Notes under the pieces: generated by a model
Told to the model about the DNA's origin: nothing
The model's input: the letters and a program-made list of their open reading frames with translations, nothing else
The model's database searches: none
Assembly: GCA_001599975.1 (NCBI GenBank)
Contig: BCIO01000005.1
Coordinates: forward strand, 2,776,508-2,840,507
DNA length: 64,000 nucleotides
Origin: Cystobasidiopsis lactophilus
Taxonomy: Eukaryota > Basidiomycota > Agaricostilbomycetes > Agaricostilbales > Chionosphaeraceae
Direction of reading: 5' to 3'
Shown: positions 1-64,000 of the stretch, piece by piece
Position numbering within the stretch: position 1 is the stretch's first letter
Layout of the letters: the number at the start of each line of letters is the position of its first letter
Translations under genes and position numbers: made by a program

Positions 1-1267
1 TGTGTGATCACTGAGATCCATTTGGAGGTGGCCTTCGGTTCCAAAGCAGTGGTAAGCTTGTTCCAAACGGCGCCAAACAGGTCAGGTTGGTGGATCAACA
101 CTTGCTGCACCAACTCAAAGTGGCCAGGGTTGTCGAGAGGCTTTAGTGCACTGACGAGGCTGGCGATGGTCTTGGACACCAGTTCGGAAGAGCGCGGTTG
201 ACTCTTCAAAGCCGCCAGATGCTCGACGGCCGCAGAAACGAAGCGGAAGACAACTTCTTCGGACCGCGTTGCGTTCGCCAACGACTTGGGCAATAAGGGA
301 ACCAAAGAGGTCCAGGCATCTTCGATCGTGTTGCAGCGCAAGGTGACGCTGAGCTTGGCGTCTTCCAGGACGTGAGAGAAGAAAGTGAGCAGCAGGGCCT
401 CTCTGCACTCTTGCTGGTCTTCTTTGAGATAATCGGACGAGAAGACGGCGTGGACAAGGCCTTTTGAAGACAGGATCTCGCCCTTGAAGGACGCAGAGGT
501 GATCGCTTTGAGCCAGGTCAGCAGGAGGCCCAGAGTGAGTGTGCGCCCGTCTGCCTTGTTGACCCGCTCCACTTTCTTATGTCGCATCCCAAGCAGCCTT
601 GTCAAATTCTGTTGTGGCACTTATCAGCCTTGAGGAAGGTTGTTAAGAGAAATGGAACTTGCCTTGATGTTAGAGGAGAGCAAGTTCCAGCTCTTTCGGA
701 CCCGGAAGCCCCAGCCTTCTTCCTCTACATCCCGGGTCATGTAGCACAGCAATTTGACGACACAGCTGTTCCGGGCATTGCTCCCCGGCCCCAAGGCTTT
801 CGCGAGCTCCGCTTCGTTTGTCGTCAAAAGTTGTTTCGCCAGGTCCTGCTGGACGGCGATCAACTCCAGGGATCGGATCTTGAGGATCTTGGAGAGCAAG
901 TTGAGCAAAGAAATGAGCAAGGCGTCATTGGAAGTCTGCCAGCCAGGAGCAAAAAGTTTTAGAAGGCATGCTCGCAAATTCGAGCGGGTTGAACGTGAAA
1001 AGCTTACGGAAGAGCAAGTCGCCAAAGCCTTTGTGAGGGCAGGGATGGCCTCTTTGTACGACCTGAAAGCTTGAACAAAGTCGTCGATGTCGTCCTGGAT
1101 GGCTTGGGCGAGCGCCTTCACCGCTGTTTGAATTTCATGCGCATGAGCGCAGAGGCTTGGGCTTTGAGGGAAGGGACCTCACTGGACTGGATGACGGTTG
1201 TGTCATCGCTCTGAAGTGCTCTGAAGAGCGCCTGGAAGTCAACCTCCTGCCGCTTGCGCTTCGACAT
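1..1267 (-). CDS. URB1: URB1/Npa1-like nucleolar pre-ribosomal protein, N-terminal part
   Basis: Role known for the family: a large nucleolar scaffold needed for early 60S ribosome assembly. The start is the ATG at 1267 (MSKRKRQEVDF), with a basic N-terminus. Two introns are seen: 1124-1182 (GTGAGG...CAG) and 609-662, which has a GC donor (GCAAGT...CAG). After splicing the frame reads NLTRLLGMRHKKVERV, then DGRTLTLGLLLTWLK, then a helical-repeat-like stretch ending in TSKWIS at the window edge; this pattern fits the URB1 N-terminal domain. The gene runs off the left edge, so most of the protein, including its C-terminus, is missing. It diverges from ULA1. The name rests on remembered motifs, not on a search. 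Confidence 0.65.
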
Positions 1268-1407
1268 CGCTGCACGGGTTGACGAGCAACTTCGAGGCGG
1301 ACATGAGCGCTGATTTGGATGCAGTGGTAGGCGCCCTCTATCGCTGTCACAGACATTCTTCTGACGTTTATCGTGCCTGCAGACGGCCGCTATAGCGCCA
1401 GACTCGC
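1268..1407. promoter_or_regulatory. Divergent promoter between URB1 and ULA1
   Basis: Only 140 bp separate the two start codons, so both genes must share this interval as promoter and 5' leader. I see no clear TATA box. Confidence 0.5.
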
Positions 1408-3305
1408 ATGTCAGGCCAGGTTCGTAGCTCGCCTCCGCTTCAGTCAGCTCTGGCCTCGACCTGACAGATCGCCTCTTGACAGACGCCAAAACGCAGCGTT
1501 ATGATAGGCAGTTGAGGTAATGATCTTGTCATTAGTATGGCTCCCATTCAGCAGTGCTCAAAGCTGGCGATAGGTTGTGGGCGGCGGCGGGCCAGACGGC
1601 GCTCGAGAACGCCAACATCCTCGTCGTCAATGGCTCTCCCACGGCCACGCAACTGCTCAAGAACTTGGTCTTGCCTGGTGCGCGTGCTCTCATTCATACT
1701 TCTACCTGACCAAGGGCTCACAAGAGCGACGTCGCAGGCATCGGCTCCTTCACCATCCTGGATGACAAGACGGTCTCTGAGGCCGACATCGGTGCCAACT
1801 TCTTCCTTACCACCGAGTCCTTGGGGCACAAGCGGGCCGAGCAACAAGTCCCATTGCTCACCGAGCTCAACGACAGCGTCAAAGGCCACGCTCTGCTCCA
1901 GGACCTCGCCACCTTCCTCGCTTCCTCCCCGACCGCCTTGTCGCCCTACAACCTCGTCATCTCCGTCGATGCTCCCACGGCCGACACGTTGAAGCTGGCC
2001 AAGACCTGCTGGGAGGCCGAGATCCCTTTGATCACCGTGCGCAGCTGCGGCTTCACCGGCTCCATTCGCACCCAGGTGTCCGAGGTCGCTTTCGTCGAGA
2101 CCCACCCCGAGTCCTTGGTCGATCTCAGGCTCGACCAGCCTTTTGCGGCTTTGGATGCGTACGCCAAGTCCTTGGACTTTGACGCCATGGACTCGCAGGA
2201 GCACGGTCACCTGCCCGCCGTCGTCATCCTGCTCCGCGCTTTGGACATCTATAGGCTACAGGTGCGCTTATACTCTTCTCTGTTCGTGCATGGATGAGAA
2301 CTGAGAGACGACGGGCACACCGCAGCATGACGGGAAGCTGCCCCAAAACTTGAAAGAGCGCAAGGTGCTCAAACAGCTCATCACCTCGCTCAAGAAGCAG
2401 AGCGACGAAGAGAACTTTGACGAGGCCGAGTCCCTCGTCGTCAAAATCGCCAAGCCCACCTCCGTGCCCGCCGACATCCAAAAGCTCTTCCAAGACGCCA
2501 AGTGCCTCAACCTCACCCCGACCTCGGCCTCCTTCTGGATCTTGCTCCGCGCCGTCAAGGCCTTTGTGGAAAGCGACCCCCAGCACCTCTTGCCCTTGAC
2601 CGGCTCGCTGCCGGACATGAAGGCCACCTCGGCCGGCTACCTGACTTTGTCCAACCTCTACCGCAGCAAGGCCCAGCAAGACCTCGCCAGCGTCAAAGCC
2701 CATTTGTCCAGCATCTTGAAGGGGCTCGGCCTGCCAGAGTCGGCCCTCCCCGAAGACCAAGTCGCCACTTTTGTCAAGCACGCCGGCTTCTTGACCATCA
2801 TCCGCGGCACGCTGCTGGAGCAAGAGCTGTCAGGCGCGGCCAAGACCAAAACGCCCGAGCAGATCTTGCTGGAGCTCGAGGGCGACGAGGAGACTTCTCT
2901 GGAGTGGCACGTGGCCTTGAGGGCCAGCGAAGACTTCCAAGCCAAGTTTGGCGCTTGGCCGGGAGCAGGCGATGAGCTGGAGGAAGATGAAGGAAAGCTG
3001 GTGGTCGTGGCCAAGGCGCTGCTGGCGAGGTTTGGGGTCGTGGTGGACGAGCTGCCGGAACGGTTGTCGGACGCGTTGAAAGAAATGTTCGTTTGTCGAC
3101 TTAACTTGAAGGTGATTGGGGACTCACGCTTGTCTTATCTCGCAGTGCCAGAGCGGGCGGCGCCGACCTGCCGCAGATGGCCGCCTTGCTGGGCGGCATT
3201 GCCTCTCAAGAAGCTATCAAGCTCATCACCCGCCAGTACATCGCTCTCAATGGCACCTTGGTCTTCGATGGCATCAAGTCCAGATCCGCCGTCTGCACCT
3301 TGTAG
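1408..3305 (+). CDS. ULA1: NEDD8-activating enzyme E1 regulatory subunit
   Basis: The heterodimer with Uba3 activates the ubiquitin-like protein Nedd8/Rub1 for cullin neddylation. Six exons: 1408-1423, 1483-1516, 1574-1677, 1738-2261, 2326-3086, 3146-3305 (532 aa). The first acceptor could instead lie at 1467, giving a slightly longer N-terminus. The spliced start reads [17 protein letters not shown], the E1 subunit signature, followed by [10 protein letters not shown] (Rossmann strand) and [10 protein letters not shown]. The C-terminus [16 protein letters not shown] matches the family end. The YDRQLR motif is split from LW by intron 2. The 5' splice site at 3087 is GTTCGT. The 3' end converges on the membrane-protein gene that follows. 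Confidence 0.9.
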
Positions 3306-3543
3306 AAGATGGAAGGCGCGCCTTGACCGAACCCCACCAGATCCCCTTGTCTTTGCTTTTACCCAGCCATTCATACCCAGCTCCTTTCTGTTTCGGAAGA
3401 GCTATGCCCCGTCCAGGGCTCCTTCCAAAAGTCGAAAAGCTTGTTTTGCAAGCCCGTAGAAGTACAAAGGCTCCCGCGGCCACCCTGTTTGATACAATAG
3501 AAAAACACTTCCCAATGCTACAAGCGCAAAAACTCAAACACCC

Positions 3544-5319
3544 TCAGTACGGCTGGTCTTCGGGAGACAGCGTGAAACGCGTCGCTGTGTCAAAGTCCGT
3601 CTTTCGGGTGTGGACATTGGAAGTGATGAACGAAGTGTTGTAGATATCGGACATGGACAGAGGCTGCTCCGTGCTCTTCGAATGGACTGGGGTAGGTGGC
3701 ACAGGTAAAGGCGGCGGTAGGAAAGGGTCTGCAGTTGTCATGCGGTCGCCCCTGAGGAACGTCGACGCTTTGCCACGCCGAGTGGAAGCCGACATTTTCG
3801 ACGCGTAGCTCGTTTTGGAGGCGTAGCTGCCTGCTTGGCTTGCTGACCCCTCCTCTTGTAGATGTTCCTGGTGGCTTTCACTTTCATAGTAGGTCGGGCT
3901 GGCGTAGGTTGGACTGCCTCTGGGTGTGAGTGCACGATTGCGAGGGCTGACCGGCTTGTCGCCGTAACTGGACCGCATGGACTCGTACGGGTGCGCCACC
4001 GATTCGTATGGCTCTTCAACCTGCTGTGGATATGGAGCCTCGCTGCGATCGCCTGTGAGCAGCGACAAATTGGGCTGTGGAAGGCGACCCACTCCTGCCA
4101 AAAAGAGCTGGTGGGAGACTCGGCCTGCTTTTTGGGCCAAGACACCATGATTCCATCCTCCGGTGGGCGCTTGCGGCGTTGCGAAACCCAGCACATCAAG
4201 CACACAAGGATCAAGGCGCCGATGGAAGCACAGACAGCTCCGATTACCACCGGTGTGTTGGAGCTCGAGCTGGATCTTGGCCCTTGGTTTGTAGCGGAAT
4301 CTGAGTGGGTGCTGCCCATTGAGGTCGCTGTTTCTGACCCTGATGACTCCTGTTCAAGACCACCGCCAGCCGGGTCGGTGGCGTTTCCGACTATTCCGCC
4401 GCCGTGGCCAGACACGGTCGCAGTGGCATTATGAGGAGAGCCTGTGAAGCCATGCAGGGAGCCAGTGCCGCCAGCTCGACTATTGGAAGAAGAGGAGGAG
4501 GACGAAGATCCTTGAGATTTGTTCGTGCTGGTCAAAGTGCCTCCGGCTGAGTTTGTGGTCGGCACAGAGGCAGGCGGAGTGGGCTTGTCATCGACATCAT
4601 CAGCTGTGCTCGAGGATAAGATAGGAACGGTAGAGCCGGTCGTCGCAGGAGGCTGGACAGCCGCTTTCTCGAGCGTCGTCGAGGTTGTCGAGGTAGTAGT
4701 AGCAGCCGGCGGCGGAGGCGGTGCAACCGAAGTGAGAGATAGGATTTGAGCATCGAAGAGCGAATGGTAGTCGGACGTAATGCCAGGGTTGACGCCAAAG
4801 CAGGAGTGATTGTTGCCTGGCCCAATTGCCCTGGTGTAGCCGTACGCTTGCTGACCAGCTCCATCAGTCAACCGGAAATCAATGCTGACGCCTTTTTCTC
4901 TCTCCTTAGAGACACTACCGGAGAACAGGGGACAGTCGGCGAAAGGGGACAAACCTGCTGGGATATCGGCGTTCCAGTGCCATTGGGAGTCGCCGTCTTG
5001 GCTATCCTTCGCTGGCCATGTCTCCAGAACCTGCGCGTTGGAGTGATCTAGAATGTCGACAGTGTCTTGAAAGAGGCAATATCAATCAAGAAGGCACAAA
5101 AGACACAAAAGAAGTGAGGGGTAGAACCTACAGGGTCCACCGTTTTCACTGCCGAAAGGATGACCAGTGTAGTCACATTCTGGTTAATGAGGCTTAGAGG
5201 GTGGCTAAAGTCTAAAGGAAAAGGGCAAACGGTTGATCGTGTCAGGCACCCATCTGTTCAAGGGCGTAAGACGCGCACACCCCCAAACGTGAGAGAGAAC
5301 GAAATGAGCGCACAGCCAT
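3544..5319 (-). CDS. Type I membrane protein with Ser/Thr-rich ectodomain (paralog 1)
   Basis: Function unknown. Likely exons: 5250-5319, 5128-5211, 4955-5065, 4146-4891, 3544-4074 (513 aa). The first exon and its 38-nt intron are uncertain; from 5211 onward the model is firm. An N-terminal domain contains WNADIPAG|VSIDFRLTD and a conserved SCFG, the same pattern as in the next two genes. A long Ser/Thr/Pro-rich stalk with poly-Ser follows, then one membrane segment (VVIGAVCASIGALILVCLMCW), a basic stop-transfer RRKR, and a cytoplasmic tail of about 200 residues with repeated PYES and YAS motifs. This suggests a surface sensor or wall-associated protein. It is first in a tandem array of three. 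Confidence 0.7.
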
Positions 5320-5713
5320 ATCCCCGATAGTACACCTGGAGCAAAGAACAAGAGCACACTGGCGAGGGCAGCGCGCATCAAGTCTGTCTGCCACCCAGTC
5401 GCTCGCCAATGTGGAAGTTGACGGCAGAGGACTGGTCTGCATACTCCGTTTCAGCCGGGGAAGGGCGTGTTTCGAACTTGAACGGTTGTACGAGAACAGG
5501 GAGACACGGATGTCAAGCGAAGGCACGAACTCGGGTCTTTCAGACCGGTCAGAATCCGTCTTCCCCGTCCCATCGCAGCACGTTTGAAGACAGGCTGCGG
5601 CCAGAGTGCATCCGAGAAGTCTTCAGTCAATCGATTGGTCCCAAACGGCGTCTTTAGGGTAAAAATCGTATCAAGTCGCGCATGCATTGGCCGTATGAGG
5701 TACACCTTTTCGA
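5320..5713. other. Intergenic spacer
   Basis: Between two tandem minus-strand membrane-protein genes. It should hold the promoter of paralog 1 and the 3' UTR of paralog 2. Nothing else recognised. Confidence 0.4.
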
Positions 5714-6908
5714 CTACAGCTGACTGGCACTTTCATCGGGCTTCAACGTGCTCGTACCGTCACCAAAATGCCTTCCCAGGAATGCAGAAGCAGGGATACT
5801 CGCAGGTTTCGACACGGAGGAAGAATGAGCTGACAAGGGACGGCGCTGACTTGCGTCCGAGTACAGCGCGTAGGCTGCAGAGCTGTCGGCCTGCGTCCAA
5901 GAGGAAGTGGTCACTTTATGAAAGAGGGAAAGCTTCTTTGCTGGCGGAAGGCTGCCCGGGTGCACGTGTGGCGAGGTTGAGCCTTGCTCGCCCCAGGCAT
6001 TTAGGGGGTCAATGGTGCGGTCTTCCCATCGGCCCGAGCCAGTACTCTTCGAAAAATCAGAAGAGGTCGTGCTTCTCTTGGAGTCAGAACGGTAGAAGGG
6101 GGCTTTGTAGTGTGGGCCGAGCAAGCGGGTGGTGGGAGTTCTCCCGGTTCGTCGCCGCCGTCGACGGATCCAAAAGGCGAGCAGGAGGAAGAGAACGACA
6201 ATTGCTCCTATGGTGATTGAAGCAATCATCACGACAGGCGGCTGACGAGAGGACACAACCGAGCTAACGCTCGAAGCATGCGTTGCCCCAGGGTTGCCCG
6301 TCTTTGCCGGTAGAGAGGAACGGCCCGGCGAGGACGTTTTTACCGAGACGGTGGCAGGCGAAGACTTATCGGTAGCTTTGCTGGTAAGGCCATGTTGGGA
6401 AGCAGGTGATGACGTTGTAGATGGCCGGGAAGAAGAGGCAGAAAGAGAGCTGATGGCGGCGCCAAATAGATTTCCGAACTGAGCGGTGTCTCCAGAATTG
6501 CGACCGAGACAAGAGATGTCGGAGCTCGACTGCACGACACGGTTGTATCCGGTGATGGATGAGTTAGAGCTGTTGTCCCACAATTCGAAGACGACCTCGC
6601 GATTGCCGGGCCAGTCAAAGTCGAAGATGAACGAGTTTCCCGTCTGTTGGACGTTTTCGGCGATAATGTTGGTCCTCGCATCCAGAATGGCCAGGTTAAA
6701 GGGCCCAGCGCCTCCACCACCCCCGAATGCAATCTCGATGCCCTGACACTGCGCTGTTCGACGTTCCGTGTTAAGGTGCTCCTTATCAAAGAGGGCATGT
6801 CAAAGCCGACGTACAGATGGAATCTGGGACGCTGAGCCACATCTGCGCTGCCACTCCCGGGAGACCCATGCCCAATCCCACGACCAGGAACGCCCGAGGA
6901 CCAGGCAT
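5714..6908 (-). CDS. Type I membrane protein with Ser/Thr-rich ectodomain (paralog 2)
   Basis: Two exons, 6815-6908 and 5714-6753 (377 aa). A clean signal peptide (MPGPRAFLVVGLGMGLPGVAAQ, shown as its first 20 or so residues) is followed by LSVPDSI|SQCQGIEIAFGGG, where the intron falls just before the QCQ motif. The domain ends with SDISCLGRNSG; a Ser/Thr-rich stalk, one membrane helix (VVMIASITIGAIVVLFLLL), RRRRRR and a cytoplasmic tail of about 140 residues follow. The QCQ...GG.GPFNL...SCLG pattern recurs in basidiomycete surface proteins of unknown role. A receptor or wall sensor function is inference only. Confidence 0.75.
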
Positions 6909-7117
6909 GTCCGCTGTCTGCCTTGAAGCACGGCCTTACTAAAGGCTAAGGGACAACTGGTGAAAGAGTCTTGCCAAAGAGGGTCTGAGAAGGTGTCCAG
7001 ACGCGGGCAGAACCGTCGTGGATCCACCGACGCCGGTCTGACGAGGTAGCCAGTACGTTTTCAGAAGCGGTACTTGTGTCGTCACGACGAGTACTTCTGA
7101 CAGAGGCCATAAGACTA

Positions 7118-8221
7118 TCAGCGCTGGCTGGCTGACATATCCGGCGAGAGTGTGGTGAGCGAAAAGCGGGCTCTGTCAGGGATGAGAATCGCGGAGGCCG
7201 TCGCAGAAGATCTTTTTGAAAAGGGCGAAACACCAAAGCCAGAAAACTTTTGTGAGACCGATGCGCTCGGAGATGAGGGGTGCAGCGGAGGGAGCGAGGG
7301 TTTGCCGTAAGATGTGCGACTAACAGACGAGCGCGAAAACTCTGTCTTAGCCCAAAGGTCAAGACCAGCCGACGGAGATATTGGAGCCGCCTGTCGCTTT
7401 CTCTTCTTGAGCAGAAGGAGATAGCCGCCCAACGCCAGCAGGACCAAAATGCTGACAATGACGGCAGAAACAACTGCCGTTGTCCGATTGTGTCGAGACA
7501 CAGATGGACTGAGAGCACTGGCTGAAACCGAAGCAGTGGAAGACTTGGCGGCAAGAGGAGAGGAAGATTGCCTTCTTGATGTAGTGAAAGAGAGGGATGC
7601 GGCCGAAGGTGAAGATCGGGCGGGCGCTGAGGAAGTTGGCTGGCCGCTGAATGGGCGCGAGTGTTTGAAGGTGTGCTGGTGGCGGTGGTAGGCGACGAGG
7701 TCTGTGACTCCTTAGAGGCAGACGATGATGGGCGTAGGGAATCGATTCGCGGGCCATACAGCTCCTGAAACAGAGCGGTGTTGCCAGAGTTGGTCCCCAG
7801 GCAAGATACATCGCTTGAAGAATCGATGACAATCCACTCTCCCGGAGCCCACAGACTTCACATCCGGTCAGTTCTACATCGGCGCAAAGAGTACTGCGGA
7901 AGCGCACCTTGGAGCAAACAGAGAGAATGTTATATTAACACCAGCGGGAATGTCGGCCGTCCAGACATATGACCCAGCGTTTGCGCCCGGCTCAATCACT
8001 TCCACCACGTCCAGAGTGTTCGAATTCACAATCTGGATCTCGGACGAAGACTGGCTTGGCCAGGTCAAGGTCACCGTCTGACATTGGCCAATGGTTCCCG
8101 GGATTGTCAAGGAGAAGTCCGCTGACGCTGCTGGAGCAAAAGCGCCGCCGCCTCGGCGTTGGGCGACTCCACCAGTGGCGAAGAGGCCGACAAGAAGAAC
8201 AACCGCCCCCCACTCTTGCAT
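7118..8221 (-). CDS. Type I membrane protein with Ser/Thr-rich ectodomain (paralog 3)
   Basis: Exons 7908-8221, 7709-7855 and 7118-7646 (329 aa). The second intron (7647-7708, weak donor GTCACA) is needed to keep the frame. The signal peptide ends near GGVAQ; then LTIPGTIGQCQTVTLTWP, YVWTADIPAGVNITFSL and SSDVSCLGTNSG match paralogs 1 and 2. A Ser/Thr stalk, a membrane segment (AVVSAVIVSILVLLALGGYLLL), KKRKR and a short tail follow. Introns at the same family motifs show that the three genes arose by tandem duplication. Ligand and partners are unknown. Confidence 0.72.
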
Positions 8222-8873
8222 GGCTCAAGCACTAAAAGACTGACTGTCCACAGGCAAAACAGCCGAGGACAATTGCCGCACACAGTTGGATGCTCGAGGG
8301 GGTCGTGGTCGGTGGCACATTGGAAAGCTTCAAGCATCCTCCAACGCTGCAGGCGCCCGAGTCGAGGCATGGATTGTCAAGCCTTCTGTGAATCCAGCTG
8401 CTGCTTCGCAAGACGGCATCCCCATGGAGCCTGGAGCGGGGCGGTACGACGGTCCCGATGAAACGAAGCACAGAGAGGCAGTCTCGACATCGTCGGCAAC
8501 ACGCAGAATGCCGTTTCAAATTGATGCTCGTACTTCTCTGGGCAGACTTCGGCCACGGCAAGCAGACAGCGAAGGGGGCAAAATTGGCAAGATGGGCAAG
8601 TTGCGGCCGCTCGTTCTCAAGGTGGGCCTGGCAGGACCTGGCTTTCTGTAAGGCAAAAATATGGTGGTGGTGCGACTATTCTCGTTTCAAATTCAGGCAG
8701 GCAGAAGAGTGAACACAGGGCGAAGACCGAAAGCGTAATTGAAGCTGGGCTTTGGAAGGAGCAAGATCGAGCCATTTCGCCACCCCTTGCAATCCCATGC
8801 ATATCCTTGGCCGACGATGACAGTTGATGTTTGAAAAGGGAAGTGGGGTGTCCGGTGAGAGCGGAGGGAGTGT
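8222..8873. other. Intergenic spacer
   Basis: Promoter of paralog 3 and 3' UTR of SAR1, both on the minus strand. Open frames here are unsupported by any motif. Confidence 0.4.
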
Positions 8874-9893
8874 CTAGACGTATTGAGCGAGCCTGCGATA
8901 GAGCGCTTGAGCCACGTTGTCTAGCAAGCCACAACCTCTTAAACACTGACCACCTGAAGCCTTCGCCATAGCCTTGACGCTGTTTGGACGACTCCTGTAT
9001 GAGCCACTGGGATTAAAAGGGATGGGAGGAGGGACAAACCATGACAACGGAGCACATGAAGATCTCGATGGGGCGAATGTCGGTCAATGGAACCTTGCCC
9101 TGTGCACACAATCACAAAGGCCTTAGATCCAGGCATTACGATCGAAGTGTGGAAGCAATGCGCACCTTGCCGGTAGTCTGCCAGAGGCCCAAATGGTGTC
9201 GGAGCTCCTCCTCGCTGACGGCGCCGGCGGCATCAATCTTGTTGCCCAGGATCAGAAAGGGCACTTTGGACAGCTCTTCAATTGACAGCAAGGCGTCCAG
9301 CTCGGCCTGCCGTGCGCGTCCAACGCAGCCCGTCAGCATTCTTTGATCGGAGGCCTGTTAAGACTGAGCACGGGCCCAGCACGCACCTTGGACTCTGGCA
9401 AGCGCTCGACGTCGGCGGAGTCGACGATGAAGACGATGCCATCGACCTCGGGGAAGTAGTCCTTCCAGAGCCTGCGCGCTTGCTGATGGCCTCCCAAGTC
9501 GTAAGTGGTGAATTTGACATTGCCGATGGCGAGCTCCTCGCTGGTCGGGTGCAAGGTGGGCTGCAAGGTGGCCAGGCGGTCGTTCTTGAGCATGTGCAAG
9601 AGGGTCGTCTTGCCTGCGTTGTCGAGACCGAGGAAGAGCAGCTTGGCGCTCTTGTTGGCTTTGCGCCCCCAAAGTCCACGTCAGTCCGCTGCACTGTACA
9701 TCCCGGTCTGGCAGCACATACCCAGGCCTGTAAAAAAGTATCAGCGATCGCGCCCAGCCCTGAGCAGAGTCCTGGGGCCACTCACCTAGCGAAGCGAGCA
9801 CATCCCAAAACTGCACTCGGGCGAAGGCACACTGAGCGAGGCGCCCGAACGGGAGGAGCTCGAGGTGGGACGCACCCAGTCAATGATCCACAT
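8874..9893 (-). CDS. SAR1: COPII small GTPase Sar1
   Basis: Sar1 starts COPII vesicle budding at the ER. Eight exons: 9876-9893, 9786-9810, 9722-9727, 9387-9658, 9166-9306, 9040-9099, 8954-8979, 8874-8892 (188 aa, the usual length). The protein reads [15 protein letters not shown], then GLDNAGKTT (P-loop), PTLHPTSE (switch I), [10 protein letters not shown] (switch II) and LGNKIDA, ending with [13 protein letters not shown]. Exon 3 is only 6 nt (GCCTGG), bounded by TTTTTTACAG and GTATGT; it supplies the Gly-Leu of LASLGLANKS. Exons 1 and 8 are 18 and 19 nt. It diverges from SFI1. Confidence 0.95.
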
Positions 9894-10041
9894 GGTAAAA
9901 TGGCGTCAAACGGGGCGTGAGAGATAGTGGAGCAGTGGCTGCTGGGCTCCAAACCCTCCTCAAGCCCATCGACTTCGGCGGCGCGTCAGCTGATCAGGGT
10001 CCCAAAAGTCAACAGCGTTAGCCTGCAACGATCATGGCAGG
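9894..10041. promoter_or_regulatory. Divergent promoter between SAR1 and SFI1
   Basis: 148 bp between two opposed start codons; a shared promoter by position. No element identified. Confidence 0.5.
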
Positions 10042-13000
10042 ATGGACACCTCGCAAGATACGCTCCTGACGACAGCGAGCTCGACTGGGACCTTCCCTCT
10101 CCTAGAGCCCCAAACGCAGTCGCTTCTCGAGGAGATCATCTCAACCCTCCCGCCAGACGCCCACACTTTCGAGCATGTCTTCACGCGCTACAAGCAGGTC
10201 CTGGCTTCGCATAGTCTCGAAGACGACGAGCAAGGCTATGCCACCTTGCTCAAGCTGTCCATGCAAAGGGGAGCGACTTGGAAAGACAAATGGCGCAACG
10301 CAATGAGCGCCGTTCCCAACTCTTCGCCCGCCCTGCCCGCGTTGGACGTGTTGAGGGCCCGCCTGGACTCGCTGGATCTGGCGTCAGGGACTCCGCTGGC
10401 TCCAAGAGGCAGGACGCCATTGGCCTCCAGGCTTTCGGCGCCCTATCCGATGACTTCAACACCGACGCGGCCGAGATTTCTGCCTCCCAGTAGAGGCCAG
10501 GATGAAGAGAGTCTTCTGTTCGAGGATGGGGCACTGTCCAGACCGACCCCTCGCCGCGTCGCCTTCATCTCCCCTCAGTCCACGTCTAGCAGCTTCATTC
10601 CGCCGCGCGCGCTTCCAGGGAGCGAATCATATGCTGACGAAGACCGTGCTGGCCACTTCCGGAGCAGTTTATTACACGAAGAGCCCTCGTTCGAAGCCAA
10701 CCCTTTGATCACCGCGGCGATCGCCTTCCTCAAGGAGACCCTCTTTAGCCGATACCTCGACCGGTGGCGCTCGCGGCTCGAGAGCTTGCAAGTTCGCGAA
10801 GCTAAGACGGCGGCCATCCGGCAAAAGCTGCTGGTCAAGCGGGCGTTGGCCATTTGGCGCCTTCGGATCAAGCTTGTCAAGGGCGTCATGGAACCCAAGA
10901 GCGAGCTTTGGTACATCAACAAAATGAAGCGGAGGACTTGGGAGGCGTGGAAAGCTGCGGTGAGGGAGAATAGGCGAAGTAGATGGGAAGGGCAAATGAG
11001 GGCTGCCTTGTCGGCCGTCCGTGAGCTGAGGGAGGACCGCATCCTGACCCAGGCCTGGACGGTGCGTTCTCTACTTTCTATGTCTTCTGTTGATATGTCT
11101 GACGATGCCGCCATAGATCTGGCAACAAAAAACTAAAGAAACGCAAGCGGACCGGTTTCGCCTGCTGTCGCTGCTCCTGCCCGCACTAAGCAAATGGAAG
11201 AGCTCGACTCGACGCGTTTTGAAGCTGGAGCAAGTGGCGCGGCAGGTTTTGGACGACCAAGAAGCCCAGCTCGTCTACGGCTCGCTTACCAAATGGCACA
11301 AAGCCACGTCCTTGAGCCTGGCGGAGAAAGAAGTAGGGTTCCGCAGAAGAGAAGACCGGCTTTTGAGCACGGCCTGGGAGGTTTGGGCGAGCGCAAAGTG
11401 GGTAGACGTCTTCCTCTCTGTCTGAAGCCATCCGCTGATGCCCGTTCTAGGGACGAAGGCGACCAGGCCAATGCCTTCTACGCCGACAACCTCCTCAAAG
11501 CAGCTTTTGTGGCTTGGCGAGCGCGACAGACTCAGCATGTTGTGGGTCGTTTGCTCCTCCGTTTGTTCAAAAGTTTAGCCGAGCAAACGCACTGCGGCAG
11601 ATGTTGGAACACACGGCCTATCGGCTCAACGAGAAGCGAGAAGGCAACGTGGCCACTTCGCTCTTCCGGTTCTGGTTGGTCAAGGCTCGCGGCGCCGCCC
11701 TCGAGCGCCGCAATGTCACCGTCAAACTCACCCAGAGTGCTCTTGACACCTGGCTCATGCGAGCTCACACCGTCGTCGTTGAGTATCCAGGTGCGCTTGC
11801 TCCGTCGTCTACCGCTTCCTTAGCGCCGTGGGTTGATGTATTCTTAATGTGGTGCAGCCCGGGCCGACAACTTCATTCAAAAGCGGCATGCTGCGCTGCT
11901 GCAGTTTTCCCTGCGAGCTTGGAGGAGCAAATACGCCCAACAGGAGCGCATCGATGCTGTGTCCGACCAACTTCAGAAGCAGGCTCTCCAATCCCAGTTC
12001 TTGACCAAGTGGCGCACCAAAATGGCTGAGCGGTCAACCGACTATCAAAAGGCGGACGTAGCCCGCGACTTCTTCTTATCTAGGCGGCTGTGGGTCGCTT
12101 GGGTCGTGGCAGCTGTCAACAGCAAGGGCGACAAGCTGGAGCTGGTCATGCAGCAGAAGCTACTCGGCTCGAGCCTCGAGAGTGCGTTTACCTCTGTCGG
12201 CTCTTAATGATCCAAATGCTCACGGTCAGTGACATTTAAGAATGGCGTCAAAAGACTCGAGAGCGAGTGGCACTAAACGAGCTTGCTGATAATGTCGAGG
12301 CATCGCTCAACTATGTTCGTTCATCCTTGGGCATCTTTTCGCTTCCTGATGCTGAAAGCGTGCAAGCAGAGGGTTGCGCAGAATGCCCTCAAGACCTGGG
12401 TGGCCAAAATCCTTGATGTCCGCAGCCGGCTGCTGCAAGTCGAGCAACGACGCGAAGGCCAATTGGTCATCAGCGCATGGCAGAAGTGGGCCAATCGATT
12501 CGAAAAACAAGCGGAGGATGTCAGCTTGGCCGAGAGCTTCAAGGACGTCAAACAGGAAGGTGAGCACTTACTGGTCTTGGTTCGCTGTCGTCACGCCACT
12601 CAATATGCGGCTGCAGAGCGCTTCCGCAAGATCTTCACCAAATGGGCTCGCAAGGCTCGGTGGAACGTCCAGAGGCGAGTTCGGATCGAGGACGAGGCTC
12701 GCATGGAGAAGGAGCAGATCCTCACCAAGGCCTTGATGATCTGGCGGCGCAAAGCGCGGAACAAGAAGCACATGCGTTTGGTGCGTTGCTCTCCATTTCC
12801 GTTGTGCGAAAGTGCTGACAGCATTACTGTAGGCCATCCAATTCATCATGGCCCGGCACGACTTGGCTCTTGAGCAAGCTTTTCAGAAGTGGCAGGCTCG
12901 AACCAAAGTAAGAGTCCACTTGCGTGCATTGAGCGCGGCGGACTGAGCCTTTGCCACAGATCTTGCCCGCCCTACAGTTTTCTGCGCACCACACTCTAAG

Positions 13001-13455
13001 AAGAGCGTTAGCCCACTGGCGCACCGTCCTGCCCTTGCAAGCCAACCGCAACAAGGCGGACGAGTTTCATTACCGGAACCTTGAATGTAAGCTGATTTCC
13101 CTCTGTCCACGCTAGAGATCCACCATCTCATGGGCCGTTTTTCAATCACAGCCGAGGCGTTTGCCAAGTGGCTGTCGGTCGTTAAAGCCCGTAGGGCGCG
13201 CAGGGCTGCGGAGTAAGTGTTTGCCCAGATCGCTTCGGGCTCCACGCTGAACTCAAAGCACCTAGCCGCTTTCGGGCTCGATCCACCACTCCTCTGCGCA
13301 GTGTTGGGTTCAGGCCACGCTCCACGCCTGCAAGAGCGGAATCAGAGGAAGTCTCCGTCGGTCCTTCCGCTCGAAGACCTGTCACGGCCCCTCGGCTAGG
13401 GAGCGCCCTTCGGCACTTGGTGTCCAGCTCCTCGTCTTCATCTGACATCGATTGA
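10042..13455 (+). CDS. SFI1: Sfi1-like centrin-binding spindle-pole protein
   Basis: Known role of the family: long helical protein binding centrin (Cdc31) at spindle poles and their bridge. Twelve exons: 10042-11061, 11117-11397, 11451-11538, 11601-11790, 11858-12181, 12241-12314, 12370-12559, 12617-12780, 12833-12907, 12960-13086, 13152-13212, 13266-13455 (927 aa). From about residue 230 the protein carries some twenty helical repeats with spaced Trp residues (ALAIWRLR, LTKWHKA, AFVAWRARQ, FRFWLVKA, FLTKWRTK, ISAWQKW, IFTKWARK, MIWRRKA, AFQKWQAR, LAHWRTV). Removing the in-frame intron 12560-12616 restores a spacing of about 32 residues between Trp. The C-terminus is Arg- and Ser-rich. Confidence 0.85.
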
Positions 13456-14012
13456 AGGCGAAATCTGGGGCGGTTCGTTTGTCGTACGATGTACTTGTAA
13501 GATTGGACATTGCCAAAAGAGCAGAAGCCGGCTGCGTCCCACGAAAGCCGCTGCTTCTCCTCCGGGACGTATTGGTCACTTTCCACTCTTGTACTACTTC
13601 ACAAGAGCGCGAGCTTTGCCAGAGAACGCCTCGTTCTTGCGCGCGAAGAGTGCGCTCGCCCCAAATCCGCCGATAATCCTCGTCACTCGACCGCGTTGTC
13701 TTCCTTGCTCTACCAGTTCAAGAGACCAAATACTAGCTCGTGAACGTAGAAATCAGGCGCCGACCTTGACAGAAAGGTGTCCAGCCAACCACAACCCTCG
13801 CATCTCGAGCGCGAAGCATCAGCTGCCTTGCGGAGGCCCTCGATTTGTTTCCGTTTACTGGCTTCGACGACCTCGTTTGTGCATCGCCGTCCTTGACCGC
13901 CAATACAACTCGGCGCCAAGCTCCCACAGCGGCCCCCAACGAGCTCGCGCAACGTCCTCGAAACCACGACAGGCAGTCCCCACAAACCGGACGGCACCTT
14001 GCCAGCATCGCC
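13456..14012. other. Intergenic region upstream of GSK3
   Basis: 3' end of SFI1 and promoter plus leader of GSK3. No motif recognised. Confidence 0.4.
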
Positions 14013-15707
14013 ATGTCGAGCTCCAATACGACGTCCATTCGTAAGTGCCTGATCTGCACTGGCGGCCAGGGCAGCCACGAGCTCGCGTCTGCAGGCGGCG
14101 TGGAGGGGCGAAGGCAGCGACTTCTTGCCTTTTCTGCTCTGGCCTGTCCAGTGCGGGCTCCATGTCAAGGGCGTGCGGCTGACCTGCTTTGGCCCTTGCC
14201 GCGCTCACACAGCACTGGACGATGCGTCAAAAACGGTCAAAGTGGTGGCCGCAGACGGCCGCACCGGCGAGGAGCGCGAGATTTCCTATACCAACTCAAA
14301 GGTCGTGGGCAACGGCTCGTTCGGCGTCGTGTTCCAGGCCAAGCTCGTCGGTGACAACGCACCGCAAGGCGCAGAGGGCGAGGTGGCCATCAAGAAGGTG
14401 CTCCAGGACAAGCGGTTCAAGGTTTGTCCCTCTTCAACCCTTTACGCTCGGACGGGACTGACCGCCGCTGGCTTCCAATCGCACAGAACCGAGAGCTGCA
14501 AATCATGCGGCTCGTAGCGCATCCCAACGTGGTCGAATTGAGGGCCTTCTTCTACTCCAATGGCGAAAGGGTGCGTTGACGGCCCACTCAGTGAGACGAG
14601 TCCCCGCGGTGCTGACTTCCACCTTCGTCGATGTCACAGCAAAAGAAGGACGAGGTGTACCTCAACCTTGTGCTCGAATACGTCCCCGAAACCGTCTACC
14701 GGGCCAGCCGCCATTACGCAAAGCTCAAGCAGACCATGCCCATGCCCTACATCCGCCTCTACATGTACCAGCTTTTGCGGTCCCTCGCCTATATCCACTG
14801 CCTGGGTGCGTTCACATCGTCCTATTGAACTGTGCAGAGCCTGGCTCAATGGCTCCTGTGGCGACGCACAGGCATCTGCCACCGCGACATCAAACCCCAG
14901 AACCTGCTGCTCAACCCGCAAACCGGCATCCTCAAGCTGTGCGACTTTGGGTCGGCCAAGATCCTGGTGCAGGGCGAGCCCAACGTGTCGTACATCTGCT
15001 CGCGGTACTACCGGGCCCCGGAGCTCATCTTTGGCGCGACCAACTACACGACGAACATCGACGTCTGGTCGACCGGCTGCGTCATGGCCGAGCTCATGCT
15101 GGGTCAGCCGCTGTTCCCGGGCGAGAGCGGCATCGACCAGCTGGTGGAGATCATCAAGGTGCTGGGCACGCCGTCAAGGGAGCAGATCAAGACGATGAAC
15201 CCGAACTACATGGAGCACAAGTTCCCGCAGATCAAGCCCCACCCTTTCTCCAAGGTGCGTTGCTCGTCCCCTTTACATCTGCCTGTGCGCATGTTGGGTG
15301 ATGCTGGGGTCGGGAACACACAGGTCTTCCGCCCGCGAACGCCGGCAGACGCGATCGACCTGATCTCCAAGCTGCTAGAGTACACGCCGTCGGCGCGGCT
15401 GACGGCGATCGAGGCGATGTGCCACCCGTTCTTCGACGAGCTGCGCTCGGGCGAGGACAAGATGGCGAACGGCAAGCCCATGCCCGAGCTCTTCAACTTC
15501 ACCCGCGAGGAGCTCTCCATCCGGCCCGACCTCATCTCCAAGCTCGTCCCGCCGCACGCCGAGAAGGCCCTGCTCGACCGCGGCATTGACGTGCACGACT
15601 TCAAGCCCTTGAGCCCAGAGTCGTTCGTTTTCTCTTTCCCTTCTTTTCCCTTCGAATCCCCCACCCTGAAAAGTACTTTCTTTAGCATGCGAATCTCACT
15701 TGATTGA
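14013..15707 (+). CDS. Glycogen synthase kinase 3 family Ser/Thr kinase
   Basis: Six exons: 14013-14040, 14213-14421, 14487-14570, 14640-14805, 14872-15254, 15324-15707 (417 aa). All kinase marks are present: [11 protein letters not shown] (Gly loop), VAIKKV (catalytic Lys), [16 protein letters not shown], and the GSK3-specific activation-loop Tyr in [13 protein letters not shown]. The first intron is long (172 nt) for this window and sits within the N-terminal [10 protein letters not shown]. The end ([11 protein letters not shown]...) is less conserved, and its last 25 or so residues could change if an extra intron exists. Family members act in growth, stress and morphogenesis signalling. 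Confidence 0.93.
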
Positions 15708-16542
15708 AAATGATGGCGATACCCCCCTTTACCAAGAAATCAAAACGCCCCCTCATCGTCCCATTTTTTTTCTTTACGCCCCCGGCTTCTTTTCTTTTTT
15801 TTTGCATCGTCTCTCTCTCGCCCAACCCTTTTTGTCCTCGTCCTCCTCGTCAAACTACACACCCACACACCATGTTTTTTTCCGTCGTTTTGCCCAAAAA
15901 AACGACGGGTTGTTCTCTTTTTTTTGCCACCCTCTTTACTCCTCCTCGAGCGTCCTCCGCCCCTTTCATGCCCCCACCCTTCCTGGCGATTCATCTCTCC
16001 CTCGCGACGTCCTTTCAGACCCTTTTTAGGCAACCCCTCATTTCTTTCGGTGTCGCCCCCCATCCTCGAGCTGGATCCTCAAGAGAGGCAGGGCGCACCA
16101 ACGTGGTTCCACCGGTTTTCGTCCCTGCTGTTTGGTTAAGACTGTGGGCGGTTGGAATGTGGAAGGAGTGAATCTGGGGTTGGTGTGTTGTTGCAAGAGC
16201 TCTGTGGGAGTAATGGGGCCCGCCGAGCTGCCTCTCCCCTTCCAATCGAGGGGCGGACTTTTCCTCTTTTTTGCAATGGCCTTTAAACTTGTAATCATGC
16301 TCGCTTTTTGAATGCGGACGAAGGGGGAGTCTGCCTCAAGCACGCTTGAGATTTGGGCTGCCGCCGTCCAAACGCTGAGACGTAGTAAGTCTTCTGTCTC
16401 TACAAGATTTGGATTAACTAGACGTTGTCAAGCTCATTTCAGAAGCCAAAGTCACTAGTGCGATTGCCACCACACCCAGGCGAAGAACAAAAGGTTTCGG
16501 CTTGTGTCGCCACAAAAAAAGTTGGACCCAGTCGAGCAAGTC
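15708..16542. other. Pyrimidine-rich intergenic region
   Basis: Between GSK3 and TOM40. From about 15750 to 16040 the + strand is strongly C/T-biased, with several T runs of 7-9. It may be the GSK3 3' UTR and TOM40 promoter or leader. No gene recognised. Confidence 0.4.
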
Positions 16543-17988
16543 ATGGCCACCGTCTTTGACCACAACGTGCTTCCGCCAGTTGCTGCTGAGAAGAGCAGCA
16601 GCGAAGGGCGGCGGCTGGTGCCTTCTTTGGTGAACCCGTTTGGGCCATTGAGCGCCTTGAGCCACCGCCTGTCCGAGTGGAACTTAGAACGGGGCATCGA
16701 CACCACGCCGGGCTCGATGGAGGACCTGTCTAGGCATGTCAAAGGTAATGCTTTACCCTCACTTATACTCTCCACTACTATAAGAGCTAAAAGGGAGGGG
16801 ACGCAAAGGCATCTTGGCTTCCTCGTTCGCTTTTGACGGCGCCAAAGCCGAGCTGCAAAAGACCGTGTCGATGAACCCGGCCTTCCAAGTGTCCCACACC
16901 TTTGCGCTCGGCAACTCCTTGGGCCCGTCCATCAACCCGGGCACCTACTCCTTCGGCGCCATCTATGGGGATGATAATGTGTGTCCACTTTTAAATTTTT
17001 TGTTGGTCTGCCCCGAAGGTGTGTGCTGATGAGGGTTGTTAACAGTATTTGTTGCAAGGCGGAGTGGATGGAGATGGGTCTGTTCAAGGGCGGTGTAACA
17101 TTAGGACGGGCAAGGACAGCGTGCTCAAAGGTCAATGGCAGGTGAGCCAGTTCTCTCCCTCTCTCTCTCTCTCTCTTGGCAAATGGGCTCAAAGGTGTGT
17201 GTGTGCGAAAACAGTACGCCAACAGCCCGATGGGAGGGAGCATCATGGTGTGGGAGCACCTGGCGCACGGCAAGGGCTGGTCCTCCTCCTTCAAGCTCGT
17301 CAACCCGGACCTGGCCTCTTTTACGGGCAACATGTCCTACGGCGCCCTGCTCGCCGTCACCCGCAAGCTCTCCCTAGGCGCCGAGCTCGTCCTCTCCCAA
17401 CTCCCCTACCCCGGCTCCGGCTCCCTAGCTTGGACGGTGGGCACGGCGCTCGCTGCCAAATACACCGGCGACTCGTTCATCGCCACCGCCCTCTTCGGCC
17501 AGTCCACCCCCTTGACGCTCGGCTACACCCAAAAGCTCAGCGAGCGCGTCGAAGCCGGGGCCGAGTTCGCCTTGGGCCCCAACTTTTCCAGGCCGGCCGA
17601 GAGGCTGGGAGTGGCCAGCGTCGGCGTCAAGTACGAGTATCGACCCGCGACTTTTAGGGGCCAGATCGACTCGAATGGAAAAGTCATGGCCTTCTTGGAG
17701 CACCGGCTGAACCCCATGTTGACGTTCTTGCTCTCTGGCGAGATTGACCAGTTCAAGGTATGTGCCCCCTTTCTCTTTCTCTCGGTGAGAGGTTTTGTGG
17801 TGTTGATTCTGAATGGTGATGGTTATTAGAACACGTCCAAGTGGGGATTCGGATTGACCTTGGATTCGAGCACCATGGACGAGGCCACAGCTATGTCTCA
17901 AGGCCAGGTCCGTTCCTCTCTCCTTTTTTCCCCAAAAGTTTGGCTTAATTATTCGAATGACTGAAAACAGCCCCAAGTGCCTACTTGA
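16543..17988 (+). CDS. TOM40: Mitochondrial import receptor subunit Tom40
   Basis: Channel of the outer-membrane TOM complex. Six exons: 16543-16744, 16809-16978, 17046-17141, 17215-17757, 17830-17907, 17971-17988 (368 aa, normal). Start ATG at 16543 (MATVFDHNVLPP). VNPFGPLSALSHRLSEWNLERGIDTTPGSMEDL is the conserved region before the barrel; FQVSHTFALGNS and the alternating strands that follow (SLGAELVLSQLPYPG, AGAEFALGP, VASVGVKYEYRPATFRG, KWGFGLTLDS) fit the porin-type beta barrel. The last exon is 18 nt. Confidence 0.93.
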
Positions 17989-18151
17989 AAGCCCTTCGAT
18001 CTGGTTTCGGCGGGGAGTTGAGGAGGGAGGGAGAAGCCTTGTATACACACCGATTTCTTTCTTTTTTTGCACCACTCTTATAAAGGTCCCTCTGTGTGCC
18101 ATATACACATTTCATCATTTACAATGGCCCGCCCTTTCGATAAGGGGCATT

Positions 18152-19493
18152 CTATTCCTCGTGTTCGTCCTCATCGACAGCTTGGCCACCGGAAGTGCCT
18201 TCCCCAGATGGCTTGCTGCCCTCGTACGCCGGGAGCAGCTTGAACAAGCCCTTGTAGGGCCCGGCTTGGACGGGCGCCGCGATTTCCTGCAGCAGGTCGC
18301 GCAGGTACGTCTCGGGCTGCTTGATGCGCTCCTTCTGTGCGCACACGAACACAGCGACCTTCAGTGTCTTTCTACTGAGAACTTGAGGGGGTCACACGCA
18401 CCAACGTCTTGAGCGACCAATACGGGTGCTCCTCGAACGCGCCAAAGATCAGGTCGCGCACGTCGTTGGCCGGCAGGCGGACCATCTTGACGCCCTTTTC
18501 CTTCTTGCCCGTTTTCTGTGCGTCACAACACGAAAACCTAAGATATGCAAAAGGAGGATCATAAGGAAGGAAGGAGCGCGCACGACAAAGTTGGAGAGCT
18601 TGGGGTTGTACATGGCAACCGCGCCGGAGAGGAGCATGTTTTGGCTGGCCTGGCTGCCCGAGAGCATTTGCGTTCTATGTGTGGTCAAATTGAGTTCAGA
18701 GAACTGAGGAGAGGCCACCAAAGAGCTGAGGGGTGACACTGACTGTCGCTTGGGCTGCTCGGCCTTCTTCATCCGCGCTCGCATGATGGCGCGGTAGGCG
18801 GGCGCCTCGACGTCTGGCGTCAAGTTGCACTCGTGCACCACGTTGCCTATCAAAGCCGGTTCGCCTGTGGCATGGGCATCCTCGCTCAGCCTGGTGGCAA
18901 ACGACCTGGCAAAGGGGGGAAACACAACGCACGCTTCTTTCGCTTCTTGAGCGCAGCAGCGGCGCCGTTGGCCTTGGGCGAATCGGCGTCCATGGGCACA
19001 GCAGAGGTCGACGCTTCCGAAGCAGCAGCAGTGGCCTTCTCGGCGAAGATGAACAGGTTTTGGGAGGCCGCGTTTTGGATGGTGAGCTCGAACTCGTTCG
19101 GGATGGCGTCTTGCCCGGGCAGCGCGGCCAGGCTGTTGGGCACCACTACGGTCAGAGCTTGCTTGCCGTCCGGTCCAGCTCTATTCGCCACCGGGAGTGA
19201 GCGAAGGGGGGACGGCCCCAAATGACGGCCTCACTCGTAGATGCGAAGCCTGCCCAACTCCTGCCCTTCTTCCGTCACGCCCGACCACCTCTCGGCCAAG
19301 AACTGAGGGATCTAAGAACCGGTGTGAGCGGCCTGAGCGTGTGGGTGCGCTCGCGCGATGGCCCAAGACGCACTTTGACGAGCCAGGCCTTTTGGTTGGC
19401 GGCAATGTCCAGCTGCTCCTCGGGCTCCTCCACCAGCGGCTCGTGCCAGTCCAAGTGCAACCCTTCGCCGGCAATATCAATCGCAGTCGTCAT
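18152..19493 (-). CDS. TFG2: Transcription initiation factor IIF subunit beta
   Basis: TFIIF beta binds RNA polymerase II. Seven exons: 19374-19493, 19235-19302, 18933-19180, 18744-18864, 18584-18674, 18402-18515, 18152-18334 (314 aa). The N-terminus has the dimerisation-type sequence NQKAWLVKFLAERWSG...QELGRLRIYE; the middle has ALIGNVVHECNLTP; the winged helix is RLPANDVRDLIFGAFEEHPYWSLKTLKERIKQPETYLRDLLQEIA, with the usual Gly-Leu-Phe-Lys-Leu finish. The tail is acidic. Start ATG at 19493; the apparent frame just upstream has no ATG. It converges on TOM40 with 163 bp between the stops. Confidence 0.92.
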
Positions 19494-20490
19494 CCTCAAT
19501 CCGTCCCCCAGAAGGTCGTCTGCGGAAGAGAGCTGTTCGACTCGAGGCGTCCACTCTGCTTCCGTTCCTCCTGCAAATGTGGTCTTCGGTGGCGCTCATT
19601 TGCATTTGCTAGGCTATCCTACAGCAAGTGAACCGGCCTGAAGCAAAGTCAGCGAATGCTCCAAGGCCAATCCACCTTGCTCCGCGCCACCAAATTGCGC
19701 TTCCGGCCGCGTCTCTTCCTCCCAGACCAACGTCCGCGCTCTTGGACGCGTCTTAATTGACACCGTCACGGCCAACATGCACGGAACTCTGAAAGGAAGC
19801 AGAAGCTTCAGCCTAAGGAGGCTCACGACGCCTCCAGCCACGTTAAGCAACGGCCTTTAGTCTGCTCCTTTGCTGGCTCGCCCCTGTTCTGGTTCTGCTG
19901 CATCAGCGACTCTTTTGTCTGATGCCGCTCTTTGCCAAGCTCGGCGAGAAGACCACTGCTTGATCGATCGAGGATCCGCAGACTGGTCACTTTGCCCTTT
20001 TTCGGTGCTCGCCCGCCTTTGGCAACTTTGGACCTTTGGCTGGGTCGTCGCGCTGGGCGGCCACCCCACGTCTTGCACCTCAACCTTTCCGTAACTGGCT
20101 TCGCCCACGACACGCAGAGTCAATAGATTTCGGGCCCGGTCAACAGAGGGAAGCTCACCAAACCTAAACAGAAGCTTGTTCACCTGCGACCGGCCCAACC
20201 CAGCATAACAATTGTACACACGGCGTATGGCGCATGCAGTGTTCGTGGCAGATGACAACTTGAGAGCCACTTGGCCAAATCAAACGGCACAAGCGATTGG
20301 GTTCCTTGCAGCCAGGTCAGTGCACACCGGCCCACTCGGGCGTCTGTACCGCGTTCGTCGGCTGACTTTAAATTGCTCAAATCTCAGCATTGGGATCTTG
20401 ATCAATGGCGCAATCGTTGGCTCGCGGTGGAGGCAACTGGGCGGCCTCTTTCACCCCAGGATTAAGGATGCGAGTTGGCGGTGTGCTACG
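19494..20490. other. Intergenic region with unassigned open frames
   Basis: Divergent interval between TFG2 and the next plus-strand gene. Minus-strand frames of 78 and 137 codons (19614-19850, 19857-20270) are open but match nothing I know, and the longer has no ATG. A plus-strand frame from 20212 is continuous with exon 1 of the next gene and might extend its N-terminus. Confidence 0.3.
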
Positions 20491-21694
20491 ATGCTCAGCT
20501 TGACGTTCCTATCTTCGTGCGTTTGCTCCCTTCCTCTTGCTCTTTACATGCTCTCTGATACCAAGAGGGCCTCTCAGATTATGTTTCGCATATATCGCAG
20601 CATTCATCCAGTATGGCGTCGGCCTCGCTTCATCGCCAAGCCTTTGCAACAGCTCCGTTATTCTATGCGTCTCTGCCTACGCCTGCGTCAAGGTTTTCAC
20701 CTTCATTTTCCTCTTGGAGCGCCTCGCCATCGTCTGCAGTTGTGACGGCGCCCGCTTCTACAAGTCCTACCTCTGGCTGGCTGGCGCCGGAGGTTTCCTC
20801 CTCGGCCTTCCTGTTCTGGGTCTCTTTATCGCCAGCAATCATTTCAAGTATGAAGAGCAATCTGGGATCTGGTAGGCGCCTTCTCTTGTCAAAACTTGAT
20901 TCGAGCGCCACTGACTGGTTTCGGCCCATCTTTTTCAGCCACAGTGAGGGTGCTTGATGACGCTGCCATTGAAGTTTTAACTGAAAATCAATGTCTCAGT
21001 CGGTCTCCGAGGATATGGAGCCTACTCGATCGTATGTTGTCCGCCCGCCTCGTGTCCTTCTTCGAGAGCTCACTTTGGCTTGCAGAGCGTTTGGGACCTG
21101 GGCCTAAACTTCTATCTGTCAATCTGCTTCGCCATCAAAGTGCGAGGCAGCGCCCTGCGGCGAGATTCGCCCCTTCGTCGTTTGGGTAGGCTCTCTGCTC
21201 TTTGGGGTCTCGGCCGCGTCCTCACATTGTTGCTGTATCAGCCTTCCAAACTTTCGTCATTACGTGCTTTTCATGTGCTACGTCGTTCAGTAATAGTGAG
21301 TCGCTTGGCATTGCTGAAATGGGCAGATTCTTGAGCGCCACTCCGAGCAGTCATCACCTTGGCCATCCTCCGAATGGAGCTGGCCTTCATCTGCCTTAGT
21401 GCATGCACCCTCGACGTCCTCCTCGATGCGCTCTGCCTCTCGATCGTCACCAGCTCGCCGGCACGACCTGCTGCAGAGCCAACACCGCTGCCTGTTCCAG
21501 GGCCCGAGAAAACCCAGCCCTCGCTCGTCAGCTTCATGACCCAGCTCCAATCCGGCTATATCCAGACGCCATCAAGACCGCGCTTTAGCTTGTCCTTCTC
21601 GGCGGCGTCTTCCAAACCCCTTGCCCCACAAAGAGAACCGGACTTGGACTCGCTCGACGACCGCTTGGCGCCGAACGAGCCGGACTTTCACTGA
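20491..21694 (+). CDS. Multi-pass (about seven-segment) membrane protein, basidiomycete family
   Basis: Function unknown. Exons: 20491-20516, 20578-20871, 20939-20943, 21000-21031, 21086-21185, 21242-21295, 21348-21694 (285 aa). Hydrophobic segments include LCFAYIAAFIQYGVGL, YACVKVFTFIFLLERLAIV, AGGFLLGLPVLGLFIA, LGLNFYLSICFAI, TFVITCFSCATSF and ELAFICLSACTLDVLLDAL. Exon 3 is only 5 nt (CCACA), between TTTTTCAG and GTGAGG; it is required to build CHIGLRGYGAYSI, a motif I recall from related basidiomycete membrane proteins. The C-terminus is Pro/Ser-rich and cytosolic in appearance. The start is uncertain: an in-frame ATG lies upstream at 20212. Confidence 0.7.
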
Positions 21695-22013
21695 TATAGA
21701 AGTAGCATCGCATTGTAAAACACACACACTTGCATCAAAAATCCGCCACAGCAGCACCCACGAACTTTAGTCCCGCTGCCTGGACCAACTCCAACGTCTT
21801 TTGGACCTGACCTTCGAACCTGGTCTCAACCGTCCAGCGGCAGAAGCTTTGTTTCTCATGTGTTTCACTGCTCTGTTTTGCCGGCTGTGCTTGTGGGCTG
21901 ACAACTCAAATAACGACCGAAATCATCTCAGAATCGCTGACGTCTGAAGAGGCCGCCGGCGGGTCCTTCTCCGTCGCTGTCATGCACCCTGCTGTTGATT
22001 ACTGCGATCCAGT
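21695..22013. other. Intergenic spacer
   Basis: Promoter region of the first RBR gene; nothing else seen. Confidence 0.4.
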
Positions 22014-23232
22014 ATGAATGCCACGTTGAATCGTACCAAACGACCTGTCCGCACTGGTCTCTCGCTGTCTACCATGACCTCCCAATGCGACATTTGCTTT
22101 GACAAGAAGACCTGCAAAGTCCTAAACTTGCATGGCTTTTGCGTACGCTCTGCACACGAAAGGTCCTGTTGCTTGACGGAATGAGATTGACTTTCAGCGA
22201 ATGCCACCGACTTGCGACGATTGCTTTGGCAGAATGGCTAAGAGGTATCTGGACCTCCACCCTTTCACCGTCAAGATCGGCTGCCCGCGATATGGCTGCA
22301 ACGAAGGTCTGTCTCGTATCTATCCTTCTTGCATGCTAGCCCATGAATTTGGAAGTCCAGTGCTGGACTGGGACCAAATCTCCAACATCTGCAGCACCAA
22401 AACGCGCACTGAGCACGCTTCCTCGCCTCAGTGAGGCGATCCAGGCTCATTGTGTAGGCGAGCAGAATTGACAGGCTCGTTGCCCGCCGAGCCGTAGAGC
22501 TGGACCCAAATTTCAGATGGTGCTCTGGCGAGAAGTGTTCCTCGGGCCAGATCCATGTCGGAGGCGAAAAGTCACCCATCATGACCTGCTCCGACTGTGG
22601 CCAGAAGACATGCTTTCGACATCGAGGGCCGTGGCACTCGGATCTCTCTTGCGCTGAGTTCGAAGCGAAGACCCCGGCAGAGTCAGAGGACGGTAGATGT
22701 CTCGCTTATTCGAATTTACCCGAACCCTGAAGTTGCCTGGAGTGACCAGAAAAGAAGGCTCTCGCCGCGCTGGAACGTCTCTTGCGAGATGAGACCAAGC
22801 AGTGCTCCAAGTGCCGCTTCCACATTCAAAAGTCAGCCTTTCTCCCGGACTTCTTTCCATCTTATTGCTGAAAGTCTATCTGTAGAGCTTCAGGTACGTG
22901 ACCCTGACGTTGAAGGAGTCATGGGGCTGAGGCAAAAAGCAGGCTGCGGTAAGAGCCGTGCCCCCGCACTCGCCCTCCTGTTCTCAACCCAGCAAACTAG
23001 ATCATATGGTCTGTCGTGTAGGTACAGGCCTTTGTGTTCCTGCAGAAATCATGAGCTTAAGATTGGTCTAGTGCGGCCACGCTTTCTGCTACCGGTGCAG
23101 AGCGTCCTACATCGACATTGACGTGAGCGACTCTGGCCCTTCCATTCGTTCCCAGTTTTCGGTCACCCCTTATTTCGATAACAGGCACAAGGCAATCGAG
23201 CACACGGCAGGGACTGTCCACACTATGCCTAG
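22014..23232 (+). CDS. RBR-type E3 ubiquitin ligase (copy A)
   Basis: RBR ligases take ubiquitin from an E2 onto their own RING2 cysteine before transfer. Ten exons: 22014-22142, 22198-22306, 22361-22412, 22466-22692, 22750-22831, 22886-22893, 22943-22948, 23001-23017, 23072-23122, 23185-23232 (242 aa). RING1 is CDICFDKKTC...PPTCDDCF...CPRYGC; IBR is RWCSGEKCSSGQIH...MTCSDCGQKTCFRH...WH; RING2 is CSKCRFHIQKASGCDHMVCRCGHAFCYRC, with SGC as catalytic Cys. Compared with copies B and C it lacks the intron between their 91- and 136-nt exons. Intron 3 (22413-22465) has a poor GC donor (GCACGC). An alternative start is 22074. Confidence 0.85.
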
Positions 23233-23582
23233 TCGAGCTTTGCCTTTCGCTCTCTGGATGCTGGTTTTTGTGCTGCGATTCCTCTTGCTGGGTTTTGCTT
23301 TCGCATCCTGTCTTCAAATTTAACCTGCCCATTGCAACGTCCGGTACGGATATTACACTTGAGCCGAGTAGGCTTGCCGCCAGAACAAAGTTACTCTTTG
23401 ACTCGCACCGCCAAGACCCCGCCGACCCCGCTCGCTCTTGCTCCTGTCTGATCAGCGAGCGGCACTGTTCTGAATGTCTCACTTGTTTTGCGGGTTGCGC
23501 ATCATTGCGTCTTATCTGTCAAAATTCTTGTCTGCATCTTTGCTGTCGGACTGCTCTCGGTCTGCTGTCAAGATTGTCAACA
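23233..23582. other. Intergenic spacer
   Basis: Promoter region of RBR-B. A short stretch with TGCTGTCAAGAT recurs upstream of RBR-C (about 25890), so the duplication includes upstream DNA. Confidence 0.4.
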
Positions 23583-24957
23583 ATGCTCGCCGTCTGTCGC
23601 AGCCTCCTGTCCCTGTTGACCGGTCGCAAACCAGCCGTCAAGCCAGCCGTCAAACCAGGGGTCTGCGCCAGTCCAACGGTGCCATGTGAAATTTGCTGCG
23701 AGGAGAAAAGCGGCCTTCGACCTTTGATGATTCACGAAGCCTGTGTAAGTTAAAGATGTTATTAGCTGTAACGATTTTCATCCGGACGGTGGTAGACAAT
23801 GCCGCCAACCTGTCGAAGCTGTCTGGGCCAATCTTGCAAAAGCTACCTGGAGGCCAATCCGCTCGCCACGAAAATCAAATGTCCCAACAATGGCTGTTCT
23901 GTCGGTGAGAGAACCTTGAGAAAGTGGTGCTTTTCTGCCCGGTTGACGGTAACACGACCAGCCTTGGAGTGGGTCCAGCTGTCGCGCTTCTGCGACAGAA
24001 AGACAAGAGCCGAGTAAGTGCCCCCTCATTGACTCGCTGTAGAGATAGCTTGTGATTCGTCATAGAGTCGATGCTTTGCTGGCCCGTAGAGCCTTAGAGG
24101 CATCGCCACACTTCCGGTGGTGTGCCAACAAGAAGTGCGAATCAGGCGTACTGCATGTAGGCCTTGTAGATGCACCAGTTTACCCCAAATCTTACACAAA
24201 ATACAGTCCGGCGGAAACGAAGCGCCCATCATGACTTGCCCAGAGTGCCACCAAAAGACTTGCTTTCGCCACAAAGTGATCTGGCACACCGGGATGACGT
24301 GCGAAGAATATGACATCTCCTTGCTGCCTCAAACCGATGCAGGTGAGACTGAAGTTGTCTACTCGTTGCGAAAATGATGATCATGACCGCCGTCAAAACG
24401 TAGAGAAAAAAGCCATCAAAGCTTTGGAGAAGCTCATGCTCGGTGAAGGCTCCAAGAGATGCCCGAATTGCCATTTCTACATTCAAAGGTGCGTTGGTGC
24501 TTTTCTGTTAGACGGGGTGCGCCAGTCCGACAATTCAGCCGGTTTGGGCAGGATCTCGGGTGCGTTAGTTTGCCAACGTGAAAGTGCATATCGCTGAACA
24601 CCCTGATGTCGACGTTCTCCAGGCTGCAGTAAGCGGAAACCATCGAGCTTTCTGTCAATGACTCATTGCTTCGCCTCTCTAAAGATTTCATGCTATGTCG
24701 GGTAAGCCCTACTCATGATCAGCGGGCGCAACATCGATCAAGGGCTGAGCACCAAGAGGCTGTTAGTGTGGCCACGGATTTTGCTTCGGCTGCAGGGCAT
24801 CCTGGACCCACGAGACTAGCTATGTGAGTCCATCGACTAGACTTTGGCCGTCCACTAAATGTAGGCTCGTTTAGGCGCAACACGGGGCTGGATGTCGCAG
24901 ATAGGAGACTCTTCGCGACATGCGGGTTCCTGTGTAGCTTTTCAAAGCACCCTGTAG
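23583..24957 (+). CDS. RBR-type E3 ubiquitin ligase (copy B)
   Basis: Eleven exons: 23583-23744, 23796-23904, 23962-24013, 24066-24156, 24207-24342, 24404-24488, 24552-24559, 24623-24628, 24685-24701, 24767-24823, 24901-24957 (259 aa). RING1 CEICCEEKSG...PPTCRSC...CPNNGC; IBR RWCANKKCESG...MTCPECHQKTCFRH; RING2 CPNCHFYIQRISGCNFMLCRCGHGFCFGC. The N-terminus carries a short KPAVKPAVKPGV repeat absent from A and C. The last exon keeps the 57-nt length of copy C but has lost the CPYA signature (it reads RHAGSCVAF), so the RING2 end may be degraded. Expression is unproven. Confidence 0.75.
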
Positions 24958-25028
24958 TTCCGTTGGTCCTTGAACAGACTCCAGGTTTTGTGTCTTCTTC
25001 GTGCGCCGGCGCCACCACCGCGATTTCG

Positions 25029-25597
25029 ATGAGCCCTTCACTTTACCCTGAGCTTCCGCCTTTTGTAGAGGTCAAATCGACCCCAAAAAAAGGACAAGGC
25101 CTCTTCAGCTCAGTAGAGGTGTCGGAGAGCATGCTTTTGCGGACTCCGAAGCAACGCCTCGTCTGAACATCCTCAACCTGAACAGCTTGTTGGCCTTTTG
25201 CACATCGCGTGGACCGGCCTTCGAAGCGTTTTCCGAACGACAAGCTGGTCTGTTATTGTGTGACTCTGGCTCCGTACCAGCGTGGTGGACATTAACCGGA
25301 GGAGCGCACAACTTGAAGCTGCAATGCCTCCGGCCTTGAAGTTGAAGAAATGAGCGCTAGCCCCGGGACAGGCATGGAGCTCGCTGCCTCAAATACACTG
25401 TCAGCTAAGGCCTTGGAGTGCCACAGTAACCTGGAACCGAACAGCCAAATCAGCGGGTCGGAAGGACACCGCAGCTTCGGTCTAGCAGCGTTGTTGCCTC
25501 CCACTCTCATCCCCTCCAAGAGAACGAAACGTTGACACAAACGCAGTCGCTTTACTCTTCTCAGCTGGCGGTCGAAGTGGCAAAGTTCACGGGCGAC
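25029..25597 (+). pseudogene. SET/MYND methyltransferase relic
   Basis: The first 30 or so codons (MSPSLYPELPPFVEVKS, then GLFSSV) match the intact gene at 27358 closely, but the frame is broken soon after and the MYND cysteines are not kept in frame. Further stretches remain alignable (LNSLLAFCTS, and a late segment corresponding to LTQEQLLYFAQLAIELA of the intact copy, near 25540-25597). The rest, including the SET core, is absent. It sits downstream of RBR-B exactly as the intact gene sits downstream of RBR-C. Confidence 0.8.
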
Positions 25598-26004
25598 CTT
25601 CAATCGCTCAGTGGGAACAGCAACTCGGCATTTGTCTCCCTCTCCGAGTCTCCATCTTGGCTTTAACCCGGGCCTTCCCTCTTTTGCTTTCACAAAGTTG
25701 ATTCTGATCCAAGCTGGAGACAAGTTGCGTACTCGCGGACGAAGCCACCATTTCTCTCGCGCTCTGGAAGAGGTTTTGTTTCTACTCTTTCTTTATCAGT
25801 GTCCACTCGACGCTGTTTATCAACTCTTTGGTGCTGTCTTCAATGGCGTCTAGTTGTCAAGCCGATCTGGATTCCTTGCTGTCACACTGCTGTCAAGATC
25901 TTCCCTGTCTTGTCGGCCATGTGTTTCTATCTTGCCGCCCTGCGGAATCGTATAGCCTGTCAATTTTCTATCAGGAGTCTTTACCTGTCTCCACCAGTCG
26001 AACC
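25598..26004. other. Spacer upstream of RBR-C
   Basis: Contains short similarity to the region upstream of RBR-B. An open frame continuous with RBR-C exon 1 starts at 25828, so a longer N-terminus is possible but not favoured. Confidence 0.35.
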
Positions 26005-27236
26005 ATGCCTTGTTGTGGAATCTGCTGCGAGGAGCAGAGCGGCCTCAAACCTTTTGTACTGCACGGAGTCTGTGTGAGCTATACCCGCCTATCGACTAGG
26101 ACTGCTCTCATCTGGTTGGGTGTTGTAAGAAAATGCCTCCAACTTGTCAAAGCTGTCTGGGCCTGTCGGCCAAAAGCTACCTCGAGGCTAACCCGCTCGC
26201 CACGAAAGTCAAATGTCTCAAGAATGGCTGCTCTACTGGTGAACTTGATCAAGTCGAACGCATTTAGTCAGCTAACAGTCATACGCTTAGCCTTGGAGTG
26301 GGTGCAGATGTCGCGCTTCTGCGATAGAAAGACAAGAGCCGAGTATGTACCATCCTCGTTGGGCTCGCTACAAAATTGGCTGACTTTGCTTCAGAGTGGA
26401 TGCTTTGCTTGCCCGCCGAGCTCTCGAAGCCTCGCCAGACTTTCGCTGGTGCGCCAACGAGAAGTGCAAGTCAGGAATTTTGCATGTAGGCCGGCCCTTC
26501 GTCGAGGAACCATCGTACGAAATCTTATTCCAGTCTCAAGTCTGGAGGGGAAGACGCACCTATCATAACTTGTCCAGAATGCCAGCACAAGACTTGCTTT
26601 CGGCACAAAGTACCATGGCACGAGCATCTGTCGTGCGAAGAATACGACATCTCCATGCTGCCTAAAACCGATGCAGGTGAGCTCGAAGCTCCAAAGTGCT
26701 GCTCCGATTTAACTTGGTGACTGCAGAAAGAGCAGCCATCAAAGCTCTGGAAAAGTTGTGTCTCGATGAAGTCGTCAAAAAATGTCCCAAATGCGATTAT
26801 CACATCCAAAAGTTAGTTCGTATCCTTGACGTCCAACCGTAAGGGAGTTCATACCCTTTGAGCAGAATTTCAGGTGCGAGTGTCGAAGAGGACATTCCAC
26901 TCGAAACCTACCTAACTTCGCCAACCTGCCTTGACTCTGCAGGTTGTGGTAGGCTGAATCTAGACCATGTTTGACCTGCTCTCACTGTGAGAGAGAAGAC
27001 TTCATGACATGTCGGGTAAGGCCCGTTTGATGGATACTGCCAAACCGCACTGGTTAATAATCCACTTGCAGTGTGGACATGGCTTTTGCTTTGTTTGCCG
27101 CGCATCTTGTGCCCACGATTATCTTTTTGTGAGCGAAGAGCTTCAGCATTGAGCAGTCGTGCTCATGCTGGAATCTCAGGAAGGCCACACCGGATTCCAA
27201 GGTCACGAACAGTCTTGTCCCTACGCACGAAGATGA
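26005..27236 (+). CDS. RBR-type E3 ubiquitin ligase (copy C)
   Basis: Eleven exons: 26005-26073, 26130-26238, 26291-26342, 26395-26485, 26541-26676, 26727-26811, 26866-26873, 26943-26948, 26999-27015, 27072-27128, 27180-27236 (228 aa). The start ATG gives MPCCGICCEEQSGLKPF. RING1, IBR (RWCANEKCKSG...ITCPECQHKTCFRH) and RING2 (CPKCDYHIQKISGCDFMTCRCGHGFCFVC) are complete and the end GHEQSCPYARR is the typical RBR finish. Exons 7, 8 and 9 are 8, 6 and 17 nt; exon 8 (GTTGTG) holds the catalytic Cys codon. This is the best-preserved copy. Confidence 0.87.
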
Positions 27237-27357
27237 TTTCTTTCGTGAACCTGTCCCTGCGAAAAGCCTTTCTGGAATGCCGTTACCTCGTATAATGGAC
27301 TTGGAAGTCTCGCACTTGCGCATTTGCATTCTGAGTCTGCCGCCACCACCGTTTTCA

Positions 27358-29169
27358 ATGAGCCCCTCACTTTATCCTGAGCTTTCGCCTTTTGTGGAGG
27401 TTAAATCGAACTCAAAGAAAGGACGAGGCCTCTTCAGCTCAGTGGACGTTTCGAAGGGCACTACTCTAGTGGAGGCAACGCCCCATCTGAGCATCCTCGA
27501 CCTGAACAACCTGTTGGCCTTTTGCACGTCGTGTGGCGCTTCGGACCGGCCTTTGAAGCGGTGCTCAAACTGCAAACTGGTCTCTTATTGTGCGGCTCCT
27601 GCTCCATGCCAGCGCAGGGATTGGACGGAAGAGGCGCACAAGCTGGAATGCCCAGCTTTGAAGAAGTATGCGCAAAGTCACTCCCCGGACCGACCGGGCT
27701 TGGAGTTCGCTGTGCCAAGCACACCGGTCAGGGCCTTGGCAAAGCTACTCTGGAAGCGAACGACCAAACCAGCGGATTGGTGGGAGCCCATCCGGCAGCT
27801 TCAGTCTCGTATGGCGTCCGCCTCGCACTCTAGATTTGCACCTCGCTGACAGTTCCCCAAGACAAGGAAAAGTTGACACAAGAGCAGCTGCTTTACTTTG
27901 CCCAGCTGGCGATCGAACTGGCAGACTTCATGGGCAGAGAGACTGTGACTGACCTCCAAGACCCTGGCCAGCTTTTGGACCTTTGCTGCGCAGTGAGTCC
28001 TGCCCCCGTTTCAGACTCACTACTCAGCTGAATATTAACCGCAGTTCGCCACCAATTCCTTCTCCTTGACCCTGCCCGACTTATCGAATATCGGTGCGGC
28101 CGTCTGCCCGGTAGTGGCACTCGCCAACCACAGCTGCGCTCCCAATGCCGTGGTGGTATTTCCAAAGGGGCCCAAAGTGAAAGGTGGCATGCAAATCGTG
28201 GCCATCAAGGACATCAAAGCTGGATCAGAGGTGATTGCTCTACTCCCGCCCCGTGTGTTCGGCTCAAACTTTGGGCAGATCACCACATCTTATGTCGACC
28301 TGTCAGAAAAGAGATCAATTAGGCAGAAAGAGCTGCTGGGACGGTATTATTTCACGTGTACCTGCGCTCTCTGCGAGCGGCGGAGAAAGGTTCCCGACTG
28401 GGTCGACCCGCGAGAGTCGCTCAAGTGCAGGAAACCAAAATGTCCTGGTTCGGTGGCATTTCCAGACCTTAGTCAAGCTGTGGAAGAAGAGACGGAGGCA
28501 GAGGATGAGATTGCGTTGGAATGCTCTCAGTGTCAGACGCGGTGGCAAGCGTCGAGAAAGGATCTCGCAGAGCAGATACGAGTCGGAGAAACGACCGTGC
28601 AGGCTTTGGAGAGATCTGATGGCACCAGTGAGCACTTTTCCTTTGGCCGCGTTCCCCTTTGACCCTAGCCCAAATCAACAGATCTGGCTGGCCACCTTCG
28701 TACCATCGTGCGTGCCTTCTCGGCCGACTTCAGCGACTCCTCGTCGCCGACGTTTTCCCTCCTTCGCTCGGCCCAACTGGCTTGCATCGATGCCGGCTTG
28801 TACGAGGAAGCACTGTATGTCGATTTTGGCCTTTTATCTCCACCGTCTCCTTTTACTGATGATGCTGGAACGGACAGAGGTTATGCGGAAAGAGTGACGT
28901 CCGCCATGTCTTTTCTCTACCCACCCTCGCACCCGGTGGCGATGGTCCAGTTGGTCACCTTGGCCAAGCTCATCCACAATATCGCCTTCGAAGCGGCATC
29001 ACAGTCCAGTGAAGAGGGTAGGCTGAAGCCCGAGTACGCTACCAAAGTCTTGCTGGCCAAGTCGGCCCTCGAAGCCGCCGTGCAAGGGTTGCGAATTGGT
29101 TTCGGCGAAGGTGGCGAAGTCGAGCGCGATGCGCAAGAGCTCCTCTTCACATTCCGGCAAGTGCAATGA
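27358..29169 (+). CDS. SET and MYND domain lysine methyltransferase
   Basis: Five exons: 27358-27808, 27862-27992, 28045-28230, 28279-28627, 28682-29169 (534 aa). The split SET domain begins at VEVKSNSKKGRGLFSS; the MYND zinc finger (CTSCGASDRPLKRCSNCKLVSYC...CQRRDW...HKLEC) is inserted; the SET core resumes with ANHSCAPNAVVVF and TTSYVDLSEKRSIRQKELLGRYYFTCTCALC (post-SET cysteines). The C-terminal third is helical. The intron 28231-28278 (48 nt) is in frame and is removed because the family motif runs GSE|ITTSY. Likely substrate unknown; SMYD enzymes act on histones and other proteins. It lies 121 bp after RBR-C. Confidence 0.87.
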
Positions 29170-29459
29170 CGAGACAAGCAAACGAGTCCAAGTGGGGTAT
29201 TCCAATTTTTGGCACAGACGAGTGGGATTAGAAGATCATACAAGGGTGGTCATGATGGATGCCGAAAAGGGGAAACCGCAAAAGCCCTACAAATGCCACT
29301 GTAAAACCCCTACAAAACAAAGGAACCAAGGACCAAAGACTTCGACAGATGACCAAACTCGAAAAACCGGACTGAAAAGCGGGTGACGGCAAGTGAGGTG
29401 TTGACTGAAGCAAAGGGTGGTGGCCGCGGCCAACGATGAATGTTGCCGATGGAGGACTG

Positions 29460-30685
29460 CTACGGCACTCGTACCGAGTGCTCGCTTTCAAAGAACTCGT
29501 CGTAGGTCGGTTCTTCGGCCTTGGACCGCGGAACGCCATTTTCAGCAGCCAGCTCTGGCAGAGCCTCGTGAGACTTGAAGCTTCTAGGCGACGGCGGTCC
29601 ATTGGTGGACGTGCCTGACGATGCGGGGCGGCTATGATAGAACTCGGGCGAAGGTGAGCGCGACGAAGTCGGTGTGGAACCTTCGTTGGAGATGATAGAA
29701 CTTGGGCGGGACGGCCGCCGGAAAACGTCTTCTTCGCCACCTCTCCCAACCGCCTTCGGTCCCGTCCCTGGTCCCATTGATAGATTCGGCGACGAGGTGG
29801 CAGACGCTGGTGCCTTTTTCCGCCGCTCCCACTCCGCTCGATACCGCTCGTAGCCATCCCGAAAGGTGTTGTCGACCCGGCTGGAGAATATGAGCTCGCC
29901 TCTTGGGTTGTTCGCTGGTGGAATGGCTTGCAGAGGCTGCCGGGAGGACGGCGACGTGGGCCGGATCTCTGACGCGGACGGCTTCTCGGGTGTGGTGGGT
30001 GATGCCGCCGCTGACGACCGCGAGGGGCGGCGCACGGGGGCGTCCCGGCGGAACCAGGAGGTCACAGCGGACGAAGTGCGCGTATTGAGATGCATATTGA
30101 GTGGGCGCAGAGACCGATTCGCCTGTGGCACGAATCTTCTCTCGCGCTTCTGTTTAGAAGCGTCCCCTATCGGCAATGAGCGAGGGAAACGCACTTGTAC
30201 GCCCGCGATATCTTTTCTGTGTACATGCCAGTGGCGAAGAAGAGGACGAGGGAGGTGACGGCGATGAGGAGGAGCGAGATGTACGAGTAGTGAACCAAGG
30301 AGTACTGGCGAGCGTGGGGTCGATTGAGCCTCCTGAATTGAACCTTGAGCGTGAAGGGGGATACTCACGATGCTAGGTGTTACGAAGACGCGGTAGGCGA
30401 GCAGGGCGATGGAAGCCACCAGGGCGGCCAAAAAGGCTGAAACCCGTCCTCTCGTCGATGAGACTGGTGCTCGCGTGAATTTTTGGAGCGGGTCGGTCCT
30501 CACCTTGGTACTTGCGCCGCTGATTATTCAGGTTCTCGGCATTCTGTAGTAACCTGCGCCCCGTCGTGATCAGTCCCGGGGCCAGCGAGCAAGAGCAGGC
30601 AAGGATAGGCGAACCGCTGCTCGAACTTTAATAAGTCGCGGTAACTGGCGCTTGTCGCTGGCGGCGCATAGGTCTTGCTGGCCAT
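29460..30685 (-). CDS. SPO7: Nem1-Spo7 phosphatase regulatory subunit
   Basis: Spo7 is the membrane partner of the phosphatase Nem1, which activates the lipin Pah1 at the nuclear/ER membrane. Five exons: 30615-30685, 30504-30553, 30369-30436, 30195-30304, 29460-30138 (325 aa). The spliced N-terminus reads SASYRDLLKFEQRLLQNAENLNNQRRKYQ, then membrane segment 1 (FLAALVASIALLAYRVFV), membrane segment 2 (YSYISLLLIAVTSLVLFFATGMYTEKI) and the conserved RFVPQANRSLRPLNMHLNTR. A long Ser/Pro-rich tail (about 190 residues) follows, longer than in yeast. The intron donor at 30614 is GTTCGC. It converges on the methyltransferase gene. Confidence 0.85.
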
Positions 30686-30820
30686 CTCAAGCTCTTAAAG
30701 TTCTAGCGAGCCCGAGAGCGGTCATAAGGAGACGCAAGCGAACAGGAAACAAGGGGGAGCTCCCATTTTCCCATCTGAAATTGACAATTTATAGCTTGTG
30801 GTGTCCCTTTTGATTTACAT

Positions 30821-33800
30821 TCACCATAGCTGTTGATGGAGTGAGTGAGCAATAGGCAAACGGATAGAGACGAAAGACGCACAGCGCATTTGGATTTTGG
30901 GTTGTAGGTTGAGCCGACCGGGCAGGAGAAGGCCTTGGCGAATCCTTCGCTGTTGGATAGCGGCCCCAGAACGCGGAAGTTCGTGGGCTACGACCTGGAG
31001 TCAGTACAAGGTTCCGGATGAAGCAAAAGAAGCAGCGAACCGAATGGGGGTCAACACGGATGCGCCGGACCTAAATGGAATCTTTTGAGCGCTGAATGCG
31101 CCCCAAGAAGCCAAGAGCATCGACGTACCGCCTCAGCTGGCTTGATGCCTCTGACCCAACCTCTCGCATAGGCAATGTAGAATCTGCGGCGAGCTCAGTT
31201 GATTTGGAGAACAACGTTCTAAGAAGCGAGAGATCCCCACAGCTGCTCCCGGGTGTAGTTCAAGCCAGGCAGAAGGAAGTTGTTGTACTTGCTGCCATTT
31301 TCGTCACTCTTGAACCGGTCGTGCCAGGCAAGGAAAGCTTCTTCGATGCCTCCCGCATCAGCCGCGTCTTCGCCCACGGTGAACCGGCTCTGCACGGCGG
31401 GTCAGCTTCAGAGGTTGTAAGTAGGGCCAGACCCTTACGTTGATGTAGTACTTCTTGCCGTTGGCGTCCGTGATGTAGTACTTGGCGTACTGGTCGATCA
31501 CGCATTGTTGGCGGCGGTCAAACTCCGCCGAGGTCTCGTTGGTCCACCAGTTCGTAAGCTTGCCGTTCAGATCGTAGAGCCGACCAGCTTTGTCGAATGC
31601 GTGCTATATCATCAAGGTTGTCAATTTGATACCGGCTCAAGAGGCTGTCCAACACTCACAGTGAGTTCGTGACCCTGGAAGCAGTATGAGCTAATTGTTT
31701 GACGTTCCGAGCAAGGAAATACTAACAGCAACAGCTCCGAAAGAGCCAAAGGCAATGTATTCAGGGCTGTTGGCTGAGAAGTAAGGGGGCTGGAGAATGC
31801 CGGCCGGGAACACAATCTGCTCCATAGGCCAGGTCAGTGATGCGAGCCAGCGTTGGGTCAAAGGACTGACCTCGTTGGCGGGAGGGTTGTAGTAAGCGTT
31901 CACTTCGGAGGCGATCATGTCCCATTCGCCGGGGTCGACTTGCTTCCCAATCTTGCTCCACATGCGCTGCACCGATGCACTGAGGCCGCGGTTGACGTTT
32001 CCAAAGTGGTCCGTCTTATTAAACGGCTCTTGAGGGCGGTAGTAGTCCAGCAAGGACTCGGGGTCGGCAGTGTTGGGAGACGTAGGATAGCCGATCTTGA
32101 TGGCGATGGCTTGTGCCTGTGAGCGCTCGACAGCGTCAGCGCCAATTCACGGCAGAACATTAAAGATACAAAGAGATACCTTTTCCTCGGCGCGCTTGCG
32201 CGTGGTGGCATCAAGCCAGTCCAGCTTTGGCAAGGTGTTGGTGAAAGCCTTGATCGTGGCCTTGATGATGTCCTCGGCGAAGACCTTGGAGTCGCCCTTG
32301 AAAGCCTCTTGCACATAATATCGGCCGATCAAGAACCCGGCGTGCTCTTGGATGGAAGCGAGGCAGGTGTCCTCCCGAGGCGCACGGACGCCTTCGTCGA
32401 TGCCGCTGAGGTAGCTGTTGAGCTTGGTGACTTCCTTGCGAACGGCCTGGCCTGGGCCCAAGAGCATGCCAAAAGTAATAGACGTTTTCCAAACGAAGTA
32501 GGCTTCGAGGATGGGATCCGGCACATCCTCGACGATAGTGGAGAGGTTCGAGAAGAACGATGGGGTGGCGACGATGACCTTGTCGGGCAAGGTGGCGCCA
32601 ACAAAGGCGGTCAGGTATGTCTTGTAGTCGATGGAACTGCCCAAAAGGTCGTTCACGCCTGGCACGTCCAAGGGGTTGTAGGTGAGAATTGGGTCGTCCA
32701 AGTCAACCCTGAACAATGCGCCTTCTGAGCACCTTGACCGAAAGCCAGAAAGAAAGACACCAACACATCCCAAGCCACACCAGCAATCTTCTTCTCGAGG
32801 GTGACCACGCTCTTTGCGATCTTGGCAATGTCGGCGTCGATAGTGTCGTCATTCGAGCCCAGGTCGAGGTAGGTCTGGGTCAAAGCGCTGCGGATGACCT
32901 CTTGGTACACCTCCAACGCATCTTCGTCGAGGTAGTAGGATGGGTCAGGGAGGCCAAAGTCGGCCTGCTGCATCCACAGCATCTGCAGCTTGGGGTCCAC
33001 GCGCACGTCGCCTTGAATGAAGTTGTCCCAGAACATGCTGACGCCTGTATCAATCTTTCAGATCAACATAGAGTCTAACGTCTCGGACGCAAGAAGGCCG
33101 TACTGTGTTGATGGAGGTAAATGAGCGCGCTCGTCAACCGAGCTTTTCGAGATGGGCCGGGCTTGGGGAACGGCTTTTGCTCCGGTGGCGGCAGCTTGTC
33201 GTGGATAGGCGGCAGAGGAATCCAGTCCCAAGGCCCTTGAGGGGTCACCGGGGTTGGGCCGCGCCAAATCTCGAGCAAGGGACGGAGGATCTCGAGCAGG
33301 GGCTCAGCGCCCCGTCGGTCCAAGGCGTCCTCGTCCAAGCAGGCCTTGTAGTAGGACTTGAGGTGGCCCAAGTTGCTGTGGTCGGCCTTGGAGAAGCTCG
33401 AAGGGATGGGGTCATTGAGCAAGGCGCTGAGGATGCGCTTGTTCGAAACGCGAATGTAGTCCGCCGCGCCAAACATCCTGCTCGTGGCGAGATGAGTTTT
33501 GACTGCAAGTCAAAGTTTGGACCACGAACGGCTTGTCTTCTGGGACAGGGTTCAAGCGGAGCCATTGCCCGTTGGCGAACGAGTAGAAGTCCTCGCAGGG
33601 GTCAACGGAGGTGTCGATGGACCGCAGGATGTCGGCCGCCTCTTCCACACAAGCCGAAGTGAGGCACACCATGTCGTTCTTGGACGGCACTTTCGTAGGG
33701 ACAGGCGTGGGCTGCACGGAGATCAAGGTCGTGGTGACCGTGCTGGTCGCCGTCGGCCGCGCAGCATGGTTGGCCTTCTTTTGGCCGCCGTACAGACCAA

Positions 33801-33975
33801 AGCCCAGAGAAGCAAGTACGAGCAGGATCAAGCACACTGCTAGGAGCACCTTTTCAAGGAAGGAGAGCGGCACGGTCTCTTGGTTGAGCCAGCGCTGCCA
33901 TTTGGGAACCGCGGCTTCTTCGTCGTCGTCTTCGCGCCCGTTCAGCAGAGGGCGCGATTCTTCGTCGTTCGACAT
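30821..33975 (-). CDS. M13 (neprilysin-type) zinc metallopeptidase, type II membrane protein
   Basis: Thirteen exons: 33530-33975, 33089-33477, 32781-33044, 32180-32724, 31871-32116, 31727-31816, 31660-31674, 31439-31603, 31241-31389, 31129-31183, 31041-31070, 30883-30987, 30821-30829 (835 aa). A short cytosolic N-terminus (MSNDEESRPLL), a membrane anchor (FLEKVLLAVCLILLVLASLGFGL) and an ectodomain starting with the Cys-rich DPCEDFYSFANGQWL follow the M13 pattern. NAYYNPPANE|IVFPAGILQPP, HELT|HAFDK (zinc HExxH), GEDAADAGG (third zinc ligand region) and the C-terminal KCALW are all present. The 15-nt exon encodes GHELT, and the zinc motif is split by an intron. Extracellular peptide processing is likely. 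Confidence 0.92.
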
Positions 33976-34081
33976 GGTCGCGACAGAGGGAAAAGCTTGA
34001 CGGAGCGGAGGTTGAAGAAGCGGCATGCCGTCAGCGCCGACCTAGTCTCTCTGGCGCTTGGTCTGACACCACGACTCGAAT
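33976..34081. promoter_or_regulatory. Divergent promoter between M13 peptidase and FCF1
   Basis: 106 bp between opposed start codons; a shared control region by position only. Confidence 0.45.
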
Positions 34082-34904
34082 ATGGCAAAGGCAAAGAAGA
34101 CAAGACAAGTGTCTGTCAAGCGCATGTTGAATCCCAAAGATCAGCGGCTGTGCGTAGAGCGCTCTGGCTGAGGCAAGGCACCTGCTCAAATTTTTGTGTG
34201 CGAGCAGCAAGTCGGTGCAAGAGGACAAGGCCAAGAAGGAAGCAACCGCCAAAGCCAAGGAGACACATCAAGTGTGAGCAGCCTTTGCTCAATCAGCCTT
34301 GGAACTAGTGCTCAATGGTGCACAATGCCCCTCACAGAGCCGCCATCCCAACCTCGCTCTTCCTGTCCCACAACGAGGCCCTGGCACCACCTTACCGGGT
34401 CATCGTGGACACCAATTTCATCAACCTGAGCATTGACAACCGGATAGACTTGGTCAAGGGCATGATGGACTGCCTCTACGCCAAATGTTCGTTCTGCCCA
34501 CTTTCTTTGCAATTCGCCTACTATCAAAGCTCACTTGGTTGACGGGGACAAACAGGCATTCCGTGTGTCTCGGATTGTGTGCTTGCTGAGTTGGAGAAGC
34601 TGGGACACAAGTACAGGCTGGCATTAAGGTGGGCATCTCGACCTTTGCCTCGAAAGGCTCTCCTGATCGGAAGCCTCACAGAGTGGCCCGCGACCCGCGA
34701 TTTGAGCGCCTACCCTGCTCGCACAAAGGCACCTACGCCGATGACTGCATCGTCCAGCGCATCACCGCCCACCGGTGTTACATCGTGGCCTCGTGCGATA
34801 AAGCCTTGCGGCGGCGCATCCGCAAGATCCCTGGCGTCCCGCTGATGAACATCTCCAAGAAGCAGTATAAGATCGAGAAGCTGCCGGACGGCGGTATGGC
34901 TTAA
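34082..34904 (+). CDS. FCF1: PIN-domain rRNA-processing factor Fcf1
   Basis: SSU processome component acting in early 18S pre-rRNA cleavage. Five exons: 34082-34149, 34208-34273, 34338-34486, 34556-34628, 34682-34904 (192 aa, usual length). [39 protein letters not shown] (first PIN acid), [38 protein letters not shown] and [21 protein letters not shown] are all family marks; the tail [15 protein letters not shown] is typical. The donor at 34487 is GTTCGT. Confidence 0.94.
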
Positions 34905-35446
34905 GGGGAGAAATGGCGGAGCTTGGTGGCGGCAGGGAGCTCCCTGGGCATTCGCAATACACTAGAGAGTTGCTTGTAACAATATGTACAATAATTACGG
35001 ATCATCGACATCTCGCATTCACAGTCCGTTATATCTCACACATGAACGTCCACATTATGGCGCGGGTCATGGTTCGAATAAGTCAGCCCTATTATGCTGG
35101 CTTTGGGAACCAGGAGACCCAAGATGAGCGAGTGAGGTAGAGTGTGCTAGCGTTGGGAGCCAAATCGCCACCACGGTTCCATGAAGAGGTCACTAGTGAA
35201 CGAGGATCGTAGGTTGTGTTTGAGACGCTCGAGGACCGCACGGACGATCTGGCAAAGGGGCTGCGAGTTACGATACGGCACACCAACGACAACCGAATCC
35301 ACAAGAGACCTACTGTCGCTCTGTCTCTACTTGTGGCCGAGGCTGCATTGCTTGTAGCTTGGACAAATCGACAACCACAGTGGGCGAAACGCTATATTGC
35401 GCAAGCGTTAGCTAGTTTGACAACAACAAGACGAGAGGAGAGCGGC
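34905..35446. other. Intergenic region
   Basis: Convergent 3' ends of FCF1 and the following minus-strand gene. Rather AT-rich around 34970-35060; nothing else recognised. Confidence 0.4.
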
Positions 35447-36392
35447 TCACGAAGCTGTATCCAGCCATTGCTTCTCACCACTTAGATGGCTAGACCCTCC
35501 AAATGAGCGCGTTGTCGGTCGCTGTTTTCGGCGCCACATCATGCATGCGATGAAGCAGAGGAAAGCCACCAGCCCGGCTCCGATCCCGATCCACACAGCC
35601 ACGTCGAGCGTCGCGGACTGCTGTGGCGCAGCAGAAGATTGAGAGGGTGGCGGCCGGATCGCAGTGGACGAAGAGCTGCTTTTTGTGACGAAACTGCTCC
35701 GTAATGACGATCGCGGCGACGAAGGCGGCGAGACGCTCTGTGTTGTCGTCGGCGCCGTGGACTCTGGCGATGGGCTCGAAAGTACTGATGAGTCTTTAGG
35801 GACAGAAGAATCTGAAGTCGACGATTCGGAGGATGTAGTCACGTTGGTGCTCGTGAGAGGTGGAGCTGGGGCCTCGGTTGATGGATATAGGCGCTCATAA
35901 ACAGGCGTCAGAACCCCCGAGTTCATTTGTCCGAGGCAGCTGTTGTCCGTGGCTGGCAGGATTGTGTGCGGGTGGCCGGTGTATCGGCTCCCTGTAGTGT
36001 CCTCCAGAATAAAAGTGATGGTCCTGCCGGCTGGGACATCGCCTGCTCCCTCGCCACCGCTTGTGAGGTTCTTGCCGAGTCAAGGCGACGAAGGGCACCC
36101 ACAAAGCCATTCGACGCCTCCGCTGTAGTTGTTAGCAACCGTCCCGGCGTTCTCGAAGAACTCGAGGTTGTCCCCCGCAACCCAGAGCGTATAGGGCGGC
36201 ACATCTGTGGGATCCTGCAAAGCCGTCAGACCATGGGGCACTTGTCAAGAAAGCAACTTGACTACGCACCATAGTGAATGGATGCATGGTTGAGCTGCAT
36301 TCGGAGAGCTCTGGGATTGTCACAAGCAGAAATGCGCGAGCAGAAGCTGCTAGGCCAAGCGCTTGTGCCGCCAAGCGCCTGAGGGAGGGCAT
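35447..36392 (-). CDS. Type I membrane protein with Ser/Thr-rich ectodomain (paralog 4)
   Basis: Three exons: 36270-36392, 36103-36214, 35447-36042 (276 aa). Signal peptide with AAQALGLAASARAFLLV; then IPELSECS, PPYTLWVAGDNLEFF, VEWL|CDVPAGRTITFILEDTTG and DNSCLGQMNSG, the same order of motifs as the array at 3.5-8.2 kb. A Ser/Thr/Pro stalk, one membrane helix (VAVWIGIGAGLVAFLCFIACMMW), RRKQR and a short tail follow. The two introns lie at the same motif boundaries as in paralogs 1 and 3. It is a dispersed member of that family, about 27 kb away. Confidence 0.75.
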
Positions 36393-37038
36393 TGATGCGA
36401 GCAGACTGGGCGGCGAACGAACCGGAGCGTACTCCCCCTTACGGCGCTCCTCATCATCCTGAAACAGAGCGATGCAGAACTGAAGTCCTTCGCGTTTCGA
36501 GCCACTAGAACAGACGCAGGCTGAACAGAACAGAAGGCAGAGTACGCATTCGACGTTCCTCTTTCTTGGCAGCCGCGGGAACCAGATCCACAGAAGAGAC
36601 TTATACAACAAGAGAAGCAACGTCTTGCAGCAAAAGAGGAAATGGCGAAAGAAGGTCGTCGGAGCGCTCCAAGTTGGCCAAGCGCGCCGGCACTCTCCTC
36701 GCGCCGGCTCACAGGTAATGATGGTGCTCGCGCTCTGAACGTGTCTCAAGTGGGTCAAAGAAGCAGCTAGATGCCGCGCGAGTGAAGTCAATCCACTGGT
36801 ACAAAATGGAGAAGAGAGACAATTAAAAGGTCCAGCTTTTGATTGAGCCATCAACGAGGAGACTACCCTTGCTGCGGCGGTCGGAAAGAGAATGAATGTC
36901 GAGCCAGTCGAAGAGCTTTTGTGAATGCGAAAAGATGGGAGGATGGAAAAACGGCGTGGCGTGTTGGTGTGGTAAAGGGAGGACGATGCGGGCTTGTCGA
37001 AGTGCCGTCTTTGGTGGCCGTGCGTGAAAGAGAACGCA
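36393..37038. other. Intergenic region
   Basis: Promoter of paralog 4 and 3' UTR of the secreted-protein gene. No convincing coding frame. Confidence 0.4.
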
Positions 37039-37869
37039 TCACATCAAAGCCGGCTCTTGCGACTCGCCGTCCCGACGGAGCATCATCTTCATGCGACCGC
37101 ACTTGTGGCGTCCCGTGCACTTGCCGTTGGACCAGTAAGACCTGCCTTGGCAGTTGCCGTGGGCTTGGTACGGAGGAGGCTCATCGTCCAAGCAAGGGAT
37201 GTCATAGCCGCAGTCGTTGTGGCAGATTTGGTCGTAGCTGGTGGGATTCCGAAAGTGGTGAGCGCCCTCCCTAGTCGACAAAAAGACGGGACCTACACAG
37301 CCTGGGCCTGGTTTTGGTACTTGAGGAGCTCCTTGGCCGTAGGATGGGTCTTCTTGGCAACTTTGCAGACGTGCTTGGCAGCGGCGGCGGTGGCGGGGTA
37401 CTGCAAGGCTCGAGAGTGAGAAACTTGAAGGACGTGCAAGAGGTTCGCCACGAACCTCGGTGCAGCAAGTTCCAGCTTTCCAGCAGCTGGCGTACTTGCT
37501 GTACATCTTGCAGTAGCACTCGGCGCGCTTTTTGACGTTGCTGATCTTCTTGCACTTGTCGGGGACTTTTGGCCAAGCCCTCAGCTTACTCGCTCGCTTC
37601 TCAACTTGCGCCACGCTTACCTTTAGTGCAGTCATGGCCAATGCCCAAGCACTTCGCCAGTGCGGTGCCGGCTCCTGTCAAATCGCGCCCCACGGTCAGC
37701 AAAAGTGCGAGAGGGTCAAGGCGCTGGCAGCGACTGGATCCGCATCTCCCCGTCGCCGCCAGGTGCCCATATCAAAGGTTGTGCACTCACCCATCCCACA
37801 TCCACCATCGCCAGCGGAAACCAAAGAGAGAGCCGAAAGGAGAAAAGGGAGGACAGCAGCGAGCTTCAT
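37039..37869 (-). CDS. Small secreted cysteine-rich protein
   Basis: No family recognised. Five exons: 37791-37869, 37621-37674, 37456-37565, 37297-37400, 37039-37237 (181 aa). A strong signal peptide (MKLAAVLPFLLSALSLVSA) is followed by a mature chain of about 160 residues with about seventeen cysteines in spaced pairs (AECYCKMY, GTCCTE, ICHNDCGYD), many Lys and a basic tail. There is no membrane segment or evident catalytic motif. Effector-like, antimicrobial or wall-associated roles all fit. Intron 1 is long for this window (116 nt). Confidence 0.7.
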
Positions 37870-38384
37870 TTTCGCGAAGTCTGAAGGGCCGTGTGAATTG
37901 GGGGTAAAGAACTGTTCTCGCCAGCGCAAGTAGCATAAGTTTCTGTGTACAGGCGACGCGTTGAAGAGCTCCTACAGTGAAAGTGACCGTGTCGGTCTGT
38001 GGAAGGAACTGTCCGGGCGCGGCGCGGATGAGAGTCTGCTCCTCCGCATCGAAAACGCGTTTGATATCGGCTTACAGTGGTATAGATGCTAACAACCGGT
38101 GAAAGCGCTGGGGAAGAAACAAGGCGAAGAAAAGAGGAGGCCAAGGACCGAAGGCGCTGCTTCTCCCCGGCGAGTTTTGGACGGTAAAAAGCGTGACTCG
38201 TCGTACAATTTGCGATAACGAAGCCGTGCGTGAGTTTCTTCCCCTCGAACGCTACCTACTGCAGGCGAGGACGCTTGTGCAGCGATCTTGCAAGGATTTT
38301 AATCTGGCCCGGCCGTGAAAGTAATGGCGTTCACTGGCCCGCACGGATCCAGCTTGGGCACTTCGCCGGCGAGCTACAAGCGAG
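37870..38384. promoter_or_regulatory. Divergent intergenic region, secreted protein / MATE transporter
   Basis: 515 bp between opposed genes. Promoters of both must lie here; no element identified. Confidence 0.4.
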
Positions 38385-40579
38385 ATGCAGTATTTGCTAC
38401 TTTGCAAGTCGTCCGCTTTACTTCAACAGGGCATCACACTTACAGTGAAAGAGCAGTCTGTCTTCTCGCAAGCGGTCCGGCGTTGACCTCGACGCCCAAT
38501 TCAACAATCAGCCAAACGAATCCAGACGAGCGTCTCGGCGGGCAAGCAACTCTGCCTTCAGCTTTGCGTCGGAAGACCCGATTGAGGAGCTGGAGCACGA
38601 GGACTCGGACCTGAGCGTGTCGGATGGCGGCGAGGGAGACGAGGAGGAGGAGGATGTGTCGCCCATCGCTTCAGGGTCGACGTTAAAGGTCCGGGGACTG
38701 GGCGTGCCACCTTCAGAGACGACGGCTTTACTGCCCAAGAGCGAGGACCTGGTCGACATCCGAACCAGGAAGGAGGATCAAGACATGCCCCTCTCGCAGC
38801 TCTACATCAAGGAAATCGGATTGGTGCTCAAGTGCGTCGTGCTCCTTGCTCCAGCTCTGATGTCGCACAAGTAGCTCATGCGCACACACGCACAGGTATT
38901 GTGCACCCATCTACATCACACATTTGCTAGAGCACTCTCTGGTCATGGCCACTGTTTTCTCCGTTGGCCACATTGGGTGAGCCATTGCCTTCTCGACTCC
39001 CTCTACGCGGCTCAAAAAGGCAATCGTCGACTCGCAGAACCAACGAGCTGGCCGCATCGAGTCTGGCATCAATGACCGCCAACCTCACAGCTCTGGCGGT
39101 GACGCACGGCCTGGTGGCCGCTCTAGACACCCTCTGCCCTCAAGCTTACACCTCGCCGAACCCGAAACTGACATCTTTGTTCGCCATGAAGACCGGCTGT
39201 ATCCTTGCTTTGCTCTTGGTGCCGCAATTCATCATTTTCTGGAACGGCGAATCGATCCTGCTGCTCCTGCGCCAGGACCCGGCAGTGGCGGCGTTGGCCG
39301 GGCAGTATCTGAAAGTCCTGTCGTTCGGCTTGCCTGGTTGTGCGTAACACTATGCCCCCTTTCCGGAATCGCTGCTGACCTCAGTCGAGCAGTCGCTTTA
39401 TTCGAGTGCGTGAGGCGCTGGCTGCAAGCACAAGGCTTGATGAGCGCACCCACCATGGTCTGTTTTCCTTTCACATTGCCAAAAGATTCTGGCAGCTCAC
39501 ACAAAATGAACCCAGGTCGTCTTCTTCGTGGCGCCAATGAACATTGCTTTGAACTACTTGCTGGTCTGGGGGCCGCAGGCAGTCCGCCTTGGCTTCAAAG
39601 GGGCTCCGCTGTAAGCTCTCGCCCTTTCAAATGTATTGACCGCTCTCTAACTGCTGAGCAAATAGCGCCTCTGCCATTTCCATGGATGCGTAGGTCGCTT
39701 TCGTCTCAAGTGCACGCTGCCCGACCGATTCTGAAAGCTCGCCTTCCGCAGCATGGGGCTATTGCTCCTAGGCTACTGCTACCTCTATGCTCCCAGAGTG
39801 GCATGGGGTGGGTTCACAAAAGACGTGTTCCGCAACTGGGGCGAAAACATTCGGCTGGGTCTGGCCGGCCTGGCCCTCGTCCAGTCCGAATGGATGAGCT
39901 GGGAGCTCGTCAACTTGGCTGCCAGCTTTTTGGGCCCGACCAATTTGGCAGCACAGAGCGTCCTGCTGACCACCTCTGGTTTCACTTACCAAGCCGCTTT
40001 TGCGGCCAGCGCCGCCGTCGCCGTTCGACTTGGCAACCTTCTCGGTGCAAACCGACCTAAAATGGCCAAGATCTCGTTGAGAGTCGACCAAGGCTTGGGC
40101 ATCGCCATTGGCGTCTTGACTATGCTGCTGCTCTACTTCAACCGGTCTTGGTGGGGCCGGCTCTTTAGCAACGAGGAAGCGGTGATCACTGAGGTCGAGC
40201 GCATCTTGCCCATTGTCGCCTTGTTCCAAGTGTTTGACTCCGTGACCGGCGTGTGCGGTGGCATCCTCCGAGGAACTGGTCGCAGCCCGATTGGCGCCAT
40301 TATCAACATAACTGCGTACTACGTCGTGGGTCTGCCTTTGGTGAGTTCTCCTGTCCGATGGATGCAAAGAGCTCGCTGAGCGAAGGAGCGCAGGGTATCT
40401 ATCTGACCTTCAGTTGGGTCGACCTCGGCCTCACCGGTCTCTGGCTGGGCCTCACAGCGGCCTTGGCTTTCACCGGCACTTTGACCCTCTTCTACACCAA
40501 CTTCATCGACCTCGACCGAGAAGCCAAAAACGCCCAAAGGAGGAATGCTGGTCACCGCCATTCGGGCATCAAGCATTAA
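38385..40579 (+). CDS. MATE-family multidrug efflux transporter
   Basis: Nine exons: 38385-38389, 38457-38831, 38896-38976, 39038-39343, 39385-39457, 39516-39610, 39667-39690, 39752-40340, 40394-40579 (577 aa). The 5-nt first exon (ATG CA) is the least certain part. A Ser-rich, acidic cytosolic N-terminus precedes twelve membrane segments; family marks are ALAVTHGLVAALDTLCPQAYTS, ALFECVRRWLQAQGLMSAP, VAPMNIALNYLLVW and FDSVTGVCGGILRGTGRSPIGAIINI. MATE proteins export drugs and metabolites against H+ or Na+. Confidence 0.9.
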
Positions 40580-41213
40580 CTCAAAAGTCTGTTGGCTTTA
40601 TCTTTATTGTCTCTTAGATTGGGAGCCTATTAGACCGTGTCGATGCCATTGTAAACTTTTGGTGCGTGGATTGGTCTCTCACCCCTTCGCCACCCGCCGT
40701 TATTCGTTTCTGACTCCTTCCACCGATCTTGCCAGCGGTCGCTGGCTGCTTGCTTCTCGGACTGGCGAGAGGACGATGCCCTGCTCTGCTTGGTCCTTTT
40801 GCTTCCACGTTAACGTTCTCGCCCGCCTGCTTGGCTTTCCTTCCAAGGGCCCAAAAATGCCTTACGCAAAGTTGGGCTAATCGATCGCTATCGTTCTCGA
40901 CACACACACTACTCCGCATTTCTTCTGTAATGCCTGTCGATCAGTACTGTGGAGAGAGGCTGCGTGGAGAGCAATGCGACAGAGCCGTCGAGGCTGGATG
41001 GCTGGCCCCCGCGCCCGAAATAGCCGCAATTTGCCTTGTGTCGCGTTTTTTGTGGGGTTCCTGGCAAACTTCTGGCTAACGCTTTCCACACTCCTCTTCT
41101 TCACTCAGTTCGGTTCGGTTGGCAAACTTTTGACAGACAACCTGCCTCACGCTTCGCCGGCTCGCCCCGTCAAATCCACAACCACACACCCGCCAACGCC
41201 ACCCAAGCACAAT
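40580..41213. other. Intergenic region
   Basis: MATE 3' UTR and promoter or leader of the MFS gene; no gene recognised. Confidence 0.4.
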
Positions 41214-44120
41214 ATGGCTGCACGCGCACCGTCGGTCGAGTCTGACGGCCTCAAGCCGGAGAAGGACCATGTCGAGCATTTGCCACATCTGCACGCTATT
41301 CATGAGAAGGACGAGGTGGCTCTGAGGCAAGAGGATCAGGCCCGCTCCGACGCTCTCATCCAAGAGCATGATGGCGATGGTTATATGAACAACTGGTTCG
41401 TTTGGGGCACCAGTGTTGCATGTGGATTGGCTACGTTGGCGTGAGTTTCCTATGTTGTGGGCCATTTGTTGGCGGAGCTAATGCACGTCTGCTGCAGGAC
41501 GTACTGGGCGTTTGTCCTTCCTGCCAACAGGTAAAGATCTCCTATTGATGCTTTGCGCAATGGCATCCTGACGCTGGCTTGTGTAGCGTCGGCTTCATTG
41601 AGGTGCGAACGCTTCGCCTAAAGCAGGCCGCATCTTATTGAATTTACCTCAGGCCGACATTGGTGTCAGTGACAATGCGTCGCTGTTCAGTATCGTCTGG
41701 ACCATCTGCGTCGCTGTTGGGATGGTGATCTGTGAGTTTGCCACGGGCACCCGTCTTGGGGCTGCTTTGCCTAAGTTCGCCTACACACAGACGGCCGTCT
41801 CTCAGACCAATTTGGCCGCAAGCCATTCGCTGTCTATGGTCTGGTGGTGGCTGTGGTCGGAAGCATTGTGTGCAGCCGCGCCCAAAACATCAATACCATC
41901 GTTGGTGCGCAGGTGCTCGTTGGCCTTGGGTGAGTTGACCGCTCGGCAGCCTCAAAAGATCTCTGAGTGAAGAGAGAAACCAAAAGCGGTGTTCCATACG
42001 TCGCATATACGATTTTTGTGCGGCGTCTCCCTCGACTGAGCAGAATTTGAACTAAATTCGGTCGGTGATCAGGCCGAGGTTGCGCCCAACAAATATAAAT
42101 ATTTATGGCTTTCTCCTGTACGTGTACACAGACACACAGACGAGCTGTCGGGTTCCTGCTGAGGCGGATCCTCAGATTTACTTGTTCAACTACCCCGCCA
42201 CCGGTGAGCTCATTCGGTGGTGCTGGCTCATTGATGCGCAAGCTGACACTGCTCAGGTTTTGGACCTTACCTCGGACAACTGCTGTGCAGGCAATACAGG
42301 TAGGTAACGAGAGCGTTCTGGCTCTCCCGACTTCCCCATACTCTCAGGTGGCAAAAATGGCTAATTAACGCCTCGATTCAGCTGGAGGCACATTTACTAC
42401 ATAGCGAGTAAGCAGTGCATCCAGGTCGGAAACAGTCGAATCGACTAACGAGAGCGCAGTCGCGTTGAACGCAAGCGCGGCTATCATGATGCAATTGTGC
42501 TATCACCCCTCGGTATGCCCTCATTACTTGCGATGAGTAACCCTCGACTGAACGAGGTTCTTGTAGACCTTCCGACAAATCCATGGTCCAAACAGAACGT
42601 ATTGGCAAGAGTTGCGCCGTATCGACATCGTCGGCTTGTTCCTGCTGAGCGCTGGTGCCACTCTGTTCATTCTCGGCGTTTCTTGGGGCGGCAACCCTTC
42701 GTATGTTCTTGGATTTGCTTCGCTCAAAGGGTTGGCTTGACTAAACCCCCCTTCAGACCTTGGAATTCTGGCAAGATTATTGGCCTGCTCGTCTCTGGTG
42801 CTGTTGGACTGGTCGCCTTTGTGCTCTGGGAGCTGTTCGGCAATGCGCGCTTGCCACTTATGCCCAAGCGTATTTTTGTCGAGACCAAAGGCTTCACCAC
42901 GCTTCTTGTCATTGGTTCAGTCGGTACGGTTGGCGATTTGCACGCCTTCGAGATTATACTGATCTGAAGTACGCAGGACGCATCGTCTATACTTCGTAAG
43001 TGCGCAACGCAGTCTTCAAGCCCCCCTGACCTGACCTTTGCGTTTGTTTCCAGCATGAACATAGTCTGGCCTTCGGAGGTAGCCAATGTGTTCTTTTACA
43101 CTGACCTGCAAAACGGAGTCTGGAAGCAATCAGCGTGGTCCACTTCTACCATCTCCTTCGGCAACAACACGGCCATCATTTTTGTCAGTGCATTTCGTTC
43201 TCGCCGCCGAATGGTACTGAACCATCTGCGCAGCTTTTCTTCATGAGCCGCCTCAAGAATACCCGCTTGGTGATCATTATCGCCAGCGCGTGGACCACTG
43301 CATTCTTTGGAGGCCTCCTTGCCCTCAACCCCGACCGCCTCGGCACTGGTCTGGCCCTTTCTTACTTGGCGCTCATCCCCACCGCTATTCTGCAAGATTT
43401 CCCCCTGGTTTTTGCACAGTATGTCTGTCGCGAACAAGAGATGGGCTTGGTCCTGTGTGAGTGGCTCGCAATTTTCGCATTGGAGATCAAACCTCACTGC
43501 TCGTCGCAGGCTTGATGCTCTTCATTCAAAACCTTTTCGGCTCGATTTTCACAAGTGAGCGTCGTGTTGTCTTGCTCCACTCTCTTTTTGCCCTTACAAC
43601 TCGTGCCAGCCGTCTTCATCACAATCTTGGCCAACAAACTTCCGGGTCAGATGGCAAAGGCTGTCAACCCTTCAGCTTTGGCGGCAGGCTTACCCGCTGA
43701 GAGCCTTGCTGCTCTCGACGCTGCGGTCTTCGCGCCTGCCACACTGCCCACCGTGCCCGGAATGACCGATCAAATCCTTGCCGTCGTTCAGGACCGGATT
43801 CCCTGGGGTGAGCAGCAAGGTCTTCAGCATACAAAAACATACTCAAGGGTTTCACACAGGCTATTCTGGAGCCTACCAATACGTTACAGCCGCTGGATTC
43901 GCTTGCGTACGTTTTCTGCCGTCAGGCATTGGGTTGGAAGCCGCTAAGACACTCGGAACAGACGGTGTTTGCTCTGGCTGTCGCTTTCTTGATGCCCTCA
44001 TACGACGAGTACTTCACCGGCAAGGTCGCTCGCCCGCTTTACGCCACCTCGAAGGAAGGCAAACTCGACGTGCTGGAAGACAAAGCTGTTGTCGGACACG
44101 GCACGCTTCAATCCGCCTAA
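41214..44120 (+). CDS. TRI12-like major facilitator superfamily transporter
   Basis: Twenty exons, the densest gene here; the key ones are 41214-41440, 41498-41530, 41588-41603, 41653-41731, 41791-41929, 41987-42017, 42073-42117, 42176-42203, 42257-42299, 42382-42407, 42460-42512, 42567-42700, 42757-42923, 42977-42995, 43054-43183, 43234-43456, 43510-43554, 43610-43807, 43860-43906, 43962-44120 (613 aa). Marks: YGRLSDQFGRKPF (MFS loop 2-3), CSRAQNINTIVGAQVLVG, APNKYKYLW, GFGPYLGQLL, RRIDIVGLFLLSAGATLF and the TRI12-type ITILANKLPGQMAKAV..AALAAGLPAESLAAL. Substrate unknown; relatives export toxins or carry siderophores. Confidence 0.88.
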
Positions 44121-44572
44121 GCCACAAGAAGGGTGTCGAGGCGTCGAGGTCTTCTGAGGGATTGCTTGTAAGGTGTTGTGAAAAGTTCAAAGGGTTCATT
44201 GGGAGTGCGTTGTAATCTTTCCCCGTCCTAAAATGTCGTTATACCTTTCGTGCTCCCTTTCCCTCCCAGCAAAGCCACGCGTCGATAGCAAGTCCTCTTG
44301 CGCCTCCAAGAGGAAGAAGCACTTAGTGCAAGAGGAAGGCAAAGATGCGGCCATTCAGGCTGTCGGCCCAATCTTGCATGACTTCCACTTCTTGCTGTCG
44401 CTGAAATCTCCTTCGCCTTGCGGTCTTCGTCTCGGGCTGATCAGCGGGATGAAGGCTGAGACTAAGGAGGAGGCATTACAGGGCAAAATTAAAGGATTTA
44501 CCTCGTCGGCAGGATTGATACCCCGGGGGCCATCCAACGGAGCTCTGACGGTGTGGGACTACAAAAAAGGCC
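44121..44572. other. Convergent intergenic region
   Basis: 3' ends of the MFS gene (+) and the next gene (-). Nothing else recognised. Confidence 0.4.
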
Positions 44573-45474
44573 TCATAAGGATGAAATCCGAAGCAAAGAA
44601 GCAGAGAGGAATCGCACCAGAGTGACGGCATCGAACTCCCGCCCAGAGGTCAAGACGAAGCCGTGGTCATCACAGCCGCAAGTTGGGAGGAGAACGACGC
44701 GGTTTTGGGTGGGACCGATGAAGCAGGAAGAAGGTTGATCGACGTAGCGTCCCATCGTGATCTGGCGGATGTCCTCTACGGTGAAGCCCTCAGCGGCGCC
44801 TTCCTCCTTCGTTTCGCAGGTCCAGATCTCGTAGACGAGGGTGCTGTCCTGACGAACCAGCTTTCTGATCGTGCAGCCACTTTCGGTCCGGGCACCAGTG
44901 TAGTCCTGCGGGTTGATGCTGGCGACAGCTTCGGGCAGAGTAGGGCGGCGACGGCGAACGGGGCGAGACGGAGGTGGCGGTCGGACAAAGCTTTCGTTGG
45001 CGCACACGATAAAGTCGCTATAGAACCACACGGCGCGTTCCAGCTTTGAGGCGGTCGCTGGTCTGGTGTGCCACGCAACTTCGCACCACTCTTCGCCCGT
45101 TCTGGCGTGACGGTGTTCGAGAAAGATATCGCGGATGAAGCATTGGTTTGGGTGGTTGGGGTCAAACTCGAGCTGGTCTATCTCCAAGCGAACCAGCTTG
45201 TAGCGGCCGAGGGCTTGCCAGAAGTCTCGGCAGGTGAAAGCCAAATGCAAGCGCGTCGCTTCGTCGTCAACTTGCAGCATGAGATCGTCCATCAAGTTCG
45301 TGAAGACGCGAGGACCATGATTGGAGAAAGGCGTGTCTGTGATTTGAAGGGAACGATGAGCGGCGTGTCTTCAGCGGTGGGTGGGCCGTCCTCACATTTG
45401 GGCGCTGGTGGCTGCAGAACATGGCTTCTCTGGCCAGGAGCAAAGGCAGCTGCAGTGGCACGCAGAGCTGGCAT
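44573..45474 (-). CDS. Hypothetical protein with F-box-like N-terminus
   Basis: Two exons, 45396-45474 and 44573-45336 (280 aa), joined by a GTGAGG...CACAG intron. After the splice, FTNLMDDLMLQVDDEATRLHLAFTCRDFWQAL resembles the second half of an F-box, followed by IDQLEF and mixed alpha/beta sequence with a Cys/Trp-rich centre (EEWCEVAW, VYEIWTC). No leucine-rich or WD repeats are visible. If it is a true F-box protein it would be an SCF substrate receptor, but the match is weak. Confidence 0.55.
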
Positions 45475-45720
45475 TTGGTGGTCACAGTGGGAGAGAGGGA
45501 GATATCAAAGAGCCGCAATCACAGACAGAACCCTTTTCCTCGAGTAGCAGCTGAGAGACTGGAGCGATGCAAGGGGACTGACTTGCGATTGTGATAGCGA
45601 CCCGCGAGCAAACATGATGACTGAACAGTGAAGGAAGCATGTCATCAGCAAAGTAAACAAGCGAACACGGTGGCCAGGAGCAACCAGCGCAGACGGAATT
45701 TTGTTTGGAGTGGCCAGCCA
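45475..45720. promoter_or_regulatory. Divergent promoter between F-box-like gene and IFM1
   Basis: 246 bp between opposed start codons; role by position only. Confidence 0.4.
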
Positions 45721-48552
45721 ATGCATCGTTGTACATGTCTCTTGGGTCGGCGATCCTTGAGCACCAGCAGCCTTCTTCAAGCGGCGGAGAATCGATTTGA
45801 TCTCGGTAGACCGCAAGGGGCGACGTCAAATGGTAGCAGCAGTTTGCGGCCGAGAGCAACCCCTTTGCGACGCAAGGACTGGAGCGCCGGTCCACCCTCT
45901 GCACCCCGTCCACAAGCGCCCAAGCGTCACCCAGAGCAGCACGCCCGGTGGCCACCAAGCAAGAACCCGCTTCTAAACCATGGCGACCGCTTGCCAGTGC
46001 ATCATCACCCAAAAAAGTTGCCGCCCAAGCAGGCGCCCAAGGCCAAGCCAGCGGACGCGGCTGTACAAGCAGTGGACAGAGACGAAGCTCCAGGACCCTC
46101 TGCTCCAGCATTTGAAGATTTGGACCCAACGCAACTGGGCAAGGATCGCAACCAACTGCCTCGAGCCGTGCGCGAGAAGCAGCTCAGAGAAGCCAAGGCC
46201 ATCCAACAGCAGCGCCAACGACAAGCTAAGAATGCCGCTCCTGCTCTACAAGCGCAGACCAGGTCGAAGAAGCCGCCCAAGAAGATCAAGGTCCAACGCA
46301 AGATCGAAATCCCTTCCCTGATCACCGTTGCCAACCTCTCCATCCTGCTCAAGATTAAACAGAGTGCGTAGGCTTTTGCTACATTCAGGATCGTGCTGAC
46401 GAAGAGGCCACAGAGAAACTGCAGAGTGCCATGGCAAGCCTGGGCATGGACAACACGCGGGGTGACCGAGGTGCGTCTAATCGTCTCCCAAATCCAGGCT
46501 GGACTCGAAATGAAGACGAGGCACAGTTCTCAACGCGGACGACTCGGCTATCATAGCCATGTCGTTTGACTTCAACCCGACCATCGATGACGAGAAGGCT
46601 TTCGATATCTATCCAGAGTGAGCTGCTTGTACTTTCTTTCCAAAATACACCCTAAAGTGCGAGGTATTGCAGCCCTCCGGCAACGGAACCATCCCAGCTT
46701 GAACCTCGCCCGCCAATCGTTGCCATCATGGGCCATGTCGACCACGGCAAAACCACCCTCTTAGACAAGCTTCGTTCTACCTCGGTCGCAGCAGGAGAAG
46801 CCGGTGGGATCACCCAGCACATTGGCGCTTTCGAGGTCTCCCGCTCGGCCCTCTCTGGCTCGGCTGACGAAAACGCGTCCGGAACTATCACCTTCTTGGA
46901 CACCCCTGGTCACGCGGCTTTCAAAGCCATGCGAAGCCGAGGAAAGGGAGTCACAGACGTCGTCGTACTGGTGGTAGCGGCAGATGATGGGGTCATGGCG
47001 CAAACGCAAGAGGTCATCGATCTCATCTTGCCCTCGAAGGACGGCGAATCGGAAGTCGGCATCGTCGTTGCCATCACAAAGTGTGACAAGCCTGGTGTAG
47101 ATACAGTGGGTCTCTTTCTTTCGGACACTTGGGTCTATACCTGACGAGTGCCCACAGAGTCGAGTCAAGGAAAGCTTGGGCGCCGCCGGCCTCATTGTGG
47201 AAGACTTGGGTGGCGACATCCCTTGCGTTGAAGTGTCTGGATTGACAGGGAAGGGCTTGCCGGACCTGGTGGAGACCATCACGGCGGTTGCCGAGGTGCG
47301 CGATTTGAAGACGGAATGGAAGAATGTGCGCATGGAAGGCCGGATCATCGAGTCCCGTGTCGAAAAGGGTCGGGGGTGCGTTCTGCCTTCATTCAAGCTT
47401 GACCAAGCTGTTTATTGACGAATATCACAGAAACGTGGCGACAGTTCTGGTTTTGCGAGGCTCCCTCAAGCCGTCCGACAGCGTGGTAGCCGGGCTCGCC
47501 CGCTGTCGTGTTCGGCAGATCGTCACTGCCGCTGGCACCACAGCGAAGGTGGCTACACCAGGGCAGCCTGTCGAACTCATCGGGTGGAAGGAGCTTCCTC
47601 AAGCTGGCGACGAGGTCCTCCAAGCCGCGACCGAAGACGAGGCGCGGAAAGCCATCGAAGCCAGAACAAGACGACAAGAACAGTCCGACTTGCTCAGCGA
47701 CGTGGAGGTCATCAATGCTCGCCGCCTGGCCGAGGCTCAAGCCGCCGCCGCCACCAAGGAGGCCGATCCAAAAGCTGCAGCACAAGCACCTGTGGCCCCG
47801 AAAGAGCCCGAGGGGCCGAAAGAGCTGCTATTGCTTGTGAAGGCGGATGTCAATGGCTCAGAGGAAGCGCTGGTCAGCTCGCTCGATGGCATCGGCAACA
47901 ATTTGGCGGTGGCGAAGATCGTCCATTCCGGCGTTGGCGATGTATCTGAGTCTGATGTTCAGCGTGCGAAAGCGTCTAATGGTAAGCTCTATTGTTCCGT
48001 TGTGCTCGCTACTTGCTGACCACCGCCACCCGCAGCCACCATCATCGCATTTAACGTCAAGTGCCCTCGGTCCCTTCAAAATCAAGCTGCATCAATGAAC
48101 ACGCCCATCATTTCCGAATCCATCATCTACCGCATCATCGAAAAGGTCACCGATGAAGTGACCAACCTGCTTCCGCCCATCGTCGAGAGCAAAATCAACG
48201 GCGAGGCCACCATTGCCCAAATCTTCAACATCACGATCAAGGGCCGGGTCACCAAGCCTGTTGCTGGCTGTCGTGTTGGAAATGGCGCCATCTCTAAGAA
48301 CGGCCGTGTCAGAGTCATGCGTGGCAAGACAGTCGTCTACGAAGGTGCGGAGGGATCTTTTTGATATTCGCGCTTTTGACTCTAACAAAGCTTCGTGCAG
48401 GCACATTGGCTGCTCTCAAGCACGGCAAGACAGACATCGACTCTGCGGTCAAGGGTTCGGAATGCGGTCTGAGCTTCGAAGGCTTTGAAGCTTTCGAGGC
48501 AGGCGACGTTGTTTTGAGCTACGAAACATACGACGTCAAGCGACGGCTGTAG
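45721..48552 (+). CDS. IFM1: Mitochondrial translation initiation factor IF-2
   Basis: GTPase placing initiator tRNA on the mitochondrial ribosome. Eight exons: 45721-46363, 46414-46470, 46527-46617, 46673-47105, 47158-47375, 47431-47981, 48036-48344, 48401-48552 (817 aa). The chosen start opens a presequence ([17 protein letters not shown]); an in-frame ATG upstream would hide it. A basic Gln-rich region precedes [16 protein letters not shown], then G1 [10 protein letters not shown]2 GGITQHIG, G3 DTPGH, G4 TKCDK and G5 SGLTGKGL, domain II and III, and the C-terminal domain ending [14 protein letters not shown]. The G4 motif is TKCD rather than the usual NKID. Confidence 0.94.
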
Positions 48553-48656
48553 TTAATCCCAATCCACTTTCAGAATGCATCCACTTCGTCCTGGGCCGCA
48601 TGGGAACCGTCATTTTCGAGGCGATGCTTTGGGTGCGGCCTCCCGGCGAACGGGGG

Positions 48657-48657
48657 N
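48657..48657. other. Undetermined base
   Basis: A single N follows a run of five G between IFM1 and the RING gene, probably an assembly uncertainty. It lies outside the coding models. Confidence 0.95.
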
Positions 48658-48700
48658 CGCACCCCAGCCGATATCTTCGAGGGTCTGAGCTCGACGTGGA

Positions 48701-50055
48701 ATGGAACGTAAGAGATCAGGCTCGCCTCCTCCCACCACCGAGAGGGGACCTGCGCTCTGGGGCGAGCTGCAAGGCGGCAATTCTCGCACTTCGCGCCGGT
48801 CAGCACAGAGTCTTCGACCTGGAGCCTTCATGTCTGGCACAAGGGGCCCGACCTATCGCAGCAATGCCTGGCTACATGGAAACTACGCCGAAACCGAGCA
48901 GGCTGAGGGTAGCAGCTCTGGTGCCGGGCGCGAGTTTCATTATCATGCGGGTCCTGCGGCAGGTCAGTTTGCCACCCTGACTTTTCCAGGCGATTGCTGA
49001 TCGGAGTTTCTTTTTCCATTTGAGTAGACATAGACGCCTTTTCGTCGTATGCGCCGACTGCGAGAGGTGAGCCCAGTCAGCAAGGGCGAGGGCTTCATTT
49101 GAGCCTACGCATAGCTACGCCACCACCGAGTCCGACTCGCGCCTACAACGACCGGCTCCGGCGGCTGATGCAGCGTCGGTCCTGGCTCCATGATACCGAA
49201 AATCGGCTTCGGCAGACCGAAGAGCTGCTCACGTCGACCGACACCATTTTTGGGGAGGTGACTAGATTCCTAGCCCACAACCCACCCAGCACCCTCCACT
49301 CTTCCACTGTAGCACCTCGACATCCACCATCTCCTCTCCGTTCTCCCCTTCAGCCGCCATCACCTCCAGAAACAGTAACAGCGGACGCTACGCCACCCAC
49401 CACACCGCGGCGCCGGATCTCGACCATTTCCTTAAGGGGGTTGCGTCGAGATCGAACCAGGACCGATGCTAGGAGTAATAGCCGAGATCTAGGGCTGCTG
49501 GTATCGGATGTTGACACGGACGAGGAGGAGGCTGGGAGCAGCTTCTCGAGGAGCGCGCTCTTCCGATGGAATGCCTCTGACCTGGACTCGGACGTGAGCT
49601 CGCGCAGGAGAAACCTTCTTGACTTCGTCAGCTAAAGCTTTTGTCTCACAGGGCGAGCTCGAAGACCATGTGCTGCCTTCCGCGGTCGAGGACAGCTTCT
49701 TCGGCCCTCCCCGCAGCTCTTGGAGGCCCATCAACTCCACCTCTGATCACCTGGGAAGGAAGCCTGCTCTCCGAGCGCTTTCTGGCTCCCAGACGCTGGC
49801 TTTGTCTAAAGAGCAAGCCTCCGGCTTGTCGAACACCTACGAGACGTGCACCAGTTCGTCTCGTCCCGCTCTTGCTTTTCTTGCCTCACATTGAACTCAC
49901 CCGTTGTCTCAGTCTGCATCGAAGACTACGAGCCGGCGGACGAGTGCTTGCAGCTCCAGTGCAAGCACGTCTTCCACCAGAGCTGCCTCCATTCGTGGTT
50001 CTCCACATGCGCCGCGGTCGCTTGCCCTCTATGTCGGGCGACAGAGACGATTTGA
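48701..50055 (+). CDS. RING-H2 finger protein, putative E3 ubiquitin ligase
   Basis: Five exons: 48701-48962, 49028-49066, 49115-49593, 49652-49853, 49913-50055 (374 aa). The start ATG gives MERKRSGSPPPTTERG; a second in-frame ATG is at 48830. The long N-terminal part is Ser/Pro/Arg-rich and disordered in appearance, with a coiled-coil-like RLMQRRSWLHDTENRLRQTEELL. The RING-H2 at the very C-terminus is CTICIEDYEP...CLQLQCKHVFHQSCLHSWFSTC...CPLC; its first pair of cysteines is reconstituted across the last intron. Substrate unknown. Confidence 0.85.
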
Positions 50056-50443
50056 ATGGCCTCCCTCTTTTGCCCAAGTCGAGGGGCAATCGAGCAAGAG
50101 GTGGTTGCTTGTAATTTTAGGGCTTTGGGCACGGAAGTAATTGCGCCTGTTGAAAACAAACACTTGTTCGGTCTTTTCCCTTTTCGAAAATGCGGCACCA
50201 CACCGTCTTGTTGAAGTATCGTTAAGGTCAGAAGAGCCCGGCTCTTCCGTTTGCAGGATTAAGGTGGTGGGAAGTCTACAATTAGTGGGACTGACAGAAG
50301 TCCAAGCCGCCCTCTTTTCCGTTTCTGCTACGCTTGCTCTTGAAGCGTGTCGAAGAAGAGAGTTGAAGGTGCAATGGGGGAGGAGGGCGCGGTGGAGGGT
50401 ATCGAAAGCTATGCTGGGGTATCGAGCGCAAAATCGGGGGCGT
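50056..50443. other. Convergent intergenic region
   Basis: 3' UTRs of the RING gene (+) and the small membrane-protein gene (-). Confidence 0.4.
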
Positions 50444-50946
50444 TCACCCGAAGAGGTAGTAGTTCGCTCGATCGGCTAAGAGGCGCATGTGAGCTGGGAG
50501 GTAGTTGGCCACGCCGAAGAGGATGAGGCCGGATGACACAAAGAAGATGAGGTCTGCTCGAAGCTCATTTAGTCCGCTACTCTTCGTCAAAGAGCAGAAC
50601 CGCGACGTACGAAGGAGCACTATTTCCCACTGTACAGTTGGCGTTTGTGAGCTTTGGTCTCAGGCTTGAGGGAAACAAGCGCCGCCCTTACCGACTCCAG
50701 CATTGAAATCGCAAACACGCCTCTGTTCGCGTTTCATTAGCCATTGAAGCTCTGAACGAGCTTGTAGTGGAAGCAGACGAACGAGTACCAAATCCACCAG
50801 CGCGAGTACCAAGGCAGAGAGTACGCCTGGTCCGTCCGGTGCGTGGTCGCATTGGGCCCGGCGCCCGAGGACTTTGTGGTGCTCGGCCGGCTGGGCGTCT
50901 TGGACGAGGTACTGGCTACGCTTGATGTGGACACTTTGCGACCCAT
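50444..50946 (-). CDS. Small subunit of serine palmitoyltransferase (ssSPT-like)
   Basis: Small activators of this type stimulate serine palmitoyltransferase, the first enzyme of sphingolipid synthesis, in the ER. Four exons: 50783-50946, 50692-50722, 50611-50629, 50444-50553 (107 aa). A Ser/Thr-rich cytosolic N-terminus precedes PWYSRWWIWYSGVFAISMLESWEIVLLHLIFF; the Met-Leu-Glu-x-Trp-Glu core between two hydrophobic segments is the ssSPT signature (human SPTSSA has MLEPWE), followed by a Pro-x-His (LPAHM) after the second segment. Exons of 31 and 19 nt hide the gene from simple ORF scans. The donor at 50782 is GTTCGT. Confidence 0.75.
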
Positions 50947-51280
50947 TTTGATTGAATTGAAGTCCGAAGGAGGTTGCACAAGGGTGAACGGAGCGGGTGC
51001 TGGGCGAAGGGAGCGTTTGAAGATGGAGACGTGTGGCCGAGGTACTCGCGAGGCGGTCGTCTAGGGCGCTATTTAGAGCTCAATTGACGCGGATGCTGAA
51101 CTAGATGGCGGCGGCTTGGAGCAACCTTCGAGTTTGAGCAGATGCCAGCTCCGACCACTGCCAGATAGGGTGAACAACAAGTGGCAGACTCAACTTGACG
51201 GGCAGGCTCCTGCTTCAGAGAACAGTGGCTACAAGGATAGCGTGTCTAATTGGAAGCCAATCGTACGCAGCGAGGAAGCA
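50947..51280. other. Intergenic spacer
   Basis: Promoter of the ssSPT-like gene and 3' UTR of PLP2, both minus strand. Confidence 0.4.
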
Positions 51281-52310
51281 TCAGTCCGAGTCGGACTGCT
51301 CCTCATCTTCGTCCTCCGCCACCCCTGCCACCCGCAAGTCTTGATCTACCACTCCAGCGCTGTGCTCCACAAAAGCGAGACATCAGAACCTCGTCAGGAG
51401 TTGAAGGTAGGGGCGAAGGGCTCACGTTATAAGAACACCCTCAATGTCTGCTCTCGCCCAATGGTCAATTTCCGTTACACGCTCTACTCGTGAGTTTTGG
51501 AAACACAATCTCACCTTTCATGGAAGTCTTCATAGCTCGTTTGCCTAACCCAATGAGTTGTCGCGCCAAGTTGCCAGACCGGTAGAGGAGCAAAGTTGGG
51601 ATGTTCTTGTCTCTGTTCGTTCGCCCCAGAGGCAGACTGGTTCAACGTCGCTCTCATGGTGAATGTGAGATGAACGAACGGGTAATTGGGTATGCACCGG
51701 TCGCCAATGATGCAAACGAACTTGGAGGCCGGATAGCACTCTGAGAGCTTCTCCAGGTGCTTCCTCATCAGCTGGGATTCCGGTATTCTGCACGAGCAGC
51801 AGGGTTCTCCAGTCATTAGCTCTCATACACATGAGCAAACCAAAGGGGGGCAGCCATACGAGTCTTTGTAGAGAAAGCAAACGACGCCGGTGCCCTCATG
51901 CTCGTCGTCCACGTCAGCCTGGCTGGCCTCTGTCACATCCCGCGTGTAATCGTCCCTGCTGATCTCCGTCAAGCCCTTGCCAAACCGGTGGGTCGCCTTG
52001 ACCGCAGCAAGCTCTTTCAGGCGGGCTTGCCGGTAGGCGTCCAACACCGAAGCCGGCAAATCGTCCTCCAAGTCTAGCAGCTCGTCGTCGTCCAGATCCA
52101 AATCGCCTGCTTCTAGCCGGTCCTGGTTGGTGAACACTGGCTCGGGCGACGGCGTCCGTGGCGGCGGCTCCAGCTGGGGGATGATGCCGTGCGCTCGCAG
52201 GGCATCATTGCTTCAAGCAGCCACCTTTGAGCTTTGGGGGCTTTGCCAGACCTCATAGTCAAGAAGCGAAGAGCTGACAATTCTGTGTCGTCCGACTGCC
52301 TCAAGGCCAT
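51281..52310 (-). CDS. PLP2: Phosducin-like protein 2
   Basis: Thioredoxin-fold co-chaperone of the CCT chaperonin, acting on actin and tubulin folding. Six exons: 52279-52310, 51860-52210, 51680-51787, 51515-51612, 51426-51447, 51281-51359 (229 aa). TEFNDALRAHGIIPQLEPPPRTPSPEP, AYRQARLKELAAV...FGKGLTEISRDDYTRDVTEAS, VVCFLYKDS|IPESQLMRKHLEKLSECYP, FVCIIGDRCIPNYP|DKNIPTLLLYRSG and an acidic end EDEDEEQSDSD all fit. The donor at 51679 is GTTCGT and splits the CIPNYPDKN motif. Confidence 0.92.
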
Positions 52311-52547
52311 TCTTTGATTCCTGCAAGAGCTGGCCGACGAGGGAGGAGGTTTGGTCCCCCTCACAAAGTCGTCAATCGTCACGCCACTAGTCTACAACAA
52401 GGGAAACGAGAACGCCAGAGCGTATGTTCGGGAAGCGCAGAGTCTCAAATCACAGGCGAGTTCGCGCCACAGCTGGCGAAGGGAGGCTGCAAGCCGCACA
52501 ATCAGGCTCGGTTCCCACAATTAGAAGCAAGGGGAGGGGCTGCACTC

Positions 52548-54308
52548 CTACAAGGCGCCGTCCTTGTGCGACTCTTCCGGCAAGGGCTTGTTGCTCGCGT
52601 TCCAGACACTTTTCAGGACCAGCTCAAAGGGCAGCTCTTGGGCCACCAGCTTGGGGTCGGCTTTGGCCTGGTTGACGGCGTCCACCACAGCTTTGGGCCA
52701 GTTGGCGAGCTTCTTGTCGAGGGTCTGGAAAAGCACCGAGGGATGGACGCGTTCGATGGTCTTGTGGGGGTCGGCGGTGAGCTCGACGTCACGGACGTTC
52801 TTGTGCTCGAACCAAGCGGCCAAGGCGGACTTGATGCCGCGATTGGAGTAAGGGTCATGGGGTGGGAGCGTGCCATAAGGTCGGTAGGGCGAGCGGCCGT
52901 GCACGATGTATTCGAAGTCGAGGTCCACCATGTCCTTGATGCGGGCTACCATCCAGGCGAGGGTGATCTGAGCCAGGTCGCCGTCCGAGTATCCGCCGCC
53001 GATGTCAGAATGAGCTCCGCTGAACCAGGTCTGCTCGATGATCTGGCCTTTGGCCACGCTTTCCTCGGTGAACGACCAGGGAACGACGTTGAAGACCATG
53101 CGGTTCTCGTTGAGACCCATGGCTTGGAAGCCGTGCTGGACGTGCTTGCTCAGCTGGGTGTTGTTGAAGCCGAGGTCTGTCAAGGCGTGAGCTTGAGGAG
53201 TTAAGCTCGGAGGAGGTCTTGCTCACAAGAGCGCATCGCGGGCGTGAGTCCGGGCAGCCCCAGAGCACTGACGGTGTCGAACACGCCCACCACCTAGCCG
53301 TCGAGTGATTGGGTTACTGGCAGAGTGGTTGACGAATCAAAAAGGCAGACCCACCTTGACCAAAAAGCCCTGACCGTGCTTCTTCCTGGCCGCTTCGCGC
53401 CAAGGCTTCAAGTAGGCCGTGGCATCGGCAGCTTGCTGGGCATCGTCGCTCGAGAGCTTCTGGTAAGCGTCTGTCAAATAATGCGGGAGTGAGTTTGGCT
53501 ACGCTGAGTCAAAAGAGGCTTGTCGCGAACCGTAGATCTTTCTGAAGCTCTCCAGACCCTTCTTGTCGAGGATACCAATATCGCAAATGAGGTCGGCCAC
53601 AATGCGGCTGGTAAGAGGTCAACAACATTTATCAGCATTCTGGAGAGCTGAACTCACGCGGTGTAGGCTCCCCTGTTCTCTCCGGATGAGCACAGCGCGA
53701 CTGCGTATGGAGCAAGCTACACTGACCTGGAGAAGCCGAAGATGAATATTTCGTCTCCCTCCTCCCAATTTTGGGCCACGAAGTTGTAGCCGGTTTCGAT
53801 CTTGACACTGATGGCCAGTCCGGTGAAGCCTTGGATGAGGTACTCGGCGAGGTTCACAGCTTCATCTCCAGCCGAAAAGTTGACGGAGCCGATGCCGCGC
53901 TGTCAAATGGTGCAAGAGGGCAGTTAGCGATGGCAGATGAAGAGAACCTGTCGCGCACCTCATAATAGCACACCTGCGTGGTGCCATCTTCCGCGGTCGG
54001 CTTCACAGACTTCGCCAAGCGCCAGATATTGGTGGATTGCTCTGCCTCAGAGATCAAGCCGTCTTGCCAAGTGCCCTGTCAGTGCCCCGAAGATGAGGCA
54101 AGCTCGGGATGTCGAGATTCGCAGGTCGCGCGCATCCTTCGGAGGAGGAGCACTGCAGCAGGCAGACTCACGTCGAAGCACAAGCTTTGCGGCGAGGAAG
54201 GGGGAGTCAGCCCGCGAGCGACACTTATGTATCGAGAGCCGCCAGTCGAGGGACCTACATCAGGCGCTTGCTTTTCTTGGTCGAAGTCTTGTTGGTTGAA
54301 GTCGCCAT
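52548..54308 (-). CDS. DUF2235-family alpha/beta hydrolase
   Basis: The family (PF09994) has a predicted alpha/beta hydrolase fold; fungal function is unknown. Nine exons: 54259-54308, 54172-54184, 53959-54075, 53727-53899, 53658-53672, 53531-53607, 53355-53470, 53227-53293, 52548-53176 (418 aa). Marks are KRLILCFDGTWQDG (conserved Asp), DEIFIFGFSR|GAYTA|RIVADLI (nucleophile Ser in GxSxG), VVGVFDTVSALG and WFSGAHSDIGGGY (Asp/His region). Exon 2 (13 nt) encodes the LCFD part of the first motif and exon 5 (15 nt) encodes GAYTA. A basic N-terminus (TSTKKSKR) suggests a soluble cytosolic protein. Confidence 0.88.
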
Positions 54309-54601
54309 GTTCTCAGACTGTAGGAAATGTCGTGGCCATCTGCCAAGGCAAAGTCCCTCGGAAACTAGCGCAGCGTAACAAACTCGAGAAGCCTCGGGGT
54401 CCGCTTCAACACCTTGAAGAGCCAGTCATGACGAGTCTGTCTTGGCATCTTAATAGAACAGCTGGCAGGCTACACGGGAATCGGGCATCGATTGGGACGA
54501 GATCAACCTTCATCTTTCGCTTGGTGGCAAAATTTCACTCCTGCCTACTGCTGGAATGCTCAATGCACTCGATCTCCTAGACCACATCCAATTGCATTGC
54601 T

Positions 54602-56201
54602 CTACCATTTCCTTTTTACGCTCCCTCCTCGTTGACTCCGCTGACTCCCTTGTTTAGCCAGATACCTTGGCGCGCTCTTGTCGCCCTTTTCAATGTCAGC
54701 GGCATCGTTGCGGTGACGTGCTGCGTTGACGCCTTTGCCGGCGAGACGCACTGCGCCTCTACCAACCTTGTAAACTGTCGTCGCCCGTTCGATCCAGACC
54801 ACCGAGTAGTCGATGACCAGAGCCGTGACGACGCACAGGGTAGCCGCCAGTATAAGCCAGTAGGCCCAGCCGGCCTCAGTGGTCACTTTCACAATGAAGG
54901 CATTGAGGTCTGCTCCGGCCAAGTACCTTGGGCACGAAGAGTGAGATCCCTCCCGCAAAACGCTTGGAGCAGAAGACATACTTGTAGATAAGATGATCCA
55001 CAAATTGACACAGGAAAACCCAGAACAAGGTCACAGCCGACAGGGCCATTCCCACCAGCAATAACACGAGGTCGAGTTCGCAGGTTGCTGTTTTGATTGC
55101 TCTGCGCACTCCACACAGAGACGGTATCGGTAACCATGAGTAAAGCAGTCGTACGGTTGTAGCAACAAGGAAGGCTCCAGCGAGTACGTGCATCAGACTG
55201 AGTAGCAGAATGAACGGGACGGCTTCAATAAGGATGTTCGCAGCCACGCAAGCCACTTTGGCAAGCGTGCTCGAGCTTATATGATCTTTGAACCATTGGC
55301 AGTTAATTGTAGCCACTCTGAGTAGCCTGTGAGTGCTAAGCGCCTGCCTCTCGGAAAACGATCTTACGGGTCAATTTCAAAGCTGGCTCGTTTTGACAAG
55401 GTTCTTCCAAGATTGCCACCGGCAGAGCCACAAAGCGGGCCGTAAGGTGATTCAGGAGCAGAGTGTGGAGGAATGAACGCAATTTGGGAAGGGTGGACGT
55501 CTTGATGCACGTCTAAGCTGCAAAGGGCGTCGTCAAGCAGCTGAGCAAGGGCCTGATTTTTGTTCGGGCGCGGGCGCAGGTCGCTGGGTGCGCCAGAGTG
55601 GAGCAGGGAAGAGCTAAGGCCAGAGAAGGACAGCGTGAGCTCCAAGGTCGAGGGCTCAACTGTCGACCGCTTGCGGAGGCCCGAGGTGACGGAAATCTTA
55701 ACGAGTGCTGGATTGGATTTGGGATCAGGACAAGCCTTCAACAATAAACATCGAAAAAAGATACGCACGCCTCGAATGGGCCTCCCACCACAAAAAGACG
55801 GCGAACACGCCCAGCAGAAAAGCGCCAAACCTGGCAGACCCGACCCAACGTTTCTTGAAGTAGCCATCCTTCTGATCGTGCGGATCTTCTGGCGCATCAG
55901 ATTTCTTTCGATTCGGGGCGGCTTGCGATTGGCCGTAGGGCAAGCCTTGCTGGCTTGACGGGTAGCGCGACCAACTCGCTTGGTAGGTTGGCGGCGGGTA
56001 CTGTGGCTGTTGGTTGTCGTCACCCCACTGGTTCTGGTAAAGATCGTGAGAGGAGTATGATGGTGGCTTCGAGCGATATGAATACGGCGCCTGGCCGCTG
56101 TAATAGGCATCATAAGAATACGACCTCTGGTCATTTGCCACCGGCCGAAATGAGGCTCCCGGAGCCCGCCGTGTACTCCCAAAGGCTCGGCCTTTGCTCA
56201 T
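54602..56201 (-). CDS. Membrane protein with about four segments, SUR7/PalI-like topology
   Basis: Four exons: 55769-56201, 55368-55707, 54982-55326, 54602-54926 (480 aa). A Tyr/Ser/Pro/Gln-rich cytosolic N-terminus (about 115 residues, many SY and YPPP repeats) precedes membrane segment 1 (RFGAFLLGVFAVFLWW), a luminal or external domain of about 130 residues, then segments in AANILIEAVPFILLLSLMHVLAGAFLV, DLVLLLVGMALSAVTLFWVFL and AYWLILAATLCVVTALVIDY, and a basic tail. The topology resembles cortical patch or pH-sensing proteins, but no diagnostic motif is seen, so identity is open. Confidence 0.6.
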
Positions 56202-56729
56202 TCATTAGCTAGAGAGTCCGGCTCTATCTATTTGACGTCGGCATTGCCGAGGGAGGTCGCTAGGGGCAGGCAAGAAGAAGGAGACGGACAGGCGAGTTGA
56301 AGCCGGACAAAGGGAGGACTCTAGACAAGGGCAGTGATGGTAGATGGCAACAGCGCAAATAGCTTCGTCTGTTTACGAATGAACGTCAAAGTAGCAAGAG
56401 AGCGGGCAAAGGCGGGTCGAACAAGCAAAGGTACAGTAAACTCAAGGCATTTCAATCTGCTGGACCGAACGAAGACAGCTCCAACGGGCAAGGCAGCATC
56501 GAGAACCGGTCCCACTGGACCGTTTCGACTTCAGAAGCAGCAGTCCAAAACGAAGACCAGATTTGGGTGGCGGTGGCGAACAACAGGCGCATTCGGAACA
56601 ACCAAGTTGCTCTTGAACCTCATCTGGCCCCGGCGTCACCTCCGGTCCCATATCACACTCGAGCCTCACACTCTCGAGACTCTCTCAAACCATCAAGGGC
56701 GAAACGAAACCCGCGCTTCAGCTAGAACC
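56202..56729. promoter_or_regulatory. Divergent intergenic region
   Basis: 528 bp between the membrane-protein gene (-) and the thioesterase gene (+). Promoters of both must be here; no element identified. Confidence 0.4.
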
Positions 56730-57649
56730 ATGCCAGCCCAAGACAGGGTCGCTGCTGTCGCTTCCCAACTGAAGTCTGTGCGACCGACGCCACCTTTGTG
56801 GCAACAATTTCATTGGTTTATGCCCATTCAATCACGCTGGAGCGACAACGACGTGTATGCTCACTTGAACAAGTGAGTGTTGCCCCCACACTGATCCTCC
56901 GCTCGAAGCTGATCGGAGAGGTATTCGCCATTCTAGCGCTTGGTACATGTGAGACCGAGTACTTCGTGCTTGTGCTGTCGTGTGATGACCAGAGTCACGC
57001 CCAGCCATTTGTTCGACACTGTCATTAACAGCTTCCTTGTTGTCCAGTGTCAAATGGACCCCTCATCTAAGGAGAACCCCATCGGTTTGGCGGTCAGCTC
57101 GCGAGTGGACTATGCTTCTTCTGTCGGTTTTCCTTCGCCCCTCTTGGCGGCCTTGTCAGTAGCGACTATAGGCAACAGCTCGATCACTTGGAAGTGCGGC
57201 ATCTTTCAAGCCTCCCAAGTTCGACAGGACGCCTGTAAAGTCCAAGCTGGCGGTGTTATTGAATCGATGTTGAAGCCTGACACAGAACGCGTGAGTGAGC
57301 TTGCATTGTTAAATTACTGATTCAGCCCTGATGACTTGGGACAGGCTGCTGCCTATGTCAGTCGTCACAGGAAGGATCTTACAAGAAGCTGACACTCTAG
57401 AATGAACAGGGCGAGTTCAAGCAGTGTGTTCCCTATCACCCAGGAAAGACATGAGCCCAGCTCACTCTGAGCTCTGCTAGCGTGTTCGTGGACCCGGTCA
57501 CCAGGCGTAGGTGGCGACTGAGCACTTTGTCGCCGCAAATGCTAGCTCATGTGGAATGCACAGGGCCGGTACCAGTCCCAGAGCACATCAAGGACAAGAT
57601 CAAAGAGCTACTTTTGTCGCCGTCAAAAGCTGAAAAAGATCAATCGTAG
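56730..57649 (+). CDS. Hotdog-fold acyl-CoA thioesterase (4HBT type)
   Basis: Seven exons: 56730-56872, 56937-56948, 57005-57290, 57345-57356, 57410-57423, 57481-57506, 57564-57649 (192 aa). Spliced sequence SRWSDNDVYAHLNNAWYIHLFDTVINSFLV is the 4HBT hallmark, with the catalytic acid in the LFD helix start; GLAVSSRVDYASSVGFPSPL and the final GEFKHVFVDPVTRRPVPVPEH are family strands. Exons 2, 4 and 5 are 12, 12 and 14 nt. Without the microexons the key NNAWYIHLFD motif cannot be formed. Substrate range unknown. Confidence 0.85.
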
Positions 57650-57749
57650 TAATTCGTGCTCGCATCTAGGCCTCGGTTTGGAGGGTCGGAGATTTGCAAA
57701 GAGAAGAGTCCGAGAAGGGTTACAGAGAGAAGCCAGCCTGTCCCGACCA

Positions 57750-59567
57750 TCATAGAGGCGCGATTGTTTGTTCCGCTTTTGATTGATTGGTGCGCAGACT
57801 GCAAGGAATCGCGACGCTTTTAGCCCGGCACTGGGTCGAGCAGGTTCCCATGCTTACCTGTAGTCATCGCCGTGCTGGGTGATATAGCGGACCTGCCAGC
57901 GAAGACGCTTGAGCGCCATCCCTATCAGTCAGACAGAAGCTTACCCATGGGAGGGCCTGGTAGCCAGACTTCTCCACGATCTTGAGGTAGCGGACCTGGA
58001 TGCCGGACACCGTGAAGTATGGGATCTCGAAGCGAACAGTGATGGGTGCTTTGGTGTCTTGGTTTTCGTCGGCCTTGACAGAGGGCAGGCCGAAGTGAGC
58101 GCGCATGAGGTACTCGCGCCCTCCACCCAGCTGCTTGATTTTCCACACGAATGCAGATTTTTCAGGGACGTAGTGGACTGTGCCGACGGAGGCCTGCGGA
58201 CAGATGGGTGAGCCTGCAACATAGGTCGCGAAAAGGGGAGAGGTGCCTACTCGGAACTTGGGCGAGTCGGCATCGTCTGGGACGGGCACAAAGATCTCGA
58301 CGTTGTTGGCAGTCGACCGCCGCTTGAACTGAGCTCGCGCCTTGACCATGTACTCCACTCTTGAGCCCTGGTGGTGTTCGATGACGGCCTCGGCCCAAAT
58401 CAGCGGCTTGACCTGGGTTGATAAGCGGTACGACATGAGCTCGAATTCGCCATCGGGAGGGATGAAGGAGATGGTGCGGTCGTTCTCGAAGCGGGACAGG
58501 CGGACGCATTGATGGAATTTGACGTCTTCCATCTCAATCGCCTTGCCCCTTGATGCTGTTGCAGTCAAAGTGCTTAATCTTGGACACTCATCGGGCGGAC
58601 ACAGTGTGAAAACAACGTACTCCGGCCGGTGGACTCGAACATGACCTTGTCGTTGAGGCCCAACCTCAGCTCCGGCATGCCCGACAAGTAGCACTTCATC
58701 TTGACTGCCCCCAAAATCTCTGAGCGAACAACGTTGCCATTGGCGTTGACGAGCAGGTTGACGGATTCGACAACGTCCAGGAAGACTTCGTTCTTGCGGT
58801 AGCGAATTCCCTCGGATCGCCAAGAAACGGCGTTGGTCACTGCCACCGGTGCTCTGACTTGTTGTATCTCTAGCTTGTGCGATTCTTGCGTGATGTATCT
58901 GCGAGCGCACGAGCATGAGCTTTGGCCGGGGGCGGAGGCACAGAACAAGGCAACGCACTCTTGGAGGATCTTGCTTTCCGTGGTCTGGACGTGGCCCCAG
59001 TCGACCATCTCGTCCAGGAGTTCGTAAATGATGACAAAGTTATCGCGAATGGATTCCTCCTCTAGCTCCTTGAAATATTCGGTGAAGACCTGTTGGTCGT
59101 CCGATTCGCCTGTCAGCGGCCTCAAAGACGTGTTATGAGGGCTGCAGGACTTGCCTGGACTAGCTTGTAGAGAAACGTGAGGATGACAGCAGCGTTAGAG
59201 TTGGATTTGGACAGGGCGAGGACTGCGTGCGAGCGGCGTGGTCAGCGCGAAGCCCCGACAGACGGCCAGCCGCGCATAGGCTGAGCAGAGGACATACGGT
59301 AGAGGTTGTTGTGCCTGATGTGCAGGAAATTGGTGCCCTGGGACGAGAAGCAGGGCGTGACAATGACATTCTCCTCCTCCATCTCCAGCATCAAGGGCAG
59401 AAACCGGTCCACTTCCGTTGTCTGGATGTCATCTCTGTAGTTCCTCTGGATCAAGACCTTGCCCTTGAGGTCGAGAACTGCGTAAATGAGGCTGAGCACA
59501 GCGTTAAGGGAGGCGAGCACGCCAATCTGTGCTCACTGGCCACCAGCGACAGCCCGATAGAGGACAT
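57750..59567 (-). CDS. APM1: AP-1 clathrin adaptor complex subunit mu
   Basis: Medium chain for cargo selection at the trans-Golgi and endosomes. Nine exons: 59537-59567, 59298-59477, 59155-59222, 58959-59089, 58617-58898, 58251-58548, 57945-58193, 57858-57892, 57750-57798 (440 aa). VAILDLKGKVLIQRNYRDDI (longin domain), FTEYFKELEEESIRDNFVIIYELLDEMVDWG, PVAVTNAVSWRSEGIRYRKNEVFLDV, KMKCYLSGMPELRLGLNDKVMFE, EDVKFHQCVRLSRFENDRTISFIPPDGEFELMSYRL and the end RYITQHGDDYSLRTN are classical. The intron 59090-59154 has a GC donor (GCAAGT). Only 100 bp separate its stop from that of the thioesterase gene. Confidence 0.95.
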
Positions 59568-59796
59568 TGCTGAGTGTTTGGGTGACCCTGGGGGCCTCTT
59601 GACTGCTCTAGGACGCTGGCTAGAGCGCAATCAAAGGCAGCGCAGCTGCGAGAGATGGTGGGACCGGAGAGGGAAGCGTGCAGGCGATTGAGCCTCGCGC
59701 TTTGGAGCAATGCACTTTGTCGTGGTACAACGAATCCTAGCGTCTCGCGCTACGGACGGAGAAGGTATGACAAGGGACGATCCCTTGCCACTGGCG

Positions 59797-61248
59797 CTAC
59801 CGACGCAGAAAATATCCCACAGCCACGCCGACAGCGACCACCCCGAGTCCCAGGATCCGAATCTCCCTGAGCTTGAAAAGGTCGCGCACAACAGCTTCCA
59901 CACGGATGATGGTCTCGATTCGAGCCTGAAGCACCCTATAAAGACCGGTTTTGGGGATGTCCAAGTCGCAGGTGAAGACTCCGGCGGGACTGGAGAGTGG
60001 CAACCTTGCTTGAGACTGGCGCGGCTTAAGACAAGGGAAGCCTTACTCGATGACCACGGCTTTGCCGTCAGCTGGAATTCAAAAGCGCGTCAGACATTGA
60101 ACGGGGAAATGAATGAGTGGCGAACCTTGGCCTGGGATCGAAGCGAAGATCATCGCTTCCACGACACTGTCAACCGTGCACAATTCCAGTCCGGCCAGCA
60201 CGACACGAGCGCCGCGATTGATGCGGGTGTCGGTCCAGTATGGCGTGACCAAGCCGAGCGAGATGGACTGCGCTCGAGCAGCCGGGAGGTTGGATTTGGC
60301 GAAACCCAACAAAGCGTGCTTGCCAGCTGCATAGAGCGAGGCTTTTGGAATGCCGTAGAAACAGGAGACGGACCCCAAAAGGACGATCGACTTTGCTTTG
60401 GACGGGTTGAGAGCGAGGTAGTGCAGCGCCAGCGAAACGGTGTACAGAGCGCCTTGCAGGTTGACGTCAAGGACGTTGAGGTTCGGTTTGGTGGGCTTGC
60501 CGTTGACTTGGGTGGCTTACCGTCAACGCCTGTCCCACCAGAGAGTGGCGAGAGATCGCTTACCGACTGGAGGGCCATCGGCGAAGTCCTTGATGTCTGC
60601 TACCGCAGCGTTGCTGTGGCCTCAAACATGTATGGGTGAGTTCCCTTGAGCTTTGCACTCGAGCCAGCCAGACGCACGGTATCACCACGTCGATGTGGCC
60701 AAAAGTCTCGATGGCCAGCTCGAAGACCTTGAGTTGCTGGTCAAAGTCGCGGACGTCCGAGGGAAGGGAGATGGCTTGTCTGCGCACGGGCATTCAGAAC
60801 AATCTACAAGGATGGGATAAAACTCACCCTTTCGATTCGCGGATTTCAGCAACCGTCTTCAGCAGGCCTTCGTCGTAGACGTCGGTCAGCACCAATTTCG
60901 CTCTAGCATCTCGGTCAGTGATATTTTCGGAGAAGATGGAAAGCGGGCACGACATACCCGTAGCTGGCCGCCTTGACCGCAAAGCGACTTCCGATGCCTT
61001 GGCCAGCGCCCCTGTCAGGCCGCGGTCAGACTTCTGTCTTCGAAGGGACCGTAAGTCTTGAAATCCAACGTGATCAAGATGACTTTGTTTCTGAGAGCAG
61101 AGGCATTGCTAAGCAGGTCCGCGGGAGAGTGGGTTTGAATCCTGGACATTCTTGCTGTCAGTCTCTCGTGAACGCAGCCAGACCATCGAGGAGGGGCAGA
61201 CTCTTCATTCGCCGAAGGAGCGCGCCAGATCCAGTCCTCGGAAGACAT
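59797..61248 (-). CDS. Short-chain dehydrogenase/reductase with C-terminal membrane anchor
   Basis: Nine exons: 61184-61248, 61070-61141, 60958-61011, 60828-60902, 60678-60779, 60564-60613, 60126-60506, 60047-60071, 59797-60004 (343 aa). NKVILIT|GAGQGIGSRFA is the cofactor Gly motif (split by an intron), AKLVLTDVY the acidic end of strand 2 pointing to NAD(H), LPSDVRD and GHIDVVIPNA further Rossmann marks, and SLYAAGKHALLGF the catalytic Tyr-x3-Lys. The C-terminus ends in a hydrophobic stretch (LGLGVVAVGVAVGYFLRR), so the enzyme may be anchored to a membrane. Substrate unknown. Confidence 0.87.
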
Positions 61249-61597
61249 CGCGGTCACCGGGGAGGAGGGAGGACGTCGTCGTCGCGGTGAGACCAAATTT
61301 CGCTCGATGTGGAGCGGAGGTCGCAACGGCAGAGTGCCAGGTTGGCCACTCGATGCTCTCAAGATGACTGCAAACGGTCAACGATCTATGCTGATGGACG
61401 AGAGGACCATGATAGCGATTGGAAGACGTTTGCCACTAAAAGAAGACATGGGGCAACAAAGTGTGAACAAGTTACACCGCTAGCGCGGGCAAAAGGATTG
61501 CAAGGAGCGAAACAGGCTAAAGCGAAGAAGCCCAAGTTTACAACGAAGAGCGAAGGATATCAAAGCTGGAGGAGGCCGGAGGGTGAGGGTGGAGGAT
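61249..61597. other. Intergenic spacer
   Basis: Promoter of the dehydrogenase gene and 3' UTR of histone H3, both minus strand. Confidence 0.4.
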
Positions 61598-62192
<595 letters not shown>

Positions 62193-62468
62193 TGTTAATC
62201 GGATGAAGATGGATGAGAAGGAGCAAGAGAGGTTCCTGCCAGGTAGTGCGCCTTTGTTATTGTTTTGAAATTGTATGAGAGTCTACCTTGTTGATTTGTG
62301 CTCGTTTGTGCACAATATTGTGCACAAGCAGGGCAAGTCGAGGGCCGGGAAAATCAACAAGAAAAGAGCCTCGCAACCGCTCCATATTATTCCAAGCTCG
62401 CCTCTTGCTCCCTTTCCACCACAACTTCTTCACCCACTCCCAACCCACCCCAAAAACTCATACCAATC
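62193..62468. promoter_or_regulatory. Divergent H3-H4 promoter with a perfect palindrome
   Basis: 276 bp between the two start codons. At 62306-62327 lies a perfect 22-bp palindrome, TTGTGCACAAT followed by its reverse complement. It is 114 bp from the H3 start and 142 bp from the H4 start. A dimeric factor binding site for co-regulation of both genes is plausible but unproven. Confidence 0.6.
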
Positions 62469-63058
<590 letters not shown>

Positions 63059-64000
63059 ACCATGCTATAGCCAACCAGCCTCTGCTCCTTCGTCTTTCTA
63101 TTACGAGCTTGTAAACCCGTTGTTGTTCAATGCGAATCCTCGTGCTTCCCTTGCCAGCTTGCTGCTCGCCACCTCTGCGCCCTTGAGCCTGGTCAGCTTG
63201 CATATCAAGCCTATCGTGTATCGTAGCAATGCTTCGCCCGGGCGCGTACCCCACCCGATAATCTCGACTGCTATCTGCCTGCGGATTGCGCGATTGCGTT
63301 TCAGGCTGCGCTTCAGGGCGCAAGGTCAAAGGAAGCCTTTCCCTCTTGCTCGGCCACCTCTATATCACCAGTCGCGTCCTGCGTTCGCTGTTGATTGCGA
63401 CGGAGACCTGCCTCTTGGTGGGCAGAGCTCACCGGGCCTGCCCGGTGGTGTTCGCGACGACCCCGATTTTTTTATGCGCATTTCTTGCAAGATTTCATTG
63501 CCACATCTGCCCCGAGTCCGCGCCTGCCATCGTAGCGAGTCCTATCCTGTCAAACAACGAGAGCTGCTCGAAGTGCCTTGGCGGCACAATTCATTTAGCC
63601 TGCCCGATCCACCTTTTTTTGGGAGCCGGCACCTCGTCTGCGTTTTGTGGCCTCGAACCCTCTTTCCTGGGACATGGTCTTGGCTCGGGCATCATTGGTG
63701 AGGCCATGCATAAAAATTGACACTTGCCCCGCGACGAATTGCAGCAGCAAGACCGGCTGGCACGGCCACAATGTCTCGCCGGGCCCCCGCCACGTTCAAT
63801 TTGCGGCTTCCCCAGAAAGATCGACCGTGTTTCTCCAGCTCGCTCTCAGGCGGGGTGCTGATTCAAGAGTCAATCTGACGATTTGGTGCCGGCCCAGATC
63901 GCCCGTCGCCAAACCTTGTATGCACCTCCGAAGTGGCAACGACACACAACGTGGTGCCTGTTTCCGTCCCAGCTTCCCCCTCTCTGGAAGCCACGCAGAT
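63059..64000. other. Right-hand end, no assigned gene
   Basis: H4 3' UTR and beyond. A plus-strand frame (63286-63720) is open for 144 codons with hydrophobic stretches but has no recognised motif and unlike codon use; I do not call it a gene. The first exon of a gene beyond the edge could lie here. Confidence 0.35.

Follow-up and report, generated by a model that had tools for sequence, protein, structure and literature searches.

Putative catalytic cysteines in 6-nt exons of three tandem RBR-type ligase genes of Cystobasidiopsis lactophilus

Three tandem genes of the basidiomycete Cystobasidiopsis lactophilus, here called RBR-A, RBR-B and RBR-C, raise the question of whether the cysteine on which an RBR ubiquitin ligase depends can be encoded by an exon of only six nucleotides and, if so, whether that exon acts as a switch or is joined constitutively. 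The genes lie within a 64,000-nucleotide stretch of contig BCIO01000005.1 (positions 2,776,508 to 2,840,507 of the forward strand), termed the window, in which the positions below are counted. Gene models were spliced by hand and examined with Pfam; the small exons were placed by their splice flanks, by enumeration of exon chains and by HMM ranking, and the 6-nt exons of RBR-A and RBR-B by alignment to ARIH1 as well:

22074..23232, + strand, RBR-A gene model, 10 exons, 222 aa (Pfam IBR and IBR_1)
22886..22893, + strand, RBR-A 8-nt exon, AGCTTCAG
22943..22948, + strand, RBR-A 6-nt exon, GCTGCG, completing Gly and carrying the putative catalytic Cys codon
23001..23017, + strand, RBR-A 17-nt exon
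23583..24904, + strand, RBR-B gene model, 11 exons, 250 aa, start uncertain (Pfam)
24552..24559, + strand, RBR-B 8-nt exon, GATCTCGG
24623..24628, + strand, RBR-B 6-nt exon, GCTGCA, putative catalytic Cys codon
24685..24701, + strand, RBR-B 17-nt exon
26005..27236, + strand, RBR-C gene model, 11 exons, 228 aa (Pfam IBR)
26866..26873, + strand, RBR-C 8-nt exon, AATTTCAG
26943..26948, + strand, RBR-C 6-nt exon, GTTGTG, putative catalytic Cys codon
26999..27015, + strand, RBR-C 17-nt exon

The nine exon positions and the sizes of 8, 6 and 17 nt given in an earlier note on this DNA all proved correct, with AG upstream and GT downstream of each exon, and the 49-69 nt range that it gave for the introns was measured again for the 12 introns bordering these exons. 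If a microexon is defined as an exon of 3-30 nt, the 8-, 6- and 17-nt exons with their canonical flanks qualify in all three genes. Each hand-spliced model is open throughout and ends in a single terminal stop, and the introns are GT-AG in 20 of 20 cases in RBR-B and RBR-C, with one GC-AG intron in RBR-A. The peptides spanning the three small exons read KASGCDHMVCR in RBR-A, RISGCNFMLCR in RBR-B and KISGCDFMTCR in RBR-C; in RBR-C a 26-nt variant of the 17-nt exon, ending at 27024, is likewise in frame.

The assignment of the three predicted products to the RBR-type proteins is supported by several comparisons. Specifically, the Pfam IBR model (PF01485) matches RBR-A, RBR-B and RBR-C with 72.2, 79.2 and 73.2 bits (cut-off 24.3), while IBR_1 (PF22191) scores 34.3 and 27.9 bits in RBR-A and RBR-B and 23.1 bits, below its cut-off of 27, in RBR-C. 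A RING2 with the pattern G-C-[DN]-x-M-x-C is found in each by ARIH1 alignment and HMM ranking. No Pfam RING model matched the RING1 region of any of the three, which nevertheless contains Cys pairs, shows H-x2-C where the relative P0003 shows C-x-H, and is covered in its later part by the phmmer match to ARIH1. In that match the Gly-Cys of the 6-nt exon aligns with the Gly-Cys of human ARIH1/HHARI, in which Cys357 is described as catalytic (PMC5548887). Together with the HMM ranking, this alignment bears out the proposal that the 6-nt exon carries the catalytic Cys of an SGC motif, as far as homology can predict it. ARIH1/HHARI-type ligases and three further RBR genes in this genome, L002, L003 and L006, likewise combine an IBR with a RING2 in which Gly-Cys precedes [DNSY]-x-M-x-C.

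The length of the 6-nt exon is what invites the idea of a switch. It alone is frame-neutral, the 8- and 17-nt exons being not; skipped in silico by itself it leaves the frame intact in all three genes, as had been claimed, while the remaining six skip combinations shift the frame in each. The predicted loss of Gly-Cys likewise holds, with the amendment that in RBR-B S-G-C-N becomes S-D, so that Asn is replaced by Asp as well. Conditional skipping would thus yield a full-length protein lacking Cys that might still bind E2 or substrate and act as a dominant negative. That the 6-nt exon is the sole frame-keeping skip in three of three genes speaks for such a role, as do analogies with the cold-induced exon skipping of potato invertase (cited in PMC8483784), the 20-nt glucose-dependent microexon of Trichoderma Xlr2 (PMC11121469) and the neuronal exon of 6 nt that is regulated in human TAF1 (PMC9125161). 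By chance, however, one exon in three is frame-neutral in length, and here the protein fixes the exon sizes.

Splice-site strength also bears on this question. Across four genes only, and with homologous introns each counted separately, the median 5' splice-site score is 6.88 at exons shorter than 20 nt vs 5.27 elsewhere, and the median 3' score 4.33 vs 3.73. Taken together, the splice sites flanking the microexons are thus no weaker than the rest, with two low 3' sites among them, in RBR-A intron 7 (1.1) and RBR-B intron 9 (-0.3). These two sites, and a NAGNAG-like acceptor in RBR-A that could lengthen the 6-nt exon to 9 nt, make some splicing variation possible.

A comparison within the genome drew on one whole gene read by hand and on the RING2 stretch of each of L002, L003 and L006; this small, non-random sample was picked as other RBR genes or for closeness to RBR-A, -B and -C. 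The whole gene, 3.6 kb past RBR-C, encodes a putative M13-type metallopeptidase:

30821..33975, - strand, M13-type metallopeptidase gene, 13 exons, 830 aa, used as comparison gene for active-site microexons
31660..31674, - strand, M13 15-nt exon, frame-neutral, encoding GHELT of the zinc motif HELTH

L003 has its Cys in an exon of 40 nt, with a 24-nt RING2 exon next, while in L002 and L006 a long unbroken stretch contains it; judged by eye, none of these three genes shares a RING2 intron position with RBR-A, -B and -C. When the whole genome was searched for an unbroken Q-[KNQR..]-x-S-G-C-type pattern, 15 matches came up forward and 14 in reverse vs 11 and 15 in the reversed control, and hence no excess. 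The similar microexon anatomy at the unrelated M13 active site suggests intron density as a general cause. In the basidiomycete Schizophyllum commune, moreover, skipping is reported to make up 1% of splicing events of annotated transcripts in coding regions, and a junction-level analysis counted 1,527 skipping events there (PMC5034255). Given splice sites that are not weak overall, the M13 analogue and the rarity of skipping in S. commune, the earlier suggestion of a switch is not upheld, and a conditionally skipped, dominant-negative form appears improbable. A wider proposal would have active-site microexons recur in an intron-dense lineage (the RBR Cys in 6 nt and M13 GHELT in 15 nt, both frame-neutral), some of them being off-switches that make full-length dead enzymes, and the three tandem ligases sharing one splicing-controlled switch; we regard it as a shade less probable still.

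The reading that we favor, with considerable confidence on the strength of sequence comparison, is that RBR-A, -B and -C are paralogous RBR E3 ligases whose microexons are constitutive products of dense introns, with no switch involved. Closely spaced introns would have divided the RING2-coding stretch of a common ancestor into exons of 8, 6 and 17 nt, and this structure would have passed to the copies, in which selection on the protein would have held the exon sizes constant and let introns and silent sites diverge. With a length near 50 nt, the introns are probably recognized as units (intron definition), such that the tiny exons would be joined constitutively, one intron after another. Inclusion of the 6 nt would yield an active ligase able to form the Cys-ubiquitin thioester, and skipping would be rare noise that leaves a full-length, catalytically dead protein. 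Besides the exon anatomy, the splice-site medians, the short M13 and L003 exons and the 6-bp exons of basidiomycete P450 genes (PMC1184071) speak for this reading; the sub-threshold IBR_1 score of RBR-C, a RING1 that lacks C-x-H, the two low 3' sites and the NAGNAG-like acceptor weigh against it.

The same exon sizes in three copies of one duplicated gene would count as a single inherited event. RBR-B and RBR-C differ at a dN/dS of 0.197 (bootstrap 0.12-0.30) over 218 codons, a value that shows purifying selection at the codon level, while their introns align with just 53-60% identity and the SMYD copy beside RBR-B has decayed. Conservation of the protein would explain why exon sizes stay fixed. 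Within the 11 codons of the small exons, third positions account for 6 of 13 changes between RBR-A and RBR-B, 6 of 12 between RBR-A and RBR-C, and 6 of 10 between RBR-B and RBR-C. The same data weigh upon the possibility that the loci are decaying or silent and their exon structure the relic of a gene without transcripts. The tandem duplicates do adjoin a SMYD copy, next to RBR-B, that is truncated and has drifted, RBR-A has its GC-AG intron, and RING1 is unusual; the three open frames, the dN/dS value and the retention of GT-AG at every RBR-B and RBR-C intron despite such intron divergence nonetheless make decay very unlikely. Pfam named just a few neighbors among 20 open frames of the window, and neither Rfam (at the gathering threshold) nor ARAGORN found a match across it.

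The chain of 8-, 6- and 17-nt exons was also compared with the other ways of splicing the same stretch. Between fixed outer splice sites, with introns of 40-90 nt and at most four inner exons, 770 GT-AG chains can be drawn in RBR-A, 154 in RBR-B and 633 in RBR-C; the RING2 pattern emerges from one, one and two of these, respectively, and all four use the 8- and 6-nt exons listed above. It appeared in none of 1000 dinucleotide shuffles per gene. Among the open in-frame chains (136, 25 and 87), the 8-6-17 chain ranks first in every gene by an HMM built from seven RING2 segments, all from outside the window, with 43.4 bits vs 38.2 for the runner-up in RBR-A, 25.9 vs 13.5 in RBR-B and 42.1 vs 39.0 in RBR-C. 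The runners-up contain the same exons with extra residues only, that of RBR-A being the 9-nt form. The view that the sequence demands the three microexons is thus supported, and a different splicing of the stretch, such as one larger exon, is hardly credible, since among the alternative open chains that do exist none outscores 8-6-17 as RING2 in any gene. Recursive splicing via the 8-nt exon was weighed and set aside: the exon ends TTCAG|GT in RBR-A and RBR-C but TCGG|GT in RBR-B.

Tiny exons with a catalytic residue, and 6-bp exons in basidiomycetes, are already in print (PMC4477480; PMC1184071). The 9-bp mini-exon of plant acid invertases (GH32), encoding DPN of NDPNG, resembles the present case as a tiny in-frame exon with a catalytic residue, the nucleophile Asp, and its loss is described as enzyme-inactivating (PMC4477480; PMC4579127); it differs in belonging to an unrelated enzyme of another kingdom, in its 9 rather than 6 nt, and in that skipping is reported for potato invertase (via PMC8483784), whereas for RBR-A, -B and -C it is a possibility. 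Similarly, P450 genes of the basidiomycete Phanerochaete chrysosporium combine exons down to 6 bp, introns of 45-55 bp and tandem copies, but form another gene family, and the excerpted account does not mention catalytic residues in the 6-bp exons (PMC1184071). Another fungal case is Trichoderma virens Xlr2, whose microexon carries key Cys of a zinc domain, was overlooked by gene callers, and shows canonical splice sites and third-position changes; it is nevertheless 20 nt long and encodes part of a transcription factor, with glucose regulation reported by RNA-seq, while RBR-A, -B and -C were compared as DNA (PMC11121469). In the one open-licence library searched, no paper was found to unite RBR, catalytic cysteine and microexon, nor, judged by title, did those that join microexon, ubiquitin ligase and fungus deal with this case.

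Among proteins, a search with RBR-C returned one relative and a search with a four-row alignment 11, four of them from Venturia or Mollisia; NGGCDHMTC is present in two relatives, P0004 and P0007, both known as protein records only. In Venturia inaequalis, two annotated proteins share 96% identity across 72% of the query and differ in that P0001 stops without a RING2 and P0002 has one, which suggests that this domain can mislead gene callers. The present genes carry a corresponding warning for annotation: a model that dropped the 6 nt would still give a full-length, in-frame and plausible RBR protein, minus just the catalytic residue, so that what look like pseudo-ligases in genomes of this sort may reflect faulty annotation. 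RBR-A, -B and -C would likewise offer a clean case in which to test how a 6-nt exon flanked by introns of some 50 nt is joined by the spliceosome and, were skipping regulated after all, a very economical enzyme switch.

Each of the three tandem genes for RBR-type E3 ubiquitin ligases, RBR-A, RBR-B and RBR-C, lying in a 22.1 Mb genome of eight contigs, was resolved by hand splicing into one open reading frame whose only stop is the terminal one:

22074-23232, forward strand, RBR-A model
23583-24904, forward strand, RBR-B model
26005-27236, forward strand, RBR-C model

The 29 introns across these models are 49-69 nt long, and 28 are GT-AG, the remaining one being a GC-AG intron in RBR-A (intron 3, 22413-22465) whose GC 5' end is a GT at the same place in RBR-B and RBR-C. 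By eye, ten intron positions are common to RBR-B and RBR-C, and nine of these are present in RBR-A, the fourth being missing. RING1 of all three proteins (22074-22230, 23680-23830 and 26005-26160) carries H-x2-C, as opposed to C-x-H in P0003, a protein from the RBR searches; this falls exactly on the exon 1/2 junction and may represent an unusual zinc ligand set or else a further detail of splicing.

All nine coordinates that the earlier note assigned to the consecutive 8-, 6- and 17-nt exons across RING2 are exact. Joined across these microexons, the peptides read KASGCDHMVCR (RBR-A), RISGCNFMLCR (RBR-B) and KISGCDFMTCR (RBR-C). The proposal that the 6-nt exon holds the catalytic cysteine is supported by a phmmer alignment placing the Gly-Cys of RBR-B on the Gly-Cys of ARIH1 EKDGGCNHMVCR, whose aligned cysteine we take to be residue number 357. 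The catalytic cysteine of HHARI is Cys357, and passages of one report cite assays in which its substitution by serine leaves no activity (PMC5548887). In RBR-A, AAGCAG precedes the 6-nt exon (22940-22948), and the upstream AG could give a 9-nt exon with one additional residue.

At the level of sequence, the observation of the microexons is confirmed by chain enumeration, shuffling and HMM ranking as well as by their exact coordinates. Firstly, when GT-AG chains were enumerated with fixed outer splice sites, introns of 40-90 nt and no more than four inner exons, the RING2 pattern was given by 1 of 770 chains in RBR-A, 1 of 154 in RBR-B and 2 of 633 in RBR-C, every one of which runs via the 8- and 6-nt exons. 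Secondly, the pattern was absent from 1000 dinucleotide shuffles of each gene (0/1000 in all three), a test that favours the null because the outer exons, source of the pattern's first half, were left unshuffled. Thirdly, since the pattern was drawn from family knowledge, the test was redone with an HMM. It was built on seven RING2 segments from beyond the window, five of them from proteins that the searches returned and two from genes elsewhere in this genome. Among 136, 25 and 87 open in-frame chains in RBR-A, RBR-B and RBR-C, the best is in each case the 8-6-17 chain (43.4, 25.9 and 42.1 bits); the runner-up chains, at 38.2, 13.5 and 39.0 bits, have extra residues at the same exons, the second-best in RBR-A being the 9-nt-exon variant.

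Over 218 codons, RBR-B and RBR-C differ with dN 0.18 and dS 0.90, a ratio of 0.197 (bootstrap 0.12-0.30); ratios for RBR-A were omitted because its silent sites are saturated against both. Crude global alignment of these two genes gives identities of 53-60% for introns, 34% for exon 1, where the starts differ, 72-94% for exons 2-6, and 62, 50, 82, 69 and 42% for exons 7-11. RBR-B and RBR-C stem from duplication of a single unit made up of an RBR and a SMYD gene; 25010-25594, beside RBR-B, matches 27341-27935, beside RBR-C, these being SMYD gene copies. The copy beside RBR-C retains MYND and SET matches, and that beside RBR-B is truncated, with stops, frameshifts and numerous gaps whose lengths are not divisible by three. 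That RBR-B was kept while its adjoining SMYD copy decayed argues that the RBR reading frame, microexons included, is in use.

Of the three microexons, only the 6-nt one is frame-neutral. As the earlier note had predicted, in silico skipping of the 6-nt exon alone removes Gly-Cys in frame in all three genes, giving full-length products of 220 (RBR-A), 248 (RBR-B) and 226 aa (RBR-C), and each of the six remaining skip combinations throws all three genes out of frame. Single-intron retentions around the microexons break the frame or hit a stop in 10 of 12 cases, those staying open being intron 6 in RBR-B and intron 7 in RBR-C. Loss of Gly-Cys lowers the IBR_1 score of RBR-C from 23.1 bits, already below the cut-off of 27, to 15.1 bits, the best stretch then lying outside RING2.

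The further idea that such skipping serves as a regulated switch is unsupported, as splice sites are overall no weaker at microexons and the active site of an M13 metallopeptidase is similarly placed in one. In four genes (15 versus 26 introns), 5' sites touching exons shorter than 20 nt have a median score of 6.88 versus 5.27 elsewhere (p 0.026) and 3' sites 4.33 versus 3.73 (p 0.20), p-values that are optimistic because homologous introns were counted separately. Two 3' sites next to microexons score low (1.1 and -0.3); on the whole, sites at exons shorter than 20 nt score no worse than the others. The M13 gene, a telling control, starts 3.6 kb beyond RBR-C; between them lie the SMYD gene and one for a Spo7-like protein. 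Reverse-strand features noted in the window are:

29460-30527, reverse strand, Spo7-like protein, open frame with a Pfam match
33975-30821, reverse strand, M13 metallopeptidase gene, 13 exons
31660-31674, reverse strand, frame-neutral 15-nt M13 exon that codes for GHELT within the zinc motif HELTH
57864-59039, reverse strand, adaptor-complex medium subunit, open frame with a Pfam match

Short M13 exons comprise this 15-nt exon, one of 30 nt and the last, of 9 nt. The best PDB relatives of the protein are endothelin-converting enzyme 1 and neprilysin; named close relatives (45-47% identity) come from Phenoliferia, Microbotryomycetes sp. NB124-2, Sporobolomyces and Rhodosporidiobolus, and one jgi protein is 58% identical over 76%. 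On the strength of this one protein, the genome is probably that of a basidiomycete within or close to Microbotryomycetes. Eighteen relatives were found; 17, including all eight closest, have HExxH at this site, and P0020, a protein from the M13 search, is without it. The GHELT exon thus gives the window another active site encoded by a microexon, and skipping this exon, too, would stay in frame and remove zinc-binding residues.

In three other RBR genes of this genome, the catalytic-type cysteine lies on a 40-nt exon followed by one of 24 nt (L003, 1946-2070, presumably RNF14-like), on a long exon followed by one of 37 nt (L002, presumably Ariadne-like), or within an unbroken stretch (L006). 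Compared visually, their RING2 introns all sit at positions different from the ones in RBR-A, RBR-B and RBR-C, so these introns look like separate insertions. Wherever introns crowd together in a conserved domain, conserved residues would end up in tiny exons; dense introns alone would yield active-site microexons, which readers spot since the motif is known. The short, near-constant-length introns and good 5' sites fit intron definition, in which the tiny exons would be joined stepwise. Constitutive use of the RBR microexons is by far the likelier reading, and we hold it with considerable confidence.

The mini-exon of plant GH32 enzymes is, like the RBR 6-nt exon, tiny, in-frame and home to a catalytic residue, and in a cold study of potato invertase the exon skipped was reportedly the mini-exon. 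Passages of the literature describe a 9-bp in-frame exon with the nucleophile Asp of NDPNG in plant GH32 enzymes (PMC4477480, PMC4579127), cold-induced exon skipping in potato invertase (as cited in PMC8483784), exons as small as 6 bp in basidiomycete P450 genes (PMC1184071), a regulated microexon in the fungus Trichoderma (PMC11121469) and a regulated 6-nt exon in human TAF1 (PMC9125161). For Schizophyllum commune, sections of one study put exon skipping at 1% of the events in coding regions when called transcripts are counted, and at 1,527 coding-region events by a junction-level count (PMC5034255). A catalytic residue on a tiny in-frame exon already has precedent in those plant enzymes, and the open-licence literature searched yielded no report combining an RBR ligase, its catalytic cysteine and a microexon. 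Two annotated Venturia inaequalis proteins from the RBR searches, P0001 and P0002, share 96% identity across 72% of the query, and one is without RING2, a difference that looks like a gene-model error. The RBR microexons show how readily enzymes of this kind could be annotated as inactive by mistake.
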